Below are positions 1 through 64,000 of a DNA stretch of 64,000 bases, in pieces. The notes beneath the pieces are model-generated. The model saw only the letters and a list, made by a program, of their open reading frames with translations, was not told where the DNA came from and searched no databases. The stretch is from assembly GCF_003688665.1 (NCBI RefSeq), contig NZ_REFO01000010.1, positions 434,001 to 498,000 on the forward strand. Direction: 5' to 3'. Numbering within the stretch: position 1 is the stretch's first letter; every line of letters starts with the position of its first letter. Source of the DNA: Hydrogenothermus marinus. Its GTDB lineage: Bacteria > Aquificota > Aquificia > Aquificales > Hydrogenothermaceae. The position numbers were made by a program, and so were the translations under genes.

Positions 1-22
1 CACCAACATGAATATGCTCCAC
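1..22 (-). CDS. 5' end of a minus-strand gene cut by the window edge
   Basis: On the minus strand a GGAGG ribosome binding site (positions 33-29) lies six bases before a GTG at 22-20. The GTG opens a frame reading MEHIHVG to the window edge. Only seven codons are visible, so no function can be given. The gene would be divergent from mtnB. An ATG at 35-33 in another frame lacks a ribosome binding site in what can be seen. Confidence 0.3.
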
Positions 23-149
23 AGTTTTCCTCCATTAAATATTTAATCTAAATTATATTAACATAGAAAATAGCAATTTTTCAAAATCTAATAAAATATA
101 TTTAAAGATGATAAAATTTATAATTTAAGATATCAAGTTGAGGTAAAAA

Positions 150-797
150 ATGCCATATAGACTTTATCAAGAAGAAAAACAAAAAGCTGTAAATGTATTA
201 AATGATATAAAAGTAAAACTTTATAATAAAGGTTGGTTCCCTGCAACAAGTGGGAATCTTTCCTATAAACTTCATGATAACCCTCTATATTTTGCAATTA
301 CAAGTAGTGGAAAAGACAAAGGAACTGTGACCCATGAAGATGTTATATTTGTTGATAAAGATGCAAATCCAATAGAAAAAACAAAGTTAAAACCTTCGGC
401 CGAAACAAAAATACATTCTCAAGTTTATCAAAGAACAGATGCGGGAATGGTTATCCATATTCATACTGTCAATAATAATTTTATATCTGAAATTTATTTT
501 GAAGATGGTTTTGTACCTATTAAAAACTTAGAAATGATAAAAGCCCTTGATATATGGAAAGAAAATGCTTATATAGAAATTCCAATTATTGAAAACTTTT
601 TTGATTTAAATAAACTTGCAGAAGAAGCTGGAAAAGCTTTAAATCCAGAGGTGCCAGCTATTTTAATAAGAAATCACGGTATTTATGCTTGGGGAAGGAA
701 TGAGTTTGAAGCAAAAAGACATATAGAAGCTTTTGAATTTATGTTTGAATATATGAAAGATTTAATACTTTTTAAAGGTAGTAAAAATATTTTTTAA
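150..797 (+). CDS. mtnB: Methylthioribulose-1-phosphate dehydratase
   Basis: Class II aldolase/adducin fold enzyme of the methionine salvage pathway. It dehydrates 5-methylthioribulose 1-phosphate to the diketo intermediate in the cytoplasm. Visible family motifs are SGNLS (residues 34-38), the TSSGKDKG loop (51-58), the HIH zinc pair (His103, His105) and a third His in RNHG (His176). The length of 215 residues is normal for MtnB. GAGG at 140-143 precedes the ATG. The next gene, an acireductone dioxygenase, is a later step of the same pathway and supports MtnB over a generic fuculose aldolase. Confidence 0.9.
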   Translation: MPYRLYQEEKQKAVNVLNDIKVKLYNKGWFPATSGNLSYKLHDNPLYFAITSSGKDKGTVTHEDVIFVDKDANPIEKTKLKPSAETKIHSQVYQRTDAGMVIHIHTVNNNFISEIYFEDGFVPIKNLEMIKALDIWKENAYIEIPIIENFFDLNKLAEEAGKALNPEVPAILIRNHGIYAWGRNEFEAKRHIEAFEFMFEYMKDLILFKGSKNIF

Positions 798-810
798 GGA
801 GGTGTTGAAA

Positions 811-1350
811 ATGCCAAGGCTTGTATTTAGAAACTCAGGAAAAGTTGTTGAGGATATAAATGAAATAAAATCATTTTTAGACAAGTATGGAGTTTTATAT
901 GAAAGATGGGGAGTTGATAGACTTCCACAAAATTTAATTGAAAATTATGAATTAACAGAAGAAGAACAAAAAGCAATAATAGACGCTTATAAAGAAGAAC
1001 TTGAAAGATTGAAAAAAGAAAAAGGATATATTACAGAAGATATAGTAGTATTATCTGAAAAAACACCTAATCTTGAAAACTTATTAGAAAAATTTAAAAA
1101 AGAACATCATCATGTAGATGATGAAGTTAGATTTGTAGTACATGGTAGTGGAGTATTTCCTTTAAAGCTGGATGGAGAAATTGTGGAAGTATGGATTGAG
1201 GCAGGAGATTTAATAGTAGTACCAGCTGGTACAAGACATTGGTTTGAACTTGATGAAAATAGAAAAATAAAATGTATAAGAGTGTTTAAGACACCTGCAG
1301 GCTGGGAAGCTATATATGATGAAAACTGCAAAGCAACAATGAAAGATTAA
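811..1350 (+). CDS. mtnD: Acireductone dioxygenase
   Basis: Cupin-fold metalloenzyme of methionine salvage. It oxidises acireductone to the 2-keto precursor of methionine plus formate (Fe form), or to an off-pathway product (Ni form). The H-x-H-x3-E metal site is seen at His99, His101 and Glu105, with the fourth ligand at His143 in GTRHW. I chose the ATG at 811 because AAGGAGG (796-802) sits eight bases upstream. The frame is open back to a GTG at 802, but that codon overlaps the ribosome binding site. The product is 179 residues, typical for ARD. The gene follows mtnB directly. Confidence 0.93.
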   Translation: MPRLVFRNSGKVVEDINEIKSFLDKYGVLYERWGVDRLPQNLIENYELTEEEQKAIIDAYKEELERLKKEKGYITEDIVVLSEKTPNLENLLEKFKKEHHHVDDEVRFVVHGSGVFPLKLDGEIVEVWIEAGDLIVVPAGTRHWFELDENRKIKCIRVFKTPAGWEAIYDENCKATMKD

Positions 1351-1363
1351 ATGGAGGAAAAAA

Positions 1364-2134
1364 ATGGGTTTATTAGAAGGTAAAAAAGCTTTAGTACTTG
1401 GTATTGCAAATAAAAGAAGTATAGCTTATGGAATTGCAAAAGTTTTTAAACAAGAAGGAGCAGAAATAGGAATTAATTATTTAAATGAAAAGTTTGAGAA
1501 AAAATTAAAACCTATATCTGAAGAACTTGGAGCAACTATTTTTCATAAACTTGATGTTTCCTCAGATGAGGAGATTGAGGAATTTTTTAATGTTGTTAAA
1601 GAAAAATGGGAAGTTGTTGATATTATTATTCATTCTATAGCTTACGCAAATAAGGAATATCTTAAAGATTATTATTATAGAGTAGATAGACAGTCTTTTT
1701 TACAAGCTATGGATATAAGTGTTTATTCTTTTACAGCTCTTGCAAGACAGTTTTTACCAATATTAAATGAAGGTGGAAGTTTATTAACCTTATCTTATTA
1801 TGGAGCAGAAAAAGTAATATATAACTATAATGTTATGGGAGTTGCAAAAGCAGCACTTGAAGCATCTGTAAGATATCTTGCAAGAGATTTAGGAGAGATA
1901 AAAAAAGTTAGAGTGAATGCAATTTCTGCAGGTCCTATTAAGACAGTAGCAGCAAGTGGTATTGATCAATTTTCTGCAATTCAAAAGATGTCTGAAGAAA
2001 GAGCTCCTTTAAAAAAATCAGTCAGTATAGAAGAAGTTGGAAATGCTGCTTTATTTTTATGTTCAGACTTTGCATCAGGAATTACAGGTGAAATACTCCA
2101 TGTAGATGCTGGTTATAATGTAATAGGAATGTAA
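1364..2134 (+). CDS. fabI: Enoyl-[acyl-carrier-protein] reductase (NADH)
   Basis: Short-chain dehydrogenase that performs the last reduction of each fatty acid elongation cycle (type II FAS, cytoplasm). The FabI-type catalytic spacing Tyr-x6-Lys is seen as YNVMGVAK (Tyr155, Lys162), with the upstream Tyr of FabI at about 146. The N-terminal nucleotide loop begins GIANKRSIA (residues 13-21). The length of 256 residues is usual. It has its own GGAGG and follows mtnD by 13 bases, so it probably shares a transcript that ends at the 2163 hairpin. Confidence 0.95.
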   Translation: MGLLEGKKALVLGIANKRSIAYGIAKVFKQEGAEIGINYLNEKFEKKLKPISEELGATIFHKLDVSSDEEIEEFFNVVKEKWEVVDIIIHSIAYANKEYLKDYYYRVDRQSFLQAMDISVYSFTALARQFLPILNEGGSLLTLSYYGAEKVIYNYNVMGVAKAALEASVRYLARDLGEIKKVRVNAISAGPIKTVAASGIDQFSAIQKMSEERAPLKKSVSIEEVGNAALFLCSDFASGITGEILHVDAGYNVIGM

Positions 2135-2162
2135 ATTATATTACCTATCTTAACTTAGATTT

Positions 2163-2196
2163 TGCTACCTTTCGGTAGCATTTATCTTTTTTTTAT
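2163..2196 (+). terminator. Rho-independent terminator after fabI
   Basis: A perfect 7-bp stem TGCTACC/GGTAGCA (2163-2169 with 2174-2180) closes a four-base loop. It is followed by a T-rich run from 2181 to about 2200. It ends the mtnB-mtnD-fabI transcript. Its T-tract overlaps the 3' end of the decayed PIN gene on the other strand. Confidence 0.85.
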
Positions 2197-2320
2197 TTTT
2201 TTATACAATTATTTAGCTTTTTATCAAAAGTTTTTATTTTATAATCCTTAGACATAGCACATAAAACGCAATCTATAAAATCTAATTTTTTGTTTCATAA
2301 ATCTCATTTGCATCAACTAT
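2193..2320 (-). pseudogene. Remnant of a PIN-domain (VapC-type) toxin
   Basis: Directly overlapping the end of the AbrB antitoxin, the minus strand reads IVDANEIYETKN and then stops. IVDAN is the usual first strand and catalytic Asp of a PIN nuclease. In another frame (from 2285 to the TAA at 2195-2193) it reads LDFIDCVLCAMSKDYKIKTF and on to a terminal KKLNNCIKK, which looks like the PIN C-terminus with its D...D pair. The roughly 100 residues in between are missing. I infer an internal deletion with frameshift, leaving antitoxin plus toxin stub. The assignment rests on short motifs. Confidence 0.6.
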
Positions 2321-2552
2321 TATGCTTTTCAATAATAGCTTCCTTGAAAATCTCTTTTTCTTTTTCCATTATCTTTTCTATATTTTCATTTTTCTTAGTA
2401 TATTTTTTTAAACTTCCTACTAAAGAACTAACAGGTTTTATAATAATCTGATTATCTTTTATTTCTATAGAATAATATTTTGAATTAATTTTCTTTCTAT
2501 ATTCAGCAGGAATTGTAATTTGTCCTTTTTTAGTCATTTTCGTAATATACAT
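2313..2552 (-). CDS. AbrB/MazE-family antitoxin
   Basis: 79-residue protein with a SpoVT/AbrB swapped-hairpin DNA-binding domain at residues 1-45. It contains TKKGQITIPAEYRKK, the family hallmark (KGQITIP). The C-terminal half is Lys/Glu-rich and would be the toxin-binding tail. Its stop overlaps the start of a PIN toxin remnant, so it was an antitoxin whose partner has been lost. A palindrome just upstream (2572-2597) is a good candidate for its autoregulatory operator. Confidence 0.8.
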   Translation of the reverse strand: MYITKMTKKGQITIPAEYRKKINSKYYSIEIKDNQIIIKPVSSLVGSLKKYTKKNENIEKIMEKEKEIFKEAIIEKHNS

Positions 2553-2571
2553 TACTTATCTCAAAGCAAAA

Positions 2572-2597
2572 GTATTACATAGCTATATATGTAATAC
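2572..2597. promoter_or_regulatory. Palindrome upstream of the AbrB antitoxin, likely operator
   Basis: Perfect 10-bp arms GTATTACATA and TATGTAATAC are separated by six bases, 20 bp before the antitoxin start. A second, smaller palindrome, GTAAT-ATAC-ATTAC (2542-2555), covers the start codon. AbrB-type antitoxins commonly bind such repeats to repress themselves; binding here is inferred. Confidence 0.45.
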
Positions 2598-2699
2598 AAT
2601 TCAGGTAGTTTATCAATACCCTTAAAAATTGGGAGGAATGCAAGGTTTTATGTGGGTTTGCTGATGTGATTAGTCTCAATTTTGTCTCAATTAGAGATG

Positions 2700-3653
2700 T
2701 TATGGTACTAAAGATAATAATGTTTTGCTATCTATTGCAACTGTTCCTATTTCTCCAACTACCCAGCCACCTGCATAATTTGATAAAGATGCCGCTTCTT
2801 CCCATGTAGCACCTGAAACCTTAGAAACTGTCAAAACAGAAATTACTGTATCTCCTGCTCCTGTAACATCAAAAACTTTTTTTGCTTTTGCTGGAATATG
2901 AGTTATTTTATCTCCTTCAAAAAGCATCATACCTTCACTACCAAGAGTTATAAGAAGATTTTCTGTTCTTAATTTTTCTTTTATTTTCTTTCCAACTTCT
3001 TCTATTGGTGTTTCTCTACTTTCTTTTATACATTCATAAGCCTCTTTTTTATTAGGAGTCATTATTGTAATTCCTTCATATAGATGAAAATTAGAAGGTT
3101 TTGGATCAACAAATACAGGTTTTTTTGCTTTTATAGATATTTCTATTAATTCTCTTGATACTACACCTTTTCCATAATCAGAAATTATTACTGCATCAAA
3201 ATCTTCAATAATATTTTTAACTTTTTTAATAACATCTTCTTTTACATTTTTTGAAAGCTTTTCTTTACTCTCTTTATCTATTCTAATAAGTTGTTGACTT
3301 ACTGCTATAATTCTTGTTTTTTCTGTTGTAGGCCTTGTTTCATCTTCTATTAAAATTGGCTCTATATTTTTTTCTACAAGCATATTTTTTAGAATTTTTC
3401 CATTTTCATCTTTTCCAACAACTCCAACAATAGATGCTTTTGCTCCAAGAGTAGATATATTCCAAGCTACATTACAAGCACCACCAAGATTTACAGTCTC
3501 TTTTTTTACATCTACTACTGGTACAGGTGCTTCTGGAGATATTCTTTCAACTTCTCCCCAAAGATATTTATCTAAGATTAAATCTCCAATTATTAAAATC
3601 TTTTTATCTTTAAAATTTGATATAATCTGTTTTGCTCTTTCTTTTGTTATCAT
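2700..3653 (-). CDS. rfaE1: D-glycero-beta-D-manno-heptose-7-phosphate kinase
   Basis: PfkB-family sugar kinase that makes heptose 1,7-bisphosphate for the ADP-heptose branch of LPS inner core synthesis. The glycine-rich substrate region is NLGGACNVAWN (55-65), with SDYGKGV (158-164) and the PfkB signature DVTGAGDT holding the catalytic Asp268. The 317-residue length covers only the kinase half of HldE, so the adenylyltransferase must be encoded elsewhere. AGAGG precedes the ATG. It is divergent from modA and implies an LPS-bearing outer membrane. Confidence 0.88.
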   Translation of the reverse strand: MITKERAKQIISNFKDKKILIIGDLILDKYLWGEVERISPEAPVPVVDVKKETVNLGGACNVAWNISTLGAKASIVGVVGKDENGKILKNMLVEKNIEPILIEDETRPTTEKTRIIAVSQQLIRIDKESKEKLSKNVKEDVIKKVKNIIEDFDAVIISDYGKGVVSRELIEISIKAKKPVFVDPKPSNFHLYEGITIMTPNKKEAYECIKESRETPIEEVGKKIKEKLRTENLLITLGSEGMMLFEGDKITHIPAKAKKVFDVTGAGDTVISVLTVSKVSGATWEEAASLSNYAGGWVVGEIGTVAIDSKTLLSLVP

Positions 3654-3776
3654 AAAAACCTCTACTCCTGGGATTTAATAAATACTATAATATATTAAAA
3701 TTTTTAAGTAATACGATGAGTCAAGTTTGATTAATTGAAAATTTTGTTGGAATTTTAATAATAATGAGGTTTTAAA

Positions 3777-4505
3777 GTGAAAAAATTTTCAAGTTTAGTT
3801 TTAATACTTTTATTTTTTTATAATTCTTATGGAAAAACTATAACTATAGCAGTTTCTGCAAATGCAGAATATGCTATTAAAGAAATAGCTTCTATTTTTG
3901 AGAAAAAATATAATATCAAAGTTTCAGAGATTGTATCTTCTTCTGGTAAATTGGCAAATCAGATTATTAGAGGTGCTCCTTTTGATATTTTTATCTCAGC
4001 AGATATGAAATATCCTCAGTTTTTATATAAAAAAGGTTTTGCTTTAGAAAAGCCAAAAATTTATGCTTATGGCATTGTAGTACTATGGACAATGAAAAAT
4101 ATTCCTTTAAAATCAGTTAAAGTTTTAACAAAAGATAATATAAAAAGAATAGCAGTTCCAAATCCAAAACTTGCTCCTTATGGAAAAGCAAGTATAGAGA
4201 TACTAAAAAATTACAAAATTTATCAAAAAGTAAAAAATAAGCTTATTTATGGTGAAAGTGTTTCACAAGCAAGTTTATATATTTATAAAGGCCTTGCAGA
4301 TGCAGGATTTACAGCAAAATCTATAGTTTTAGCACCAAAATTTAAAAATAAAGGAAATTGGATAGAAATAGATAGAACTAAATATAAGCCTATAGCACAA
4401 GGAGTAGTTTTGTTAAGAAAAAACGGAAAACTTTTTTATCAGTTTTTATTTACAAAAGAATCAAAAGAAATTTTAAAAAAATATGGCTATCAGATAAATG
4501 AATAA
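3777..4505 (+). CDS. modA: Molybdate ABC transporter substrate-binding protein
   Basis: Periplasmic molybdate/tungstate binding protein. A signal peptide covers about residues 1-19 (hydrophobic stretch, cut near SYG-K). The mature part starts with ITIAVSANAEYA and has a SSSGKL loop near residue 60, both typical of ModA. GTG is the start: GAGGT (3766-3770) lies six bases upstream and no ATG fits. It opens the operon modA, Mop protein, modB, modC, with an eight-base overlap into the next gene. Whether it prefers molybdate or tungstate cannot be told. Confidence 0.88.
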   Translation: MKKFSSLVLILLFFYNSYGKTITIAVSANAEYAIKEIASIFEKKYNIKVSEIVSSSGKLANQIIRGAPFDIFISADMKYPQFLYKKGFALEKPKIYAYGIVVLWTMKNIPLKSVKVLTKDNIKRIAVPNPKLAPYGKASIEILKNYKIYQKVKNKLIYGESVSQASLYIYKGLADAGFTAKSIVLAPKFKNKGNWIEIDRTKYKPIAQGVVLLRKNGKLFYQFLFTKESKEILKKYGYQINE

Positions 4506-4890
4506 ATTAAAAGGAATAGTTAAAGATATTAAAACTACAGGCTCAATAAATATTGTAGAGATAGATATTAAAGGAGAAATTTTTAAAACAGTATTTTTAG
4601 AAGGTTTAAAGGATATAAAAAAAGGCCAAGAAATATTTATAATATTCAAAGAAACAGAAGTACCACTTGGAAAAAATTTATCAGGAGAAATAAGCCTTTC
4701 TAATCGATTTGAATGTAAAATTACAAATATAGAAAAAGGAAAACTTCTTACTAAGGTTATTCTTGATTTTGAAGGTGAAAAAATAATATCAATAATTACA
4801 ACTTCCTCGGTAGAAAGAATGAATTTAAAAAAAGATGATAAAGTAATAGCATTTATAAAAGCAAATGAAGTAGCTCTTATGGAGGTTTAA
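4498..4890 (+). CDS. Tandem Mop (TOBE) domain molybdate-binding protein
   Basis: 130-residue protein made of two Mop-type domains (about residues 1-65 and 66-130). The second has the classic form, starting LSNRFECKI and ending VIAFIKANEVAL. Such stand-alone di-Mop proteins (molbindins) hold molybdate or tungstate in the cytoplasm. It sits between modA and modB, overlaps modA by eight bases and modB by one, so it is translated with the transporter. A storage or buffering role is inferred. It has no DNA-binding domain, so it is not a ModE. Confidence 0.75.
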   Translation: MNKLKGIVKDIKTTGSINIVEIDIKGEIFKTVFLEGLKDIKKGQEIFIIFKETEVPLGKNLSGEISLSNRFECKITNIEKGKLLTKVILDFEGEKIISIITTSSVERMNLKKDDKVIAFIKANEVALMEV

Positions 4891-5558
4891 TGGAAGATTT
4901 TTATCAAACATTATTTCTTACTTTTAAACTTGCATTTATTACTACTTTTATTTTATTTTTTTTAGCCATCCCTGTTGCATATTTCCTTGCTTATAAAAAT
5001 TTTAAATTTAAATCAGTTTTAGAAGCTATTGTAAGTCTTCCTCTTGTTCTTCCTCCTACTGTTTTAGGATTTTATTTTTTAATAATTTTCGATCCTACAG
5101 GAACTATTGGAAAATTTTTACAAAACTTTTTTGATTTAAAACTTGTTTTTACTTTTGAAGGACTTGTTGTAGCATCTATTATTTACAGCTTTCCTTTTAT
5201 GGTACATCCTATTCAATCAGGGATGGAAAGTCTTCCTAAAGCAATTATTGAAGCATCTTATACTCTTGGAAAGTCTACTTTTCAAACTTTAATAAAAGTA
5301 ATACTTCCAAATATAAAACCTTCACTTTTAACAGGAATAGTTTTATCATTTGCCCATACTATTGGAGAATTTGGAGTTGTTCTTATGGTAGGTGGTTCTA
5401 TTCCGGGAAAAACAAAGGTTGCATCTATAGCAATTTATGAAGAAGTAGAAAGTTTAAACTATGAAGAAGCCCATAAATATGCCTTAATACTGCTTTTAAT
5501 ATCCTTTTTAGTTCTTGCCATAGTTTATTCATTAAATAGAAGGATAAAAACCCTATGA
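4890..5558 (+). CDS. modB: Molybdate ABC transporter permease
   Basis: Inner-membrane permease of 222 residues with about five hydrophobic segments. The EAA-type coupling loop to the ATPase runs from EASYTLGKS (about 123) to the HTIGEFG segment (about 154), as in ModB. Its ATG shares one base with the preceding stop, and its end overlaps modC by four bases (ATGA). It forms the channel for ModA-delivered molybdate. Confidence 0.9.
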   Translation: MEDFYQTLFLTFKLAFITTFILFFLAIPVAYFLAYKNFKFKSVLEAIVSLPLVLPPTVLGFYFLIIFDPTGTIGKFLQNFFDLKLVFTFEGLVVASIIYSFPFMVHPIQSGMESLPKAIIEASYTLGKSTFQTLIKVILPNIKPSLLTGIVLSFAHTIGEFGVVLMVGGSIPGKTKVASIAIYEEVESLNYEEAHKYALILLLISFLVLAIVYSLNRRIKTL

Positions 5559-6427
5559 TTAAAATAAAGATTAAAAAAAAGCTTATTTCTACAGATATTA
5601 AACCTTTTTATTTAGATATAGATTTACAGATAAAAAATAATCAGTTTATAACAATTTTTGGAAAATCAGGAAGTGGAAAAACTACTATTTTAAGAACAAT
5701 TGCAGGTCTTGAAAAAGCAGATGAAGGATTTATACACGTAGTAGATGAAGTATGGCTTGATACTAAAAAAGGTATAAATCTGCCACCTCAAAAAAGAAAG
5801 ATTGGCTTTTTATTTCAAGATTATGCTTTATTTCCTAATATGAATGTTGAAGAAAATATAAAGTTTGCAATGGAAAAAGAAGATAAAAATCTTCTTGAAG
5901 AACTTCTTGAAATTTTAGATATAAAAAATTTAAGAAAAAGAAATATTAATACATTGTCAGGAGGTCAAAAACAAAGAGTAGCTCTTGCAAGAGCTATAGC
6001 AAGAAAGCCTAAAATATTACTTTTAGATGAGCCTTTATCTGCATTAGACTATCAAATGAGACAGATGCTACAAAAAGAGATTTTAAAAATCCATAAAAGA
6101 TTTAATCTAACTACTATAATGGTAAGTCATGACAGAGCAGAAGTTTTTAAAATGTCTGAAAAGGTTATTGTAATAGAAAATGGGAAAATAATTAAAGAAG
6201 GAACACCTGAAGATGTTTTTTTAGAAGAAAAAATATCTGGAAAAGTAAAAATTTATGGAGAAATTTTAGATATAAAAAAAGAAGATATAGTCTATGTAAT
6301 AACAATACTTGTTGGAAATGATATTTTAAAGGTAGTAGCTACTGAAGAAGAGATTAAAGGATTAAAAGTTGGTGATTTAGTACTTTTATCTGTAAAAGCA
6401 TTTTCACCAATTATAATAAAAGTTTAG
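5555..6427 (+). CDS. modC: Molybdate ABC transporter ATP-binding protein
   Basis: ABC ATPase driving molybdate import. Walker A is GKSGSGKTT (36-44), the Q-loop lies in LFQDYALFP (about 86-94), the signature is LSGGQ (134-138), Walker B is LLLDEP (155-160), and the switch His is His192. A C-terminal part (about 220-290) is a TOBE/Mop-like regulatory domain. The 290-residue length is short but complete. It closes the mod operon. Molybdenum would serve molybdopterin enzymes not present in this window. Confidence 0.9.
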   Translation: MIKIKIKKKLISTDIKPFYLDIDLQIKNNQFITIFGKSGSGKTTILRTIAGLEKADEGFIHVVDEVWLDTKKGINLPPQKRKIGFLFQDYALFPNMNVEENIKFAMEKEDKNLLEELLEILDIKNLRKRNINTLSGGQKQRVALARAIARKPKILLLDEPLSALDYQMRQMLQKEILKIHKRFNLTTIMVSHDRAEVFKMSEKVIVIENGKIIKEGTPEDVFLEEKISGKVKIYGEILDIKKEDIVYVITILVGNDILKVVATEEEIKGLKVGDLVLLSVKAFSPIIIKV

Positions 6428-6488
6428 ACTAAAGGTTAATTAATTTGCTAAAATAAAGGTATAAATCTCAAAATTTCCTATTTAAACT

Positions 6489-8756
6489 ATGAAAAAAATA
6501 AAATTTAGAACAATTTTTTTAAGCTTAATATTGCTTTTAGTTATTTCTATATTTTTATATTTTCTATACTTAACTTTTACTTTACCTGATATAAAGAAAT
6601 TAGAAAATTTTCAACCTTCACAAGCTACAAGAATATATGATTATAAAGGTAAATTACTTTCTGAAATCTACCTTCAAAAAAGAATTTATGTTCCAATAGA
6701 AAAAATACCTGACTTTGTCAAAAAAGCATTTATAGCTACAGAAGATAAAAGTTTTTATACAAATATAGGAATAGATTTTGAAGCTATATTAAGAGCACTT
6801 ATAAATGATATTAAAGCAGGGCATATAGTAGAAGGTGGAAGTACAATATCTCAACAGCTTATAAAAAATCTATTTTTAACACCAAAAAGAACAATAAATA
6901 GGAAAATAAGAGAAATTATTTTAGCTATAAAACTAAATATGATTTATCCAAAAGATAAAATTTTAGAGCTTTATCTAAATGAGATATATTTAGGGCATGG
7001 GGCTTATGGGATTGAAGCGGCATCTGAAACTTACTTTGGTAAACATGTATGGCAGTTAAATATATGTGAAGCGGCAGTTTTAGCAGGACTTCCAAAAGCA
7101 CCAAGTAAGTATGATCCTTTTAAAAATATAGAAGAAGCAACATATAGAAGAGATGTAGTAATAAATAATATGTTAAAAGAAGGTTATATAGATGAAGATA
7201 CTGCAGAAAAATGTAAATCAGAGCCTATAAATCTTAATTATGATAAACCTGAAAAAATATATGATTATTCAGTGGAAGCTGTTAAAAAATGGTTAGTAGA
7301 TAGATATGGATATGAAGCTTTAACTAAAGGTGGATATAAAGTATATACAACTATAGATAAAGATTTACAGATGAATGCTTCTGAAATAATGAAAAATAAC
7401 ATAGAATTACTTCAAGATAAATTTGGAATTAGAACTCTTACTAAACAGGAAATAGAAACTTTATTAAATCAGTATAAAAAGCAAAAAAAAATAAAAAGAT
7501 TAAAAGAAGGGAATATATATATAGGTTTAGTTTCTGATATTAAGAAAAACAAAGTTAAGATTCTTTTACCAAACTTTGAAGGATATTTTAATTATAAAAA
7601 AACAAAATATTTTCATAAAGGAATGCCTGTTTATGTAAGATATAAAGGAGGAAATCAGTTTGAGTTTGTTCCTTATTTAGAAGGTGCATTAGTTGCAATT
7701 GATCAAAAAACAGGAGAGATAAGAGCTTTAGTAGGTGGATATGATATAAAAAAATCACAATTTAATAGAGCTTTATATGCAAAAAGGCAAACTGGTTCTT
7801 CATTTAAACCTATTGTTTATTTAGATGCATTAATGAATGGTTATACCCAGGTTTCTGTTTTAAAAGATGAGCCTATATCTTTTTGGGATCCTGATAGATA
7901 TGAAGAATGGATACCGGAAAATTTTTATAAAAAGTTTTATGGAGATGTTTCTTTAAGATATGCCCTTGTTCATAGTTTAAATGTAGCTTCTGTATATCTT
8001 TATGATAAATTAAATTCTGAAGAAGTAATAAATTTAGCTTATAAACTTGGGATAAAAACAGAGCTTCCAAATGTTAAATCTCTTGTTCTTGGAACTGCAG
8101 ATATATCCCCTCTTGAAATGGCAACTGTTTATGCCACATTTGCAAATTATGGTAAGAAATGTGAGCCATTTTTAATAAAAAAGATAGAAAATAGTAAAGG
8201 CGAAGTTATTTATGAAAATAAACCTAACTGTCAACAAGTTGTACCAGAAGATATAGACGCAGTATTAATAGATATGTTAGAAGGTGTTATCAAAGAAGGA
8301 ACAGGAAAACAGGCAAATGTTTTAGGACTTCCTTTAGCAGGGAAAACAGGAACAACAGATGAATATTCAGATGGTTGGTTTATTGGATTTTCACCATATA
8401 TTACTACTGCAGTATGGGTTGGTTATGATATAAAGAAAAAGATTGGCTGGAAAGCTACAGGAGCAAGAACTGCCCTTCCTATCTGGATAGATTTTATGGC
8501 TACAGCTCACGCAAATATTGATAAAGTAGAAGATTTTAAATTTCCTGATGATACTGCCTATTATCCTATAAATGAAAAAACTTTTAGCCTTTCTGATGGA
8601 ATTTGTGATTATAAAAAAGAGTTATTTATAATTGGTACTGAACCGGAATATGATTGTGAAGGTAATTTTAGATTTTATATTCCAGATAAATTTTTAACAT
8701 TTTTAAATGAAGATATTCCCGAATTTAAAATAAAGCAGGTAGAAAATGGAAATTAA
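6489..8756 (+). CDS. mrcA: Penicillin-binding protein 1A (class A, bifunctional)
   Basis: Peptidoglycan synthase with an N-terminal membrane anchor (about 8-30) and a periplasmic body. The GT51 glycosyltransferase shows ATEDKSFY with the catalytic Glu85, and GGSTISQQ (about 119-126). The transpeptidase shows S-x-x-K as SSFK (Ser437-Lys440), S-x-N in HSLN, and KTG at 619-621. A roughly 90-residue OB-like insert lies between the domains, as in PBP1A. No good ribosome binding site precedes the ATG. The 3' end overlaps the UbiD gene by 11 bases. Confidence 0.93.
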   Translation: MKKIKFRTIFLSLILLLVISIFLYFLYLTFTLPDIKKLENFQPSQATRIYDYKGKLLSEIYLQKRIYVPIEKIPDFVKKAFIATEDKSFYTNIGIDFEAILRALINDIKAGHIVEGGSTISQQLIKNLFLTPKRTINRKIREIILAIKLNMIYPKDKILELYLNEIYLGHGAYGIEAASETYFGKHVWQLNICEAAVLAGLPKAPSKYDPFKNIEEATYRRDVVINNMLKEGYIDEDTAEKCKSEPINLNYDKPEKIYDYSVEAVKKWLVDRYGYEALTKGGYKVYTTIDKDLQMNASEIMKNNIELLQDKFGIRTLTKQEIETLLNQYKKQKKIKRLKEGNIYIGLVSDIKKNKVKILLPNFEGYFNYKKTKYFHKGMPVYVRYKGGNQFEFVPYLEGALVAIDQKTGEIRALVGGYDIKKSQFNRALYAKRQTGSSFKPIVYLDALMNGYTQVSVLKDEPISFWDPDRYEEWIPENFYKKFYGDVSLRYALVHSLNVASVYLYDKLNSEEVINLAYKLGIKTELPNVKSLVLGTADISPLEMATVYATFANYGKKCEPFLIKKIENSKGEVIYENKPNCQQVVPEDIDAVLIDMLEGVIKEGTGKQANVLGLPLAGKTGTTDEYSDGWFIGFSPYITTAVWVGYDIKKKIGWKATGARTALPIWIDFMATAHANIDKVEDFKFPDDTAYYPINEKTFSLSDGICDYKKELFIIGTEPEYDCEGNFRFYIPDKFLTFLNEDIPEFKIKQVENGN

Positions 8757-10560
8757 TCAGTTTTTAGAAGAAGCAAAAAAAAGAAGCTGGCTTAAAATAA
8801 TAGATAAGCCTTTAGATGTTAATCTTGAAATTCCACATGTTGCTTATATAGAAACTAAAAAAGAAGATTCAAAAATCCTTTTATTTAAAAATCCAGTAGA
8901 TAAAAAAGAAGGAATAAAATATGATATCCCTGTATTAATGAATACTTTTGCAAATTATGAAATTACCGAATTTATTTTTGGAAAACATCCAGATAAGATT
9001 GCAAAAGAGATAGAAGAATTATTACATATAAAACCACCAGAAAGTTTTAAAGAAAAAATAAATTCTTTAAAAACTGTTTTTAAACTAAAAAATATATTTC
9101 CCAAAAAATTAAAAAAAGAAGGAAGATGTCAGCAGATAAAATACACAGAAAATATAAATCTTGATATTATTCCTATACTAAAAACATGGGAAAAAGATGC
9201 AGGAAAATTTATAACTGCAGGACATATTTATACTCAAAGTATAGATGGTAAAATAAAAAATCTTGGTTTATACAGAATCCAAAAACTAAATAAAGATAAA
9301 CTTATTATCCATTGGCAGATTCATAAAGATGGAAATCATTTTTTTCAAGAGTATAAAAAAGCAGGTAAAAAAATGCCTGTTTCTATAGCAATAGGAGGAG
9401 ATCCATTATATTTTTGGTGTGGGCAAGCACCACTTCCTTATGGAATTTTTGAGCTTTTATTATATGGATTTATAAGAAATAAAAATCCAAAGCTTGTAAA
9501 ATCTATTACAAATGATATTTATATTCCTGAAGATGTTGATATAGTAATAGAAGGAGAAGTTGATCCGAATAATTTTGCCCCTGAAGGACCTTTTGGAGAC
9601 CATACTGGTTATTATACCCCTGTTGAAAAATTTCCAGTAATGGAAGTTAAAGCAATTACAATGAAAAAAAATCCTATATATCAAGCTACAGTAGTAGGAA
9701 AGCCACCTGTTGAAGATAAATATATGGGATGGGCTACAGAAAGAATATTTTTACCACTTTTAAAAACAACAACCCCTGATTTAATAGATTATCATATGCC
9801 AGAAAATGGATGTTTCCATAACTTACTTATTGCAAAAATATCCCCAAGATATAAAGGTCATTCAAAACAGATAATGCATGCTTTATGGGGAGTTGGGCAG
9901 ATGAGCTTTTTAAAGCATGCTATTTTTGTTGATGAAAATGCACCTGATTTAACTGATTATGAAAATTTAGCAAGATACATACTAAATAGATTAAGTAATA
10001 AATCCTTTTTAATTACAGAAGGAATAGTTGACCAGCTTGACCATGCAAGTTATGAATCTCTCGTTGGTGGAAAACTTGGAATAGATGCAACAGGTAAAGA
10101 AATAAAAAAAGAGATTGAAATTTTAGATGATAAAGCCCTTTTGGAAAAACTTCAAAAACTGGATAAAGATATAAAAGAGATAAAACAGTATTTTACAGAT
10201 ACTTCAAATCCAATTTTATTAGTAAAAATACAAAAAACAAAACCTGTAAAAGAAATTTTTAATAAATTAAAACAGCTAAAAAAACATTTAAAAATAGTGA
10301 TTTTTCTTGATGATAAAAAAGAAAATGATTTAAACAATCCATATATGCTTGTTTGGAGAATAACAGGAGATATAGATGCATTATATGATGTTTGGATAGA
10401 AGAAATATGGGGAGTAAATGCTACTTCTAAAAATGATATTGATGGATATTATAGAAAATGGCCAGAAGAGATTAAATGTAATAAAGAAGTTTTAAATAGT
10501 TTAAAAGAAAAAGGCATAATTGATATAGACGAAAATTTTCTTAAAAAATACCAAATTTAA
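8746..10560 (+). CDS. UbiD-family decarboxylase, probably for menaquinone synthesis
   Basis: Member of the UbiD/prenylated-FMN decarboxylase family, 604 residues, with conserved EGPFGDHTGYY (about 279-289) and a downstream VVGKPPVEDKY segment. The length and sequence type match the long UbiD proteins that accompany the futalosine menaquinone route used by Aquificota, rather than the roughly 490-residue ubiquinone enzyme. It needs a UbiX flavin prenyltransferase, not seen here. The ATG lies inside the end of the PBP gene, so the two are co-translated. The exact substrate is inferred. Confidence 0.78.
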   Translation: MEINQFLEEAKKRSWLKIIDKPLDVNLEIPHVAYIETKKEDSKILLFKNPVDKKEGIKYDIPVLMNTFANYEITEFIFGKHPDKIAKEIEELLHIKPPESFKEKINSLKTVFKLKNIFPKKLKKEGRCQQIKYTENINLDIIPILKTWEKDAGKFITAGHIYTQSIDGKIKNLGLYRIQKLNKDKLIIHWQIHKDGNHFFQEYKKAGKKMPVSIAIGGDPLYFWCGQAPLPYGIFELLLYGFIRNKNPKLVKSITNDIYIPEDVDIVIEGEVDPNNFAPEGPFGDHTGYYTPVEKFPVMEVKAITMKKNPIYQATVVGKPPVEDKYMGWATERIFLPLLKTTTPDLIDYHMPENGCFHNLLIAKISPRYKGHSKQIMHALWGVGQMSFLKHAIFVDENAPDLTDYENLARYILNRLSNKSFLITEGIVDQLDHASYESLVGGKLGIDATGKEIKKEIEILDDKALLEKLQKLDKDIKEIKQYFTDTSNPILLVKIQKTKPVKEIFNKLKQLKKHLKIVIFLDDKKENDLNNPYMLVWRITGDIDALYDVWIEEIWGVNATSKNDIDGYYRKWPEEIKCNKEVLNSLKEKGIIDIDENFLKKYQI

Positions 10561-10564
10561 AATT

Positions 10565-10593
10565 TTTGACTTGAAAATTTTTATATTTTAAAT
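10565..10593 (+). promoter_or_regulatory. Putative sigma-70 type promoter for the dksA-pncA-polA-recO operon
   Basis: TTGACT is followed after 17 bases by TAAATT in the short gap before dksA. The region is AT-rich, so chance matches are possible. Confidence 0.35.
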
Positions 10594-10626
10594 TTATTTA
10601 ACAAAAATAAGAAAAGGAGAAAAAAA

Positions 10627-10977
10627 TTGGAACATTTAACACCAGAGCAGATAGAAGAGATTAAAAATTCCCTTTTAGAATGGAAAAAACAGATACTAAA
10701 AGAAAGTAAAGAAGCAGTAGGTGAGCCTTTATCTTATGAAGGAGGAGATGAGATAGATAGAGCAGATACAGAAGCAGGAAGATTTTTAACATTAAGAAAC
10801 CTTGATAGAGATAGAAAAGTTTTGAAAAAAATAGAGTATTCACTTAGAAAAATAGAAGCAGGAACTTATGGAATTTGCGAAGTGTGTGGAGCAGAAATAC
10901 CTTTTGAAAGATTAAAAGCAAGACCTGTAGCTAATTTATGTATTAAATGTAAGGAGATAGAAGAAGAAAATGAATAA
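10627..10977 (+). CDS. dksA: DksA/TraR-family zinc-finger transcription factor
   Basis: 116-residue coiled-coil protein with a C-terminal four-Cys zinc finger (CEVC at 84-87, CIKC at 105-108) and the FERLKARP segment typical of the family. DksA proteins enter the RNA polymerase secondary channel and tune stable RNA and stress promoters with ppGpp. The start is TTG at 10627, seven bases after AAGGAG. It is somewhat short compared with the 151-residue E. coli protein, as in many DksA/YocK-like members. It begins a run with pncA, polA and recO. Confidence 0.8.
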   Translation: MEHLTPEQIEEIKNSLLEWKKQILKESKEAVGEPLSYEGGDEIDRADTEAGRFLTLRNLDRDRKVLKKIEYSLRKIEAGTYGICEVCGAEIPFERLKARPVANLCIKCKEIEEENE

Positions 10978-10989
10978 GGGAGGTTAAAA

Positions 10990-11574
10990 ATGAAAGTAAA
11001 AATAACAGACCTTGATGCTTTAATTATAGTTGATATGCAAAATGATTTTATGCCAGATGGAGTACTTCCTGTAAAAGATGCAGATAAAATAATTCCAAGA
11101 CTTAATGAATATATAAAAATGTTTGAAGAAAAATCAAATCCTGTATTTTTTACAAGGGATTGGCATCCAGAAAATCATATATCTTTTAAAGGTTTTGGGG
11201 GAATATGGCCACCTCACTGTGTTCAAGATACAGAAGGAGCTAAATTCCATAAAGATTTATACATTCCTTCAGATAACAAATTTATAATCTCAAAAGGTGA
11301 TTCAAGAGATTTTGATGCATACTCAGGATTTCAAGGAACTATTTTAAATGATTTATTAAAAGAAAGAGGAATAAAAAGATTATTTGTTGGTGGAGTTGCA
11401 ACAGATTATTGTGTAAAAAATACAGTCTTAGGCGGATTAAATTTAGGCTATCAAGTTTTTGTACTTGAAGATGGAATAAAAGGAGTAGATGTTAATGAAG
11501 GAGACAGCGAAAAAGCTTTAAACTTAATGCTTGACAAAGGAGCAACCTTAATAAAGTTTGAAGATATAAAATGA
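10990..11574 (+). CDS. pncA: Nicotinamidase
   Basis: Isochorismatase-fold amidase that hydrolyses nicotinamide to nicotinic acid in NAD salvage. It has the catalytic Asp in IIVDMQNDF (Asp15), the zinc site D-x-H-x3-H (Asp57, His59, His63), His76 in PPHC, and the nucleophile Cys141 in ATDYC. The 194-residue length fits. GGGAGG precedes the ATG, and the stop overlaps the polA start by four bases. Confidence 0.9.
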   Translation: MKVKITDLDALIIVDMQNDFMPDGVLPVKDADKIIPRLNEYIKMFEEKSNPVFFTRDWHPENHISFKGFGGIWPPHCVQDTEGAKFHKDLYIPSDNKFIISKGDSRDFDAYSGFQGTILNDLLKERGIKRLFVGGVATDYCVKNTVLGGLNLGYQVFVLEDGIKGVDVNEGDSEKALNLMLDKGATLIKFEDIK

Positions 11575-13349
11575 AATTTTCATATATTACAGAGAAAAAA
11601 CAGCTTGAAAATATAATACCAATTTTAAAAGCAGAAAAATATCTTTACTTAGATACAGAAGTAGCAGTAAAGAATTTTAAAAATATAGATTTTTTTTCAG
11701 ATAAAGTTAGATTAATTCAGATTGGAACAGAAAAAGATATTTTTGTAATAGATATATTTAAAATAGGAAAAGAAAATATAAATATCTTAAAGCCAATTTT
11801 AGAAGAAAAAGGACTAATAGGACATAACCTAAAATTTGATATTAAATTTTTAAAAACAAATTTTGATATATTTCCCAAAATAGTTTTTGATACTATGATA
11901 GCATCTCAAATAATATCAGAAGGAAAAGATACAAAGCATTCACTTCTTGCAGTTTCAAAAAGAGAAGCAGACCTTGACTTAGATAAATCTCAACAAAAAT
12001 CACCATGGCATTTAACAGACCTTTTAGAAGAACAGATAAAATATGCGGCAAATGATATTGAAGCTTTAAGACAGATTTTTCCAAGTTTAAAAGAAAAATT
12101 AAATCAGATGAAAACACCTCATAAAGCAACAGGGGAAACAAAAGAGATTTTTGGAGTAGAAAATCCGGTTGCGGCAGTAGAATTTACCTTTATTCCAAAT
12201 CTTGCTTTAATAGAACTAAAGGGAATGCCAATAGATAAAAATTTACTAGACAAAATGTTAAAACAACTATCTTCAGAGTATCAAAGCTTATATATTGATT
12301 TTTTTAGAAAGTATGGAATAGATCCTTTTTCACCTCAAAAAGTAGCAAACTGGCTTACAAACAAGCTCAAATTAAAACTTCCCAAAACAGAAAAAGGCTC
12401 TATCTCATCTCAAGATAAATATTTAAGAAAGTATGAAAATAAACCAGAAGTACAAAAACTTATAGAAATAAGAACAAAAAAGAAACTTCTTGATAAAGTA
12501 AAAGAGCTAAATGAATATATAACCCCAGATTTAGAAGATGAAAACACAGGAAGAATAAGAAGCTTATATAGACAGATAGGAGCACCTACAGGTAGGATGT
12601 CATCATCTAAACCAAATTTACAAAATATACCACCAGTTTTAAGAAAATTGTTCAGACCTGCAAAAAATTACTCTATGATAGTTGCAGATTATTCACAGAT
12701 AGAACTTAGAATTGCCGCAGAATATACAAAAGACCAAGTAATGATAAATGCTTTCAAACAAGGTTTAGACCTTCATAGATTTACTGCATCATTAATTACA
12801 GGAAAAGATTATGAAGACATAACAAAAGAAGAAAGACAGATGGCAAAAGCTATAAATTTCGGACTTATTTATGGAATATCACCTCGCTCATTAATGGAAT
12901 ATGCAAGTAGTAGCTATGGAGTAGAAATATCTTTAAAAGAAGCACAAATTTTCCATGAAAAATTTTTTGAGCATTACAAAGGCTTTAAAAAATGGCATGA
13001 AGAAACTAAAGAAAAACTAAAAAATCATAGAGAAATAGAAGTTGTATCTTTACTTGGAAGAAGAATGAAAGTTATGAAATTTACAGATGCAGTAAATTAT
13101 CCTATTCAAGCAACAGGAAGTGATATGCTAAAAATGGCAGTAAACTTTTTTGGAAAATTGAAAAAAGATTTAGATGCATATATTGTAAATCTTGTCCATG
13201 ATGAAATTATTGTAGAAGCAAAAGAAGATATAAAAGAAGAAGCTAAAGCTATTTTAGAAGAAAGTATGAAAAAAGCAGGAGAAATATTACTAAAAAATGT
13301 ACCTATAAAATATGAGATTGAAATAGTTACTAACTGGTCTGAAAAATAG
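11571..13349 (+). CDS. polA: Family A DNA polymerase with 3'-5' exonuclease, no 5' nuclease
   Basis: 592-residue polymerase. The DEDD-type 3'-5' exonuclease spans about 1-185, with the D-x-E pair at Asp28/Glu30 and GHNLKFD. The polymerase spans about 200-592: motif A VADYSQIELR, motif B RQMAKAINFGLIYG, motif C VHDEI. The 5'-3' nuclease domain of typical Pol I is absent. This matches the Aquificota-type PolA that has been linked to hot-spring viral polymerases (3173 Pol type) and apicoplast polymerases. It overlaps pncA by four bases and abuts recO, consistent with a replication and repair role. Confidence 0.92.
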   Translation: MKFSYITEKKQLENIIPILKAEKYLYLDTEVAVKNFKNIDFFSDKVRLIQIGTEKDIFVIDIFKIGKENINILKPILEEKGLIGHNLKFDIKFLKTNFDIFPKIVFDTMIASQIISEGKDTKHSLLAVSKREADLDLDKSQQKSPWHLTDLLEEQIKYAANDIEALRQIFPSLKEKLNQMKTPHKATGETKEIFGVENPVAAVEFTFIPNLALIELKGMPIDKNLLDKMLKQLSSEYQSLYIDFFRKYGIDPFSPQKVANWLTNKLKLKLPKTEKGSISSQDKYLRKYENKPEVQKLIEIRTKKKLLDKVKELNEYITPDLEDENTGRIRSLYRQIGAPTGRMSSSKPNLQNIPPVLRKLFRPAKNYSMIVADYSQIELRIAAEYTKDQVMINAFKQGLDLHRFTASLITGKDYEDITKEERQMAKAINFGLIYGISPRSLMEYASSSYGVEISLKEAQIFHEKFFEHYKGFKKWHEETKEKLKNHREIEVVSLLGRRMKVMKFTDAVNYPIQATGSDMLKMAVNFFGKLKKDLDAYIVNLVHDEIIVEAKEDIKEEAKAILEESMKKAGEILLKNVPIKYEIEIVTNWSEK

Positions 13350-14045
13350 ATGATTTTTATAAAAGATGAAGCAATAGTTTTAAGGAAATCAGAGGTCGGA
13401 GATAAAGATTTATCTATTACTGTATATACAAAAACCCTTGGAAAAGAAAATATTTATGTAAAAGGAGCTCAAATTATAAAGCATCCCTTTTTACCAGTCT
13501 TACAGCCATTTAACTGGTTTAAAGGAGTTTTGATTAGATATAAAGAAAAGCTTTATATAAAAGAGATAGATAAAAGTTATAATCTTGCATATAACTATAC
13601 AAAAGATTTAGACAAACTAAAAACTGCTATCTGGATTTTAGAAACATTTGATAAATATACATTATTTCCTGATAAAAATATGTTCACTTTTTTAAAAAAA
13701 ACCCTTTATTTTCTATCAAAAACTAATAACTTAGAAAACTATAAACTATCATTTGTAATTAAATATATCTATCTTTATGGAATTTTTCCAATGATTTCAA
13801 AATGTATAAAATGCGAAATAGATATTAATAGCTCAAATTTTGCAAAATTTTCTTTCAAAAAAAGAGGAAGTATATGTAAAAAATGCAGTAAAGATAAAAA
13901 AACAGATTTAACTTATAATCAGATTTTAGATATAAACAAACTTTTAAAAAAAGATCTAAAAGAAATAGACAAAATTAATATAAAAAATCCAGAATCTCTA
14001 ATCAATAAACTTACTAAATATTTAGAAAGCGAAACAAGCTTATAA
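13350..14045 (+). CDS. recO: DNA repair protein RecO
   Basis: Recombination mediator that helps load RecA on SSB-coated DNA with RecR. An N-terminal OB-fold (about 1-80, starting DEAIVLRKSEVGDKD) is followed by a helical part and a four-Cys zinc motif (CIKC at about 151-154, CKKC at about 171-174). The 231-residue length is usual. The ATG follows the polA stop without a gap, so it is probably translationally coupled. Confidence 0.82.
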   Translation: MIFIKDEAIVLRKSEVGDKDLSITVYTKTLGKENIYVKGAQIIKHPFLPVLQPFNWFKGVLIRYKEKLYIKEIDKSYNLAYNYTKDLDKLKTAIWILETFDKYTLFPDKNMFTFLKKTLYFLSKTNNLENYKLSFVIKYIYLYGIFPMISKCIKCEIDINSSNFAKFSFKKRGSICKKCSKDKKTDLTYNQILDINKLLKKDLKEIDKINIKNPESLINKLTKYLESETSL

Positions 14046-14146
14046 ACTTTAGGATATATATACAAATTTTTTATTACAAAAAACTATAATATCCAGCAAT
14101 AAAAATTATATAGACAAAATATAATTTTATACTTAAATTTATCTTA

Positions 14147-14165
14147 GATAATGACTTTCATTAGG
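14147..14165. promoter_or_regulatory. Fur-box-like site before the superoxide dismutase gene
   Basis: GATAATGACTTTCATTAGG agrees with the classic 19-bp Fur consensus at 14 of 19 positions, keeping the GATAATGA half and CATTA of the other half. It lies directly before the ribosome binding site of an iron-type SOD gene, where iron control is plausible. Chance similarity in AT-rich DNA cannot be excluded. Confidence 0.25.
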
Positions 14166-14175
14166 AGGAATAGTC

Positions 14176-14754
14176 ATGGATTATAAAGCAAAAGATTTTA
14201 CAAATTTAATAGGTATGGATGGTTTTAGTAAGGAGCTTTTAGAACAACACTTTACTTTGTATAATGGTTATGTGGCTAATACAAATAAACTTCTTGAGAT
14301 TCTAAAAAGTATGAGAGAAGAAGGCAAACTTGGAACACCTGAATTTGCAGAAGTAAAAAGAAGACTTGGCTGGGAATTTAATGGAATGAGACTTCATGAA
14401 TACTATTTTGAAAATCTTGGAGGTGATGGAAATCTAAATAAAGAAGGGAAATTAGCAAAGCTTTTTGAAGAAAACTTTGGAAATTATGAAAACTGGGAAA
14501 ATGAGTTTAAAGCTATAGGTAAAATGAGAGGCATTAGCTGGGTTATTTTATATCAGGATAATATTAGTGGTGATCTCATTAATTTCTGGATAAATGAGCA
14601 TGATGTAGCACATCCTGCAGGATGTAAACCTATACTTGTAATGGATGTTTTTGAGCATGCATTCTTGACAGATTATGGATTAAATAGAGCTGACTATATA
14701 GAAGCCTTCTTTAAAAATATAAACTGGGAAGTTGTAGAAAATAGACTGATTTAA
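14176..14754 (+). CDS. sodB: Superoxide dismutase (Fe/Mn family)
   Basis: Cytoplasmic enzyme converting superoxide to peroxide and oxygen. The four metal ligands are visible: His25, His74 (LHEYYFENLGG), Asp157 and His161 in MDVFEHAF. The spacing is that of bacterial Fe-SOD, but metal preference cannot be settled from sequence. Length 192 residues. AGGAGG stands before the ATG. A Fur-like box lies in the leader. The next gene follows after 14 bases with its own ribosome binding site. Confidence 0.9.
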   Translation: MDYKAKDFTNLIGMDGFSKELLEQHFTLYNGYVANTNKLLEILKSMREEGKLGTPEFAEVKRRLGWEFNGMRLHEYYFENLGGDGNLNKEGKLAKLFEENFGNYENWENEFKAIGKMRGISWVILYQDNISGDLINFWINEHDVAHPAGCKPILVMDVFEHAFLTDYGLNRADYIEAFFKNINWEVVENRLI

Positions 14755-14768
14755 AAAGGAGGGATAAG

Positions 14769-16178
14769 ATGTTTATAAGAAACATTAATTTGTTTATCGT
14801 TCCTTCAATTCTTTTTTTCGTAGGTATTTTCTTAGTATCTTGTGCTGGTACTTCAGTAAGCTCAGTAAAAGGAACAGAGCAAAGTATAACAAAAACAGCA
14901 GCTTACAAGGGTCCAAAGGCAAGAATAGCTGTTGCTTCAATAAAATGTAAAGCTGCTAAATGTAATGGTCAAATTGGAAGTGGTCTTAGAGATATGCTTA
15001 TTAGCGCTTTAGCAAATTCAAACAGATTTATAGTTCTTGGAGGAAGTGAAGAACTTCAGGAATTGGAGAAAGAAATAAATCTTTCTCAAAGTGGCTATAT
15101 TAGACAAGAAAGTGCTATCCAACCAGGTGGATGGGAAGCAGCAGATATTATAGTTTTAGGTTCAATAACGGCATTTGAACCTAATGCTGGTGGTATAGGT
15201 GCTGGGGGAATAGGTATCCCTTTAGGAGTTCCTCTTATAGGTGGAGTTAAATTTGGGAAAAAAGAGGCTTATATAGCTATGGATTTAAGACTTGTTGATG
15301 TTAGAACAAGAAGAATAGTTGCTGCAACTACTGTAGAAGGTAAAGCATCTTCCTTTAATGTTGGTGGATTAGGGGCTGGATTTACAGGTGGATTAATATT
15401 AGGTGGTGGCCTTTCTGTATACAAAAATACACCTATGGAAAAAGCTGTAAGAGTTCTTATAGATAAATCTGTAGATTTTATAGCAAAAAGAACTCCTGAG
15501 GAATATTATAGATATACACCAGAAGGTAAAGAAATAAATTCTACACAACCACCAGTAAATTCTGGAGTTGCAACTAAACCAACTAATAAACCTACTACTC
15601 CAGTATTAGCAGGAGGAATAAAAAGAGCACAAGTTGAATTTGAACCAGGTAGTAAAGTTTTATTTTCAGAAGACTTTTCTAACTGCACTGAAAAACCTAC
15701 AACTTTAAAAGTAGTAGAGGGTGATTTTGAGTGTGTAGAATTTGGTGGAAGAAAATGGTTAGTAAATATAGTAGGTAGTTCAAAAGCTGTTAAAAAAGTA
15801 AATCTTGGAGAAGACTTCGCTATAGAATTTGATATTTATGTAACAGAAAAACCAAGTGGATTACTTTCTATCTCACTAGGAAGCGATGGTAGAGGTGGAG
15901 AGATTAGTTTTACTAATGATTATGTATCTACAATAGGTGTTCATCTTTTGGGAAAAGAATTAACTAAAAGGCTTTCTCGTAAAACAATTCATCATGTTGC
16001 TATACAAAAAAAAGAAAATTTTCTTCGCCTATTTGTTGATGGAAATAGACTTGCTACAGAAGAGATTGATCCTATAAGAATGAGTCAGAACAATGATGGT
16101 TTTGTAATAGTTCAAAGAGGAAACATTAATGAAGGAAACTATTTTCTTATAACTAATATAAGAGTTACTTCTTATTAA
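14769..16178 (+). CDS. CsgG-family lipoprotein with a C-terminal LamG-like domain
   Basis: 469-residue secreted lipoprotein with a hydrophobic leader ending in the lipobox LVSC (Cys25). Residues about 45-265 resemble CsgG/curli-assembly proteins: RIAVASIKC, DMLISALANSNRF, and a glycine-rich transmembrane-like stretch AGGIGAGGIGIPLGVP. A Pro/Thr linker (about 270-290) leads to a C-terminal beta domain (about 300-469) starting VLFSEDFSNC, like LamG/concanavalin folds. There are no csgA, csgE or csgF neighbours, so curli secretion is not implied. An outer-membrane pore or stress lipoprotein is possible. Confidence 0.7.
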   Translation: MFIRNINLFIVPSILFFVGIFLVSCAGTSVSSVKGTEQSITKTAAYKGPKARIAVASIKCKAAKCNGQIGSGLRDMLISALANSNRFIVLGGSEELQELEKEINLSQSGYIRQESAIQPGGWEAADIIVLGSITAFEPNAGGIGAGGIGIPLGVPLIGGVKFGKKEAYIAMDLRLVDVRTRRIVAATTVEGKASSFNVGGLGAGFTGGLILGGGLSVYKNTPMEKAVRVLIDKSVDFIAKRTPEEYYRYTPEGKEINSTQPPVNSGVATKPTNKPTTPVLAGGIKRAQVEFEPGSKVLFSEDFSNCTEKPTTLKVVEGDFECVEFGGRKWLVNIVGSSKAVKKVNLGEDFAIEFDIYVTEKPSGLLSISLGSDGRGGEISFTNDYVSTIGVHLLGKELTKRLSRKTIHHVAIQKKENFLRLFVDGNRLATEEIDPIRMSQNNDGFVIVQRGNINEGNYFLITNIRVTSY

Positions 16179-16186
16179 AAATATCA

Positions 16187-16215
16187 AGGGGCTGTTTAAA
16201 CAGTCCCTTCATTTA
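16187..16215 (+). terminator. Hairpin terminator after the CsgG-like gene
   Basis: The stem pairs GGGGCTG (16188-16194) with CAGTCCC (16201-16207), with one G-T pair, around a TTTAAA loop. It is followed by TTCATTTATTT. The T-run is broken, so it may act as an attenuator before the next gene. Confidence 0.55.
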
Positions 16216-16237
16216 TTTAATATAGGAGACTTTGAAA

Positions 16238-16630
16238 ATGAATAAGTATTTTTTTTATTTAATAACTACTCTTTTATTTATAACCTTTTCAAATGCTCAA
16301 ATTATTAAGGAATCTTATGTCAGTACAACCAAGATAATAATAACAAGTAAAAATATAGATATTCCTTTTGGTATGAATGGAAAAATTATTATTGCAAATA
16401 TGGGGAAATTTCAAATTGATAAGATTAAAAGCATAGATATATTTATTGACAATTATGGAAAAATAAATGGAATAAGAATTATTTATATTGATGGTTTACA
16501 AGGCAATGAGAGTATATTCATAAGGAATGTGAAATCTATAATTTTTGAAAAATTAAAATCTCCAATGCAAAAAAATAAGAAAGTTCATTTAAGAGTTCTA
16601 ACAATAGATGAACTTATTCATCCTTGGTAA
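16238..16630 (+). CDS. Exported protein of unknown function
   Basis: 130-residue protein with a clear N-terminal signal sequence (hydrophobic 5-19, cut near SNA-Q). The mature part is beta-rich in appearance with alternating Ile and charged residues. I do not recognise a family. I preferred the ATG at 16238, nine bases after AGGAG, over the upstream TTG at 16232, which is too close to the ribosome binding site. It lies between a terminator-like hairpin and the convergent Nudix gene. Confidence 0.6.
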   Translation: MNKYFFYLITTLLFITFSNAQIIKESYVSTTKIIITSKNIDIPFGMNGKIIIANMGKFQIDKIKSIDIFIDNYGKINGIRIIYIDGLQGNESIFIRNVKSIIFEKLKSPMQKNKKVHLRVLTIDELIHPW

Positions 16631-16633
16631 GTA

Positions 16634-17044
16634 TTATCTATTAATAAAATCCTTTAATATTTTTTCATGATCAAAAACTAATTTATCAAAAGGAATTTCT
16701 TCTAATTTAAAGATTTTTACTTCTTTAGCATCAGAACTTGCTTTCGGCATTCCATAAGCTTTACATATAAAAACTACAGAAACAGTATGAAATCTTGGAT
16801 CTCTTTTTGGATCAGAATACACACCTAAAATTCTTACTATCTCAACATCAAGGCTTATTTCTTCTTTCATTTCTCTTTTTACTGCATCTTCAACAGTTTC
16901 TCCAATATCAACAAATCCTCCCGGAATAGCAAGTCCTAAAGGTGGATTTTTTCTTTCAATAAGAACAATACCTTGAAAATTATCTTTTTCATCAAATAAT
17001 TGAACTATACCATCAACAGCTACATAAGGAGTTTTTATTGCCAT
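16634..17044 (-). CDS. Nudix hydrolase, ADP-ribose pyrophosphatase type
   Basis: 136-residue Nudix protein. The box runs from Gly42 to about residue 64: GGFVDIGET, then REMKEEISL, matching G-x5-E-x7-R-E-x2-E-E. The substrate is a nucleoside diphosphate-linked compound; the PGGF before the box resembles ADP-ribose/8-oxo-dGTP sanitising enzymes. It is a single gene convergent with the preceding unknown gene, with a three-base gap. Confidence 0.82.
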
Positions 17045-17106
17045 TTTATTACCTTTTCTTTAAATTTTTAGTATATTTAATAATAACAAATAAAAAAAGG
17101 GAGTAA

Positions 17107-19227
<2,121 letters not shown>

Positions 19228-20421
19228 ATGATAAAAGAGTATATAGAAAATAATTTTAACTACCCAAAAGAATTTATAGATTATATATTTAGCTACAATC
19301 GTATAATTTCCTTTTCTATTAAAAAAAGACTAAATGGAAAACTTAAAATTTTTAATGGATATCGGATTCAACATAACAATGATTTTGGCATTTATAAAGG
19401 AGGATTTAGGCTTAATGAGAAAGTAAGTATTGAAGAAATGAAAACTTTATCCTTTTTAATGAGTGTAAAAAATAGAATCTATGATTTACCATTTGGTGGA
19501 GCAAAAGGTGGTATAGCATTAAATCCAAAAAAAGTTTCCAAAGAAGACTTAAGACAGGTAATAAGAGATTATATTTTAAATCTTAAGAATTACATAGGAG
19601 AAAATAAAGATGTATTAGCTCCAGATGTAGGAACAGATAGTAAAACTATGGCTTTAATTTTTGAAGAATACAAAAATATAAATAATGAAATATCATTTGC
19701 AATTACAACAGGAAAATCAGAATATCTTGGAGGTTTATCATATAGAAAAAAATCAACAGGATATTCAGTAGCCTATTTTTTAGATAAATTCTTAAAAATA
19801 AATAATATAAAAAATCCAAAAATTGGAATACATGGCTTTGGAAAAGTAGGTAAGTTTACAGCATATAAGCTTAATGAACTTGGATATAAAATATCAGGAA
19901 TTTCCGATTCTAAAGGTGGAATAATATCTGACAATTTAGATATAGAAAAACTAATTAATATAAAAAAAGAAAAAGGTTCTGTTATTTATTATCCAGCTAA
20001 TAAGAAAGTTTCTTCAAGTGAGTTTTTAGAAGAAGATTTTGATGTTTTGATAATAGCATCCTTTGAAAATGTAATAAATAAGGAAAATGTAAATAATATT
20101 AAAGCTAAAATTCTTGTAGAAGGAGCCAATTTTCCTATATCCGTAGATGTAGAAGATATATTACTTAACAAAGGTATTAAAATACTTCCAGATATAATAG
20201 TTAATGGTGGTGGGGTTTTTATAAGTTATTTTGAATGGATTAAAGGGAAAACTTATCAGGAATTTTCAGAAGAATATTTAGATACTAAATTAAAATCAAA
20301 AATAGATGAAATATTTAATAAAGTAAGCTTGATTTCTATGAAAGAAAATTTAGATTTTAGAAAAGCAGCTTATAAATTAGCTTTAAATAAATTCTTAGAT
20401 AGATTTTATGAAATTTACTAA
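19228..20421 (+). CDS. gdhA: Glutamate dehydrogenase family protein
   Basis: Glu/Leu/Phe/Val dehydrogenase that links 2-oxoglutarate and ammonia to glutamate. The substrate Lys lies in PFGGAKGGI (Lys94), with DVLAPDVGTD (about 130-139) following. The Rossmann part starts IGIHGFGKVG (about 206). At 397 residues it is slightly short compared with the usual 410-450. It starts immediately after ligA without a strong ribosome binding site of its own, so coupling is likely. The substrate could instead be another amino acid, and the cofactor is not clear. Confidence 0.8.
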   Translation: MIKEYIENNFNYPKEFIDYIFSYNRIISFSIKKRLNGKLKIFNGYRIQHNNDFGIYKGGFRLNEKVSIEEMKTLSFLMSVKNRIYDLPFGGAKGGIALNPKKVSKEDLRQVIRDYILNLKNYIGENKDVLAPDVGTDSKTMALIFEEYKNINNEISFAITTGKSEYLGGLSYRKKSTGYSVAYFLDKFLKINNIKNPKIGIHGFGKVGKFTAYKLNELGYKISGISDSKGGIISDNLDIEKLINIKKEKGSVIYYPANKKVSSSEFLEEDFDVLIIASFENVINKENVNNIKAKILVEGANFPISVDVEDILLNKGIKILPDIIVNGGGVFISYFEWIKGKTYQEFSEEYLDTKLKSKIDEIFNKVSLISMKENLDFRKAAYKLALNKFLDRFYEIY

Positions 20422-20437
20422 CATAGAGGTAATTAAA

Positions 20438-21367
20438 ATGAAAAGTTTTATAAAGGCTTTAATAATTGTCTTAACAGCATTTCATTTTATCTATGCAAAA
20501 GAGCCTATAAAACCTATCCCCCAAAAGATTGATTACAATAAAGAAAAAGCAGAGCTTGGTAAAATGCTATTTTTTGATAAAAATCTTTCTTCTGATAAAA
20601 CTATATCATGTGCAAGCTGTCATGACCCAAATCATGGAGGAGCAGATCCAAGACCTGTTTCTACTGGAGTAAAAGGAAGAAAAGGGTATGCAAATGCACC
20701 AACAGTTTTTAATAGCTATTTTAATTTCAGACAGTTTTGGAATGGAAGAGCAAAAGATTTAAAAGAGCAAGCTAATGGACCTATTCACAATCCAATTGAA
20801 ATGAATATGAATAAAGAAAAGATTGAGAAATATTTAAGAAGTAATGAATTTTATAGAAAAATGTTTAAAAAAGTATATGGAAGAAAACCAACATATGAAG
20901 ATGCTTTAGATGCAATTGTAGAATTTGAAAAAGCATTAATTACACCAAACTCAAAATTTGATAGATATTTAAGAGGAGAAGTAAAACTATCTCCTTTGGA
21001 ATTAAAAGGATATAAACTTTTTAAAACCTTAGGATGCATTACCTGCCATAATGGTATAAATATTGGTGGAAACAGCTTTCAAAAAATGGGTGTTATATAT
21101 CCTTATGTTAGAAAAGAAAAAACACCGGATAGATATGCCATTACATATAAAGAAGAAGATAAAATGGTATTTAAAGTTCCATCTTTAAGAAATATAGCTT
21201 TAACAGCACCTTATTTTCATGATGGAAGTGCTAAAACTTTGGAAGAAGCACTAATAAAAATGGCATATCATAATCTTGGTTTTACATTGACCGAAGAAGA
21301 AATAAAAGCCTTAGTAGCATTTTTAAAAACATTAACAGGAGAAAAACCTGAGATTTTAAGAAAATAA
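20438..21367 (+). CDS. Di-heme cytochrome c peroxidase
   Basis: Periplasmic peroxidase of the CcpA/MauG group that reduces hydrogen peroxide with electrons from cytochrome c. A signal peptide covers residues 1-20. There are two c-type heme sites, CASCH (58-62) and CITCH (about 204-208). The FNSYFNFRQFWNGR stretch and APYFHDGS near the C-terminus are family hallmarks. The start is ATG 20438 with AGAGGT eight bases upstream; an earlier in-frame ATG at 20408 lacks a ribosome binding site and would spoil the signal peptide. It complements the SOD nearby in oxidative defence. Confidence 0.9.
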   Translation: MKSFIKALIIVLTAFHFIYAKEPIKPIPQKIDYNKEKAELGKMLFFDKNLSSDKTISCASCHDPNHGGADPRPVSTGVKGRKGYANAPTVFNSYFNFRQFWNGRAKDLKEQANGPIHNPIEMNMNKEKIEKYLRSNEFYRKMFKKVYGRKPTYEDALDAIVEFEKALITPNSKFDRYLRGEVKLSPLELKGYKLFKTLGCITCHNGINIGGNSFQKMGVIYPYVRKEKTPDRYAITYKEEDKMVFKVPSLRNIALTAPYFHDGSAKTLEEALIKMAYHNLGFTLTEEEIKALVAFLKTLTGEKPEILRK

Positions 21368-21376
21368 GGAGTGTTT

Positions 21377-23449
21377 TTGAAAAGGATAAATATAGAGATA
21401 TTACTTGTTATAATTTTTGCTTTAATAGGTTTAGGTTTAATTTTATATAAAGAATATTTTTATAATCTTCATATCCAGAAGAACAATACACTATATTTTA
21501 GTTTTTTAGAGCTTAATAAAGATTTAATTAAACTGAAAAATGAGATTTTCAAGGCTAATTATTATTTATATATAGATAACGATAATTTTGTAAAAGAAAT
21601 AAAAAATATAGAAAATCTTATCCAAAAATTAAAAAATGATAAACATTTTAATTCTAAGATTCATAAAGAAGCCTATAAAGAGTTTTTAAGTTTTGCAAAA
21701 TCATTCAATATTTATAAGGAAAATTTATATAGATTTTTAACATACAATGCAACTATAAAAAATAGTGCAACATATATTCCAACACTTGTTCTTCGTTCTT
21801 TTTCTGTTTTTGATTCTAAAAAAGATATAAATTTAATAATCTTTTTAAATAAGATTGAAACAGAAGTTTTTATATCAAAAAATGCTAAAGATTATAGTTT
21901 TATTCCAGATTTAAAAAAATACCTAAGGAAATTAAAAGAAATAGAAAAGAAAAGAAAAGGTAAAGAGAAAGAACTTCTTACTACTTTTGAAAAACATTTA
22001 GAAATTTTTATAAACTACTTTCCCAAAACTGTAAAATTAGTTGAAAAACTCTCAGATAACACTCTTGAAAATAAACTTAAAAATGTAATTCTTAAATTTC
22101 AAAAAAGCACAAAAACTGAGCTTAATAGTATAAAGTTCTACGATAGGCTATTTACTTTATTGTATATCTTCAGTATTTTAGTGATTATATATTTTTTATT
22201 CTATACTGAAAAGAAAAAGAAAGAACTACAAATTGCGTTAATAACAGATACTTTAACAAAACTTGGAAATAGATTTAAATTTCTACAAGATAAAAATAAA
22301 TTTAAAGAACCTGTTTTTATTTTAATAAATATAGATAGATTTAAGGATATAAACGAATTTTACGGAAATAGTTTTGGTAATAAAGTTTTAATAAAATATT
22401 CGCAAATAATAAGGTCTGTAGCTTCAAAGGTTTTAAGAAATAACTGTATATGTTATAGATTTGACTCAGATAATTTTGGAATACTATTCGAAAGAAAATC
22501 GCAAGATATTATATATATATCAGAAAGAATTTTAAAAGGGACAAACAATATAAGATTATCAATAGATGGCATAGATATTGATATTTTTGCATCAATGGGT
22601 GTTAGCAGTTATAAAGAAAAGTTATTAGAAACTGCAGAAATGGCTTTAAAAAAAGCTAAAGAAGACAAAACAAAAAGATTTTATATATTTTCTCCTGAAA
22701 TTGATAAAACAAAAGAGATTGAAAAAAATATAAAACAGTTAAGGGAATTAAAATTAGCTATAAAAGAAAACAGATTAGTTGCATTTTATCAACCTATTTT
22801 TGATTTAAAAACTGGGGAAATAGTAAAGTATGAAGCCTTAGCGAGAATTATAAAAGAAGATGGTTCAATTATTTATCCTGGAAAATTTTTACCTATAGCA
22901 GAAGCAGCAAAACTTAATGCAGAAATAACGAAAATAATATTAAAACAAGTATTAGAGAAAATAAAGGAAACTAAAAATAATATTAGCATTAATTTATCTT
23001 ATTATGATGTTGAAAGTGATATTTGTAGAAATGCAGTAATGGAAATGTTAATGGAAAACAAAGAATTAGCAAAATATTTAACATTTGAGATTTTAGAAAC
23101 TGAAGATATTAGTGATTATGAATTATATAAAAACTTTATAGATGAAGTAAAGAAATTAGGATGCTCAGTAGTAATAGATGATTTTGGTAGTGGTTATTCA
23201 AACTTTGATAGAATACTAAAAATGAATATAGATACAATTAAAATAGATGGAAGTTTAATAAAAAATATTGATAAAGATAGAATCAGCTATTTAGTTGTTT
23301 CTACAATAGTTGATTTTGCAAAAAAGGCAAATATAAAAACTGTAGCAGAGTTTATTCATTCTGAAGAAGTATTAAAAATAGTAAAAGAACTTGGAATAGA
23401 TGAAGGGCAAGGTTTTTATCTTGGTAAGCCTAAACCTGATATTACTTGA
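21377..23449 (+). CDS. Membrane GGDEF/EAL protein, likely c-di-GMP phosphodiesterase
   Basis: 690-residue protein with a transmembrane helix at about 5-25, a helical periplasmic sensor (about 30-250) and a second helix (about 255-275). A GGDEF domain (about 290-425) follows, then an EAL domain (about 445-688). The GGDEF motif reads DSDNF, so cyclase activity should be lost. The EAL domain keeps EALAR, DDFGSGYS, KIDGS, the Glu in VAEF, and the final GQGF, so phosphodiesterase activity is expected. I took TTG 21377, five bases after GGAG; a GTG at 21371 overlaps the ribosome binding site. Confidence 0.85.
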   Translation: MKRINIEILLVIIFALIGLGLILYKEYFYNLHIQKNNTLYFSFLELNKDLIKLKNEIFKANYYLYIDNDNFVKEIKNIENLIQKLKNDKHFNSKIHKEAYKEFLSFAKSFNIYKENLYRFLTYNATIKNSATYIPTLVLRSFSVFDSKKDINLIIFLNKIETEVFISKNAKDYSFIPDLKKYLRKLKEIEKKRKGKEKELLTTFEKHLEIFINYFPKTVKLVEKLSDNTLENKLKNVILKFQKSTKTELNSIKFYDRLFTLLYIFSILVIIYFLFYTEKKKKELQIALITDTLTKLGNRFKFLQDKNKFKEPVFILINIDRFKDINEFYGNSFGNKVLIKYSQIIRSVASKVLRNNCICYRFDSDNFGILFERKSQDIIYISERILKGTNNIRLSIDGIDIDIFASMGVSSYKEKLLETAEMALKKAKEDKTKRFYIFSPEIDKTKEIEKNIKQLRELKLAIKENRLVAFYQPIFDLKTGEIVKYEALARIIKEDGSIIYPGKFLPIAEAAKLNAEITKIILKQVLEKIKETKNNISINLSYYDVESDICRNAVMEMLMENKELAKYLTFEILETEDISDYELYKNFIDEVKKLGCSVVIDDFGSGYSNFDRILKMNIDTIKIDGSLIKNIDKDRISYLVVSTIVDFAKKANIKTVAEFIHSEEVLKIVKELGIDEGQGFYLGKPKPDIT

Positions 23450-24014
23450 ATTTATAAACATAAAAGAATCTTTGCAAGAAAGTAATAAAAGAACCTATTA
23501 ATAATATTAAAATTCCTATCTCAACCTGATTTAAAATTAAAGAGATTATTAAAATTATTAATCTTTCAGGTCTTTCAAAAATTCCAACTTTACACTCAAT
23601 TCCAAGTCCTTCTGCTCTTGCTCTTGTATAACTAACTAAAAAAGAAAATATAATTGTAAAAATAGTAATAGCTAAAAAAATAGTATCTTCTTTAAAAATT
23701 ATAGCTATAGCAATTAAAGGAAGTGCATCAGAGATTCTATCTATTACTGAATCAAAAAAGGCTCCAAATTTTGATGTTTTTCCAGAAGTCCTTGCTAAAT
23801 GTCCATCTAAAGCATCAAATAAAGCGCCAATTCCAATAATAAATCCTGCCAAAATAAACTGCTTTTGAAGCATAAAATAACTTCCTATAGCAGTAAAAAT
23901 CAGTCCTGAAATAGTTAAAACATTTGGGGATAGATTTAATTTATCAAAAAAAAGTATTATAGGCTCTGTAGCTTTTTCAAAATGTGGTTTCATCTGTTTT
24001 ATAAACTCACTCAC
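23442..24014 (-). CDS. CDP-alcohol phosphatidyltransferase
   Basis: 190-residue integral membrane enzyme that transfers a phosphatidyl group from CDP-diacylglycerol to an alcohol. The CDP-alcohol motif D-G-x2-A-R-x8-G-x3-D-x3-D is seen as DGHLAR...GAFFDSVIDR (about 70-93). Several hydrophobic helices follow. The acceptor (glycerol phosphate, inositol phosphate or other) cannot be decided. It is the last gene of the minus operon, overlaps trpF by eight bases, and its end overlaps the convergent EAL gene by eight bases. Confidence 0.82.
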   Translation of the reverse strand: MSEFIKQMKPHFEKATEPIILFFDKLNLSPNVLTISGLIFTAIGSYFMLQKQFILAGFIIGIGALFDALDGHLARTSGKTSKFGAFFDSVIDRISDALPLIAIAIIFKEDTIFLAITIFTIIFSFLVSYTRARAEGLGIECKVGIFERPERLIILIISLILNQVEIGILILLIGSFITFLQRFFYVYKFK

Positions 24015-24648
24015 TTATCTCTCCAAAGGCTTTTTTAGCATTTATTATATAATTTTTTACCTTATTTAAATCTTTTATTCCAGGTTTTAGTTCAAGTTTT
24101 GAAGAAGCATCAACTCCAAAAGGTTTATATTTCTTTATTAATTCATAAACATTCTTTTCATCAAGTCCACCTGATAAAATAAACCTATCTGTAAGATTTT
24201 TTACTTTTAATACAAGTTTTTGATTTATCTGTTTCCCAGTTCCTCCATACTCTTTTTCTGAATATGCATCTATTAAGATTAAGTAATTTTCATTAACAAA
24301 GGGTTTAATTTTTTCTATTGAATTTTCATCTTTTATTCTAAATGCTTTAATTACTCTTTCTTTTGGAAACTTTTTTATAAATTCTAAACTTTCATCTCCA
24401 TGAAACTGGATAATATCAGTAATATCTAAAAGTTTTTTTACTAAATCTTCCGTAGGGTTAACTACAACTGCTACAAGCTTAGATTTTTGTAAATTTTCTT
24501 TTATATCTTTAATCTTATTAATATTTATATGTCTTGGACTTTTCTCAAAATGGATAACTCCTATATGTGTAGCTCCATAATCTTCTATCTGTTTTGCTTG
24601 CTTTTTATCTGTTATTCCACAAACTTTTATAAACATTTTAAATTTCAT
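24007..24648 (-). CDS. trpF: Phosphoribosylanthranilate isomerase
   Basis: TIM-barrel enzyme of tryptophan synthesis. It shows the N-terminal IKVCGIT with the catalytic Cys, IQFHGDES in the middle, and LSGGLDEKNV near the phosphate-binding end. Length 213 residues. The ATG at 24648 overlaps the previous stop (ATGA); an alternative ATG at 24636 gives MFIKVCGIT. It is embedded in an unrelated operon away from other trp genes. Confidence 0.9.
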   Translation of the reverse strand: MKFKMFIKVCGITDKKQAKQIEDYGATHIGVIHFEKSPRHININKIKDIKENLQKSKLVAVVVNPTEDLVKKLLDITDIIQFHGDESLEFIKKFPKERVIKAFRIKDENSIEKIKPFVNENYLILIDAYSEKEYGGTGKQINQKLVLKVKNLTDRFILSGGLDEKNVYELIKKYKPFGVDASSKLELKPGIKDLNKVKNYIINAKKAFGEISE

Positions 24649-24896
24649 TCATTATTTTTATAATGCCAATCTATGAATGCTATTAAATCTTCCTTTTCTA
24701 AAACTTCCTGAATAATACTATTAATATGATCATGTAATTTCCAATTTCTTTTACAATCTACATAAACCTTTAACCCTATATCTGCTCCTTCTATAGCTTT
24801 TCCAATATCTACTTTTACATTACAAGGTAAATTAGCCTTATTTAAATTATTTTGTATTTCTTGGATAAGATCAACAAGAATCTTTTGTTTAATCAT
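24645..24896 (-). CDS. Small protein of unknown function next to a HEPN gene
   Basis: 83-residue acidic protein with an N-terminal amphipathic helix and two beta-like stretches (VKVDIGKAI, IGLKVYVDC). It overlaps the HEPN gene by eight bases and trpF by four. HEPN proteins often pair with a minimal nucleotidyltransferase (MNT), but the Gly-Ser and D-x-D motifs of that family are not visible here. It may be a diverged partner or an unrelated operon gene. No function is assigned. Confidence 0.55.
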   Translation of the reverse strand: MIKQKILVDLIQEIQNNLNKANLPCNVKVDIGKAIEGADIGLKVYVDCKRNWKLHDHINSIIQEVLEKEDLIAFIDWHYKNNE

Positions 24897-25275
24897 TTTT
24901 TACTACCTCAAAAATATTTTCTATAAGTTCAATATATGTCTTAACTTCTTCTTTTTCTATAGTATCTAATTCATAGTCAGCAATTCTTCTTCTTTCGTAA
25001 AATTCTTTTAGCCTCTCAGAATTTGTTTTACTTAAAGTCTTTTCTTTTAGATAAATACTTTTAAAAAATGGTTTCAATATTCCCTTATGAGTCCATCTTC
25101 CAGTTGGGGCTTTACCACATTCTGCTACCATTAAAGAATAAGCACTGTAATAAAGCCTTGATAAACTATCTCTGTAAAAGCCTTCATTGTATAGTTTTAA
25201 GCCTGCTTTATAATGCTCTTTAGCTTTATTTAACCATTTATTCTTCCAGTCCAATTTGGCTCCAATAAACAGCAT
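24889..25275 (-). CDS. HEPN-domain protein (UPF0332-like)
   Basis: 128-residue all-helical protein with the HEPN pattern: a first helix WLNKAKEHYKAGLKLYNEG, YYSAYSLM in the second, and the C-terminal RRRIADYE signature of the UPF0332 type. HEPN proteins occur as toxins or as partners of nucleotidyltransferases. The RNase motif R-x4-H is not seen, so catalytic activity is doubtful. A TTG at 25254 has a better ribosome binding site (GGAG, five bases) and would remove seven residues. It lies in an operon with housekeeping genes. Confidence 0.7.
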   Translation of the reverse strand: MLFIGAKLDWKNKWLNKAKEHYKAGLKLYNEGFYRDSLSRLYYSAYSLMVAECGKAPTGRWTHKGILKPFFKSIYLKEKTLSKTNSERLKEFYERRRIADYELDTIEKEEVKTYIELIENIFEVVKND

Positions 25276-25851
25276 CTAAATTTTATCTATACTTTTTATG
25301 GATATAGAGCTTATTTTCCTATCACCATCATATACATTTATTACTTTTTTATCTTCATAATATGAATATATAAGTTTATAATTTTGGTAAATAACTTTTT
25401 TCAATCTATTCTTCTCAAAAATATATTTGATATTATCTTTTTCCACAATAACTCCTTCTTCACTACAATAAACTTTATCTGCATTTTCAATATCTACTTT
25501 CCCAAGAATAATATTTTTTAGATTTATAGGTATGTCTATATCTAAAATAGATAATAAGTTTTTCCCGCATTGTTTTAAACCATTAAATTCTATACATACC
25601 AGATCTTCATTTTTTTCAAAAGAAGCTAATTTTTGCCCAAAAGGAGTGAAAATAGAGATTTTTTCATTTTTATTAAAATATCCTTTAAAAATAGCAGGTA
25701 AACCTTTTAAGTAAACTAACCCTTTTGTTTTAAAGCTTTTTGGTAGTTTTTGTTGCTCTTGTTTTAAATTTTCAATTTGCAGTTTACAGCTTTCTTTTTT
25801 TACACTACAGGAAAATATAAAAACTAAAAAAATAGCTAATATTCTTACCAT
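25276..25851 (-). CDS. Small lipoprotein, possibly LolB-like
   Basis: 191-residue protein with a lipoprotein signal (hydrophobic 3-14, lipobox IFSC with Cys15). The body alternates short beta strands (GLVYLKGLPAIFKGYF, ISIFTPFGQKLASF), as expected for the LolB/LppX-type half-barrel. A LolB-like gene next to a TPR lipoprotein is common in Gram-negative genomes, which supports the guess. Sequence alone does not prove a lipoprotein-insertion role. It overlaps the TPR gene by seven bases. Confidence 0.5.
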   Translation of the reverse strand: MVRILAIFLVFIFSCSVKKESCKLQIENLKQEQQKLPKSFKTKGLVYLKGLPAIFKGYFNKNEKISIFTPFGQKLASFEKNEDLVCIEFNGLKQCGKNLLSILDIDIPINLKNIILGKVDIENADKVYCSEEGVIVEKDNIKYIFEKNRLKKVIYQNYKLIYSYYEDKKVINVYDGDRKISSISIKSIDKI

Positions 25852-27521
25852 TTTAAACTCTTAAGCCTTTTTTTAATTTCCATAGTTATACCTTTTTCTG
25901 GCTCCTCTTTCATTTTCGACAACAGATTTAAAGCCTTTTCATACATCTCTTTTGCTTTTTTCTTTTCTCCTATAGCTTCAAGAATAGCCCCATAATGATA
26001 TAAAACAACTGGATCATCTTTTATCTGCTGATAAGCTTTTAACATATATTTTAAAGCTTCCTGATATTTTCCTTTTTTATAATATCCCCAAGCTAAACTA
26101 TCAAGGTATGCAGGATTCTCAGGTGCAAATTTTAAAGCTTTTTTCACAAGTTCAATACCTTTGTCTATATCTATATTTCTTACTATGTATGAATATCCTA
26201 AGTAATTTAAAGCATCAGAATAGTTTGGTCTTATATCTAAAGCTTTTTTTAATGCTTTTTCTGCATCTTTCCATTTATTTAATTTGTCATAATATATTGC
26301 AAGATAAAAATATAATTTTGGATCTTGCGAATTTATCTCTAATGCTTCTTTTATAAGCTTTATAGCTTCTTTTGTATTTCCTCTTTCATCTTCTACTTCT
26401 GCCATTAAAACCAAAATATGGTAATTATCTGGATTATAAGAATATGCTTCATTTAAAATATCTATAGCTTTGTCGTATTCTTTATTTTGAACATATAAAG
26501 AGACAAGTCTATTTAGAACCTCTTCATTTTTAGGTTCTTTTTTTAGTATTTTTTTATAAATCTCTTCTGCTTTTTTATACTCTTTTAAAGATTCATAAGC
26601 CATTCCAAGTATAAATTGGATATTTAAATCATCTGGATATTTTTTTGCAATATTTTCTATTTTTTGGATTATCTGATTAACTTGACCAAGTTTAAGATAT
26701 AATAAAAACTCTTTTAACAGACTATCTTTTGATGATGGGTAAAGTTTTGTAATATCATTTATTATTTCTTTTGCTTTTTCATACTGATCTGTATCTACGT
26801 AAATCTGAAATAATCTATTTAATGCTTCATAATCTTTTGGATTAACAGCTAATACTTGCTTATAAATCTCTTCTGCTCTTTTATAATTTCCTTGTTCTCT
26901 GTACAACTCTCCAAGAAGAACATAAACTTCTGGATTTTTTTTGTTTAATTTGAAAGATTTTTCAAGATATTCTATAGCCTTTTTTATATTTCCTTTTGAA
27001 AGTTCAATTCTTGCAAGAATATAATAAACTTTATCTAATTTTTTATACTCTTTATGTTTTGTTATTTCTTTTAAAATATTTTCAGCTTTTTTTATTTTTC
27101 CGTTTTTAATATAAAAGTCTGCTAAATATGAAAGGATATCTAAGTTATTTGGATATTTTTTTAGTCCTTCTTCTAAAACAGATATAGCTTTATCTATTTT
27201 CCTTAAATGATAGTAAGTGTTTGCAACAAATATATAATCTTCTGGCTTATTAAATCTGTTTATATATTCTTCTAAAAGTTGTTCTACTTTTTCTGTTTTA
27301 TCTAATCTTAAAGCAATAAAAATCTCATCTTTATAAATCTGCTTTGTATCTGGTAATTCTTGTCTTGCTTTATCACAAAGTTCAAGGGCTGATTCGTAAT
27401 CTTTTGATTCACTGGCATATTTACATACTACATAATAATAATAAGCATCTTCTGTATTTGAAATTGCCGCACATGAAAAATTAAATAAAAATATACTTGA
27501 TAATAATAATTTTTTAATCAT
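25845..27521 (-). CDS. TPR-repeat lipoprotein
   Basis: 558-residue protein with a signal and lipobox (NFSC, Cys17), then at least a dozen tetratricopeptide repeats along the whole length. Clear repeat units include IEYLEKSFKLNKKNPEVY and the final one near residue 500. It is probably an outer-membrane scaffold facing the periplasm, of the kind seen beside LolB-like genes. Partners are unknown. It overlaps usp by eight bases. Confidence 0.8.
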   Translation of the reverse strand: MIKKLLLSSIFLFNFSCAAISNTEDAYYYYVVCKYASESKDYESALELCDKARQELPDTKQIYKDEIFIALRLDKTEKVEQLLEEYINRFNKPEDYIFVANTYYHLRKIDKAISVLEEGLKKYPNNLDILSYLADFYIKNGKIKKAENILKEITKHKEYKKLDKVYYILARIELSKGNIKKAIEYLEKSFKLNKKNPEVYVLLGELYREQGNYKRAEEIYKQVLAVNPKDYEALNRLFQIYVDTDQYEKAKEIINDITKLYPSSKDSLLKEFLLYLKLGQVNQIIQKIENIAKKYPDDLNIQFILGMAYESLKEYKKAEEIYKKILKKEPKNEEVLNRLVSLYVQNKEYDKAIDILNEAYSYNPDNYHILVLMAEVEDERGNTKEAIKLIKEALEINSQDPKLYFYLAIYYDKLNKWKDAEKALKKALDIRPNYSDALNYLGYSYIVRNIDIDKGIELVKKALKFAPENPAYLDSLAWGYYKKGKYQEALKYMLKAYQQIKDDPVVLYHYGAILEAIGEKKKAKEMYEKALNLLSKMKEEPEKGITMEIKKRLKSLKW

Positions 27522-28404
27522 TTTCTTTCCTTACTATTAAGACTGGGTATGATGAATTTTTTACAATTTTTAAAGCAGTAGAACCAAGAAATAATCTTTT
27601 TATTTTTGATGATTTTCTTTTACCTACGATAGTTAAATCAGGATTATATTTTTCTATTTCATCTAATATTGCTTCAACAGGATTTTCTTCTAAAATCTCA
27701 TATTTTGCCTTTATTCCTTTTTGTTTTAGATTTTCTATAATATCTTTAAGTAATTTCTCTTTTTTTTCTCGCACTGATTTATAAATAGAAATAATATGAG
27801 TATTTTTGGAGTCAGTATCTCCATGAACTATAAAGATTTCACCTTTAGTTTTTTCAGCAATTTCTTCTGCTAAATGTAAAGCTTCTTTAGAATTTGGTAG
27901 AAAATCATAACCAACTAATAACTTTTCTAATTTTTCAATCTGTCTTCCTTTTATAACTAAAGTTGATACAGGTGATTTATTTATTATCTTTTCAGAAACA
28001 CTTCCAAGTAAAAGTTTATCTAATAAACCTTTTTTATGACTTCCTATTATTACTAAATCTACTTTTTCATTTTCAATATTATCTAAAATAGTATCTGCAA
28101 TATCTACTGATACTTCTATAATAGTTTTTACTTCTATATTTTCTTTTGCTAAGCTTTCAGCATATTTATTTAATTTTTCTTCTGCTTCTTTTCTTAAATT
28201 TTTCTCAACTTCTATTAAGATTTCAATCTCTTCAGGTTCTATTACCCCTTCAAAATCTTCATGTAAAAAAACAATAGGTTGTTCTACAACTGTTAAAAGA
28301 TTTAGTTTTGCGTTGAAAACCTTAGATAAAACTGCAGCGGAATTTACCACTGCATCTGATATATCTGTAAAATCAACACACACTAAAATATTTTTAAAAG
28401 GCAT
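27514..28404 (-). CDS. Universal stress protein with two tandem Usp domains
   Basis: 296-residue cytoplasmic protein. Domain 1 (about 1-150) and domain 2 (about 155-295) each begin with an ILVCVDFT or LLVGYDFL strand. Each ends in the ATP-binding G-x2-G-x9-G(S/T) pattern: GSHKKGLLDKLLLGSVSEK and GKRKSSKIKRLFLGSTALK. The tandem form can make an internal dimer. Its exact role is unknown. The ATG shares one base with the leuD stop. Confidence 0.88.
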   Translation of the reverse strand: MPFKNILVCVDFTDISDAVVNSAAVLSKVFNAKLNLLTVVEQPIVFLHEDFEGVIEPEEIEILIEVEKNLRKEAEEKLNKYAESLAKENIEVKTIIEVSVDIADTILDNIENEKVDLVIIGSHKKGLLDKLLLGSVSEKIINKSPVSTLVIKGRQIEKLEKLLVGYDFLPNSKEALHLAEEIAEKTKGEIFIVHGDTDSKNTHIISIYKSVREKKEKLLKDIIENLKQKGIKAKYEILEENPVEAILDEIEKYNPDLTIVGKRKSSKIKRLFLGSTALKIVKNSSYPVLIVRKEND

Positions 28405-28901
28405 TACTTTTCCTCTAATTTAGCTTTCGCATACTCCATTAAGCCACCTTTTTCTTGAATTTTCTTTAAATCTTCAGGTGGTGGATTGAATTTATATTCT
28501 TTTCCTTTTGTTAAATTTCTTACAACCCCTTTTTCTAAATCTATTTCAAGTTCATCTCCTTCATCTGTTTCTTTTGCTATTTCTTCAGATTCTATAACTA
28601 ACATTCCAAGATTTATTGCGTTTCTATAAAAAATTCTTGCAAAACTTTCTGCTATTATTGCTGAGATATCAGCACCTTTAATAGCAAGTGGGGCATGCTC
28701 CCTTGATGAACCACATCCAAAATTTTTACCTGCTACTATAATATCTCCTGCTTTAACTTTCTTAGGAAATTCTGGATCTGCATCTTCCATTACATGTTTT
28801 GCAAGCTCTTTTGGATCTGTTGTGATTAAATATCTTGCCGGAATTATTTCATCTGTATTAATATCATCTCCAAACTTCCAAACTCTTCCTTTTATGCTCA
28901 A
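28404..28901 (-). CDS. leuD: 3-isopropylmalate dehydratase small subunit
   Basis: Swivel-domain subunit of isopropylmalate isomerase in leucine synthesis. It shows [15 protein letters not shown], then [14 protein letters not shown] and [13 protein letters not shown], all typical of LeuD/HacB. I take the TTG at 28901 as start because AAAGGAGG lies six bases upstream; the frame is open for 42 more codons, but they overlap the divergent gene's promoter. That gives 165 residues, the normal size. It heads the minus operon. A thermophile-type homoaconitase small subunit is the main alternative. Confidence 0.85.
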
Positions 28902-28919
28902 CTTAAAACCTCCTTTTAA

Positions 28920-28948
28920 TTGACTAAATTTAAAATTGAATTTAGTAT
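28920..28948 (+). promoter_or_regulatory. Promoter of the D-2-hydroxyacid dehydrogenase gene
   Basis: TTGACT (28920-28925), a 17-base spacer and TAGTAT (28943-28948) lie in the divergent gap between leuD and the dehydrogenase. They are correctly placed for an ATG at 28983. Confidence 0.5.
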
Positions 28949-28982
28949 TAATTATAACAAAAATAAAAGAGGGGTATTTATT

Positions 28983-29996
28983 ATGAAAATATACTTTTTT
29001 GAAGTGGAAAACTGGGAAAAAATCCATATTGAAAGAAGACTAAAAGAAAAAAATATTGATGCTGAAGTTAAATTTTTAAATGAAGAACTTGACAATACAA
29101 ATGTTAAAAATTTTTCAGATGCAGAAATAATTAGTGTTTTTATTTATTCCAAAATAACAAAAGATGTTATAGATAGCATGCCTAATCTTAAATATATTGT
29201 TACTCGTTCTACTGGATTTGATCATATAGATATTGAGTATGCAAAGAAGAAAGGAATAAAGGTTTCAAATGTTCCCGGATATGGTAATAATACCGTTGCT
29301 GAATATACATTTGGTCTGATTCTTGCTCTTGCAAGAAAATTTAAAACAATGATTTTAAATATAGAAAGAGGCGATTTTTCAAGACAGGGATTAATGGGTA
29401 TTGATATTATGGGAAAAACTATTGGAATAATTGGTACAGGTAGAATAGGTTCTTATGTTGCAAAAATAGCACATGGTTTTGGTATGAATATACTTGCTTA
29501 TGATAGATCTAAAAAGCAAAATCTAATTGAACAGTATGGAGTCAAATATGTAGGTTTAGAAGAGCTTTTATCAAATTCTGATATTGTTACTTTACATGTA
29601 CCTTATACTAAGTCAACTCATCATTTAATAAATAGATTTAATATTAAATTAATGAAATTAGATGCTATGCTTATAAATACTTCAAGAGGACCAGTAGTTG
29701 AAACAGAAGCTATAATTGAAGCATTAAGAGAAGGAAGACTTTCTGGTGGTGTAGCTTTAGATACTTTTGAAGCTGAAGATGTAATAATTGAAGAAGAATT
29801 TTTAAAGAAAGAGCATTTACCAGCAACAAAACTAAAAAAAGCTTTAGAAGCTTATTATGTATTAAGACAAGAAAATGTAATAGTTTCTCCACATAATGCT
29901 TATAATACAAGAGATGCCTTACAAAGAATACTTGATATAACAGTTGATAATATAGAATCATTTTTAAAAGGAAATCCTGAAAATATTGTTGCATAG
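28983..29996 (+). CDS. D-lactate dehydrogenase-like 2-hydroxyacid dehydrogenase
   Basis: 337-residue NAD-dependent D-2-hydroxyacid dehydrogenase. The Rossmann motif is GKTIGIIGTGRIGSYV (about 141-156). The catalytic Arg lies in NTSRGP, the Glu in ALDTFEAED, and the His in SPHNAYNT. The overall type resembles fermentative D-lactate dehydrogenase. The start is ATG 28983 with AGAGGGG upstream; the frame extends to 28920 but would run through the promoter. The neighbouring cupin gene starts nine bases after the stop. Confidence 0.82.
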   Translation: MKIYFFEVENWEKIHIERRLKEKNIDAEVKFLNEELDNTNVKNFSDAEIISVFIYSKITKDVIDSMPNLKYIVTRSTGFDHIDIEYAKKKGIKVSNVPGYGNNTVAEYTFGLILALARKFKTMILNIERGDFSRQGLMGIDIMGKTIGIIGTGRIGSYVAKIAHGFGMNILAYDRSKKQNLIEQYGVKYVGLEELLSNSDIVTLHVPYTKSTHHLINRFNIKLMKLDAMLINTSRGPVVETEAIIEALREGRLSGGVALDTFEAEDVIIEEEFLKKEHLPATKLKKALEAYYVLRQENVIVSPHNAYNTRDALQRILDITVDNIESFLKGNPENIVA

Positions 29997-30004
29997 GTAG
30001 AAAA

Positions 30005-30298
30005 ATGGATGTACAAGTAGTAAAAACAGGTATTACTGATATAGAAAAGATAAAAGATATACTAAAAAAGGAAGGATACCATTCTATATATAGTTGGACA
30101 GATAGCCCAAATACATTTTACGACTGGCATACTCATAATTATGAAGAAGTAAGATGGGTTTATAAAGGCAAGGTAAAAATTGGATATGAAACTGGCGAAG
30201 TAATACTTGAACCTGGAGATATGTTAATAATAAAACCTAAAACAAAACATTGGGCTGAAACTACTGAAGGAGTAAGTTATATCTGTGGATCAAAATAA
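30005..30298 (+). CDS. Small cupin-domain protein
   Basis: 97-residue single-domain cupin. The metal motif is seen as WHTHNYEEVRWVYKGK (about 41-56), and the second half has EPGDMLIIKPKTKHW with the final His. All expected ligands (two His, Glu, His) are present, so metal binding is likely. The substrate is unknown. It follows the dehydrogenase as the second gene of the transcript and ends at a strong hairpin. Confidence 0.75.
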   Translation: MDVQVVKTGITDIEKIKDILKKEGYHSIYSWTDSPNTFYDWHTHNYEEVRWVYKGKVKIGYETGEVILEPGDMLIIKPKTKHWAETTEGVSYICGSK

Positions 30299-30300
30299 AA

Positions 30301-30335
30301 AACTCCCCTTTTAAAAGGGGAGTTTCATTAATTAT
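30301..30335. terminator. Bidirectional terminator between convergent genes
   Basis: A long perfect hairpin with arms AACTCCCCTTT and AAAGGGGAGTT (30301-30324) is followed by TTTCATTAATTATTT on the plus strand. It sits in the 33-base gap between the cupin gene and the minus-strand gene at 30332. It can serve both. Confidence 0.85.
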
Positions 30336-30664
30336 TTAGTTTTGAATGAAATTATATGCTTTGTTCCATCCCATTGAATAACTTCTAAATTTTTAATATC
30401 TCCATTTTCTTCATCTACATAAATTTCAGTAGGTTTTCTTATTAAATGATCATGTCTTTCCGCAGCAATTTCAAAAATATCATTCTTAGGATCATAATCA
30501 AGACCTATTAACTCTTGCCACCAAGTTTCAATTTGATCTCCTAAATCTTCGTTTACAAGTTCAATCTTTACATCTCTTTTTGGCACTTGACCTTCTCTGT
30601 ATTTTTTGTCCCATTCATCAAAATAAGATTCCCATTCTGATTTTTCTAACTTTCTTACTGCCAT
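30332..30664 (-). CDS. DUF5335-like protein of unknown function
   Basis: 110-residue acidic cytoplasmic protein with many Trp and Asp residues (EKSEWESYFDEW, QIETWWQELIGLDYDPK). The pattern fits the DUF5335 family as I recall it; no activity is known. The ATG at 30664 was chosen because GGAGG lies eight bases upstream; a TTG two codons earlier is too close. It is a single gene with its own upstream region, divergent from mutL. Confidence 0.6.
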   Translation of the reverse strand: MAVRKLEKSEWESYFDEWDKKYREGQVPKRDVKIELVNEDLGDQIETWWQELIGLDYDPKNDIFEIAAERHDHLIRKPTEIYVDEENGDIKNLEVIQWDGTKHIISFKTK

Positions 30665-30755
30665 TGACAAGCCCTCCTTTGTTTATAATTTTTAAATTAA
30701 TTATTAATTAAAATATGACAATATTTATATAAATGCAAGTAGTATAGAGGTTTAA

Positions 30756-32336
30756 ATGAAAATAAAACAACTTCCAGAAAATGTAATAAATAAAATAGCT
30801 GCAGGAGAAGTAATAGAAAGGCCAGCAAATGTTTTAAAAGAGCTAATAGAAAACTCCTTAGATGCTGGTGCCAATAAAATAGAAGTTTTTATAGAAAAAG
30901 GCGGTAAAAGATTAATAAAAGTAAAAGATAATGGAACTGGTATAGAACCTGATGATATTCCAAAAGCAGTAAAAAGATTTACAACAAGTAAAATTTTTTC
31001 AGAAGATGATTTGTTTAATCTTGAAACTTATGGCTTTAGAGGAGAAGCTTTAGCAAGTATTTCAGCAGTATCTAAATTTAAATTAATATCAAGAACCTTA
31101 GGAAACCCAGTAGGATATGAACTTTATATAGAAGGAGGAAATATAAAACATTTTAAAGAAACTGGCTGTGGTATTGGAACATCTGTAATAGTTGAAGATC
31201 TATTTTTTAATATACCAGCAAGACAAAAATTTTTAAAATCAGATAGAACAGAACTTATACATATACTTGATGTTTTTTCAAAATATGCATTCTTGCATAC
31301 AGACAAATATTTATCTATAACTGTAGATGGAAAACAGCTTTATAACTTTTATCCTTCCACCTTAAAAGATAGAGTTTTAAATATTATTGGAAAAGAAAAT
31401 GAAAAGGATTTAATAGAGATAGAATATGAAGGAAATATTGGAACTATTAAAGGTTTAATATCAACATCTTCATATATTACAAAGAAAAAATATATTTTCA
31501 TAAATGGAAGACCTGTTAGAAATTGGTTAATTCAAAATACTATAAAAAGTATTATAGGAGATAATTTTTATATTCTATTTTTTCAATTTCCTTCTTATTT
31601 TGTTGATTTTAATGTTCATCCTGCAAAAGAAGAAGTTAAATTTGTTAAAGAATCTTCTGTTGTTTCATTAATAAAAGGAGCTTTAAATGAAAATCTTAAT
31701 AAATTTAAATCTATTTCATATCAGTTTAAGAAAGAAGAAACTGATCAATTAAAACAAAAAACAGCCACTTACAATGCAAAGAAAAATTTTGAGATAATAG
31801 GACAGATAGAAGATACATTTTTAATAGCATATTTTAATGGAGAAGTTTATTTTATAGACCAGCATGTAGCCCATGAAAGGATTTTTTATGAGATGTTAAT
31901 GGAAGAGTTTTTAGAAAAAGGAAATATTCCTTCTCAGAGACTAATAATACCTTCAAAACTATCTTTTGCACCTGATGAAATCCAAAGATTAAATATATTA
32001 AAAGATAAACTAAAAAATATTGGGTTTGAGTTTGATATAGAAGAAAATATAGTTTTGCTTAAAGCTATTCCTTACAATTTAAAACAAAATGAAGCAGAAA
32101 ATGCTCTTAGAGAGATTTTAGAAACAGGAAATCTAAATATATCTTTTGAAGAAATTTTCTCAAATATTGCTTGTAAAATGTCAGTTAAAGCAGGAGATAG
32201 ATTAAATGAAGAAAAAGCTTACTCTCTTTTAGAAAACTGGTTAAAAACAAATAATCCAAATTTATGCCCCCATGGAAGACCAATATATTATAAAATTTCG
32301 TTAGATGAAATAAAAAAGTATGTAGGTAGAAAATAA
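30756..32336 (+). CDS. mutL: DNA mismatch repair protein MutL
   Basis: 526-residue GHKL ATPase of mismatch repair. The N-terminal ATPase shows ELIENSLDAGA, DNGTGI, and TYGFRGEALAS. The C-terminal part has the endonuclease motif DQHVAHERIFYE (about 367-378) and CPHGRP near the end. The protein should therefore nick DNA as in species without MutH. It overlaps glnD by one base. Confidence 0.95.
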   Translation: MKIKQLPENVINKIAAGEVIERPANVLKELIENSLDAGANKIEVFIEKGGKRLIKVKDNGTGIEPDDIPKAVKRFTTSKIFSEDDLFNLETYGFRGEALASISAVSKFKLISRTLGNPVGYELYIEGGNIKHFKETGCGIGTSVIVEDLFFNIPARQKFLKSDRTELIHILDVFSKYAFLHTDKYLSITVDGKQLYNFYPSTLKDRVLNIIGKENEKDLIEIEYEGNIGTIKGLISTSSYITKKKYIFINGRPVRNWLIQNTIKSIIGDNFYILFFQFPSYFVDFNVHPAKEEVKFVKESSVVSLIKGALNENLNKFKSISYQFKKEETDQLKQKTATYNAKKNFEIIGQIEDTFLIAYFNGEVYFIDQHVAHERIFYEMLMEEFLEKGNIPSQRLIIPSKLSFAPDEIQRLNILKDKLKNIGFEFDIEENIVLLKAIPYNLKQNEAENALREILETGNLNISFEEIFSNIACKMSVKAGDRLNEEKAYSLLENWLKTNNPNLCPHGRPIYYKISLDEIKKYVGRK

Positions 32337-34927
32337 TGAAAACTGTAAATATAGATGATAGAAAAAAAATTCTAAATAATTATTTTCAGAAAAAAGAAGA
32401 AATTATAGAAAAACATTATAAAGGAGAAACAGGACTAAATACTGTCAGGGCTTTATCAGATTTAACAGATGAAACTATAAAAAAATTTGCAGAGCTTTCA
32501 TTTGAGAATCCAGAAGATGTATCAATAGTTGTACTTGGAGGATATGGAAGAAGGGAACTTTGTTTTAAATCAGATATAGATATTTCTTTAGTTTTTAAAG
32601 AAGAAAATTTTGAAAATTTAAAAGCCTCTTTAGAAAGCTTTTATTATCTTCTTTTAGACCTTAAAGTAGATATAGGTTTTTCACCAAGAGATATAAGAAC
32701 ATTTATGAAACTTTCAGATAAAGATTTAACTGTTGCAACTTCTTTACTTCAAGGAAGATTTTTATGGGGAAATGAAGATATATACAAAAATCTAATTAAA
32801 AGATTTAAAAATTTAATTAAAAGAAAAAGAAATGAGTATATAAATGCAACATTAAGAGCAAGAAAACAAAGATACCAAAAAACAGGAAGTAGTATATATA
32901 TGATGGAGCCTCATGTTAAAGAAGGAGAAGGCGGATTAAGAGATTTTCATGAAGTTTTTTGGATAGCAAAAGTTTTAGACAATGTTGAAGATTATAAATA
33001 TTTTATAGAAAAAAATATAATATTAGAAGAAGAATATGTTGAACTTATTAGAGCTTATGATTTTATTCTTAGAATAAGAAACCAAATGCATCTTATATGC
33101 AATAAAAAATGCGATGTTCTTGTATTTCCACTTCAAGAAGAAGTAGCTAAAAAGCTTGGATATGCTCAAGAAAATGATGATATAGATCAACTTAGAGCAT
33201 CTATAGAACAGATGATGAGATTTTATTATCTAAATGCAAAATCTATTAACACAATAACAAAAAGAATTTTAAAAAATCTTACACAGCAAAACTATTTTGA
33301 AGAATATATACCAATAGATGATGTATTTATTAGAAATTCTACAGAGCTTGATATTATAAATAAAGAAAAGTTTGAAAATGATGTAATAAATATATTAAAA
33401 GCATTTAAATATTTTAAAGAATATTATCTTGACTTTTCTTCTCAGCTTGAGTATTTACTTAGGAAAAATGAAAAATCTTTAAAAGAAAATATCCATAGAA
33501 ATGATATAAAAAAATTAGTGAGAGAGATATTTTCAGATGTGAAAAATCTTCCAAATACAATAAGAAAAATGCAAGAATTTTACGTAATAGATGAACTTAT
33601 CCCAGAATTTGGTTATCAAAGATGTCATTTCCAGTATGATACTTACCACAAATATACAACTGATGCCCATGCAATAAAAGCAGTTGAGATGCTTGAAGGT
33701 TTAAAAATAGCAGATAATCCACAAAAAAAACCATATTATGAAATTTATAAAGAGATAGAAAGAAAAGATCTTTTAATATGGGCAATTTTTTTACATGATA
33801 TAGGTAAAGGACATAACACAGACCATAGTGTCCTCGGTTCTCAGATGGCTTATGATATTTTGACAAGATTTGGATACTCAAAAAGAGATGCAAAAATTGT
33901 AAGTAAGTTAGTTTTATATCATCTTGAAATGGCTAAAGTTTCCCAAAGAAGAAATCTAAATGATCCCAAAGTATTAAATGATTTTATTAAAAAGGTTAAA
34001 AATAAAGAATTTTTAAAAATGTTAACTGTTTTAACTTGGTGTGATGCAAATGCAGTAGGTCCTAATGCATGGAATGACTGGAAAAATGCACTTTTATTAG
34101 AGCTTTATTATAAAGCATATCAGATTTTAGAAGAAGGAATATCAGCAGAAGAGCATCATCAAAGACAGCTTGCAAAGAAAAAAGAAGAAATTAAAGCAAT
34201 TCTTGAAAAAGAATACTCAAAAGAAGTAGCAAATAAATTTTTAAATAGAGTTTCTGATTATTATATTATCTCTACATCTTTAGATGATATATTAAAACAT
34301 TTTGAACTTGAGTATGAACTTTTAAAAACAGGAGATCCACAATTTATTTTTGAAGAAAATATAACTGTTGGTTTTTCCGAATTAATAATTGCAGTTTCTG
34401 ATATTGAAAATCCATTACTAATTTTTACAGGTATTTTAAGTTCTATGAATATAAATATTTTATCTATCTTTAGTTTCACAAGAAAAGACAATACAGTATT
34501 AATAGAAGCCCATATCTCAACGCCAGCTTTAGAAGCAGTAGATAAAGAAAAATTCAAAAAATTTGTTCAGATTTTTGAAGATTATAGAAAAGGAATTATC
34601 ACTTTTGAAGATATAGTAAAAACTATAAAATATAAAGGTTTTAAAGCAGGAACAATACCACCACCAACATTTGTAAAAATAGACAATAAAACATCAGATA
34701 GCTATACAATTTTTGATATTTCTGCAGAAGATAGAATAGGGCTTTTATTTGACATAATAAAGGTTCTTTCAAAATTTGATTTATATGTTCATATAGTAAA
34801 AGCTACAACTCAAGGAGAAAGAGCCAGAGATTCATTTTATGTAAGAACAAAAGATATGAAAAAAATTACAGATGAAAACCTTTTAGATAAAGTTAAAAAA
34901 GAGCTTTTAGATGTTATAAAAAGTTAA
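32336..34927 (+). CDS. glnD: Bifunctional uridylyltransferase/uridylyl-removing enzyme
   Basis: 863-residue nitrogen sensor that uridylylates PII and removes the UMP according to glutamine. The nucleotidyltransferase motif is GGYGRRELCFKSDIDI (about 63-78). The HD hydrolase motif is FLHDIGKGHNTDHS (about 484-497). Two ACT domains at the C-terminus (about 700-780 and 790-863) bind glutamine. All parts look intact. A PII gene is not in the window. Confidence 0.93.
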   Translation: MKTVNIDDRKKILNNYFQKKEEIIEKHYKGETGLNTVRALSDLTDETIKKFAELSFENPEDVSIVVLGGYGRRELCFKSDIDISLVFKEENFENLKASLESFYYLLLDLKVDIGFSPRDIRTFMKLSDKDLTVATSLLQGRFLWGNEDIYKNLIKRFKNLIKRKRNEYINATLRARKQRYQKTGSSIYMMEPHVKEGEGGLRDFHEVFWIAKVLDNVEDYKYFIEKNIILEEEYVELIRAYDFILRIRNQMHLICNKKCDVLVFPLQEEVAKKLGYAQENDDIDQLRASIEQMMRFYYLNAKSINTITKRILKNLTQQNYFEEYIPIDDVFIRNSTELDIINKEKFENDVINILKAFKYFKEYYLDFSSQLEYLLRKNEKSLKENIHRNDIKKLVREIFSDVKNLPNTIRKMQEFYVIDELIPEFGYQRCHFQYDTYHKYTTDAHAIKAVEMLEGLKIADNPQKKPYYEIYKEIERKDLLIWAIFLHDIGKGHNTDHSVLGSQMAYDILTRFGYSKRDAKIVSKLVLYHLEMAKVSQRRNLNDPKVLNDFIKKVKNKEFLKMLTVLTWCDANAVGPNAWNDWKNALLLELYYKAYQILEEGISAEEHHQRQLAKKKEEIKAILEKEYSKEVANKFLNRVSDYYIISTSLDDILKHFELEYELLKTGDPQFIFEENITVGFSELIIAVSDIENPLLIFTGILSSMNINILSIFSFTRKDNTVLIEAHISTPALEAVDKEKFKKFVQIFEDYRKGIITFEDIVKTIKYKGFKAGTIPPPTFVKIDNKTSDSYTIFDISAEDRIGLLFDIIKVLSKFDLYVHIVKATTQGERARDSFYVRTKDMKKITDENLLDKVKKELLDVIKS

Positions 34928-34991
34928 AAAACTATAAATCTGGATAGAAAGACACAGAAGATTTATATATATTAAAATATACATAAATTTA

Positions 34992-35019
34992 TTGACATAA
35001 TAAATTTTAAATATATATT
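34992..35019 (+). promoter_or_regulatory. Promoter of the RHH antitoxin-PIN toxin operon
   Basis: TTGACA (34992-34997) and TATATT (35014-35019) are 16 bases apart and about 35 bases before the antitoxin ATG. An imperfect AT-rich inverted repeat (34962-34987) abuts the -35 box and could be an operator. Confidence 0.55.
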
Positions 35020-35054
35020 CACATAGTGTGTAGAACAATAGAAAGGAGTAGAAA

Positions 35055-35303
35055 ATGAAAGTTAGGAAAAATATAGTTCTTTCAGAAGTTGCAGATAAAG
35101 AATTAAAAGAAATGGCTAAATACTACAAAAAGCCTCAAAGTGTATTAATTGAGGAACTTCTAAAAGAAAAATTTAGAGAATATCAGGTTAAAAAAAGGAT
35201 GAAAGCTTTTAATAGAATTATAAAAAGAGCAGATTTTTTCGCAGGCATTACAAAAAATAAAACGTTTCAAGAGCTAAAAGAGGAACAAGGTAGTGAATAT
35301 TAA
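35055..35303 (+). CDS. Ribbon-helix-helix antitoxin (VapB/CopG-like)
   Basis: 82-residue protein. Residues 1-45 form a ribbon-helix-helix type DNA-binding domain (VRKNIVLSEVADKELKEMAK, then a helix with PQSVLIEELL). The C-terminal tail would bind the PIN toxin. It overlaps the toxin gene by 11 bases, the usual arrangement for vapBC. GAAAGGAG precedes the ATG. It should repress its own promoter. Confidence 0.75.
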   Translation: MKVRKNIVLSEVADKELKEMAKYYKKPQSVLIEELLKEKFREYQVKKRMKAFNRIIKRADFFAGITKNKTFQELKEEQGSEY

Positions 35304-35728
35304 AAATGTTTTCGTAGATGCAAATATAATTATTGATGTTTTCGACAAAAAAAGGAAAAATAATCAGTCATCTACAAAAGTAATTAGTTATCTTTTATCT
35401 ATAAAAGAGATTAATCTTTATACAAGTTGTGATTTATTAACAACAGTTTATTATATTCTAAAAAAAGAAGATAAAAAAAAACGCTTTATATAATATAAAG
35501 GATTCTTTAGATGTATACAAACTTATTCCATTTTCTAATGAAGAAGTTGAAGAAGCAATAACTCTAATGGAAAAAAATCCAAAATCTAAAGATTTAGAAG
35601 ACACCTTACAATATACCTTAGCAAAAAATAATAAATGTAATATTATTTTAACTAATGATGAAAACTTTTACTCTCCAGATATAGAAACCTATACTTCTTT
35701 GAAATTATTACAAAAGCTTAATATTTAA
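35293..35728 (+). pseudogene. PIN-domain toxin (VapC-like) split by a frameshift in a poly-A run
   Basis: The first frame gives 66 residues starting NIKNVFVDANIIIDVFDKK, with the first catalytic Asp, and stops at 35493. From the nine-A run at 35473-35481 a +1 frame continues NALYNIKDSLDVYKLIPF... to TAA at 35726-35728. This adds the remaining PIN acidic sites in DLEDTLQYTLAK and ILTNDENF. Removing one A restores a toxin of about 144 residues with all motifs. It may be a disabled gene, a phase-variable tract, a slippage site, or a sequencing error. The frameshift sits exactly in the homopolymer. Confidence 0.75.
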
Positions 35729-35777
35729 TTTTAAAACATAGAAAATTCCTTATTTAAAAACATTATTACCAGTACAT

Positions 35778-36455
35778 TTACTCTTCGCCTTTTAGGATAT
35801 TTAAAAGATTAAATAACATCCAAAATAGGTTAATTATATCTAAGAATAATGCTATAGCTATTTCAATAGGTGTACCTTTTTCATGAATAAGTCTTGAAGT
35901 GTCATAAAGAATAAATCCAGAGAAAACTAAAGCACCAATTCCAGACATTACAAAAGATAAGGTAGTATTATGCCAAAATAAACCAACAACAGCCATAATT
36001 ACAACTAAAATTAAACCTGTAAATAAAAATCCACCTAAGAAACTAAAATCTTTTTTAGTAATAAAAGCATATGCTGTTAAACTTCCTGTAATGATAGCTG
36101 TTAATAAAAATGCTTGCTTAAATATTTCTAACAATACTGCTGAAGAAAAAATAACTGCAATAGCAGGAGCATCAAAAAATCCAATAGAAAAAGTAAATGC
36201 AAAGAAAAATAAATAGCCCAGAGCATTCTTTTGATTCATTAAAGCAAGAACCATAGTTCCAATAGTTACTACAAGAGAAACTATCAAAAATCCCCATTTA
36301 CCTAAGGATAATAGCTGAGGTACAAATTGAAGACCAACAACTGTACCTAAAGCCATTAAAAGAAATCCTAAGGATAAAAGACCATAAGTTTTAGCAATTA
36401 AATTAGACTTTTCTATCTGTATTGCTTTTTGTTGCTGTAAACTACTTGTTTCCAT
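35778..36455 (-). CDS. Bax inhibitor-1/YccA family membrane protein
   Basis: 225-residue protein with about seven transmembrane helices. It has the family ending pattern GFILYDTSRLIHE followed by ALFLDIINLFWMLFNLL. BI-1 proteins are pH-sensitive calcium leak channels or interact with FtsH in bacteria; the role here is unknown. It is convergent with the toxin gene and divergent from the copper operon. Confidence 0.85.
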   Translation of the reverse strand: METSSLQQQKAIQIEKSNLIAKTYGLLSLGFLLMALGTVVGLQFVPQLLSLGKWGFLIVSLVVTIGTMVLALMNQKNALGYLFFFAFTFSIGFFDAPAIAVIFSSAVLLEIFKQAFLLTAIITGSLTAYAFITKKDFSFLGGFLFTGLILVVIMAVVGLFWHNTTLSFVMSGIGALVFSGFILYDTSRLIHEKGTPIEIAIALFLDIINLFWMLFNLLNILKGEE

Positions 36456-36611
36456 AGTTGTTAAACTCCTTTTGATTATATTAATACTTTAAATTATATA
36501 CACTTTATAAAAATATTCAAAGTATTTTTTAATTATATATTTAGTTAAAGAGTAGTTTTTGATTTTTAATAAAAAGCAACTTTAAAACTGAATACCTTTA
36601 ATTAAAAATAC

Positions 36612-36640
36612 TTGAAACTTTGCATAATTTACTATGCTAT
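36612..36640 (+). promoter_or_regulatory. Candidate promoter/operator of the copper operon
   Basis: TTGAAA (36612-36617) is followed after 17 bases by TGCTAT. Between them lies an inverted repeat GCATA-N6-TATGC (36622-36637). A palindrome inside the promoter spacer is typical of metal-responsive regulators, but no regulator gene is present. The fit is weak. Confidence 0.25.
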
Positions 36641-36687
36641 TACTATACTATATTTATATTTATTTTTATTTAAAAAGAGGTTAAGTG

Positions 36688-38388
36688 ATGAAAATAAATA
36701 GAAGAGATTTATTAAAATTTTCAGTATCATCAGTAGCTTTAAGCATACTAACTAAATCCTTACCTGTTTATGCCTCATGCAGAGGTTTCCATATAGCAGA
36801 TAGAAAAGAAAATGAAAATGCTGTTATATATGAAATAGTTATATAAAAGGAGAAAATAGATATAGGAGAGAGACAAGGAAGAGCATTTACTTTTAATGGA
36901 AATTTTCCTGCTCCTCTTATAAAGCTTAAAGAAGGAAAAGAAGCAATAATAAAAGTTATAAATGAGACAAATGAATCAACATCTATTCATTGGCATGGTA
37001 TTAGGTTACCTAATAAGATGGATGGTGTACCAGGAGTAGTATTCCCAGGAATACCACCTAAAAGTAGTTTTACATATCGTTTCCCTGTTGTTCAGTCTGG
37101 AACATATTGGTATCGCAGCCATACAGGCTTGCAAGAACAACTTGGTCATTATGGTCCTTTAGTAATAGATCCTAAATATCCTGAGCCTTTTGAATATGAT
37201 AGAGATTATGTAATTCAGCTTTCAGATTGGACATTTGAAGATCCTTATAAAGTATTAATGCATCTAAAAAAATGGGATGGATATTATAACTATCAAAAAA
37301 GAACTATTCAAGATTTATTTAATGATATTAAAACAAAAGGCCTTGAATACACTATCAAAGAAAGACTTATGTGGGCAAGAATGAGAATGAATCCAAGAGA
37401 TATAGCAGATGTTACAGCCTCAACATATATATATCTTATTAATGGAATGACAAAAGAAGAAAACCCTACATTTATTTTTAAACCTGGTGAAAAAATAAGA
37501 TTAAGATTTATTAACTCTTCAGCAACAACTTATTTTGATATAAGAATTCCAGGTTTGAAAATGAAAGTTATACAAGCAGATGGGCAAAATGTACAGCCAG
37601 TAGAAGTAGATGAGTTTCGAATAGCTGTTGCAGAAACTTATGATGTTATAGTCCAACCTATGGAAAATAAAGCTTATACTATATTTGCAGAAACAATGGA
37701 TAGAAGCGGATATACAAGAGGGACTCTTGCACCTAAAATAGGCATGGAAGCTCCTGTTCCTCCGAGAAGACCTCCTTCAACAAGAGGTATGATAGCAATG
37801 GGAATGCATCATAAAATGCAACATCATATGAACCCTATGAAATATTTATGTAATTGTAAACCTATGCAAATTCCAAATAGTTTTGGACCTGATGCTGCAA
37901 TGGTCATGAAAAATCCTATATGTAGGCTTAATGATCCAGGAGTAGGTTTTGAAAATGTAAAACACAAAGTTTTAACTTATGCAGATTTAAAAAGTATAAA
38001 ACCTTTTGAAATAAGAAATCCAGAAAGGCAAATAGATATACATCTTACAGGAAATATGGAAAGATATATATGGAAAATGTATTCCTATGATGGTAAAGAT
38101 TGGAGTTCTGAGTTCCATCAATTAATAAAAACAAAATATAAAGAGAGAGTAAGACTTGTTTTCATAAATCATACAATGATGGATCATCCAATACATCTTC
38201 ATGGTATGTGGATGTATCTTCAAAATGGTAATGGTGAATACTCTCCACGAAAACATACTATAAATATAAAGCCAGCAGAAAAAGTTTGTGTTGAAATTGA
38301 TAATGATGCTCTTGGGAATTGGGCATTTCATTGCCACATCTTGTACCATATGCATACAGGTATGTTTAGGGTCTTACAAGTTTGTTAA
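36688..38388 (+). pseudogene. copA: CopA-family multicopper oxidase, interrupted by an in-frame stop
   Basis: From ATG 36688 (AGAGG upstream) the frame encodes a Tat-type signal (NRRDLLKFS). It hits TAA at 36844-36846 (codon 53), then stays open in the same frame to 38388. Together it makes a periplasmic copper-resistance oxidase of about 566 codons. Copper sites IHWHG, HPIHLHG and HCHILYHMHTGM are intact. The second site, normally HSH, reads YRSH, so one type 3 copper ligand is Arg (CGC for CAC). A nonsense codon plus a lost ligand suggests decay. Translation from an internal start (first ATG at 37018) would lack the first copper site and export signal. Confidence 0.8.
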
Positions 38389-38405
38389 TTTTGGAGGAGT
38401 AAATC

Positions 38406-39140
38406 ATGTTGAAAAAAATAATAATTATTAGCCTATCTATAATAGGATTATCTATAGCTGAAAATAATGAGAAATATAAATTTTATCCTGTAAAAAAGAT
38501 GAAGCCATTATACTATGGCCAGTTCCTTTTTGATAGATTAGAATACAATGATAAAAATAATTTTGACTACGAGATAACCAGTTGGTATGGTGGTGATTAT
38601 AGAAGAATTTGGATAGAATTAGAAGGTGAACATAGTTTTAAAAATGAAGAAGGCAATATTGAAAGATTAGATTTATTATATGGAAAATTAATTTCTCCTT
38701 TTTGGGACATAAGAGGAGGTATTGGATATACTTCTTCTTATGGGAATGTATCTAAAGATAGAACTATGGCTGTTATAGGCCTAAAAGGCCTTGCTCCTTA
38801 CTATTTTGAAATAGATACTAATTTTAGATTAACCTCTAAAGGTGAAATTTATGGAGATTTTGAAGCAGAATATGATCTTTTACTTACACAAAGACTTATT
38901 CTGCAACCAAGGCTTGATACTAAATTTTCATTCTCAAAAATAGAAGAAATTGGTATAGGCTCAGGTATAAACAATGTAAAGTTAAGTTTTAGATTGAGAT
39001 ATGAATTTAAAAGAGAATTTGCTCCATATATTGGATTTTCATATACAAAACTTCTTGGAGTTACCAAAAATAGTGCTGAACAAGCAGGAAAAGATACAAG
39101 TTATTTTAATTCTCTTATTGGCTTACGAATGTGGTTTTAA
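38406..39140 (+). CDS. copB: CopB-family outer-membrane copper resistance protein
   Basis: 244-residue protein with a signal peptide (about 1-17) and a beta-barrel body of alternating strands ending in an aromatic (GLRMWF), as expected for an outer-membrane insertion signal. The RIWIELEGEH and RLDLLYGKLISPFWDIRGG segments match CopB/PcoB proteins. GGAGGAG precedes the ATG. It follows the broken copA by 17 bases, so the operon keeps one intact member. No clear terminator follows. Confidence 0.8.
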   Translation: MLKKIIIISLSIIGLSIAENNEKYKFYPVKKMKPLYYGQFLFDRLEYNDKNNFDYEITSWYGGDYRRIWIELEGEHSFKNEEGNIERLDLLYGKLISPFWDIRGGIGYTSSYGNVSKDRTMAVIGLKGLAPYYFEIDTNFRLTSKGEIYGDFEAEYDLLLTQRLILQPRLDTKFSFSKIEEIGIGSGINNVKLSFRLRYEFKREFAPYIGFSYTKLLGVTKNSAEQAGKDTSYFNSLIGLRMWF

Positions 39141-39381
39141 AAATTTGTCGATCGGGTAATTTTAGGGAAATTTTAGTGCTTTTAAGATGTTAAAATTTTG
39201 CCAAAATTTAACTCTAAGCTAATAATGATGCTGATTTGTCGATCTCTAAGGATTTTTACAGGATTGAAGGTCGACAGAAAATAAACTCAATTTGACAAGG
39301 AAATTTTTTTGATGTAAATTTTAAATATAGCTAATATTTATGCTGGTTTCTTGGCAATAGAATATGAATAAAGAATAAAGG
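39141..39381 (+). promoter_or_regulatory. CRISPR leader
   Basis: This 241-base gene-free stretch lies between copB and the first repeat. It holds two direct copies of TTTGTCGATC (39144-39153 and 39235-39244), and an inverted partner GGTCGACA (39269-39276) of the second. An AT-rich imperfect hairpin lies at 39189-39212. A promoter-like pair TTGACA (39292-39297) and TAAATT (39315-39320), 17 bases apart, would start transcription about 55 bases before the array. The degenerate repeat at the far end confirms that this is the leader side. Confidence 0.65.
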
Positions 39382-39958
39382 GTTTGTAGCCTACCTATAA
39401 GGAATTGAAACAATCATCATCTATTGCATAAAAAATTGGTGTTTTCCAATTGTTTGTAGCCTACCTATAAGGAATTGAAACGTGCTTGTAAGTTTAGTCT
39501 TTTCAAGATTGAAGCAAGGTTTGTAGCCTACCTATAAGGAATTGAAACGCAGAAACACGCTCACAGACAGGCTTGCCTCGCAAAATCGTTTGTAGCCTAC
39601 CTATAAGGAATTGAAACTTCCTTTTTCAATGAGAAACTTGTGAAGATGAGGATTCCTTGTTTGTAGCCTACCTATAAGGAATTGAAACGCCGTCTATGTG
39701 TGTGTGGAAGGTGTTTATTTTATTTATGTTTGTAGCCTACCTATAAGGAATTGAAACTCATTAGGAACTTCTACATATAAAAATACATCTTCTCCGTTTG
39801 TAGCCTACCTATAAGGAATTGAAACTACCATAATACTCAAGGTTTTCGTCAATTTCCTCTATAGTTTGTAGCCTACCTATAAGGAATTGAAACCTATGTA
39901 TTCATTCATCTTCTCTACCCTACTCTATAACTTGTTTGTAGCCTACCTATAAGGAATT
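39382..39958 (+). CRISPR. CRISPR array, nine repeats and eight spacers
   Basis: Eight identical 30-base repeats begin GTTTGTAGCC and end with the crRNA tag ATTGAAAC. They start at 39382, 39452, 39519, 39588, 39659, 39728, 39796 and 39864. A ninth at 39934 loses its last five bases. Spacers are 40, 37, 39, 41, 39, 38, 38 and 40 bases, all different. The length range and ATTGAAAC tag are usual for type I-B/III arrays cut by Cas6, but no cas6 lies here. Transcription is on the plus strand, toward the effector genes. I saw no spacer match inside the window. Confidence 0.98.
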
Positions 39959-39968
39959 AATTAACAGG

Positions 39969-39997
39969 TTGAAATTTATAAAAAATTTTTTTAAAAT
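39969..39997 (+). promoter_or_regulatory. Candidate promoter of the type III effector operon
   Basis: TTGAAA (39969-39974) and TAAAAT (39992-39997) are 17 bases apart, just after the last repeat and 32 bases before the cmr1-like ATG. The same stretch (39971-40000) can fold as an AT hairpin with GAAATTT/AAATTTC arms. Confidence 0.4.
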
Positions 39998-40028
39998 TTC
40001 AGTGCATATAAAATATTTTGGATAAAAG

Positions 40029-40973
40029 ATGGGGAAGGAATCTTTTTCAGTAGAGTTTGAAACAATAACACCTGTTTTTACCGGAGATGCATGGCAAGAA
40101 TGCTCAGAATTAAAACCATCATCTATTATTGGAAGTCTTAGATTTTGGTTTGAAGTTTATTGCCATTTTGCAGGGATAGAAGTCAAATATGAAGAAAGCT
40201 TAGATTATAAAAAATTCCTAAAAAAATTAAAAGAAAAAATCATAAAACATCAAAACAATAATCAAGATATTGATTTAGAAGAAATATCTGATGAAATATT
40301 AGCTCAAATGGGAATATCTTTGCCATCAAGAATTTTTGGTTGCACTGGCTGGAAAAGTAGAGTAGAGATAGAGAATATGGAATATGATTTAAATACTCTT
40401 AAATTAGATGATATAGATACAGAATTTTTAATAAATACAGATTTTTGGACAAAAAAAGTTTTATTTAATGGAAAAAAAGAACTCAAATACATAGAAAATA
40501 TACAAGTTGATTTTAAAATTTCTCCTAATTTTAAAGATGAGTTCTTAAGATTTTTAAAATTTTATGAAGATAAATTTATCCTTCTTGGTGGGAAAAAATC
40601 CTTTGGTTTTGGTTTTGTGAAATTAAAATATGAAAATTTAAGAGATTTAAATGAATATAATGAAAATATTCGTGATGAGCAAATTGTAATTTGGGATTCT
40701 TTGGACATAAAAGAAATAGCAAAAGATAAAATTAAAAATAAAAAAATATTAGGATATAACATAAAATATTTTTTGAGAAAAAAGGAAAGAAAAGAATTTA
40801 GAGATAAAAATTTCGGGAAAAAGGGTGAAGCTTCAAATTTTTATTTTTCTATGATTGATAATAGTAATAGTATTTGCCATATTATTTCTCTACTTAATAT
40901 TAATAATATTAATAAAATAATAAATAAATATAAACAGGAAATTGAAAATGCATTACGAAACAATACTCAATAA
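40029..40973 (+). CDS. cmr1: Cmr1-like RAMP protein (Cas7 family)
   Basis: 314-residue RAMP. The N-terminal SFSVEFETITPVFTGD and SSIIGSLRFWFE (about 31-42) are the Cmr1 hallmarks, normally GLLRWW. A glycine-rich loop, LGGKKSFGFGFVKL (about 186-199), completes the fold. Cmr1 caps the 3' end of the crRNA in Cmr complexes. It starts the effector operon 71 bases after the last repeat. The next gene starts 26 bases before its stop. The ribosome binding site is weak (GGAT). Confidence 0.82.
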   Translation: MGKESFSVEFETITPVFTGDAWQECSELKPSSIIGSLRFWFEVYCHFAGIEVKYEESLDYKKFLKKLKEKIIKHQNNNQDIDLEEISDEILAQMGISLPSRIFGCTGWKSRVEIENMEYDLNTLKLDDIDTEFLINTDFWTKKVLFNGKKELKYIENIQVDFKISPNFKDEFLRFLKFYEDKFILLGGKKSFGFGFVKLKYENLRDLNEYNENIRDEQIVIWDSLDIKEIAKDKIKNKKILGYNIKYFLRKKERKEFRDKNFGKKGEASNFYFSMIDNSNSICHIISLLNINNINKIINKYKQEIENALRNNTQ

Positions 40974-42015
40974 AACTGAGGACGATCTTTCTTATTATAT
41001 TCATTTCTGTAAAATTTATGTAGATTACAAAGAAACTAAAATTAAAGATACAGAAGAAGATTTAAAAAAATTATTTCCTTTCTGGAAAAATCCAAATCCT
41101 ACAGATAAAAATTTTAAAAATTATAAGCTCAAAAATTTTCCACTTGAATATCTGAAATATAATTTAGAACAAGAAAATAAGAAGCAAATAAATATACAAA
41201 ATGAAACTTTTAATAATATAGCTCAAATACAAAACTTAAAAGAATTTACAAAACTATTAATCCCATACTCTTTCGCAATAGAAGCAAAATTTAAATTAAA
41301 ATCTCCCTATTTTTCTCATGATGATGATGAATTTTATTTAATAAATAATCCATGTTTAAAGGATAAAGCTTTTAAAGTTCCTATGATTAGAGGAAGTAGT
41401 TGGAAAGGAGTTTTAAAAAAGTCAGCAATAGATATAATTAATGAAAATAATAAAGATAATGATTCTAATAAGACAATTGAAAATTTAAAAAGTTATTTTA
41501 GAATTTTTGGAGTTGGCAGTGAAAACTTTAGAGAATTAATAAATGATAAGAATTTAGATAAAAATAAACTAAAGTTATTTTTCCTATTAGAAGGAATTAG
41601 TATCAAAAAAGATGATAATTTAGAAGATATATTCAAAAAATACCAAGAACAAAATATCCAAGCTCAAAAAGGAAGAGCTATATTTTATCCTACATTTTTT
41701 GATAGTTTATCTCTTGAAGTGATAAATCCTCACGATCGTAGAACTAAAGCTGGAAAAAACCCTATTTATTATGAAGTTGTTCCAAAAGAAACAAAAGGAA
41801 AACTGCAAATTGTTTATATTCCTTTTGATAAAGTGATGGCTCCTAATGAAACAATAAAAGAAGAGGCTGAAAGAGATTTGAATTTTTTAAAAAAATGTAT
41901 AAAAAAAGCTTTTGAAAACGGCATTGGAGCCAAGACAAAATTGGGATGGGGTAAGTGTCAAGATATAGATTTTCAATGCTTTTGGAGTAATGGAGATGAG
42001 TGCGGAAATGATTGA
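40948..42015 (+). CDS. cmr6: Cmr6-like RAMP protein (Cas7 family)
   Basis: 355-residue protein. It shows the Cmr6 features RGSSWKGVLKKSA (about 150-162), GRAIFYPTFFDSL with INPHD, and the terminal glycine loop GIGAKTKLGWGK (about 325-336). In Cmr complexes Cmr6 sits at the head with Cmr1. The N-terminal 90 residues are a charged extension without recognisable motif. I chose ATG 40948, eight bases after AGGA, rather than a TTG two codons earlier. It overlaps csx11 by 20 bases. Confidence 0.78.
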   Translation: MHYETILNKTEDDLSYYIHFCKIYVDYKETKIKDTEEDLKKLFPFWKNPNPTDKNFKNYKLKNFPLEYLKYNLEQENKKQINIQNETFNNIAQIQNLKEFTKLLIPYSFAIEAKFKLKSPYFSHDDDEFYLINNPCLKDKAFKVPMIRGSSWKGVLKKSAIDIINENNKDNDSNKTIENLKSYFRIFGVGSENFRELINDKNLDKNKLKLFFLLEGISIKKDDNLEDIFKKYQEQNIQAQKGRAIFYPTFFDSLSLEVINPHDRRTKAGKNPIYYEVVPKETKGKLQIVYIPFDKVMAPNETIKEEAERDLNFLKKCIKKAFENGIGAKTKLGWGKCQDIDFQCFWSNGDECGND

Positions 42016-45000
42016 AAAAAATAGAGATGAAATATTAAAAGCTGAAATTGGAAGTTTGCTTTTTAATCTTGGAAAAACACATATAGGTTTTTGGAAGAAA
42101 TATTTTCCAAATGAAGAGCAAAAATTTAGCAGCTATAAGGATTATTACAAGGAAAATAATAATAATGAGAGTTATTTTGGAAAAGAATTAGAAGAAATTA
42201 ATCCTAAATTAAAAGAGTTTATTTTTAAAGAAGAAGTTGAAATAAATAATGAAAAAATTAAATGGATAGAGTTTTTTAAAGGAAATGCTTCAAATAGTGA
42301 TTTTATAAAAAATATATTTTTTAAAGGGTGTGAAAATATAAATTCTGGCATAGATAAAGGTTCACCAAAAGAACAATTAAATAATTCTTTGTGGATTTCA
42401 AATGCTTTTGGTAGTTATATTAAAGATGTAAATAAATATTATTTTGATGACAAGAGAAAATGTTTTTTTATAGCTTTAAACGAAGAATTTAAAAAAAATA
42501 AGTGGTTTAATAATCCAAACTGGAAAGAAATAAGAGAGTTCGTTTTAAAAGAGGTAAAAAGTTGGTATTCAAATCTTTTAAGTGACACTCGCTTTCCTAT
42601 AAATGATGTAACCTTATTTGATCAAGCTTATATGAGCTCTACTATGTTTAAGTCAGCTTTAGCTGAAATAATAATAAATTCTTCATCTTTAGAAGAAGCA
42701 AAGGAAAAATATATTAACAATCCTCAAAATATTAAATGGAGTATTTTAGGCATTCAATATGATAAATTGGCTTTAGCTGAAAAAGGTTTAAAACCAGCCC
42801 ATATAAGCTGGTATAGAAAAGCATCTAAGGAAGTAGAAGATAAAATAAAAGAGATTATTGAAATAGAATATCCTTTAGGCAATGAAATCTATAGAGATGA
42901 AACAGGGATATATTTTTTAGTTCCAGAAAGCTTTGAAAATACTCAAGATTTAAAAGATAAAATTTATGATAAAGTTAGAGAAGTTTTTTCTGAAAAGTTT
43001 AAAAAAGATGAATTAATATATCCAAGTTTTGATTTAACAAAGCCAAGTCGCGGCATTATGAATTTGACTAAACTTTTAGATGATTCAAAGAAAAACTTTT
43101 TAAAACTAGAAATAGAAATAGAAAAAGATGATGATGATGAAAAAGAAAAAGAAAAAAATAAAGATAAAAATAAAGAAAAAGAAATAGATAAAGATAAAGA
43201 AAATGATAAAGAAAAAGGAAATGATAAAATAGGTATCTGTCAAGTTTGCAAAGTTAGATTTGCAACCAAAGATGATGAAACTTTAATGTGTGATATTTGT
43301 AGGGAAAGAAGAGAGGGAAGGTTAGAAAATTGGATTCAAAATCAAGAAGGAGAAACTATATGGACTGGTGAAGTTGCTGATGAAAATGGCCGTATAGCTT
43401 TAATGACTCTTAAATTTGAGCTTAAAGAGTGGTTAAATGGGAGAATGCTTAGTAGTTTATTGGTTAGAAAGGAGAATTTTAATGAATATACAGAGATCAT
43501 TAAATATTTAATAAATTTTATAAAAAAACAATTAGAAAAAGATGTAATTACAAATTTAGAAATAACTGAAGAAGATGAAAATAAAATAAAAAAATTTTTA
43601 TCTCTTTTTGATTATAAAGGTATAAGACAACCTTTTGAAAATAATTTTGGCAAACTAAAAAAAAGTACAAATAAACAAAATCCGCTTGTTAAAAAATTAT
43701 TGCAACAAGAGGAGTGGTTAAAACATTATAAGTTTTTTAATAAAGATAATAAAAGAATTATCATAAGTGAAAGCGCATCAATTTCTTTTGATGAATACAC
43801 TAAACCTTGTAAAACTTGTAAAGATCATTTATATAAAATATTTGCTATAAATTTTACAATTTTACAAATAAAAAATCTATTATTAGAACGAAGCATAGGA
43901 GATATTTGGGAAGAGTTTATAAAAAATAATTTATCCAATAAAAGTATTATAGATTTTGAAAAACGCAATATTAAATGGGATGAGCTTACAGATAAAGACA
44001 TAGAATTTTTATCAAAACTTATTCTTCAATTTTTACTTCGTAAAAATCCATCTCCAGCAAGACTTAGAAGAATTTGGGAAAGTACTAAAAATTTTCTTGA
44101 AGAAGTAAAAAGAGATATATTAGGAAGTATAACTGATATTAGAAAAAAAGAAAATTTTAAAAATATTATCCAAGATTTACCTGAAAATTATTTAAAAAAC
44201 ATGATTTTAGAAAAGATAAAAGACGATAATAAATACAAAAAATATTTTTCTATTATTGATCCTACACCTATCTCTTGGCAGTTTGCTATTCCAGCTAATA
44301 AAACTAATGAAGTTATAGAAAAAATACAAAAACTTTATTATAAACATTTTAAATATGTAAATGGAAAACTACCTCTTCATATTGGAGTAGTTGTTCAAGA
44401 TTACAAAAAACCTCTTTATGTAGGTATAAAAGCTTTAAGAAACATAAGAAGAGATATAAAAGATTGGGAAGATATAAAAACAGAAGATAAAGTTTGTATA
44501 AATTGTTGTGATGATATAGAAAAAATTAGTAATAATCCTGTAGATTATTACTCTCTTTATGAAACAAATGTTAATCCAGATTATGAATTTTTAAATTTAC
44601 CTTTAGGTAAAGGTGTTAAAAATTATAATCCTTTTGAAGAATTTATAATTTATCCAAATACAATAGATTTTGAATTTTTAGATACAAACTCAAGAAGAAA
44701 TGATATTTATTATAAAAATGGGAAAAGAGCATCTGATCTAAAATCAAATAGACCTTATATTTGGGAAGAATGGACACAATTTAAAGCTTTCAAAGAGGAA
44801 TTTGAAAATAAACCAGCCATTTTACATAGATTAGTAAGTCTAATTTATTCAAAATTACGAGACTGGAAAAACAATGAAGATAGTTTTAAAAAGTTTATGG
44901 AATCTACTTTTAAAAGAGAAAATATAAATGTAACAAAGTTTGGAATTAAAGATTATAGTTTCAAGGAGATGAAAAAATTTATTGATATGTTTGAATATTA

Positions 45001-45025
45001 TCATACTACATTAAAGGAGATATAA
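41996..45025 (+). CDS. csx11: Csx11, Cas10-like large subunit of a type III-C effector
   Basis: 1009-residue Cas10 relative. The N-terminal HD-like region reads LLFNLGKTH (21-29) where an HD nuclease has LHDxGK. A first palm domain ends with YPLGNEIYRDETGIYFLVP (about 301-319), as in Csx11 proteins. A Lys/Glu/Asp-only linker (about 375-412) precedes a zinc ribbon (CQVC 415, CDIC 432). More Cys pairs lie near 605 and 833. The cyclase palm segment reads ISWQFAIPANKT (759-770) where active Cas10 has GGDD. Both catalytic centres therefore look lost, the described hallmark of subtype III-C. ATG 41996 is eight bases after GGAG; ATG 41990 is also possible. Confidence 0.82.
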   Translation: MSAEMIEKNRDEILKAEIGSLLFNLGKTHIGFWKKYFPNEEQKFSSYKDYYKENNNNESYFGKELEEINPKLKEFIFKEEVEINNEKIKWIEFFKGNASNSDFIKNIFFKGCENINSGIDKGSPKEQLNNSLWISNAFGSYIKDVNKYYFDDKRKCFFIALNEEFKKNKWFNNPNWKEIREFVLKEVKSWYSNLLSDTRFPINDVTLFDQAYMSSTMFKSALAEIIINSSSLEEAKEKYINNPQNIKWSILGIQYDKLALAEKGLKPAHISWYRKASKEVEDKIKEIIEIEYPLGNEIYRDETGIYFLVPESFENTQDLKDKIYDKVREVFSEKFKKDELIYPSFDLTKPSRGIMNLTKLLDDSKKNFLKLEIEIEKDDDDEKEKEKNKDKNKEKEIDKDKENDKEKGNDKIGICQVCKVRFATKDDETLMCDICRERREGRLENWIQNQEGETIWTGEVADENGRIALMTLKFELKEWLNGRMLSSLLVRKENFNEYTEIIKYLINFIKKQLEKDVITNLEITEEDENKIKKFLSLFDYKGIRQPFENNFGKLKKSTNKQNPLVKKLLQQEEWLKHYKFFNKDNKRIIISESASISFDEYTKPCKTCKDHLYKIFAINFTILQIKNLLLERSIGDIWEEFIKNNLSNKSIIDFEKRNIKWDELTDKDIEFLSKLILQFLLRKNPSPARLRRIWESTKNFLEEVKRDILGSITDIRKKENFKNIIQDLPENYLKNMILEKIKDDNKYKKYFSIIDPTPISWQFAIPANKTNEVIEKIQKLYYKHFKYVNGKLPLHIGVVVQDYKKPLYVGIKALRNIRRDIKDWEDIKTEDKVCINCCDDIEKISNNPVDYYSLYETNVNPDYEFLNLPLGKGVKNYNPFEEFIIYPNTIDFEFLDTNSRRNDIYYKNGKRASDLKSNRPYIWEEWTQFKAFKEEFENKPAILHRLVSLIYSKLRDWKNNEDSFKKFMESTFKRENINVTKFGIKDYSFKEMKKFIDMFEYYHTTLKEI

Positions 45026-45026
45026 A

Positions 45027-46142
45027 ATGGGAGAAGCACTAACAAAAAAAATAGATATTTTTGCTATCTCAACAGATCCAATATACATAGGCACAGGTGG
45101 TTATACCATAGGAAGAGTTGACAATACAATAGTTAGAGATCCTATTACAAATATTCCCAAAATACCCGGTAGTAGTTTGGCTGGAACTTGGAGATATTAT
45201 ATGGCTTTAAAATTAATTAGTGAGATAAAAGACAAAAAACCTGATTTTAATAGTACAGAGTATGAATCTCATGGAAATTTAAAGGAAAAGTTTGAAAGAT
45301 ATAAATGGAAAAATGAACCAGAAGAAGATGGGAAAAAATGGGAATATTGGAAATATAATAAGATTGCAAGAATAACTTGCGCTGGCCAAGATGAATCTCC
45401 AAATATAGAAATTAATGAAACACCTTCTAGTAAAACAGGTCATTGTGGGCATTGTATAGTTTGTAAAGCTTTTGGATTTTCTAAAAAAGATATATCAAGC
45501 CAAGGGATGCTATTTTTTAGTGATTTGCATATTTTATTTTTCCCAGTCTATACAAGATTTGGAACCAAATGGATAACTTCCAAAAGGATTTTAATAGAAA
45601 ATGGATTATTAGAAAATGGAGAATCTAAAGAGAATAATGAAGAAAAAGCTATAGTATTAGAAAATCCTTCAGAAAATAACAAATATATAAATCTTGGATG
45701 GTTAAATCTTCCTTATGAAGTAAGAAGTATAAATATTCAAACTGACAAACTTAAAAATCTTTATGAATTATCAGGAAAAGATATAGTAATAGTTCCAGAT
45801 CAATTACTCTCTCATATTATAAACTCTAACTTAGAAGTGAGAACATCTGTTTCTATAGATCCTATCACTGGGGCGGCTAAAGAAGGTGCTTTATTTACAA
45901 GTGAAGCAATACCAAGAGGAACAATTTTTAGTGGGAATATAAGGATATTTAAAAGATTAAATGATGATACTTTGCCTGAAATAAAACTTGTATGTGAAGC
46001 TTTGGAAGATTCTAAACATTTTTTTGAGACTCTTGGAATAGGTGGAATGACAACAAGAGGTTTTGGGAGATTGAAAATGAGTAGTTTAAATTATAAGGAA
46101 AATGAGAATCCTGCTTCAGGAGGAGAAAATGGAGAATCTTGA
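45027..46142 (+). CDS. cmr4: Cmr4-like RAMP protein (Cas7 backbone, RNA-cleaving subunit)
   Basis: 371-residue backbone subunit. The N-terminal IYIGTGGYTIGRVDNTIVRD (about 19-38) matches the Cmr4 loop that carries the target-RNA-cleaving Asp, and IPGSSLAGTWR follows. A Cys cluster GHCGHCIVCKAFG (about 137-149) may bind zinc. The glycine-rich GIGGMTTRGFGRL lies near the end. Because the Cas10 partner looks inactive, this Asp is the likely main nuclease. It starts one base after csx11 with GGAGAT upstream. Confidence 0.85.
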   Translation: MGEALTKKIDIFAISTDPIYIGTGGYTIGRVDNTIVRDPITNIPKIPGSSLAGTWRYYMALKLISEIKDKKPDFNSTEYESHGNLKEKFERYKWKNEPEEDGKKWEYWKYNKIARITCAGQDESPNIEINETPSSKTGHCGHCIVCKAFGFSKKDISSQGMLFFSDLHILFFPVYTRFGTKWITSKRILIENGLLENGESKENNEEKAIVLENPSENNKYINLGWLNLPYEVRSINIQTDKLKNLYELSGKDIVIVPDQLLSHIINSNLEVRTSVSIDPITGAAKEGALFTSEAIPRGTIFSGNIRIFKRLNDDTLPEIKLVCEALEDSKHFFETLGIGGMTTRGFGRLKMSSLNYKENENPASGGENGES

Positions 46143-46479
46143 CGCAAAAATAAATGAAGTTGGCTACAAGATAGTAGAAGAAATAAAAACTAAAGGCAAA
46201 GATAAAACAAAATATAAAAATGAAATAGATAAAGCTTTAAGTGTTTTAGCAAATGATGGTGTTTATGCTTACTGGGTTTATTGCAAATCAAAAGAGATAG
46301 ATGATGTTTTCATTAAAAAAATAGAAGAATTAATGAAAATAATGGATATAGATTATGATGATAAGGAGAAATTTTTCGAAGAACTTTCTAAGGATTTACA
46401 TAAGCTTTTATTTTTTAAAGAGATTTTAGAAAGAACTTTAATTTATGCAAGATATCACGCAAAAGCTTGGAAGGATTGA
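46129..46479 (+). CDS. cmr5: Cmr5-like small subunit (Cas11)
   Basis: 116-residue helical protein. INEVGYKIVEEIKTKGK, YKNEIDKALSVLANDGVYAYWVY and the C-terminal RTLIYARYHAKAW fit the Cmr5 small subunit, which lines the filament and touches target RNA. The start is ATG 46129 with AGGAGG ten bases earlier in coordinates (46118-46123); an upstream ATG at 46102 has no such site. It overlaps cmr4 by 14 bases. Confidence 0.8.
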   Translation: MENLDAKINEVGYKIVEEIKTKGKDKTKYKNEIDKALSVLANDGVYAYWVYCKSKEIDDVFIKKIEELMKIMDIDYDDKEKFFEELSKDLHKLLFFKEILERTLIYARYHAKAWKD

Positions 46480-46481
46480 GA

Positions 46482-47312
46482 ATGAGTAAAGAAGATAATA
46501 AAGTTTGGTATAAGGTAAAGTTTAAACAAATTCAACCAATCCATATAGGATATAACAAGTATGGCGTTATAAATGAAACCAGACTTTTTATTCCTGGTCA
46601 AACCATGTGGGGCGCTTTGACTAATGCATATTTTAAAAATACAGGAAACTACAATGAAGAGCTTTTTGAAAATATCACCTGTTTTTATCCTATGATTGAA
46701 AATGAAGTTTTATATCCAAAGTTTAAGGATGGAGAGTTTTTTTTAGGAGATTTATCTGAAAAAGAATTTAGAAAAGAGTTTGTAACAACTTATATTTCAA
46801 CAGCAATAAATCCTCAAACATTAAGTGCAAAAGATGAATCTCTCCATGAAATAGATGTAATATTACCTAAAAATATCTATTGGGTTGGATATATTGGATT
46901 AGATATAAGTAATTTTGAAGATATTTTGAAAAATTTAAAAAATGTTTTTATAGGTGGTGATACTCGTTATGGCTTAGGTTTAATAGAATTAGAAAAAGAA
47001 GACATAAATCAAGCTCCTGCAAGTGAAGAAATGCATTATAAATTTGTTAAAAAAGGGAAAATTCAAATTCAAGAAAAAAATTCTGATGAAGGGAAAATTC
47101 AAGAAGAAATTCTTGATGAAGTAAAAAATCTCATAGATAATAAAAATCTTACTAACTTTGTAAAATTTAATGATTTAAAAGATGTTGATGAAATTGAAGG
47201 AAAATTAGAATTACTAGCAGAATTTGACTTTAAACAAAATATACCCAAAATAAAAGAAGAGTCTGGATTATATATATCTGTAGGGAGTACTATAAAATTC
47301 AAATTCAGCTAA
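46482..47312 (+). CDS. Cas5-like RAMP protein (Cmr3 position)
   Basis: 276-residue RAMP. FKQIQPIHIGYNKYG at the N-terminus, FIPGQTMWGALTNAYF (about 33-48) and the glycine loop FIGGDTRYGLGLIEL (about 155-169) are typical of the fold. By place in the operon and by size it should be the Cas5 subunit that holds the 5' tag of the crRNA. The C-terminal third is charged and low in motifs. ATG 46482 lies six bases after AAGGA. It is the last gene of the operon; no cas6, cas1, cas2 or CARF gene follows. Confidence 0.68.
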   Translation: MSKEDNKVWYKVKFKQIQPIHIGYNKYGVINETRLFIPGQTMWGALTNAYFKNTGNYNEELFENITCFYPMIENEVLYPKFKDGEFFLGDLSEKEFRKEFVTTYISTAINPQTLSAKDESLHEIDVILPKNIYWVGYIGLDISNFEDILKNLKNVFIGGDTRYGLGLIELEKEDINQAPASEEMHYKFVKKGKIQIQEKNSDEGKIQEEILDEVKNLIDNKNLTNFVKFNDLKDVDEIEGKLELLAEFDFKQNIPKIKEESGLYISVGSTIKFKFS

Positions 47313-47401
47313 TTTTATTTAAATTTTTAGATGTTTAGCCTCTAAAATAATGTTAAAATTAATATATTTAATTTTATACATTCCTATTTTGGAGGAAATA
47401 A

Positions 47402-48877
<1,476 letters not shown>

Positions 48878-48890
48878 GGAGGTGGATACG

Positions 48891-49019
48891 ATGCATAATG
48901 AACCTATAACAGCTATTATTTCAGCTATAGCTTTTATTAGTGTAGCTGTACTTATTATTGGTTTTTTAATAAAAGAAGCAATAAGGCAGTACAAAAATAA
49001 TAATAATAAAGAGGTTTAA
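48891..49019 (+). CDS. 42-residue single-span membrane protein
   Basis: ATG 48891 is preceded by AAGGAGGTGG and opens a 42-codon frame ending with TAA at 49017-49019. The product has a short polar start (MHNEPITA), one hydrophobic helix at about residues 8-27 (IISAIAFISVAVLIIGFLI), and a basic, Asn-rich tail. No family is recognised. It sits 13 bases after guaB and five bases before the next gene, so it is probably co-expressed. Confidence 0.65.
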   Translation: MHNEPITAIISAIAFISVAVLIIGFLIKEAIRQYKNNNNKEV

Positions 49020-49024
49020 ATAAA

Positions 49025-49384
49025 ATGAAAAAAGATATATCTCCTTTTAATATGTTACTTGCTCAAGAAATTACAAACTTAGAAAGATTTGTAATAAAAG
49101 CTCCTATGGGAACAGATGAATTTTGGAGTCAGTGGCAAGAAAAAGTAGGAGAGATCATAGTTACTAAAGCAGCAGTAAAAAGGGCATTAAAATTAAACAA
49201 AGATAAATTATCAGAAGAAGAAAAGAAAAAACTTTCAACGATGCTTGAAGCCTTCAAAGATGTAGCTGCTTATCTGGAACTTTTAAGAAATACTGCATTA
49301 AAACTAAAAGGTATAGAAAGTCCTAACTGGGATATATTTGATGGCCTTGAAGAAAATGAATCAGACGATGATATATCTTTCTAG
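49025..49384 (+). CDS. Small helical protein of unknown function
   Basis: 119-residue cytoplasmic protein, mostly helical. It has a charged middle (KLNKDKLSEEEKKKLSTMLEAFKD) and an acidic C-terminus (ENESDDDISF). I recognise no domain. It lies between the small membrane protein and pgk and shares their spacing pattern. The acidic tail could be a protein-binding end. Function unknown. Confidence 0.65.
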   Translation: MKKDISPFNMLLAQEITNLERFVIKAPMGTDEFWSQWQEKVGEIIVTKAAVKRALKLNKDKLSEEEKKKLSTMLEAFKDVAAYLELLRNTALKLKGIESPNWDIFDGLEENESDDDISF

Positions 49385-49393
49385 GAGGATATG

Positions 49394-50590
49394 ATGTTTA
49401 AAAATTTCCTTACAATTGAAGATGTAGATATATCAGGTAAAAAGGTTTTAGTTAGAGTAGATTATAATGTACCTGTTGATGAGCATGGAGCAATAGTTGA
49501 TGATACAAGAATAAGAGAAACAATCCCTACTATAAATTATATTTTAGATAAAAATGCAAAATTAATACTTGCATCTCATATGGGAAGACCAAAAGGAGAA
49601 AGAAAACCTGAATACTCTTTATACCCTGTTGCAAAAAGACTAGAAAGACTTTTACAAAAAGAAGTAAAATTTGCACCTGATTGTGTAGGACCTGAAGTTG
49701 AAAAAATGGTTAATGAACTTAAAGAAGGTGATGTTTTACTTCTTGAAAATTTAAGATTCCATAAAGAAGAAGAGGAAAATGATCCAGAATTTGCAAAAGC
49801 ACTTGCAAGTTTAGCAGATATTTATGTAATAGACGCTTTTGGTACATGCCATAGAAAACATGCTTCAATGTATGGAATAAAAGATTATATACAACCTGTT
49901 GTAATGGGATTTTTACTTGAAAGAGAACTTAAATTTTTTGAAAAAGCTTTACTTGATCCTCAAAGACCAGTTTTAGCATTTATTGGTGGAGCAAAAGTAT
50001 CTTCTAAACTTGGTGTTTTAAATAATTTAGTCGATAGAGTAGATAAAATGTTTATTGGCGGAGCTATGGCTTTTACTTTTATAAAAGCCATGGGATACAA
50101 TGTTGGTAGTTCTCTCGTTGAAGATGATATGATTGAAAAATCTTTAGAAATAATTGAAAAAGCAAAACAAAAAAATGTAAAACTCTACCTTCCTGTTGAT
50201 TTTGTTTGTGGACAAGCAGTTTCAGATCAAACACCTGTTTTAGAAGTTGCATGGCAAGAAATACCTCAAGGATGGATGGGCCTTGATATCGGACATGCAT
50301 CTTTAACATTAATTTCAGAAATTATTAAAGATGTTCAAACAATAATATGGAATGGGCCTATGGGAGTTTTTGAACTTGATAAATTCAAAAAAGGAACATT
50401 TGAACTTGCAAAAATGATAGCAGATAGCCCAGCTTTATCTATTGCAGGTGGTGGAGATACAGATTATGCAATACACAAGGCCGGAGTTGCAGATAGAATT
50501 AGCTATATATCAACTGGTGGTGGAGCATTCTTAGAATTATTAGAAGGGAAAATGCTTCCTTGTCTTGAAGCTATAACTAAGAAGGAGTAA
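49394..50590 (+). CDS. pgk: Phosphoglycerate kinase
   Basis: 398-residue glycolytic/gluconeogenic kinase (3-phosphoglycerate and ATP). It shows VRVDYNVP near the start, SHMGRPKG (about 58-65), DAFGTCHRKHAS, WNGPMGVFE, and the nucleotide loop AGGGDT. I prefer ATG 49394, five bases after AGGAGG, over ATG 49391. It is followed by the inositol monophosphatase gene after four bases. Confidence 0.96.
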   Translation: MFKNFLTIEDVDISGKKVLVRVDYNVPVDEHGAIVDDTRIRETIPTINYILDKNAKLILASHMGRPKGERKPEYSLYPVAKRLERLLQKEVKFAPDCVGPEVEKMVNELKEGDVLLLENLRFHKEEEENDPEFAKALASLADIYVIDAFGTCHRKHASMYGIKDYIQPVVMGFLLERELKFFEKALLDPQRPVLAFIGGAKVSSKLGVLNNLVDRVDKMFIGGAMAFTFIKAMGYNVGSSLVEDDMIEKSLEIIEKAKQKNVKLYLPVDFVCGQAVSDQTPVLEVAWQEIPQGWMGLDIGHASLTLISEIIKDVQTIIWNGPMGVFELDKFKKGTFELAKMIADSPALSIAGGGDTDYAIHKAGVADRISYISTGGGAFLELLEGKMLPCLEAITKKE

Positions 50591-50594
50591 TATT

Positions 50595-51380
50595 TTGGAT
50601 ATAGAAAATTATATACAAACATGTAAAGAAGCAGCTACTATTGGTGGACAGATATTAAAAGAACATTTTAAGCATATTCAAAAAAAGGATATAGAAGAAA
50701 AAGGAAGAAAAGATTTTGTTACTTATGTAGATAAAAAATCAGAAGAAAGAATTAGAAATTTTATTCTTTCTATATATCCCGATCATGCTTTCTTAGGTGA
50801 AGAAGATGGAGTAATAGGTAATAGAGAAAGTGATTTTTTATGGATAGTTGATCCATTAGATGGAACTAAAAATTATATAAATGGATTTGATATATTTGCA
50901 GTCTCTGTTGCACTTCAATATAAAAATGATATTATAGCAGGTAGTATTTATATTCCTATGCTTGATAAACTTTACTGGGCTGGAAAAGGACAAGGCGCAT
51001 ACTTAAATGGAACTAAAATAAAAGTTTCTAATAAAGAAAAAGAACTTGCTATTGTAGCTACAGGATTTCCATTTAGAAGAATTGAAGAAATTGATAAATA
51101 TTTAAAAGCTTTTAGAGAAACAATGATTAGATTTTCAGCAGTTAGAAGACCGGGAGCAGCAGCCGTAGATTTAGCATACACTGCTGAAGGTGTATTTGAT
51201 GGATTTTTTGAAATGAAACTTTCTATATGGGATATAGCAGCAGGTTTTATTTTAGTAAAAGAAGCAGGTGGAATATTTACCAATTTTGAAGGAAAAGAGA
51301 TTTTAGATGGTAATGTAATAGCAGGTGGAGAAAAAATATATAAAGAATTAAAAGATATAATACAGCAAACTTTAGTTTAA
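50595..51380 (+). CDS. suhB: Inositol-1-monophosphatase family phosphatase
   Basis: 261-residue Mg-dependent phosphatase. The metal sites are LGEEDG (about 67-72), WIVDPLDGTKNYING (about 83-97) and WDIAAGFILVKEAGG (about 211-225). In thermophiles such enzymes can act on inositol phosphate, fructose 1,6-bisphosphate or NADP; which one is open. Next to pgk, a fructose bisphosphatase role is possible. The start is TTG 50595, seven bases after AGGAG. Confidence 0.85.
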   Translation: MDIENYIQTCKEAATIGGQILKEHFKHIQKKDIEEKGRKDFVTYVDKKSEERIRNFILSIYPDHAFLGEEDGVIGNRESDFLWIVDPLDGTKNYINGFDIFAVSVALQYKNDIIAGSIYIPMLDKLYWAGKGQGAYLNGTKIKVSNKEKELAIVATGFPFRRIEEIDKYLKAFRETMIRFSAVRRPGAAAVDLAYTAEGVFDGFFEMKLSIWDIAAGFILVKEAGGIFTNFEGKEILDGNVIAGGEKIYKELKDIIQQTLV

Positions 51381-51405
51381 AAAAAGAGGCTGGACTTTCC
51401 AGCCT
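51381..51405. terminator. Terminator for the minus-strand queH gene
   Basis: The stem AGGCTGG/CCAGCCT (51387-51393 with 51399-51405) has a five-base loop. On the minus strand it is followed by a T-run (the A-tract at 51378-51385), so it terminates queH. The plus strand lacks a T-run but may be slowed by the same hairpin after suhB. Confidence 0.75.
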
Positions 51406-51417
51406 AGAAAAAATTCT

Positions 51418-52641
51418 TCAACAACTTTGTTTTTCTTTTTTATTTATATATGTATCAAAATAATATTTACCTATATCACCATATAAATCTGAACCTGTTA
51501 TTACGATAGATATTTTATTATTTTTTATGTTTTCTATATTTTCTTTAATTAAGTTTATAACCTTATTATAACCTTCACTAATGGAAACAAAAATATTTTC
51601 CTCAGATTTTAAATTTCCAATTATTAAAATGCTACTTTTAGCATTATGATCTATTTCTGTTTTTAGTTGAAACTCAAACTTTTGGCCTATTTCTATATCT
51701 TTTTTCTCAATTATAAATATTGGATTTGTAATAAATCTTGGTTTATCAAGTTTGATATTTTTTATATTATCTACCATCCATACTTCTACATTTGATTTTT
51801 TAAATCTTAATATAGTTTTATTCTCTTTTTCTATTATATTTTCTACTTTATCTCTTAAAATACCTCTTATTGAGGCAGAATAAGGTAAAACTTCATGAGA
51901 AACTGGTTCTTTTCCTACTTTTACAATAGAATTTAATAATTTCCAGTTTATAAAATTAAACTCTTCTTCATGACATTTTAAACCAAGATTTTCAGCAAAA
52001 AGTCTTATCTTTTTAATTTCTAAAGTCTCTTCTCTACTTCCTGGTAAAATTTCCTTTGAAAAGGATACAAGCTCTGGAATATATTCAAGTCCTTGTCTTT
52101 GTTTAAAAAGTCCATATATACATCCACAATAGTTTTGATGGTAAAGCTCTTTTTCTTTAGAAAGTTCATTCATTTTTTGCATTCCACCGCCTTTTCTAAA
52201 GTTTACAGCTAAAAACTCAAGGTTATATTTGTCAGCTATTCTTTCTCCAATCTCTTTTAAAACTTCAAAATCCTTTTTTGGACTCATCATTAAGACAGTG
52301 GTAAATTTATTAAAACCTTTTTCTTTTGCATAAACAGCAGATTTTTCAAGTCTAATATCATGGCATATACTACATCTTTCGCCTCTTTCTGGCTCATTTT
52401 CATAACCTTTTACTGCCTTAAACCAGTTTTCAATATCATAATCACCTTTTTCACAAGGTATTCCTAAATCATCACATACTCTTTTTGTTTCAATCCATCT
52501 AAGTTCATACTCTTCTTCTGGATGAATATTTGGATCATAAAAATATCCTTCAATATGGCTATTTGGAAAATCTTCTTTTAGCTTTCTTAAAGCCCATACT
52601 GCATCAACACCACAACATATATGAACAAGTATTTTTTCCAT
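51418..52641 (-). CDS. queH: Epoxyqueuosine reductase QueH with a long C-terminal extension
   Basis: 407-residue protein. The N-terminal 190 residues are QueH (DUF208), which reduces epoxyqueuosine in tRNA to queuosine. It has the Cys pair ICCG (Cys9, Cys10), GERCSICHDIR (Cys90, Cys93), and NYCGCIYG near 175. Typical QueH ends at about 200 residues. Residues about 190-407 form an extra part without a motif I know, apart from a short conserved-looking stretch PGSREE near 195. Its role is unknown. Confidence 0.82.
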   Translation of the reverse strand: MEKILVHICCGVDAVWALRKLKEDFPNSHIEGYFYDPNIHPEEEYELRWIETKRVCDDLGIPCEKGDYDIENWFKAVKGYENEPERGERCSICHDIRLEKSAVYAKEKGFNKFTTVLMMSPKKDFEVLKEIGERIADKYNLEFLAVNFRKGGGMQKMNELSKEKELYHQNYCGCIYGLFKQRQGLEYIPELVSFSKEILPGSREETLEIKKIRLFAENLGLKCHEEEFNFINWKLLNSIVKVGKEPVSHEVLPYSASIRGILRDKVENIIEKENKTILRFKKSNVEVWMVDNIKNIKLDKPRFITNPIFIIEKKDIEIGQKFEFQLKTEIDHNAKSSILIIGNLKSEENIFVSISEGYNKVINLIKENIENIKNNKISIVITGSDLYGDIGKYYFDTYINKKEKQSC

Positions 52642-52709
52642 CTTTACTCCTCATTAATTGTTTTTGTTAATATTATAAAACAGTTATAATTCCCATCATA
52701 GAAAAATGT

Positions 52710-52738
52710 TTGACATTTTTATAACTATATTTTAATAT
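52710..52738 (+). promoter_or_regulatory. Promoter of the RND efflux operon
   Basis: TTGACA (52710-52715), a 17-base spacer and TAATAT (52733-52738) lie about 30 bases before the membrane fusion protein ATG. The match to the sigma-70 consensus is close. Confidence 0.6.
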
Positions 52739-52769
52739 AAAAATAATTTTATATAAGAGGTATAGAAAA

Positions 52770-53951
52770 ATGAAAAAAGTTATTAAAATTGTTATTATTT
52801 TTATAATTTTTGCTGGTTTAGTAGCAGGTGGAATAACTCTTATAAAAAAAAGGAAACAACAACTTTTAAATGAAAAAACACCAGAAAGACCAATTTATAT
52901 AGTAAGTGGTGTAATACCTAAAAAAGATAAAATAACAGAAAAAAAAGAATTTCTTGGATATATAAAACCTGTAAATACAGTAGATATAAAATCTAAAAAG
53001 CCAGTTTATATTAAGAAAATAAGGGTTGAAATAGGACAACCTGTAAAAAAAGGACAGCTTTTAGTTATTCTTGATGATAAAGATATAAAAACAAAAATTG
53101 AGAATCTAAAATTAGATTTAGAAAACTTAAATAATAAGCTTTCTGCATTAAAAACAAAAGAAAATGCTATTAATGAAGATTTAAAAGAAAAAGAAAGAAT
53201 TTATAAAAGATATTTAAAGCTATATAAAAAAGATTTACTACCAAAAATTGAATTTGAAAAAAGTTATGTAACATATAAATCAGCACAAGCAAATTTAGAA
53301 GAGATAAAATCTAATATTAAACAGCTAAAAAATAATATAGAAAAAATCCAAGAAAATATAAATAATCTAAGAAATGAACTTACTTATTATAAAATTTACT
53401 CACCTACAGATGGCACTATTCAAAATATAATATTAAGAGAAGGAAATTTAGCTTCAACTATAAAACCAATTTTAAAAATTGAAAGTAAAACATATGAAGT
53501 TGATATAAATCTTCCTCAAGATTTTAAATTAAGTAAAAATACAAAAGCATATATTCAAACAGATAGTAAAAAAATATATCTAAAAATAGCTGGATTTTAT
53601 CCATATGCAGAAAGAAATCTTAAAATTTTAAGAACCATATTAAATAAAAAACCTGCAAGTTTAACTTCAAATTCTAATATAAATGTTATTTTAGAAAAGA
53701 CTGTAGAAGGCATAAAACTACCTGTTAATGCAGTTTTACATCTTACAGATGGTACTTATATTCTTGAATATAAAAATGGAAAATTTATAAAAGTTCCTGT
53801 TGTTATCAAAGGTGAAAATAAGGACTACGTAATTGTTGAAGGAAATATAGGAAATAATCCAGTAGCTATCGGTGATGAAAGTAAATTAAGACTTTTAGCT
53901 TCTGGTAGAAAAGCAAAATTAATAACTGGAGAAAGCAAAAATGAACTTTAA
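52770..53951 (+). CDS. RND efflux membrane fusion protein (HlyD/AcrA type)
   Basis: 393-residue periplasmic adaptor with an N-terminal membrane anchor (about 5-23). The biotinyl-lipoyl part (GYIKPVNTVDIKSKKP and VEIGQPVKKGQLLVILDD) flanks a long coiled coil (about 108-205). Beta-barrel domains follow. It joins the inner-membrane pump to an outer-membrane channel, which is not in the window. It overlaps the pump gene by 11 bases. Confidence 0.88.
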   Translation: MKKVIKIVIIFIIFAGLVAGGITLIKKRKQQLLNEKTPERPIYIVSGVIPKKDKITEKKEFLGYIKPVNTVDIKSKKPVYIKKIRVEIGQPVKKGQLLVILDDKDIKTKIENLKLDLENLNNKLSALKTKENAINEDLKEKERIYKRYLKLYKKDLLPKIEFEKSYVTYKSAQANLEEIKSNIKQLKNNIEKIQENINNLRNELTYYKIYSPTDGTIQNIILREGNLASTIKPILKIESKTYEVDINLPQDFKLSKNTKAYIQTDSKKIYLKIAGFYPYAERNLKILRTILNKKPASLTSNSNINVILEKTVEGIKLPVNAVLHLTDGTYILEYKNGKFIKVPVVIKGENKDYVIVEGNIGNNPVAIGDESKLRLLASGRKAKLITGESKNEL

Positions 53952-56900
53952 TATAATTAATCTTGTATTAAAAAGACCTCATTTAATAATATCTTTAATT
54001 CTTGCCTTTATATTACTTGGAATTATAGGATTTTTTAATATAAAACAAAAACTTTTTCCTGATGCAAATAGACCAACAGTTGCAGTAGTTGTTGTTGAAC
54101 CTGGTGCATCTGCTAAGGATATGGCAGAAAATATAGCTCTGCCCATAGAAAGAAGACTTTATACAATTGATAAAGTAAGAACAGTATCATCAACTTCTCT
54201 TGATGAATTTACAGTTATAAAAGCAGAATTTGAGTATGATAAAGACATAAATCAAGCAGTAGTGGATGTTCAAAATGAAGTAAATAAAATAAAATCAAAA
54301 TTACCATCAGATATAAAAGAACCTCAGTATCATAAAATTACAGATGCAACACCACCTGTTTTAGTTTTAGCAGTATATCCAAAAAATAATAGTTTATCCC
54401 TTGCAGATGTTAGACAGATAGCAGAAAACCAAATAAAGGATCAGATTTTAAAATTAAAAGAAGTTGCAAATGTTGATGTTTTTGGAGGATATGAAAAAGA
54501 AGTATTTATTGAAATAGATAAAGATAAACTAAATAAGCTAAATATTCCTTCAAGCGTTGTTCTTGCAAAAATACAACAAACAAACTTAGATATTCCTATT
54601 GGATTTTTAATCTCTAAAAATAATCAGATTTTAGTAAAATCTATAAATAAGGCAAAAAATATAGAGCAATTAAAAAATATACAAATTACAAAAGATATAA
54701 AACTTTCAGATATAGCTAAGGTTAAGTATGACTATTATATTAATAAATCTTTCTTTATAGGAAATGGAAAACCAGCTATAGCATTAGCAGTACAAAGACA
54801 AGCAACAGGTGATACTTTAAAAGCTATTAGTCAAGTAAAAGCTTTAATTCCAAAATTAGAAAAGCAGTTTCCAAATCTTGGATTTGAAATAGCAGATACA
54901 CAAGAAAAGATTATTAGACTTAGTAATATTAATATGCTTGAAGCTCTTAGAGATGCCATAATAATGGTTTCTATTGTTATTTTCTTCTTTTTAGCAAATA
55001 TCAGGCAAATGATAATAGCAGCTATATCTATTCCTTTCGTTTATGCTATTACAATTGGTATTATGTGGATATTAGGACTTGAGTTTCATATAGTAAGTCT
55101 TACTGCAATAATCCTTGCTCTTGGTATGCTAGTAGATGATGCAATAGTTGTTCTTGAAAATATAGAAAGACATTTATATGAATTAAAAGAAGATATAAAA
55201 ACTGCAGTAATAAATGGGACAAAAGAGGTAATATTTGCAGTTTTAGCAGGAACAATTGCAACAACTTCTGTTTTACTTCCATTATTATTTGTTGGCGATT
55301 ATCCAGAAAAAATATTTAGACCTCTTGCATCAACTTTAATAATTGCTGTAATAGTATCTTATTTTGTTTCAATATTTTTTATTCCACTAATAGCTCCATT
55401 TTTATTGAAAAAAGATAATTCAGAAAAAAATATAATAGAAAAAATTACATATAAAATATCTGCCACTATTGTTGAGCCTTTGAAAAATTTATACTCTTCT
55501 ATGGCCAAACTTGCAATGGAAAGAAAAATATTAAGGCCTTTATATTTTATACCATTAATACTTTTATTTGTATTAAGCTTAAAATTAATTATTCCTCTTG
55601 TAGGTAGAGAAATAATGCCTCCTATGGATACAGGAATTGTAAAGGCAACTATAAATCTTGATACAAACCTATCTGTTTATAAAGTTGAAGAAGCTGCAAA
55701 AAAAATAGCTGATATATTAAAAAATGATAAAAGAGTAGAAATGTTTTATATAGCATCAGGTTCTGAACCGGGAATACTCACAATTGGTTCAGGAAATCCA
55801 ACTCAAACTTTATCATTGACTATCCATTATATAGATAGATTCCATAGAAAAGAAAGTATTTGGGATATTGAAGAAGAGTTAAGAAAAAAAATATGGGAAA
55901 ATGTTCCTAATGTAAAATATGTTCAAGTTTTTGATTATGGTGCAACACCACTTTCTTCAATAAAAGGAAACCTTGATATAAGAATAAGTGGCGAAGATTT
56001 AAAAACCCTTGATAAACTTGGAAATAAAGTTCTTGATATTGCATATAACACAAAAGGAATAGTTTCTCTATCAAAAAGCTGGGATTATGACAAAATAATT
56101 TATAAATTAAAAATTGATTATAAAAGAGCATCTTTTTATGGCTTAACACCTTATCAAATAGCATCTCAAATAGGTAAAAAGATTAAAGGAAGCTTTGTTT
56201 CAATATTTAATGTACCAAATGAAAAAAGTTTATTTATAAGGGTAGTTTATCCTGATAAAAACAGAAGTTCTAAACTTGATTTAGCAAGTTATTACATTGA
56301 TACTCCAAAAGGTAAAATACCTTTATTAGAAGTAGCTAAAATAGAAAAAGATGTTGAACCTTCCTTAATTACAAGACAAGATTTAGCCTATACAATAGAT
56401 ATTATCGGATATAGAGAGAAAGCAGCAATTACTCATATTGTAGAAAGCTTTGATAAAGCTTTAGAAAAATCAGGATTTCAAGTGCCAGCAGGATATACAT
56501 TATCCCATGAAGGTGATATAAAACAGCTTAATGATAGTATGAAAAGAATGGTAAAAGCTATAGGATTAGGTATTTTACTTTTATTCTTAGCTCTTGTGCC
56601 AGCCTTTAGCTCATTTTTAGCTCCAATAGCAGTTATATTTGCTATACCTTTATCTGTGATAGGTGCCGCTTGGTCAATACTTGGTGCAGGATTTCACCAA
56701 TCAATGCCAGGAATGATGGGGATAGTTTTACTTGCAGGTATAATTACTAAAAACTCAATTCTATTAATAGATTTTATACATCAAGCATTAAAAGAAGGAA
56801 AATCTTTAAAAGAGGCAGTTATTGGAAGTATAAAATTAAGAACAAGGCCAGTTTTAATGACTGCATTTGGTACTGCAGTTGGAATGATTCCTATTGCTTT

Positions 56901-57030
56901 AGGTTGGGCTTTAGGTCTTGAAAGACTTGCACCTCTTGGAACAGTTGCCATTGGTGGTCTTATTGTTGGTACATTTTTAACTTTAGTATATGTTCCTCTT
57001 TTATACTATATAATGGCAAGAAAAAAATAA
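53941..57030 (+). CDS. RND family efflux pump (AcrB-like, HAE type)
   Basis: 1029-residue proton-driven pump with twelve transmembrane segments and two large periplasmic loops. It starts with a helix ending ILLGIIGFFNI and the loop LFPDANRPTV. The proton relay in helix 4 is seen as LGMLVDDAIVVLENIERH (about 395-412) with two Asp, the HAE1 pattern, and not the metal-type HME. The substrates are unknown. It ends the operon. Confidence 0.9.
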   Translation: MNFNIINLVLKRPHLIISLILAFILLGIIGFFNIKQKLFPDANRPTVAVVVVEPGASAKDMAENIALPIERRLYTIDKVRTVSSTSLDEFTVIKAEFEYDKDINQAVVDVQNEVNKIKSKLPSDIKEPQYHKITDATPPVLVLAVYPKNNSLSLADVRQIAENQIKDQILKLKEVANVDVFGGYEKEVFIEIDKDKLNKLNIPSSVVLAKIQQTNLDIPIGFLISKNNQILVKSINKAKNIEQLKNIQITKDIKLSDIAKVKYDYYINKSFFIGNGKPAIALAVQRQATGDTLKAISQVKALIPKLEKQFPNLGFEIADTQEKIIRLSNINMLEALRDAIIMVSIVIFFFLANIRQMIIAAISIPFVYAITIGIMWILGLEFHIVSLTAIILALGMLVDDAIVVLENIERHLYELKEDIKTAVINGTKEVIFAVLAGTIATTSVLLPLLFVGDYPEKIFRPLASTLIIAVIVSYFVSIFFIPLIAPFLLKKDNSEKNIIEKITYKISATIVEPLKNLYSSMAKLAMERKILRPLYFIPLILLFVLSLKLIIPLVGREIMPPMDTGIVKATINLDTNLSVYKVEEAAKKIADILKNDKRVEMFYIASGSEPGILTIGSGNPTQTLSLTIHYIDRFHRKESIWDIEEELRKKIWENVPNVKYVQVFDYGATPLSSIKGNLDIRISGEDLKTLDKLGNKVLDIAYNTKGIVSLSKSWDYDKIIYKLKIDYKRASFYGLTPYQIASQIGKKIKGSFVSIFNVPNEKSLFIRVVYPDKNRSSKLDLASYYIDTPKGKIPLLEVAKIEKDVEPSLITRQDLAYTIDIIGYREKAAITHIVESFDKALEKSGFQVPAGYTLSHEGDIKQLNDSMKRMVKAIGLGILLLFLALVPAFSSFLAPIAVIFAIPLSVIGAAWSILGAGFHQSMPGMMGIVLLAGIITKNSILLIDFIHQALKEGKSLKEAVIGSIKLRTRPVLMTAFGTAVGMIPIALGWALGLERLAPLGTVAIGGLIVGTFLTLVYVPLLYYIMARKK

Positions 57031-57061
57031 GGTTTTAGAAGAGAAGGTGTTTGCCTTATCT

Positions 57062-57688
57062 TTATTTAAAATAAGATAATTTCTTTAAAATTTCTTTTTG
57101 TCGCTTTAAAATATATTTAAAAATAGTATCCTCTAATGTAGGAGAGATATTAATAAATTTAATACCTATTTTATAATTGCTTTTATCTATCTCTTTTATA
57201 TAAACAACTTCACCTTTTACTTTAAAATCTTTATTAAAAATTTCTAAAATAAATTTATACTCTTTTCCTATTTCAAATAAGTCTGGTTTTTGTAATAAAA
57301 TACCAACTCCACCTTCTGATATATCCCAAGCTTTTATTTTATAATCATCAAATTTAATATAGATAGGATCTTCTTCAGATGTTTGAACTCTTATATGATT
57401 TCTTTTTAGTTTTGGCTCTGCTGCAACTGTAGGAAATGTGGTTACCATTTCTTCTTTATTATAAATAATTACACCCATAACATAAATAGTTTCGTTATAT
57501 TCAAAATAAAGTTCCTTAGTTTTTGAAAGTGCAAACAGAAGTTTTTCATTTAAAGACCAAATTATCTGTTCTTTATCAAAATCTATTTCATGGAGTTCTA
57601 TTTTTACTTTTATTGGGACTTCTTCATAAAAAGCATAAACATCTATAACCTTTTTTTCTTGTATCCAATCTATTACATTCATTAACAT
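57062..57688 (-). CDS. PilZ-domain c-di-GMP binding protein
   Basis: 208-residue protein. The C-terminal PilZ domain (about 98-205) shows the c-di-GMP motifs R-x3-R (RNHIR, about 101-105) and D-x-S-x2-G (DISEGG, about 126-131). The N-terminal half is a YcgR-like beta domain. It may read the c-di-GMP level controlled by proteins such as the EAL enzyme at 21377. It stands alone, divergent from dprA by 19 bases. Confidence 0.82.
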   Translation of the reverse strand: MLMNVIDWIQEKKVIDVYAFYEEVPIKVKIELHEIDFDKEQIIWSLNEKLLFALSKTKELYFEYNETIYVMGVIIYNKEEMVTTFPTVAAEPKLKRNHIRVQTSEEDPIYIKFDDYKIKAWDISEGGVGILLQKPDLFEIGKEYKFILEIFNKDFKVKGEVVYIKEIDKSNYKIGIKFINISPTLEDTIFKYILKRQKEILKKLSYFK

Positions 57689-57707
57689 ATCCTATTATAA
57701 TTATTTT

Positions 57708-58769
57708 ATGGAAAATATTATAAAATATTTACAGCTTTATTTCACAAAAGGACTTGGACATAAAACAATTAAGTCCTTAATAGATATTTTCGGAAATATT
57801 GAAAATTTATATAATTCTTCTTTTGAGGAAATTTCTAATAGATTTAGTCCTAAAATTGCAGAGCTTGTTTTGGAAGAAAGCCTAAAATATAAAAAACTTG
57901 CAGAAAAACAGCTTTTTTTAGCAGAAAAATTTAAGGTTTCTATTTTATGTTATGAAGATAAAAATTATCCTGAAAACCTAAAAAATATCCCAGATCCTCC
58001 ACCTGTTTTATTTATAAAAGGTAAATTACCTAATAATTACTCTATCTCAATAGTTGGTACAAGAAAACCTACCTACTATGGAAAGAAAATTACAGAGCTA
58101 ATTACTAAAAACTTAGTAAAATCAGATATATGCATAGTATCAGGCGGTGCTTATGGAATAGATAGTATTGCCCATAAAACAGCATTAAAAGAAAATGGAA
58201 AAACAGTAGCAGTTTTAGGTTCAAGTTTTGATTTTTTATATCCACCATCTCACAAAAAATTATTTGATGAAATTTCTGAAAATGGAGCAGTTATCTCAGA
58301 GTTTCCTTTTGGTACAAAAGCATCAAAATATACATTTCCTCAAAGAAATAGAATTGTAGCAGGTTTGTCTGAAGCTACAGTTGTAATAGAAGCTCCAGAA
58401 AAATCAGGTTCTTTAATTACTGCAAGATTTGCAAATGATTATGGAAAAACTGTTTTTGCGGTACCATCTAATATTGATAATAAAAATGGTAAAGGCTGTA
58501 ATATTTTAATAAAAGATGGAGCAACTCCAATAATTGATGAAAATACTATTTTAGAAGAAATAGGATATTTAACTTCTTTTGAGAAAGATATACAACTAAA
58601 TGACATTGAAAAAGATATTTTAAATTTAATCCAAACTCAGATTCATATTGATGAATTATCTGAAAAAATAGATATAAAATTAGATGAATTAACAGTTTTG
58701 CTATTTGAGATGGAAATGAAAGGTTTAATAAAGAATGAAAATGGGTTAGTAACTAAGCTAACCCTTTAA
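57708..58769 (+). CDS. dprA: DNA processing protein DprA
   Basis: 353-residue Rossmann-like protein that loads RecA on incoming single-stranded DNA in natural transformation. The core (about 70-280) contains SIVGTRKPTYYGK, VSGGAYGIDSIAH, FPQRNRIVAGLS and EAPEKSGSLITA. An N-terminal helix-hairpin-helix and a C-terminal winged-helix (about 290-353) complete it. Together with recO it suggests competence. The end overlaps pnp by four bases. Confidence 0.93.
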   Translation: MENIIKYLQLYFTKGLGHKTIKSLIDIFGNIENLYNSSFEEISNRFSPKIAELVLEESLKYKKLAEKQLFLAEKFKVSILCYEDKNYPENLKNIPDPPPVLFIKGKLPNNYSISIVGTRKPTYYGKKITELITKNLVKSDICIVSGGAYGIDSIAHKTALKENGKTVAVLGSSFDFLYPPSHKKLFDEISENGAVISEFPFGTKASKYTFPQRNRIVAGLSEATVVIEAPEKSGSLITARFANDYGKTVFAVPSNIDNKNGKGCNILIKDGATPIIDENTILEEIGYLTSFEKDIQLNDIEKDILNLIQTQIHIDELSEKIDIKLDELTVLLFEMEMKGLIKNENGLVTKLTL

Positions 58770-58770
58770 C
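58743..58770. terminator. Hairpin inside the dprA-pnp overlap, likely shared terminator
   Basis: The arms GGGTTAG (58743-58749) and CTAACCC (58758-58764) are perfect complements with an eight-base loop. They are formed by the last codons of dprA, which converge on pnp. Short T-runs on both sides (TTT plus; CATTTTC minus) are weak. Confidence 0.4.
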
Positions 58771-60892
58771 CTTGAAATATATCTTTATTTTTTGGAATAT
58801 CTTCCTCTTTTACATCTAATAAAGAAACCTTAGCTCTACCTTGCTCATCAACATCTATTACTTTAACTTTAAGAACATCACCTACAGATATTTTATCCTT
58901 AGCAGATTTTAATCTCTCTCCTGTTATCTGAGAAACATGTAATAAGCTTAATCTACCAGGAAGAAGTTCTACAAATGCACCATAATCTTCTACTCTTGTT
59001 ACTTTTCCTAAGAAAACGTCTCCTTTCTCAATATCCATTACAAGCTCATCTATCATAGCTGCAGCTTTATCTGCAGCTTCTTTATTAACTGCATATATTT
59101 TAACTAAACCGTCAGGTTCAATATCTATTTTTACACCTGTTTCATCAATTATCTTCTTGATATTCTTACCAGAAGGGCCTATAATTAAAGGTACTTTATC
59201 TGGTAAAACTCTTAATTTAACAACAGTTGGAGCATATTTAGAAACTTCTTCTCTTGGTTTTGGTATAGCATCATACATTAAATCAAGTATATAAAGTCTT
59301 GCTTCTCTTGCTCTTTCAAGTGCTTCCTGTAATATTTCCTTAGTTAATCCTTTTATTTTTATATCCATCTGTATAGCAGTAACACCATCTCTTGTCCCTG
59401 CTACTTTAAAGTCCATATCTCCAAGATGATCTTCGTCTCCAAGTATATCTGTAAGAATTATATACTCATCTTCATTTTTTAGAAGTCCCATAGCAATGCC
59501 AGCTACATGTTTTTTCATAGGAACTCCAGCATCAAATAAAGAAAGAGAACCTACACAAACAGAAGCCATCGAAGTTGATCCATTAGATTCTAATATTTCA
59601 GAAACAACTCTTATTACATAAGGAAATTCTTCTTCAGAAGGAATTAAAGGTTCTAAGGCTCTTTCTGCTAATGCTCCATGTCCTATCTCTCTTCTTGAAG
59701 GTGCTCTTGGAGGTCTTGCTTCTCCAACACTAAAAGGAGGAAAATTATAATGAAGCATAAATCTTTTCTTTTCTTCACCTTCTTCTATGCTCTCTTCTAT
59801 CTGTTCTTCACCAGGTGCTCCTAAGGTTACAACTCCAAGGGCTTGAGTTTGACCTCTTGTAAATATTGCTGAACCATGAGGTCTTGGTAAAGGATGTACC
59901 TTTATCCAAATTGGCCTTATCTCATCAGGTTTTCTTCCATCTATTCTAATTTTTTCTTTGAAAACCTGTTCTCTCATAACTTCAGAAACAAACTCTTTGA
60001 AAACAAATCCAGCTTTTGTCTGAAGTTCCTCTGGAATTTCTAAATCTTCTATTACTTTATTAAATATTTCATCTATTGTTCTATTTCTTTGTTTTTTATC
60101 TTCTATTTTAAAGGCATTAAGTATTTCTTCTTTATAGTTTACAAGTTTATTTTTTAAATCTTCTTCAAATTCATCTTTTTCAACAACTATTTTTTCTTTT
60201 CCTACTTTTGAAGCAAGTTCAAGTTGAAAATCAATAAGTTTTTTAATATATTCATGGCCAAACATAATTGCATCTAAAATTATTTCTTCAGGTACTTCTT
60301 CGCTTCCACCTTCTACCATTACAATAGCATCTTTACTACCGGCAACTACTATATCTAAATCTGATTTTTCTCTTTCCTCATAAGTTGGATTTATTACAAA
60401 TTTTCCATCAACTCTTCCAACTCTAACTCCTGCAATAGGTCCTTCAAAAGGTGCTTCAGATATTGTTAAAGCTGCAGATGCTCCTAATATAGCTAATACA
60501 TCTGGATCATGTTTATCATCTGCAGATAAAGTCATAGCTGTAATAATAATATCGTTATGGAAACCTTTTGGGAATAATGGTCTAATAGGTCTATCTATTA
60601 ATCTTGATACAAGAATCTCTCTATTAGATGGTTTACCTTCTCTTTTTACAAATCCACCAGGAATTTTTCCATAAGCATATGTTTTTTCTCTATATTCAAC
60701 AGTAAGTGGAAGAAAATCTATATCTGGCTGTGCTTCTGGCGAAACAACAACAGCAACAAATACTTCTGTTCCTCCCTGTTTAACTATAACTGCTCCACTG
60801 GATTGTCTTGCAAAATAACCAGTTTCTATAGTTATAACAGAGTCATCTATTTTTTCAGAAACAGTGTAAGCAGTATAGTTTGCATTATCCAT
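58766..60892 (-). CDS. pnp: Polyribonucleotide nucleotidyltransferase
   Basis: 708-residue phosphorolytic 3'-5' RNase. Two RNase PH domains (about 10-145 and 320-545) carry the signatures GGFVKREGKPS and DILGDEDHLGDMDFKVAG. The C-terminal KH (about 555-615, IIGPSGKNIKKI) and S1 (about 620-690) domains bind RNA. Its ATG shares one base with the rpsO stop, the conserved rpsO-pnp order. Confidence 0.96.
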   Translation of the reverse strand: MDNANYTAYTVSEKIDDSVITIETGYFARQSSGAVIVKQGGTEVFVAVVVSPEAQPDIDFLPLTVEYREKTYAYGKIPGGFVKREGKPSNREILVSRLIDRPIRPLFPKGFHNDIIITAMTLSADDKHDPDVLAILGASAALTISEAPFEGPIAGVRVGRVDGKFVINPTYEEREKSDLDIVVAGSKDAIVMVEGGSEEVPEEIILDAIMFGHEYIKKLIDFQLELASKVGKEKIVVEKDEFEEDLKNKLVNYKEEILNAFKIEDKKQRNRTIDEIFNKVIEDLEIPEELQTKAGFVFKEFVSEVMREQVFKEKIRIDGRKPDEIRPIWIKVHPLPRPHGSAIFTRGQTQALGVVTLGAPGEEQIEESIEEGEEKKRFMLHYNFPPFSVGEARPPRAPSRREIGHGALAERALEPLIPSEEEFPYVIRVVSEILESNGSTSMASVCVGSLSLFDAGVPMKKHVAGIAMGLLKNEDEYIILTDILGDEDHLGDMDFKVAGTRDGVTAIQMDIKIKGLTKEILQEALERAREARLYILDLMYDAIPKPREEVSKYAPTVVKLRVLPDKVPLIIGPSGKNIKKIIDETGVKIDIEPDGLVKIYAVNKEAADKAAAMIDELVMDIEKGDVFLGKVTRVEDYGAFVELLPGRLSLLHVSQITGERLKSAKDKISVGDVLKVKVIDVDEQGRAKVSLLDVKEEDIPKNKDIFQG

Positions 60893-61176
60893 TATTTACT
60901 CCCAGCACTTTGTCTTAATCCAAGTTCCTCAACAATTTTGTTGTATCTTTCTTCATCTACTCTTTGTAAGTATTTTAATAATTTTCTTCTTTTGTTAACC
61001 ATTCCAATAAGACCCCTTCTTGAGTGAAGATCTTTTTTATTCTGTTTAATGTGTTCTGTTAAGTTTTTAATTCTTTCTGTTAATATAGCAATCTGAACTT
61101 CTGGAGAACCTGTATCACCTTCATGTCTTGCATATTTTTTTATAATCTCAGCTTTCTTTTCTTGAGTAATGGACAT
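60892..61176 (-). CDS. rpsO: 30S ribosomal protein S15
   Basis: 94-residue S15, primary binder of the 16S central domain. [19 protein letters not shown] and [19 protein letters not shown] are invariant parts. I take ATG 61176 as start because AGGAGG stands seven bases upstream; the frame runs further to 61209 without need. It is co-transcribed with pnp. Confidence 0.97.
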
Positions 61177-61251
61177 CAAAAACCTCCTAAATTTTATATA
61201 AACTTTCAAGTTTAATATTATATCACTAAATAGATTTAGGTGTAAAATCTA

Positions 61252-63954
61252 TTAGGCTGTAAATTTAGTTTTTATTTTTATTAATTTTCCTTTTCTTTTT
61301 ATATATATAAATTCTCCTTTCTTTAAGAAAGTTAATGCCAACTTCAAATCATATATATTTTTTATTTTCATATCTGAAACTTGAACAATTATATCTTCTT
61401 TTTTTAATCCTAATTTCTCTGCAAGAGAGTTTTTTAAAACTTTCTTAATTATAACTTTTCCATCTTTTTCTTCTATAAATACTCCTAATTTTGGACTTTT
61501 CTTATATCTTATTTTATCCATATAAATTATATAATCTGCTATATTTTTTCTTATTTCGTCATTGTTTAATATTACAACTCCATTTAATTCTGTTCTTCTT
61601 TTAACTCTATCTGGTATTCCATATCTATATCTTAAATGACCATTTCCTGCAAGGATTATAAGTTTATAATCTGGTTTTTGTTTTATAAAGCTTGCTATAG
61701 TTTCTGCCATTGTCTCATCCCATAAAATCTGATTTTCATAAAAATATATAAAATTGCCTTTATTTTTTGAATGCATACTATAAATTATTTTAAGAAATTC
61801 TCTATACTCTTTATTTGAAAAATCTAAGTTTTTAGGAATATATTTTTTATACTTTTCAGATAAACAACCTAATCCACATTTTCTTACTTTTTCTGTTATT
61901 TCTACAGGAAGATTTAAAGCTATAATTTTTATTTTATTTTTTCTTGCAAAATCAAAAATAGGTTTATAAAGTCTATAATCATATCCCCATCTTTTGTAAT
62001 ACTCTATTTTTGACAAAAATTGTTTTTCAGAAATTTTTCCATCTATGTAATTATCAACTACCTGTTGGAAAGGTTTTTGAATCATTTCCATTCCAATTAC
62101 TATTCTTTTATATTTCTTATAAATATTTTTTATAATCTCAAGTTGAATTATATGATCTTCAAACTCAGTATGATTTTCTCCTATGTATATTAATCTTTTA
62201 TTTTTAATATTTTTTAAAAGATTTTGAAAGTTGTAAGCTCCTTTTTGTATATCTACTACTTCTGGTTTATCATAAATATTTTTATAATACTCATAAAAAC
62301 TTATACTCCTTGCCTTTTTTATATCTTTACCAAAAATAACTCCTGTATAATTTCCATAATGATTAGTAGCTAATTTGTATAATTTTTCATCATTTGTTAA
62401 AAATATAAATTTTTTGTTTCCAAGTGGATTTTTAAAAGAATAAACAAATTTTCCTTTTGGTATCTCAAAATTACCAATTATATTTTTCAGATATGAAAAA
62501 TCATTATCTATAAATAAAATATTTTTATTTTCTAAATTAGAAATTTTAAAATTTTTGTTTAATTTATTTACATTTTTTAATCCATAATATAAAAGAGGAT
62601 CTATTTCTTCATCTTTTAAGATCCTAAAAACTTGATATTCTGGATCTATATATATTCTAAATGGGATACTTTTAGTTTTTATTTTTACCTTTTGTTTCTT
62701 ATCTGAGATTTGAATAACTTTCCTTTCTTTTCCATCATTAGTTTCAACTACTACAGGAAGATTTAAAGAAAATTTTTCTTTTTGTATAAAGGTTAAAAAA
62801 ATCTCAAAATGGTCAATATTGTAAATAACATCATTAATTTTAAAACTAAAATCCGGATTGTATGCCTTATTTAACCATTGATTGAAAAATGGCTCTAAAC
62901 TTTTTTTATAGTACTTTTCAATAGATGTTTCTATATCATAAAAACCTACTCTTTTAAACTTATTTTCCTTATAAAATGTTCTAATACCTTCTAAAAATAG
63001 ATTTTTACCAACTAAATTTTCAAGCATATAAAAGAAAAACATACCTTTTCCATAACCAAGAGCTTCATAAGATTTATCTTTTTTATACTTAAAATCCTTT
63101 AAAGGAATATTTTTATTTGCTAAAGCATCATACTTTTCTAAAGTAATTTTTCTATACTCTTTTTTATTTTTTGAAAAATAATAATCAGAAAAATAGGTTG
63201 TTAATCCTTCTGACCAGTTTCCATTTTTACTATCTACATAAATACTACAACCAAACCATTGATGTAAAATCTCATGTGGTAAAGATGAATTAAAAATAAA
63301 ATCTTTATTTATCAAAAAACTAAAAATTGTAGTAAATGTTGGAAATGAAAATCCATAAGGATAAGAAGTCTCAACAATTGAAAATCTTTTGTAAGGAAAT
63401 TTCCCAAACATACTTTCATAATGTTTTATATAATCCTTTGCAAGAAACAATAATTTTATTGTTCCATTTTTATAAAAATATCCATAAATGGTTAAATCAT
63501 CTCTTATTTTTAGTTTCTCTATTTTATAATCTTTTCTTGCAAAAATATTTATTCCTTCTGCTTTATAAGGAAATTCAAAAATATATACATTTTCTTTTTT
63601 TATTATATTTTCTGATTCAGAAATAGGTATAAATCCATTTGGAATTTTTAATTTTAAATGATAATATGCAAGCTCATCTATAGTAGGATAAAAATTCCCA
63701 TCTGAGAAAATAGTTATTTCTTCTTTATAATTTAAATTTCTTGAGAAGAAAATTTTTATCTGATTTTTCTTTTCTTTTATTTTCTTTATTATTAAAACTG
63801 ATTTATAGAAAATTTTTGGTTTTTCTTTATCATAATTAATAGTAGCTATACCATTTAAAGTATTTGCCTGAATATTTAATTCTAAAAAGTAATCTATTTT
63901 TGCAAAAGATAAATTAAAAAGAAACAAAAATATAATAATTATGTATTTTTGCAT
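61252..63954 (-). CDS. Secreted fusion of M1-like metallopeptidase, ChaN-like and PDZ domains
   Basis: 900-residue protein with a signal peptide (1-18). Residues about 20-440 resemble M1 aminopeptidases: zinc site HEILH (227-231) with the third ligand Glu249 in NWSEGL, and GFSFPTFTTI before it. Residues about 585-800 resemble the ChaN/DUF399 heme-related domain (YIGENHTEFEDH, GMEMIQKPFQ, KRWGYDY, LAGNGHLRYRYGIP). Residues about 820-895 are a PDZ domain (LGVFIEE, LGLKKEDIIVQV). I know these domains as separate or paired, but not this triple order. It probably acts in the periplasm or at the outer membrane. Confidence 0.78.
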   Translation of the reverse strand: MQKYIIIIFLFLFNLSFAKIDYFLELNIQANTLNGIATINYDKEKPKIFYKSVLIIKKIKEKKNQIKIFFSRNLNYKEEITIFSDGNFYPTIDELAYYHLKLKIPNGFIPISESENIIKKENVYIFEFPYKAEGINIFARKDYKIEKLKIRDDLTIYGYFYKNGTIKLLFLAKDYIKHYESMFGKFPYKRFSIVETSYPYGFSFPTFTTIFSFLINKDFIFNSSLPHEILHQWFGCSIYVDSKNGNWSEGLTTYFSDYYFSKNKKEYRKITLEKYDALANKNIPLKDFKYKKDKSYEALGYGKGMFFFYMLENLVGKNLFLEGIRTFYKENKFKRVGFYDIETSIEKYYKKSLEPFFNQWLNKAYNPDFSFKINDVIYNIDHFEIFLTFIQKEKFSLNLPVVVETNDGKERKVIQISDKKQKVKIKTKSIPFRIYIDPEYQVFRILKDEEIDPLLYYGLKNVNKLNKNFKISNLENKNILFIDNDFSYLKNIIGNFEIPKGKFVYSFKNPLGNKKFIFLTNDEKLYKLATNHYGNYTGVIFGKDIKKARSISFYEYYKNIYDKPEVVDIQKGAYNFQNLLKNIKNKRLIYIGENHTEFEDHIIQLEIIKNIYKKYKRIVIGMEMIQKPFQQVVDNYIDGKISEKQFLSKIEYYKRWGYDYRLYKPIFDFARKNKIKIIALNLPVEITEKVRKCGLGCLSEKYKKYIPKNLDFSNKEYREFLKIIYSMHSKNKGNFIYFYENQILWDETMAETIASFIKQKPDYKLIILAGNGHLRYRYGIPDRVKRRTELNGVVILNNDEIRKNIADYIIYMDKIRYKKSPKLGVFIEEKDGKVIIKKVLKNSLAEKLGLKKEDIIVQVSDMKIKNIYDLKLALTFLKKGEFIYIKRKGKLIKIKTKFTA

Positions 63955-64000
63955 AACAAAACCTGCGGAATAAGATTATAATATACAATTCTACAAAAAA

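Follow-up and report, generated by a model that had tools for sequence, protein, structure and literature searches.

A single gene on the reverse strand of the window, that is, the whole stretch of 64,000 nucleotides of Hydrogenothermus marinus DNA that was analysed, encodes a predicted secreted protein in which an M1-like peptidase unit, a ChaN domain of the TIKI fold and a PDZ domain are fused. This arrangement is probably best explained as a two-hydrolase module of the periplasm whose substrates are peptides or proteins gripped by the PDZ domain. The open reading frame begins with ATG and encodes 900 amino acids, as an earlier sequence-only reading of this DNA had it, and the coordinates of the parts, including the HEILH, GENH and GNGH motifs, were verified by translation. 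The features are given below; invariance refers to 53 aligned proteins, which were our choice from the fused frames, and it holds for these, three homologues discussed later (L187-L189) lying outside the set.

61252-63954, reverse strand: whole gene, predicted secreted M1-like/ChaN (TIKI-fold)/PDZ fusion (open reading frame list, Pfam, AlphaFold2 model)
63901-63954, reverse strand: putative signal peptide, residues 1-18, without lipobox (hydrophobic stretch up to LSFA/K, read from the sequence)
62599-63897, reverse strand: M1-like three-part unit, residues 20-452 (structural match to tricorn factor F3, 1z1w; PF01433 at 226-360)
63331-63354, reverse strand: GFSFPTFT strand, residues 201-208, at the GAMEN position (G201, P205 and T208 invariant, 53/53)
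63262-63276, reverse strand: HEILH, residues 227-231, putative zinc site (H227, E228 and H231 invariant, 53/53)
63208-63210, reverse strand: E249, third putative zinc ligand, HEXXHX17E (invariant, 53/53)
63052-63054, reverse strand: Y301 of GYGK, putative catalytic tyrosine (invariant, 53/53; aligned with YGK of F3)
62230-62592, reverse strand: linker domain, residues 455-575 (confident AlphaFold2 model; found with the fused proteins by its own profile)
61603-62220, reverse strand: ChaN/TIKI-fold domain, residues 579-784 (PF04187; structural matches)
62170-62178, reverse strand: E593 and H595 of GENH (residues 592-595), first half of the TIKI tetrad (invariant, 53/53)
62086-62088, reverse strand: E623 of GMEM, 28 residues past H595 (invariant; offset of 28 in 53/53)
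61636-61638, reverse strand: H773 of GNGH (residues 770-773), second His of the TIKI tetrad (invariant, 53/53)
61264-61494, reverse strand: PDZ domain, residues 821-897 (PF13180, E 1.1e-7; PF00595, E 5.8e-5)

The triple fusion proposed from the sequence was borne out by the domain search, in which all three parts scored above the Pfam cut-offs: Peptidase_M1 (PF01433) at residues 226-360 (E 7.3e-13, 49.1 bits against a cut-off of 27.7), Cofac_haem_bdg/ChaN (PF04187) at residues 579-784 (E 4.5e-64, 216.8 bits against 27.7) and PDZ_2 (PF13180) at residues 821-897 (32.4 bits against 27.0). The M61 family was absent among the Pfam matches of the protein up to an E value of 1. The AlphaFold2 model of the 900 residue protein was confident (pLDDT 92.1, pTM 0.86) and matched both M1 aminopeptidases and the ChaN protein of Campylobacter jejuni. 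The linker, a fourth region of the chain, matched no Pfam family. A weak match to BcsB (E 0.04) was also seen in the structure searches, the match lists of which were taken up by the ChaN part. The protein had been placed at the cell surface; with a signal peptide and no lipobox, as read from the sequence, it is better put as probably periplasmic.

The M1-like fold, spanning approximately residues 17-452 by structure comparison, is far larger than the Pfam match. Over this range the model aligned with F3 (Z 24.8, rmsd 3.0, 413 residues aligned), and F3, PepN and ERAP1 were among its structural matches. After the M1 structures, we take the unit to consist of an N-terminal beta domain, a gluzincin catalytic domain and an Ig-like beta domain. 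M1 enzymes also carry a C-terminal helical domain, which was without counterpart in the matches of the window protein to them. The gap between HEILH and E249 is 17 intervening residues, against 18 in M1, a departure picked out in the sequence-only reading which proved to be ordinary for the family: the gap was 17 in 49 of the 53 aligned fused members, 16 in three and 15 in one. Among 81 frames it was 17 in 75 of the 79 motif matches and 16 in the other four, the two frames that escaped the motif pattern both containing HEXXH. The GAMEN motif, also reported missing, was not found in the M1-like unit; a gap occupies its place in the profile alignment to F3, and the unit is therefore described as M1-like and not as a canonical member of the M1 aminopeptidases. 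As judged from the aligned sequences, the 17 residue spacing and the missing GAMEN are traits of the family and not peculiarities of this protein.

The best structural match of the ChaN domain was the heme-bound ChaN of C. jejuni (2g5g, Z 25.3, 235 residues aligned). The next twelve ranks (2-13) were all entries of the TIKI/erythromycin esterase superfamily with Z scores of 11.6-15.8 (HopBA1 15.8, Bcr135-type entries and EreC 14.4-15.2, RRSP/PMT-type entries 11.6-12.2), followed by the unrelated FtsY at 9.8. The GENH and GNGH motifs that had been noted by eye lie within a 2His/2Glu tetrad (E593, H595, E623 and H773), and tetrad and 28 residue H-to-E offset are present in all 53 chosen fused proteins. 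The same spacing of 28 follows from the residue numbers printed for VvRRSP, a TIKI-family endopeptidase, and Bcr135, of the esterase family (PMC6254334). The tetrad was kept in 75 of 78 other or further tabulated ChaN domains (those longer than 150 residues in L052-L063 and L153-L218, the fragmentary L212 being left out), the three exceptions being L187-L189; because lone ChaN proteins keep it too, the tetrad does not set the fused proteins apart. In C. jejuni ChaN the tetrad aligns with EKH, Glu and His, the distance from His to Glu being longer, and since this heme-bound protein has like residues the tetrad is compatible with heme binding. A basic residue near the active site is termed highly conserved in TIKI proteases (PMC6254334), and no clear counterpart was found for it in the ChaN domains of the 53 fused members and the separate ChaN compared. 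Position 747, a tentative match to the column of Arg-4001 of VvRRSP, holds Glu in 53/53 fused members and Arg, Ala or other residues in several separate ChaN.

Two PDZ profiles (PF13180 and PF00595) scored above cut-off and a third (PF17820) below. The nearest solved sequence relatives of the domain were the PDZ domains of DegP/DegQ and of site-2-protease. Its putative peptide-binding loop (residues 822-825) is partly conserved, with G824 in 34 of the 53 proteins and Met in 19.

A scan of genome contigs confirmed at least 587 relatives, of which the best 80 loci were retained, so that counts favour close relatives. Among these best 80, M1, ChaN and PDZ were fused at 60 loci, and M1 and ChaN-PDZ were encoded by adjacent genes at eight. 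The domain order was identical in six genera of the Hydrogenothermaceae and in other phyla, the fused proteins of other genera and phyla being 28-52% identical to the window protein. Present in several phyla and also as adjacent genes, the architecture is not rare, and the sequence-only reading, which a common known architecture would refute, is largely contradicted on that point. In a tree of ChaN domains the Aquificota fused proteins did not form one clade (four label changes, at least two of them forced by starred branches), and transfers between phyla may therefore have occurred. Frame length is a mere proxy for fusion: a frame of 959 codons (L215) was rejected, the sequence upstream of the ChaN-PDZ start being GC-rich noise, as was one of 851 codons (L218), which had no M1 match.

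Co-occurrence was assessed in 151 sampled gammaproteobacterial genomes. An M1-like match was found in 23 of the 26 genomes with ChaN-PDZ, three having none, compared with 2 of the 125 others, and with M1-M28-PDZ proteins excluded the figures were 20/26 and 0/125; the Fisher statistics on these counts treat related genomes as independent. An M1-like gene lay beside 14 of 26 ChaN with PDZ, leaving 12 genomes with no M1-like gene adjoining ChaN-PDZ, and beside 0 of 20 ChaN without PDZ. Our own PDZ profile could overlook domains, yet the 20 ChaN scored as lacking PDZ leave just 36-77 residues beyond ChaN.

In eight related proteins the place of ChaN is taken by an M28 peptidase, giving M1-M28-PDZ (by Pfam, two proteins and a further six, L117 and L219-L223). 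Our 'm28' profile was partly built from L117 and includes the linker; weak matches in L214 were left uncounted, and matches in L074 and L224 were rejected, as they are not M28 by Pfam. Three fused homologues (L187-L189) have lost both catalytic sets, that of M1 and the tetrad, these being three proteins that look alike from three genomes of one phylum. Taken together, fusion, gene pairing, co-occurrence, replacement by M28 and joint decay support the view that M1 and ChaN-PDZ form one functional unit.

In such a unit the PDZ domain, of HtrA type, would grip its substrate, be it a protein or a peptide, presumably at the C-terminal end, and would hand it to two separate active sites of the same chain. 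One would be an M1-fold zinc site lacking the GAMEN anchor for the N-terminus, the other the 2His/2Glu site of TIKI/erythromycin-esterase type in the ChaN domain; the ChaN site may cut within the chain and the M1 site trim the products. Both sites would be active and would share one substrate, presumably peptides or misfolded envelope proteins. The earlier idea of PDZ-guided peptide handling, put forward tentatively, stands up within this scheme. A bolder version is conceivable, albeit on balance doubtful: that these proteins make up an undescribed, widespread class of proteolytic machine in the periplasm, which combines two hydrolase centres of different chemistry in a single chain or a pair of genes, with ChaN acting as a peptidase of TIKI type and not as a heme carrier. 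If true, the entire ChaN family would be largely misnamed. The fusion also offers a direct handle on whether heme binding or the cleavage of peptides and esters is the task of ChaN domains in organisms other than Campylobacter.

Heme or metal handling, as the sequence-only reading had suggested, would have ChaN bind heme as in Campylobacter, the M1-like unit free heme from peptides or proteins, and the PDZ domain dock. This is an unlikely account. The closest structure is indeed the heme-bound ChaN, with which the tetrad residues are shared, and one relative (L216, a single genome in the Thermodesulfobacteriota sample) has a frame running on into a cation-efflux domain, either because the two are truly fused or because a stop is missing; the positive evidence goes no further than the fold and the family name. 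Against it stand the full TIKI tetrad, the replacement of ChaN by M28 within the same architecture, and the genes read next to it in the window genome, namely smpB, rpsO, pnp and groES/EL, with no heme genes among them. At the best 80 of at least 587 relatives, the neighbour clusters, gene itself aside, cover at most six loci (two clusters reach six, one of them ChaN-PDZ), although these clusters are unnamed by profile and heme genes are possible at some loci.

That the M1-like site alone is catalytic, with ChaN and PDZ serving as scaffolding or in substrate recognition, is less probable still. PDZ domains often present substrates, and the heme-bound ChaN (from the title of 2g5g) suggests that such a fold can be of use with no known catalytic role. 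The strict conservation of the tetrad speaks against this account, as does the fact that L187-L189 have lost the tetrad along with the M1 site. A chance or assembly-made fusion of no functional meaning, for which ChaN alone at twelve sampled Aquificota loci might speak, is already refuted by the domain order repeated across genera and phyla.

Other searches gave the following. An anti-phage role was rejected, PADLOC giving no match up to an E value of 0.01, as was a plasmid-borne island, since none of 26 matching plasmid records covered 80% of the query. The best plasmid match was an adjacent pair in Azoarcus annotated as 'M1 family aminopeptidase' and 'ChaN family lipoprotein', and piecemeal annotation of this kind is likely for such proteins. 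Promoter-like sites around the gene were no more frequent than in shuffles (29 against 30.6); terminator-like sites numbered four against 0.9, all at one spot beyond smpB. No tRNA or tmRNA was detected by ARAGORN within the window.

Compared with known systems, the preferred two-hydrolase module shares HEXXH, the downstream Glu and the catalytic Tyr with the M1 aminopeptidases (F3, E. coli PepN, ERAP1 and LTA4 hydrolase), and the fold of the N-terminal M1 domains with F3, PepN and ERAP1. It differs from them in its Glu spacing and lack of GAMEN, and in having linker, ChaN and PDZ where their C-terminal helical domain stands. With C. jejuni ChaN and Cofac_haem_bdg it has in common the fold, the Pfam profile and the EXH, Glu and His positions, whereas its ChaN domain sits in a longer chain and heme binding is putative. 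EreC (6xcq), Bcr135 (3b55) and VvRRSP (5w6l) share the fold (Z 14.6, 14.8 and 12.1, respectively), and the superfamily shares the tetrad and its 28 residue spacing, but identity to these three is only 13-17% in structural alignments and their conserved basic residue lacks a clear counterpart. The 'APN' family of a 2019 PDZ survey is taken, from a figure legend, as PDZ-bearing M61 peptidases (PMC6411480). Those likewise join a gluzincin-type peptidase to PDZ, whereas the window protein matches M1 and not M61 in Pfam. We know of no M61 protein that carries a ChaN domain. Literature searches found no paper on an M1 link to ChaN-PDZ and no functional description. The same survey counts PDZ-ChaN ('EreA-ChaN-like', 37 proteins in 37 bacteria) among the non-protease families and as uncharacterised, reports conserved gene neighbourhoods for just three families, PDZ-ChaN not among them, and in its main text mentions no M1 partner for ChaN-PDZ, with zero occurrences of 'peptidase M1' (PMC6411480). 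It also lists a PDZ-M28 family, and the proteins described here have in common with these two families a PDZ domain joined to ChaN or M28 (PMC6411480); for the uncharacterised PDZ-ChaN family, a partner can now be named.

The gene under study encodes one long chain in which three domains were identified by Pfam, each over its cut-off, confirming the triple fusion that the sequence-only reading had claimed:

61252-63954, (-) strand: M1-like/ChaN/PDZ gene, open reading frame of 900 residues
residues 226-360: Peptidase_M1
residues 579-784: Cofac_haem_bdg/ChaN
residues 821-897: PDZ_2

Structure prediction, also proposed in that reading, yielded a confident model (AlphaFold2 with 53 aligned relatives; mean pLDDT 92.1, pTM 0.86), in which tricorn factor F3 superposes with the M1-like part (residues 17-452; Z 24.8, rmsd 3.0, 413 residues) and Campylobacter jejuni ChaN with the second half (Z 25.0). 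Residues 455-815 were also modelled alone (pLDDT 91.4); the best structural match was ChaN (Z 25.3), then HopBA1 (Z 15.8). Three 'succinoglycan biosynthesis'/BcR135 entries (Z 15.2, 14.8 and 14.5), EreC entries (Z 14.6 and 14.4) and RRSP, PMT and two 'bacterial protein toxin' entries (Z 11.6-12.2) also matched, and the next row was FtsY (Z 9.8). As modelled, the ChaN part is a TIKI/erythromycin-esterase fold.

Both sets of site residues were invariant in all 53 aligned fused proteins: H227, E228, H231, E249 and Y301 in the M1-like site, and E593, H595, E623 and H773 in the ChaN domain. The glutamate had been placed 17 rather than 18 residues after the second histidine, which is correct for this protein and holds for 49 of the 53 (16 in three, 15 in one). 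Among 81 M1-bearing frames from the best 80 of at least 587 loci, the spacing was 17 in 75 of 79 motif matches and 16 in four, and HEXXH was also present in both frames that the motif pattern missed. The reported absence of GAMEN stood as well, the GAMEN of F3 lying opposite a gap in the profile alignment. In aminopeptidases this motif grips the free N-terminus of the substrate, and its absence argues against the M1-like part being a canonical aminopeptidase of that type.

A scan with the M1-like part as query confirmed at least 587 relatives. Among the best 80 of these at least 587 loci, which were retained, 60 encoded the M1-ChaN-PDZ fusion, one a fusion ending before the PDZ, eight a separate adjacent ChaN-PDZ gene, three M1-M28-PDZ and three M1 alone, while five were cut by contig ends; one fused locus carried a second M1-like gene besides. 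By record title, the fusions in this set belonged to Nitrospirota, Deltaproteobacteria/Thermodesulfobacteriota, Campylobacterota, Aquificota and a few gammaproteobacteria, which shows that the architecture is not unusual. An open frame of at least 800 codons, used as a proxy for fusion, was found in 27 of 148 genomes of Nitrospirota (phylum of locus L077), 3/121 of Campylobacterota (L123), 6/118 of Thermodesulfobacteriota (L105; 11 frames minus two false and three decayed proteins) and 0/151 of Gammaproteobacteria (class of L133), the groups being named from the titles of these centre loci. A contig labelled 'uncultured archaeon' (L103) also has the fusion, and its ChaN domain falls with Nitrospirota in the tree with modest support; this is either a mislabelled bin or a transfer. 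At L216 a 1312-codon frame (3013-6948, (-) strand) adds a cation-efflux (CDF) domain to M1-ChaN-PDZ, a real fusion or a missing stop.

Within the class of Hydrogenothermus marinus, ChaN was present in 88 of 136 genomes and the M1-like part in 24, all among the 88. M1 and ChaN were fused in the frames read, once contig breaks and the interrupted frame of genome G093 are discounted; genome G068 has an additional 601-codon M1 frame, too short to hold ChaN as well. In the ChaN-domain tree (68 rows), 12 lone Aquificota ChaN formed one clade (support 100/100), which joined the four fused proteins of the window's genus (99/97). This fits joint loss of M1 and PDZ in an ancestor of the lone proteins, but support for the inner placement is weak (84/63), their branch is long (1.0), the tree is midpoint-rooted, and the window protein is one of several rows with odd composition. 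The Aquificota fused proteins as a whole fell in more than one clade.

The genome totals 1.6 Mb, spread over 18 contigs. The genes that follow downstream on the gene's own strand we take from their sequences to be rpsO and pnp; upstream and divergent are presumably smpB and then groES/groEL. An smpB-like neighbour occurred in five of the best 80 of at least 587 loci, all titled Aquificota, and was divergent upstream in the one locus whose layout was read. Other genes observed were:

51418-52641, (-) strand: QueH epoxyqueuosine reductase domain (residues 4-177), then ~230 residues without a Pfam match
52770-57030, (+) strand: membrane-fusion-like protein (HlyD-type matches under cut-off), then an AcrB/RND-type pump gene
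13415-14320 of locus L031, outside the window, (+) strand: Mutator-family transposase near the contig end, apparently shortened as its match begins at profile position 101

Separate genes were compared in the gammaproteobacterial sample (151 genomes), where 46 ChaN matches comprised 26 with PDZ and 20 without. An M1-like gene lay in the flanks (mostly ~4 kb per side, some shortened by contig ends) of 14/26 with PDZ versus 0/20 without (Fisher p 4.9e-5, kinship ignored). Counted by genome, an M1-like match with E no higher than 1e-30 was present in 23/26 with ChaN-PDZ versus 2/125 others (p 8.6e-22, kinship ignored). The 23 include G570, G586 and G635 as M1-M28-PDZ and a partial match in G567, and both exceptions (G579, G678) were M1-M28-PDZ; excluding that architecture left 20/26 versus 0/125 (p 5.5e-20, kinship ignored).

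Eight proteins of 1101-1162 residues carried M1, M28 and PDZ in a single chain by Pfam:

L106, L132, L117, L219-L223: M1-M28-PDZ proteins

A second peptidase can therefore occupy the ChaN position, and M1-M28-PDZ is an architecture parallel to M1-ChaN-PDZ. In 78 tabulated ChaN domains, lone ones included (L052-L063 and L153-L218), the residues E593, H595, E623 and H773 were kept in 75. The exceptions, L187-L189 from three genomes of the Thermodesulfobacteriota sample, are fused homologues without HEXXH, with both ChaN histidines gone and Asp in place of E623; no PDZ match was found in them. Their frames span 886, 853 and 890 codons, and judged from sequence they are apparently double pseudoenzymes retained as long open frames.

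Presence, fold and conservation were established computationally. On the best reading, the protein would work in the periplasm with two sites for hydrolysis and its PDZ domain as a clamp; its activity, substrate and order of steps we infer. No description of M1-ChaN-PDZ was found among titles and abstract openings, with subscription journals thinly covered, which is weak evidence of absence. Excerpts of PMC6411480 describe PDZ-ChaN as uncharacterised and class it with the non-protease families, at 37 proteins in 37 bacteria; conserved neighbourhoods are given there for only three families, PDZ-ChaN not among them.

Background on the TIKI and Ere families is available in excerpts of PMC6254334 and PMC7979712. 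The former assigns VvRRSP, a TIKI-family endopeptidase, a 2His/2Glu set (Glu-3900, His-3902, Glu-3930, His-4030), and Bcr135 a His-Glu pair (His-85, Glu-113). By this published numbering (PMC6254334, excerpts) the His-to-Glu offset is 28 in both, as in 53/53 of the fused proteins. C. jejuni ChaN carries residues of the same kinds as the tetrad, but with a longer gap, and the tetrad alone is therefore compatible with heme.
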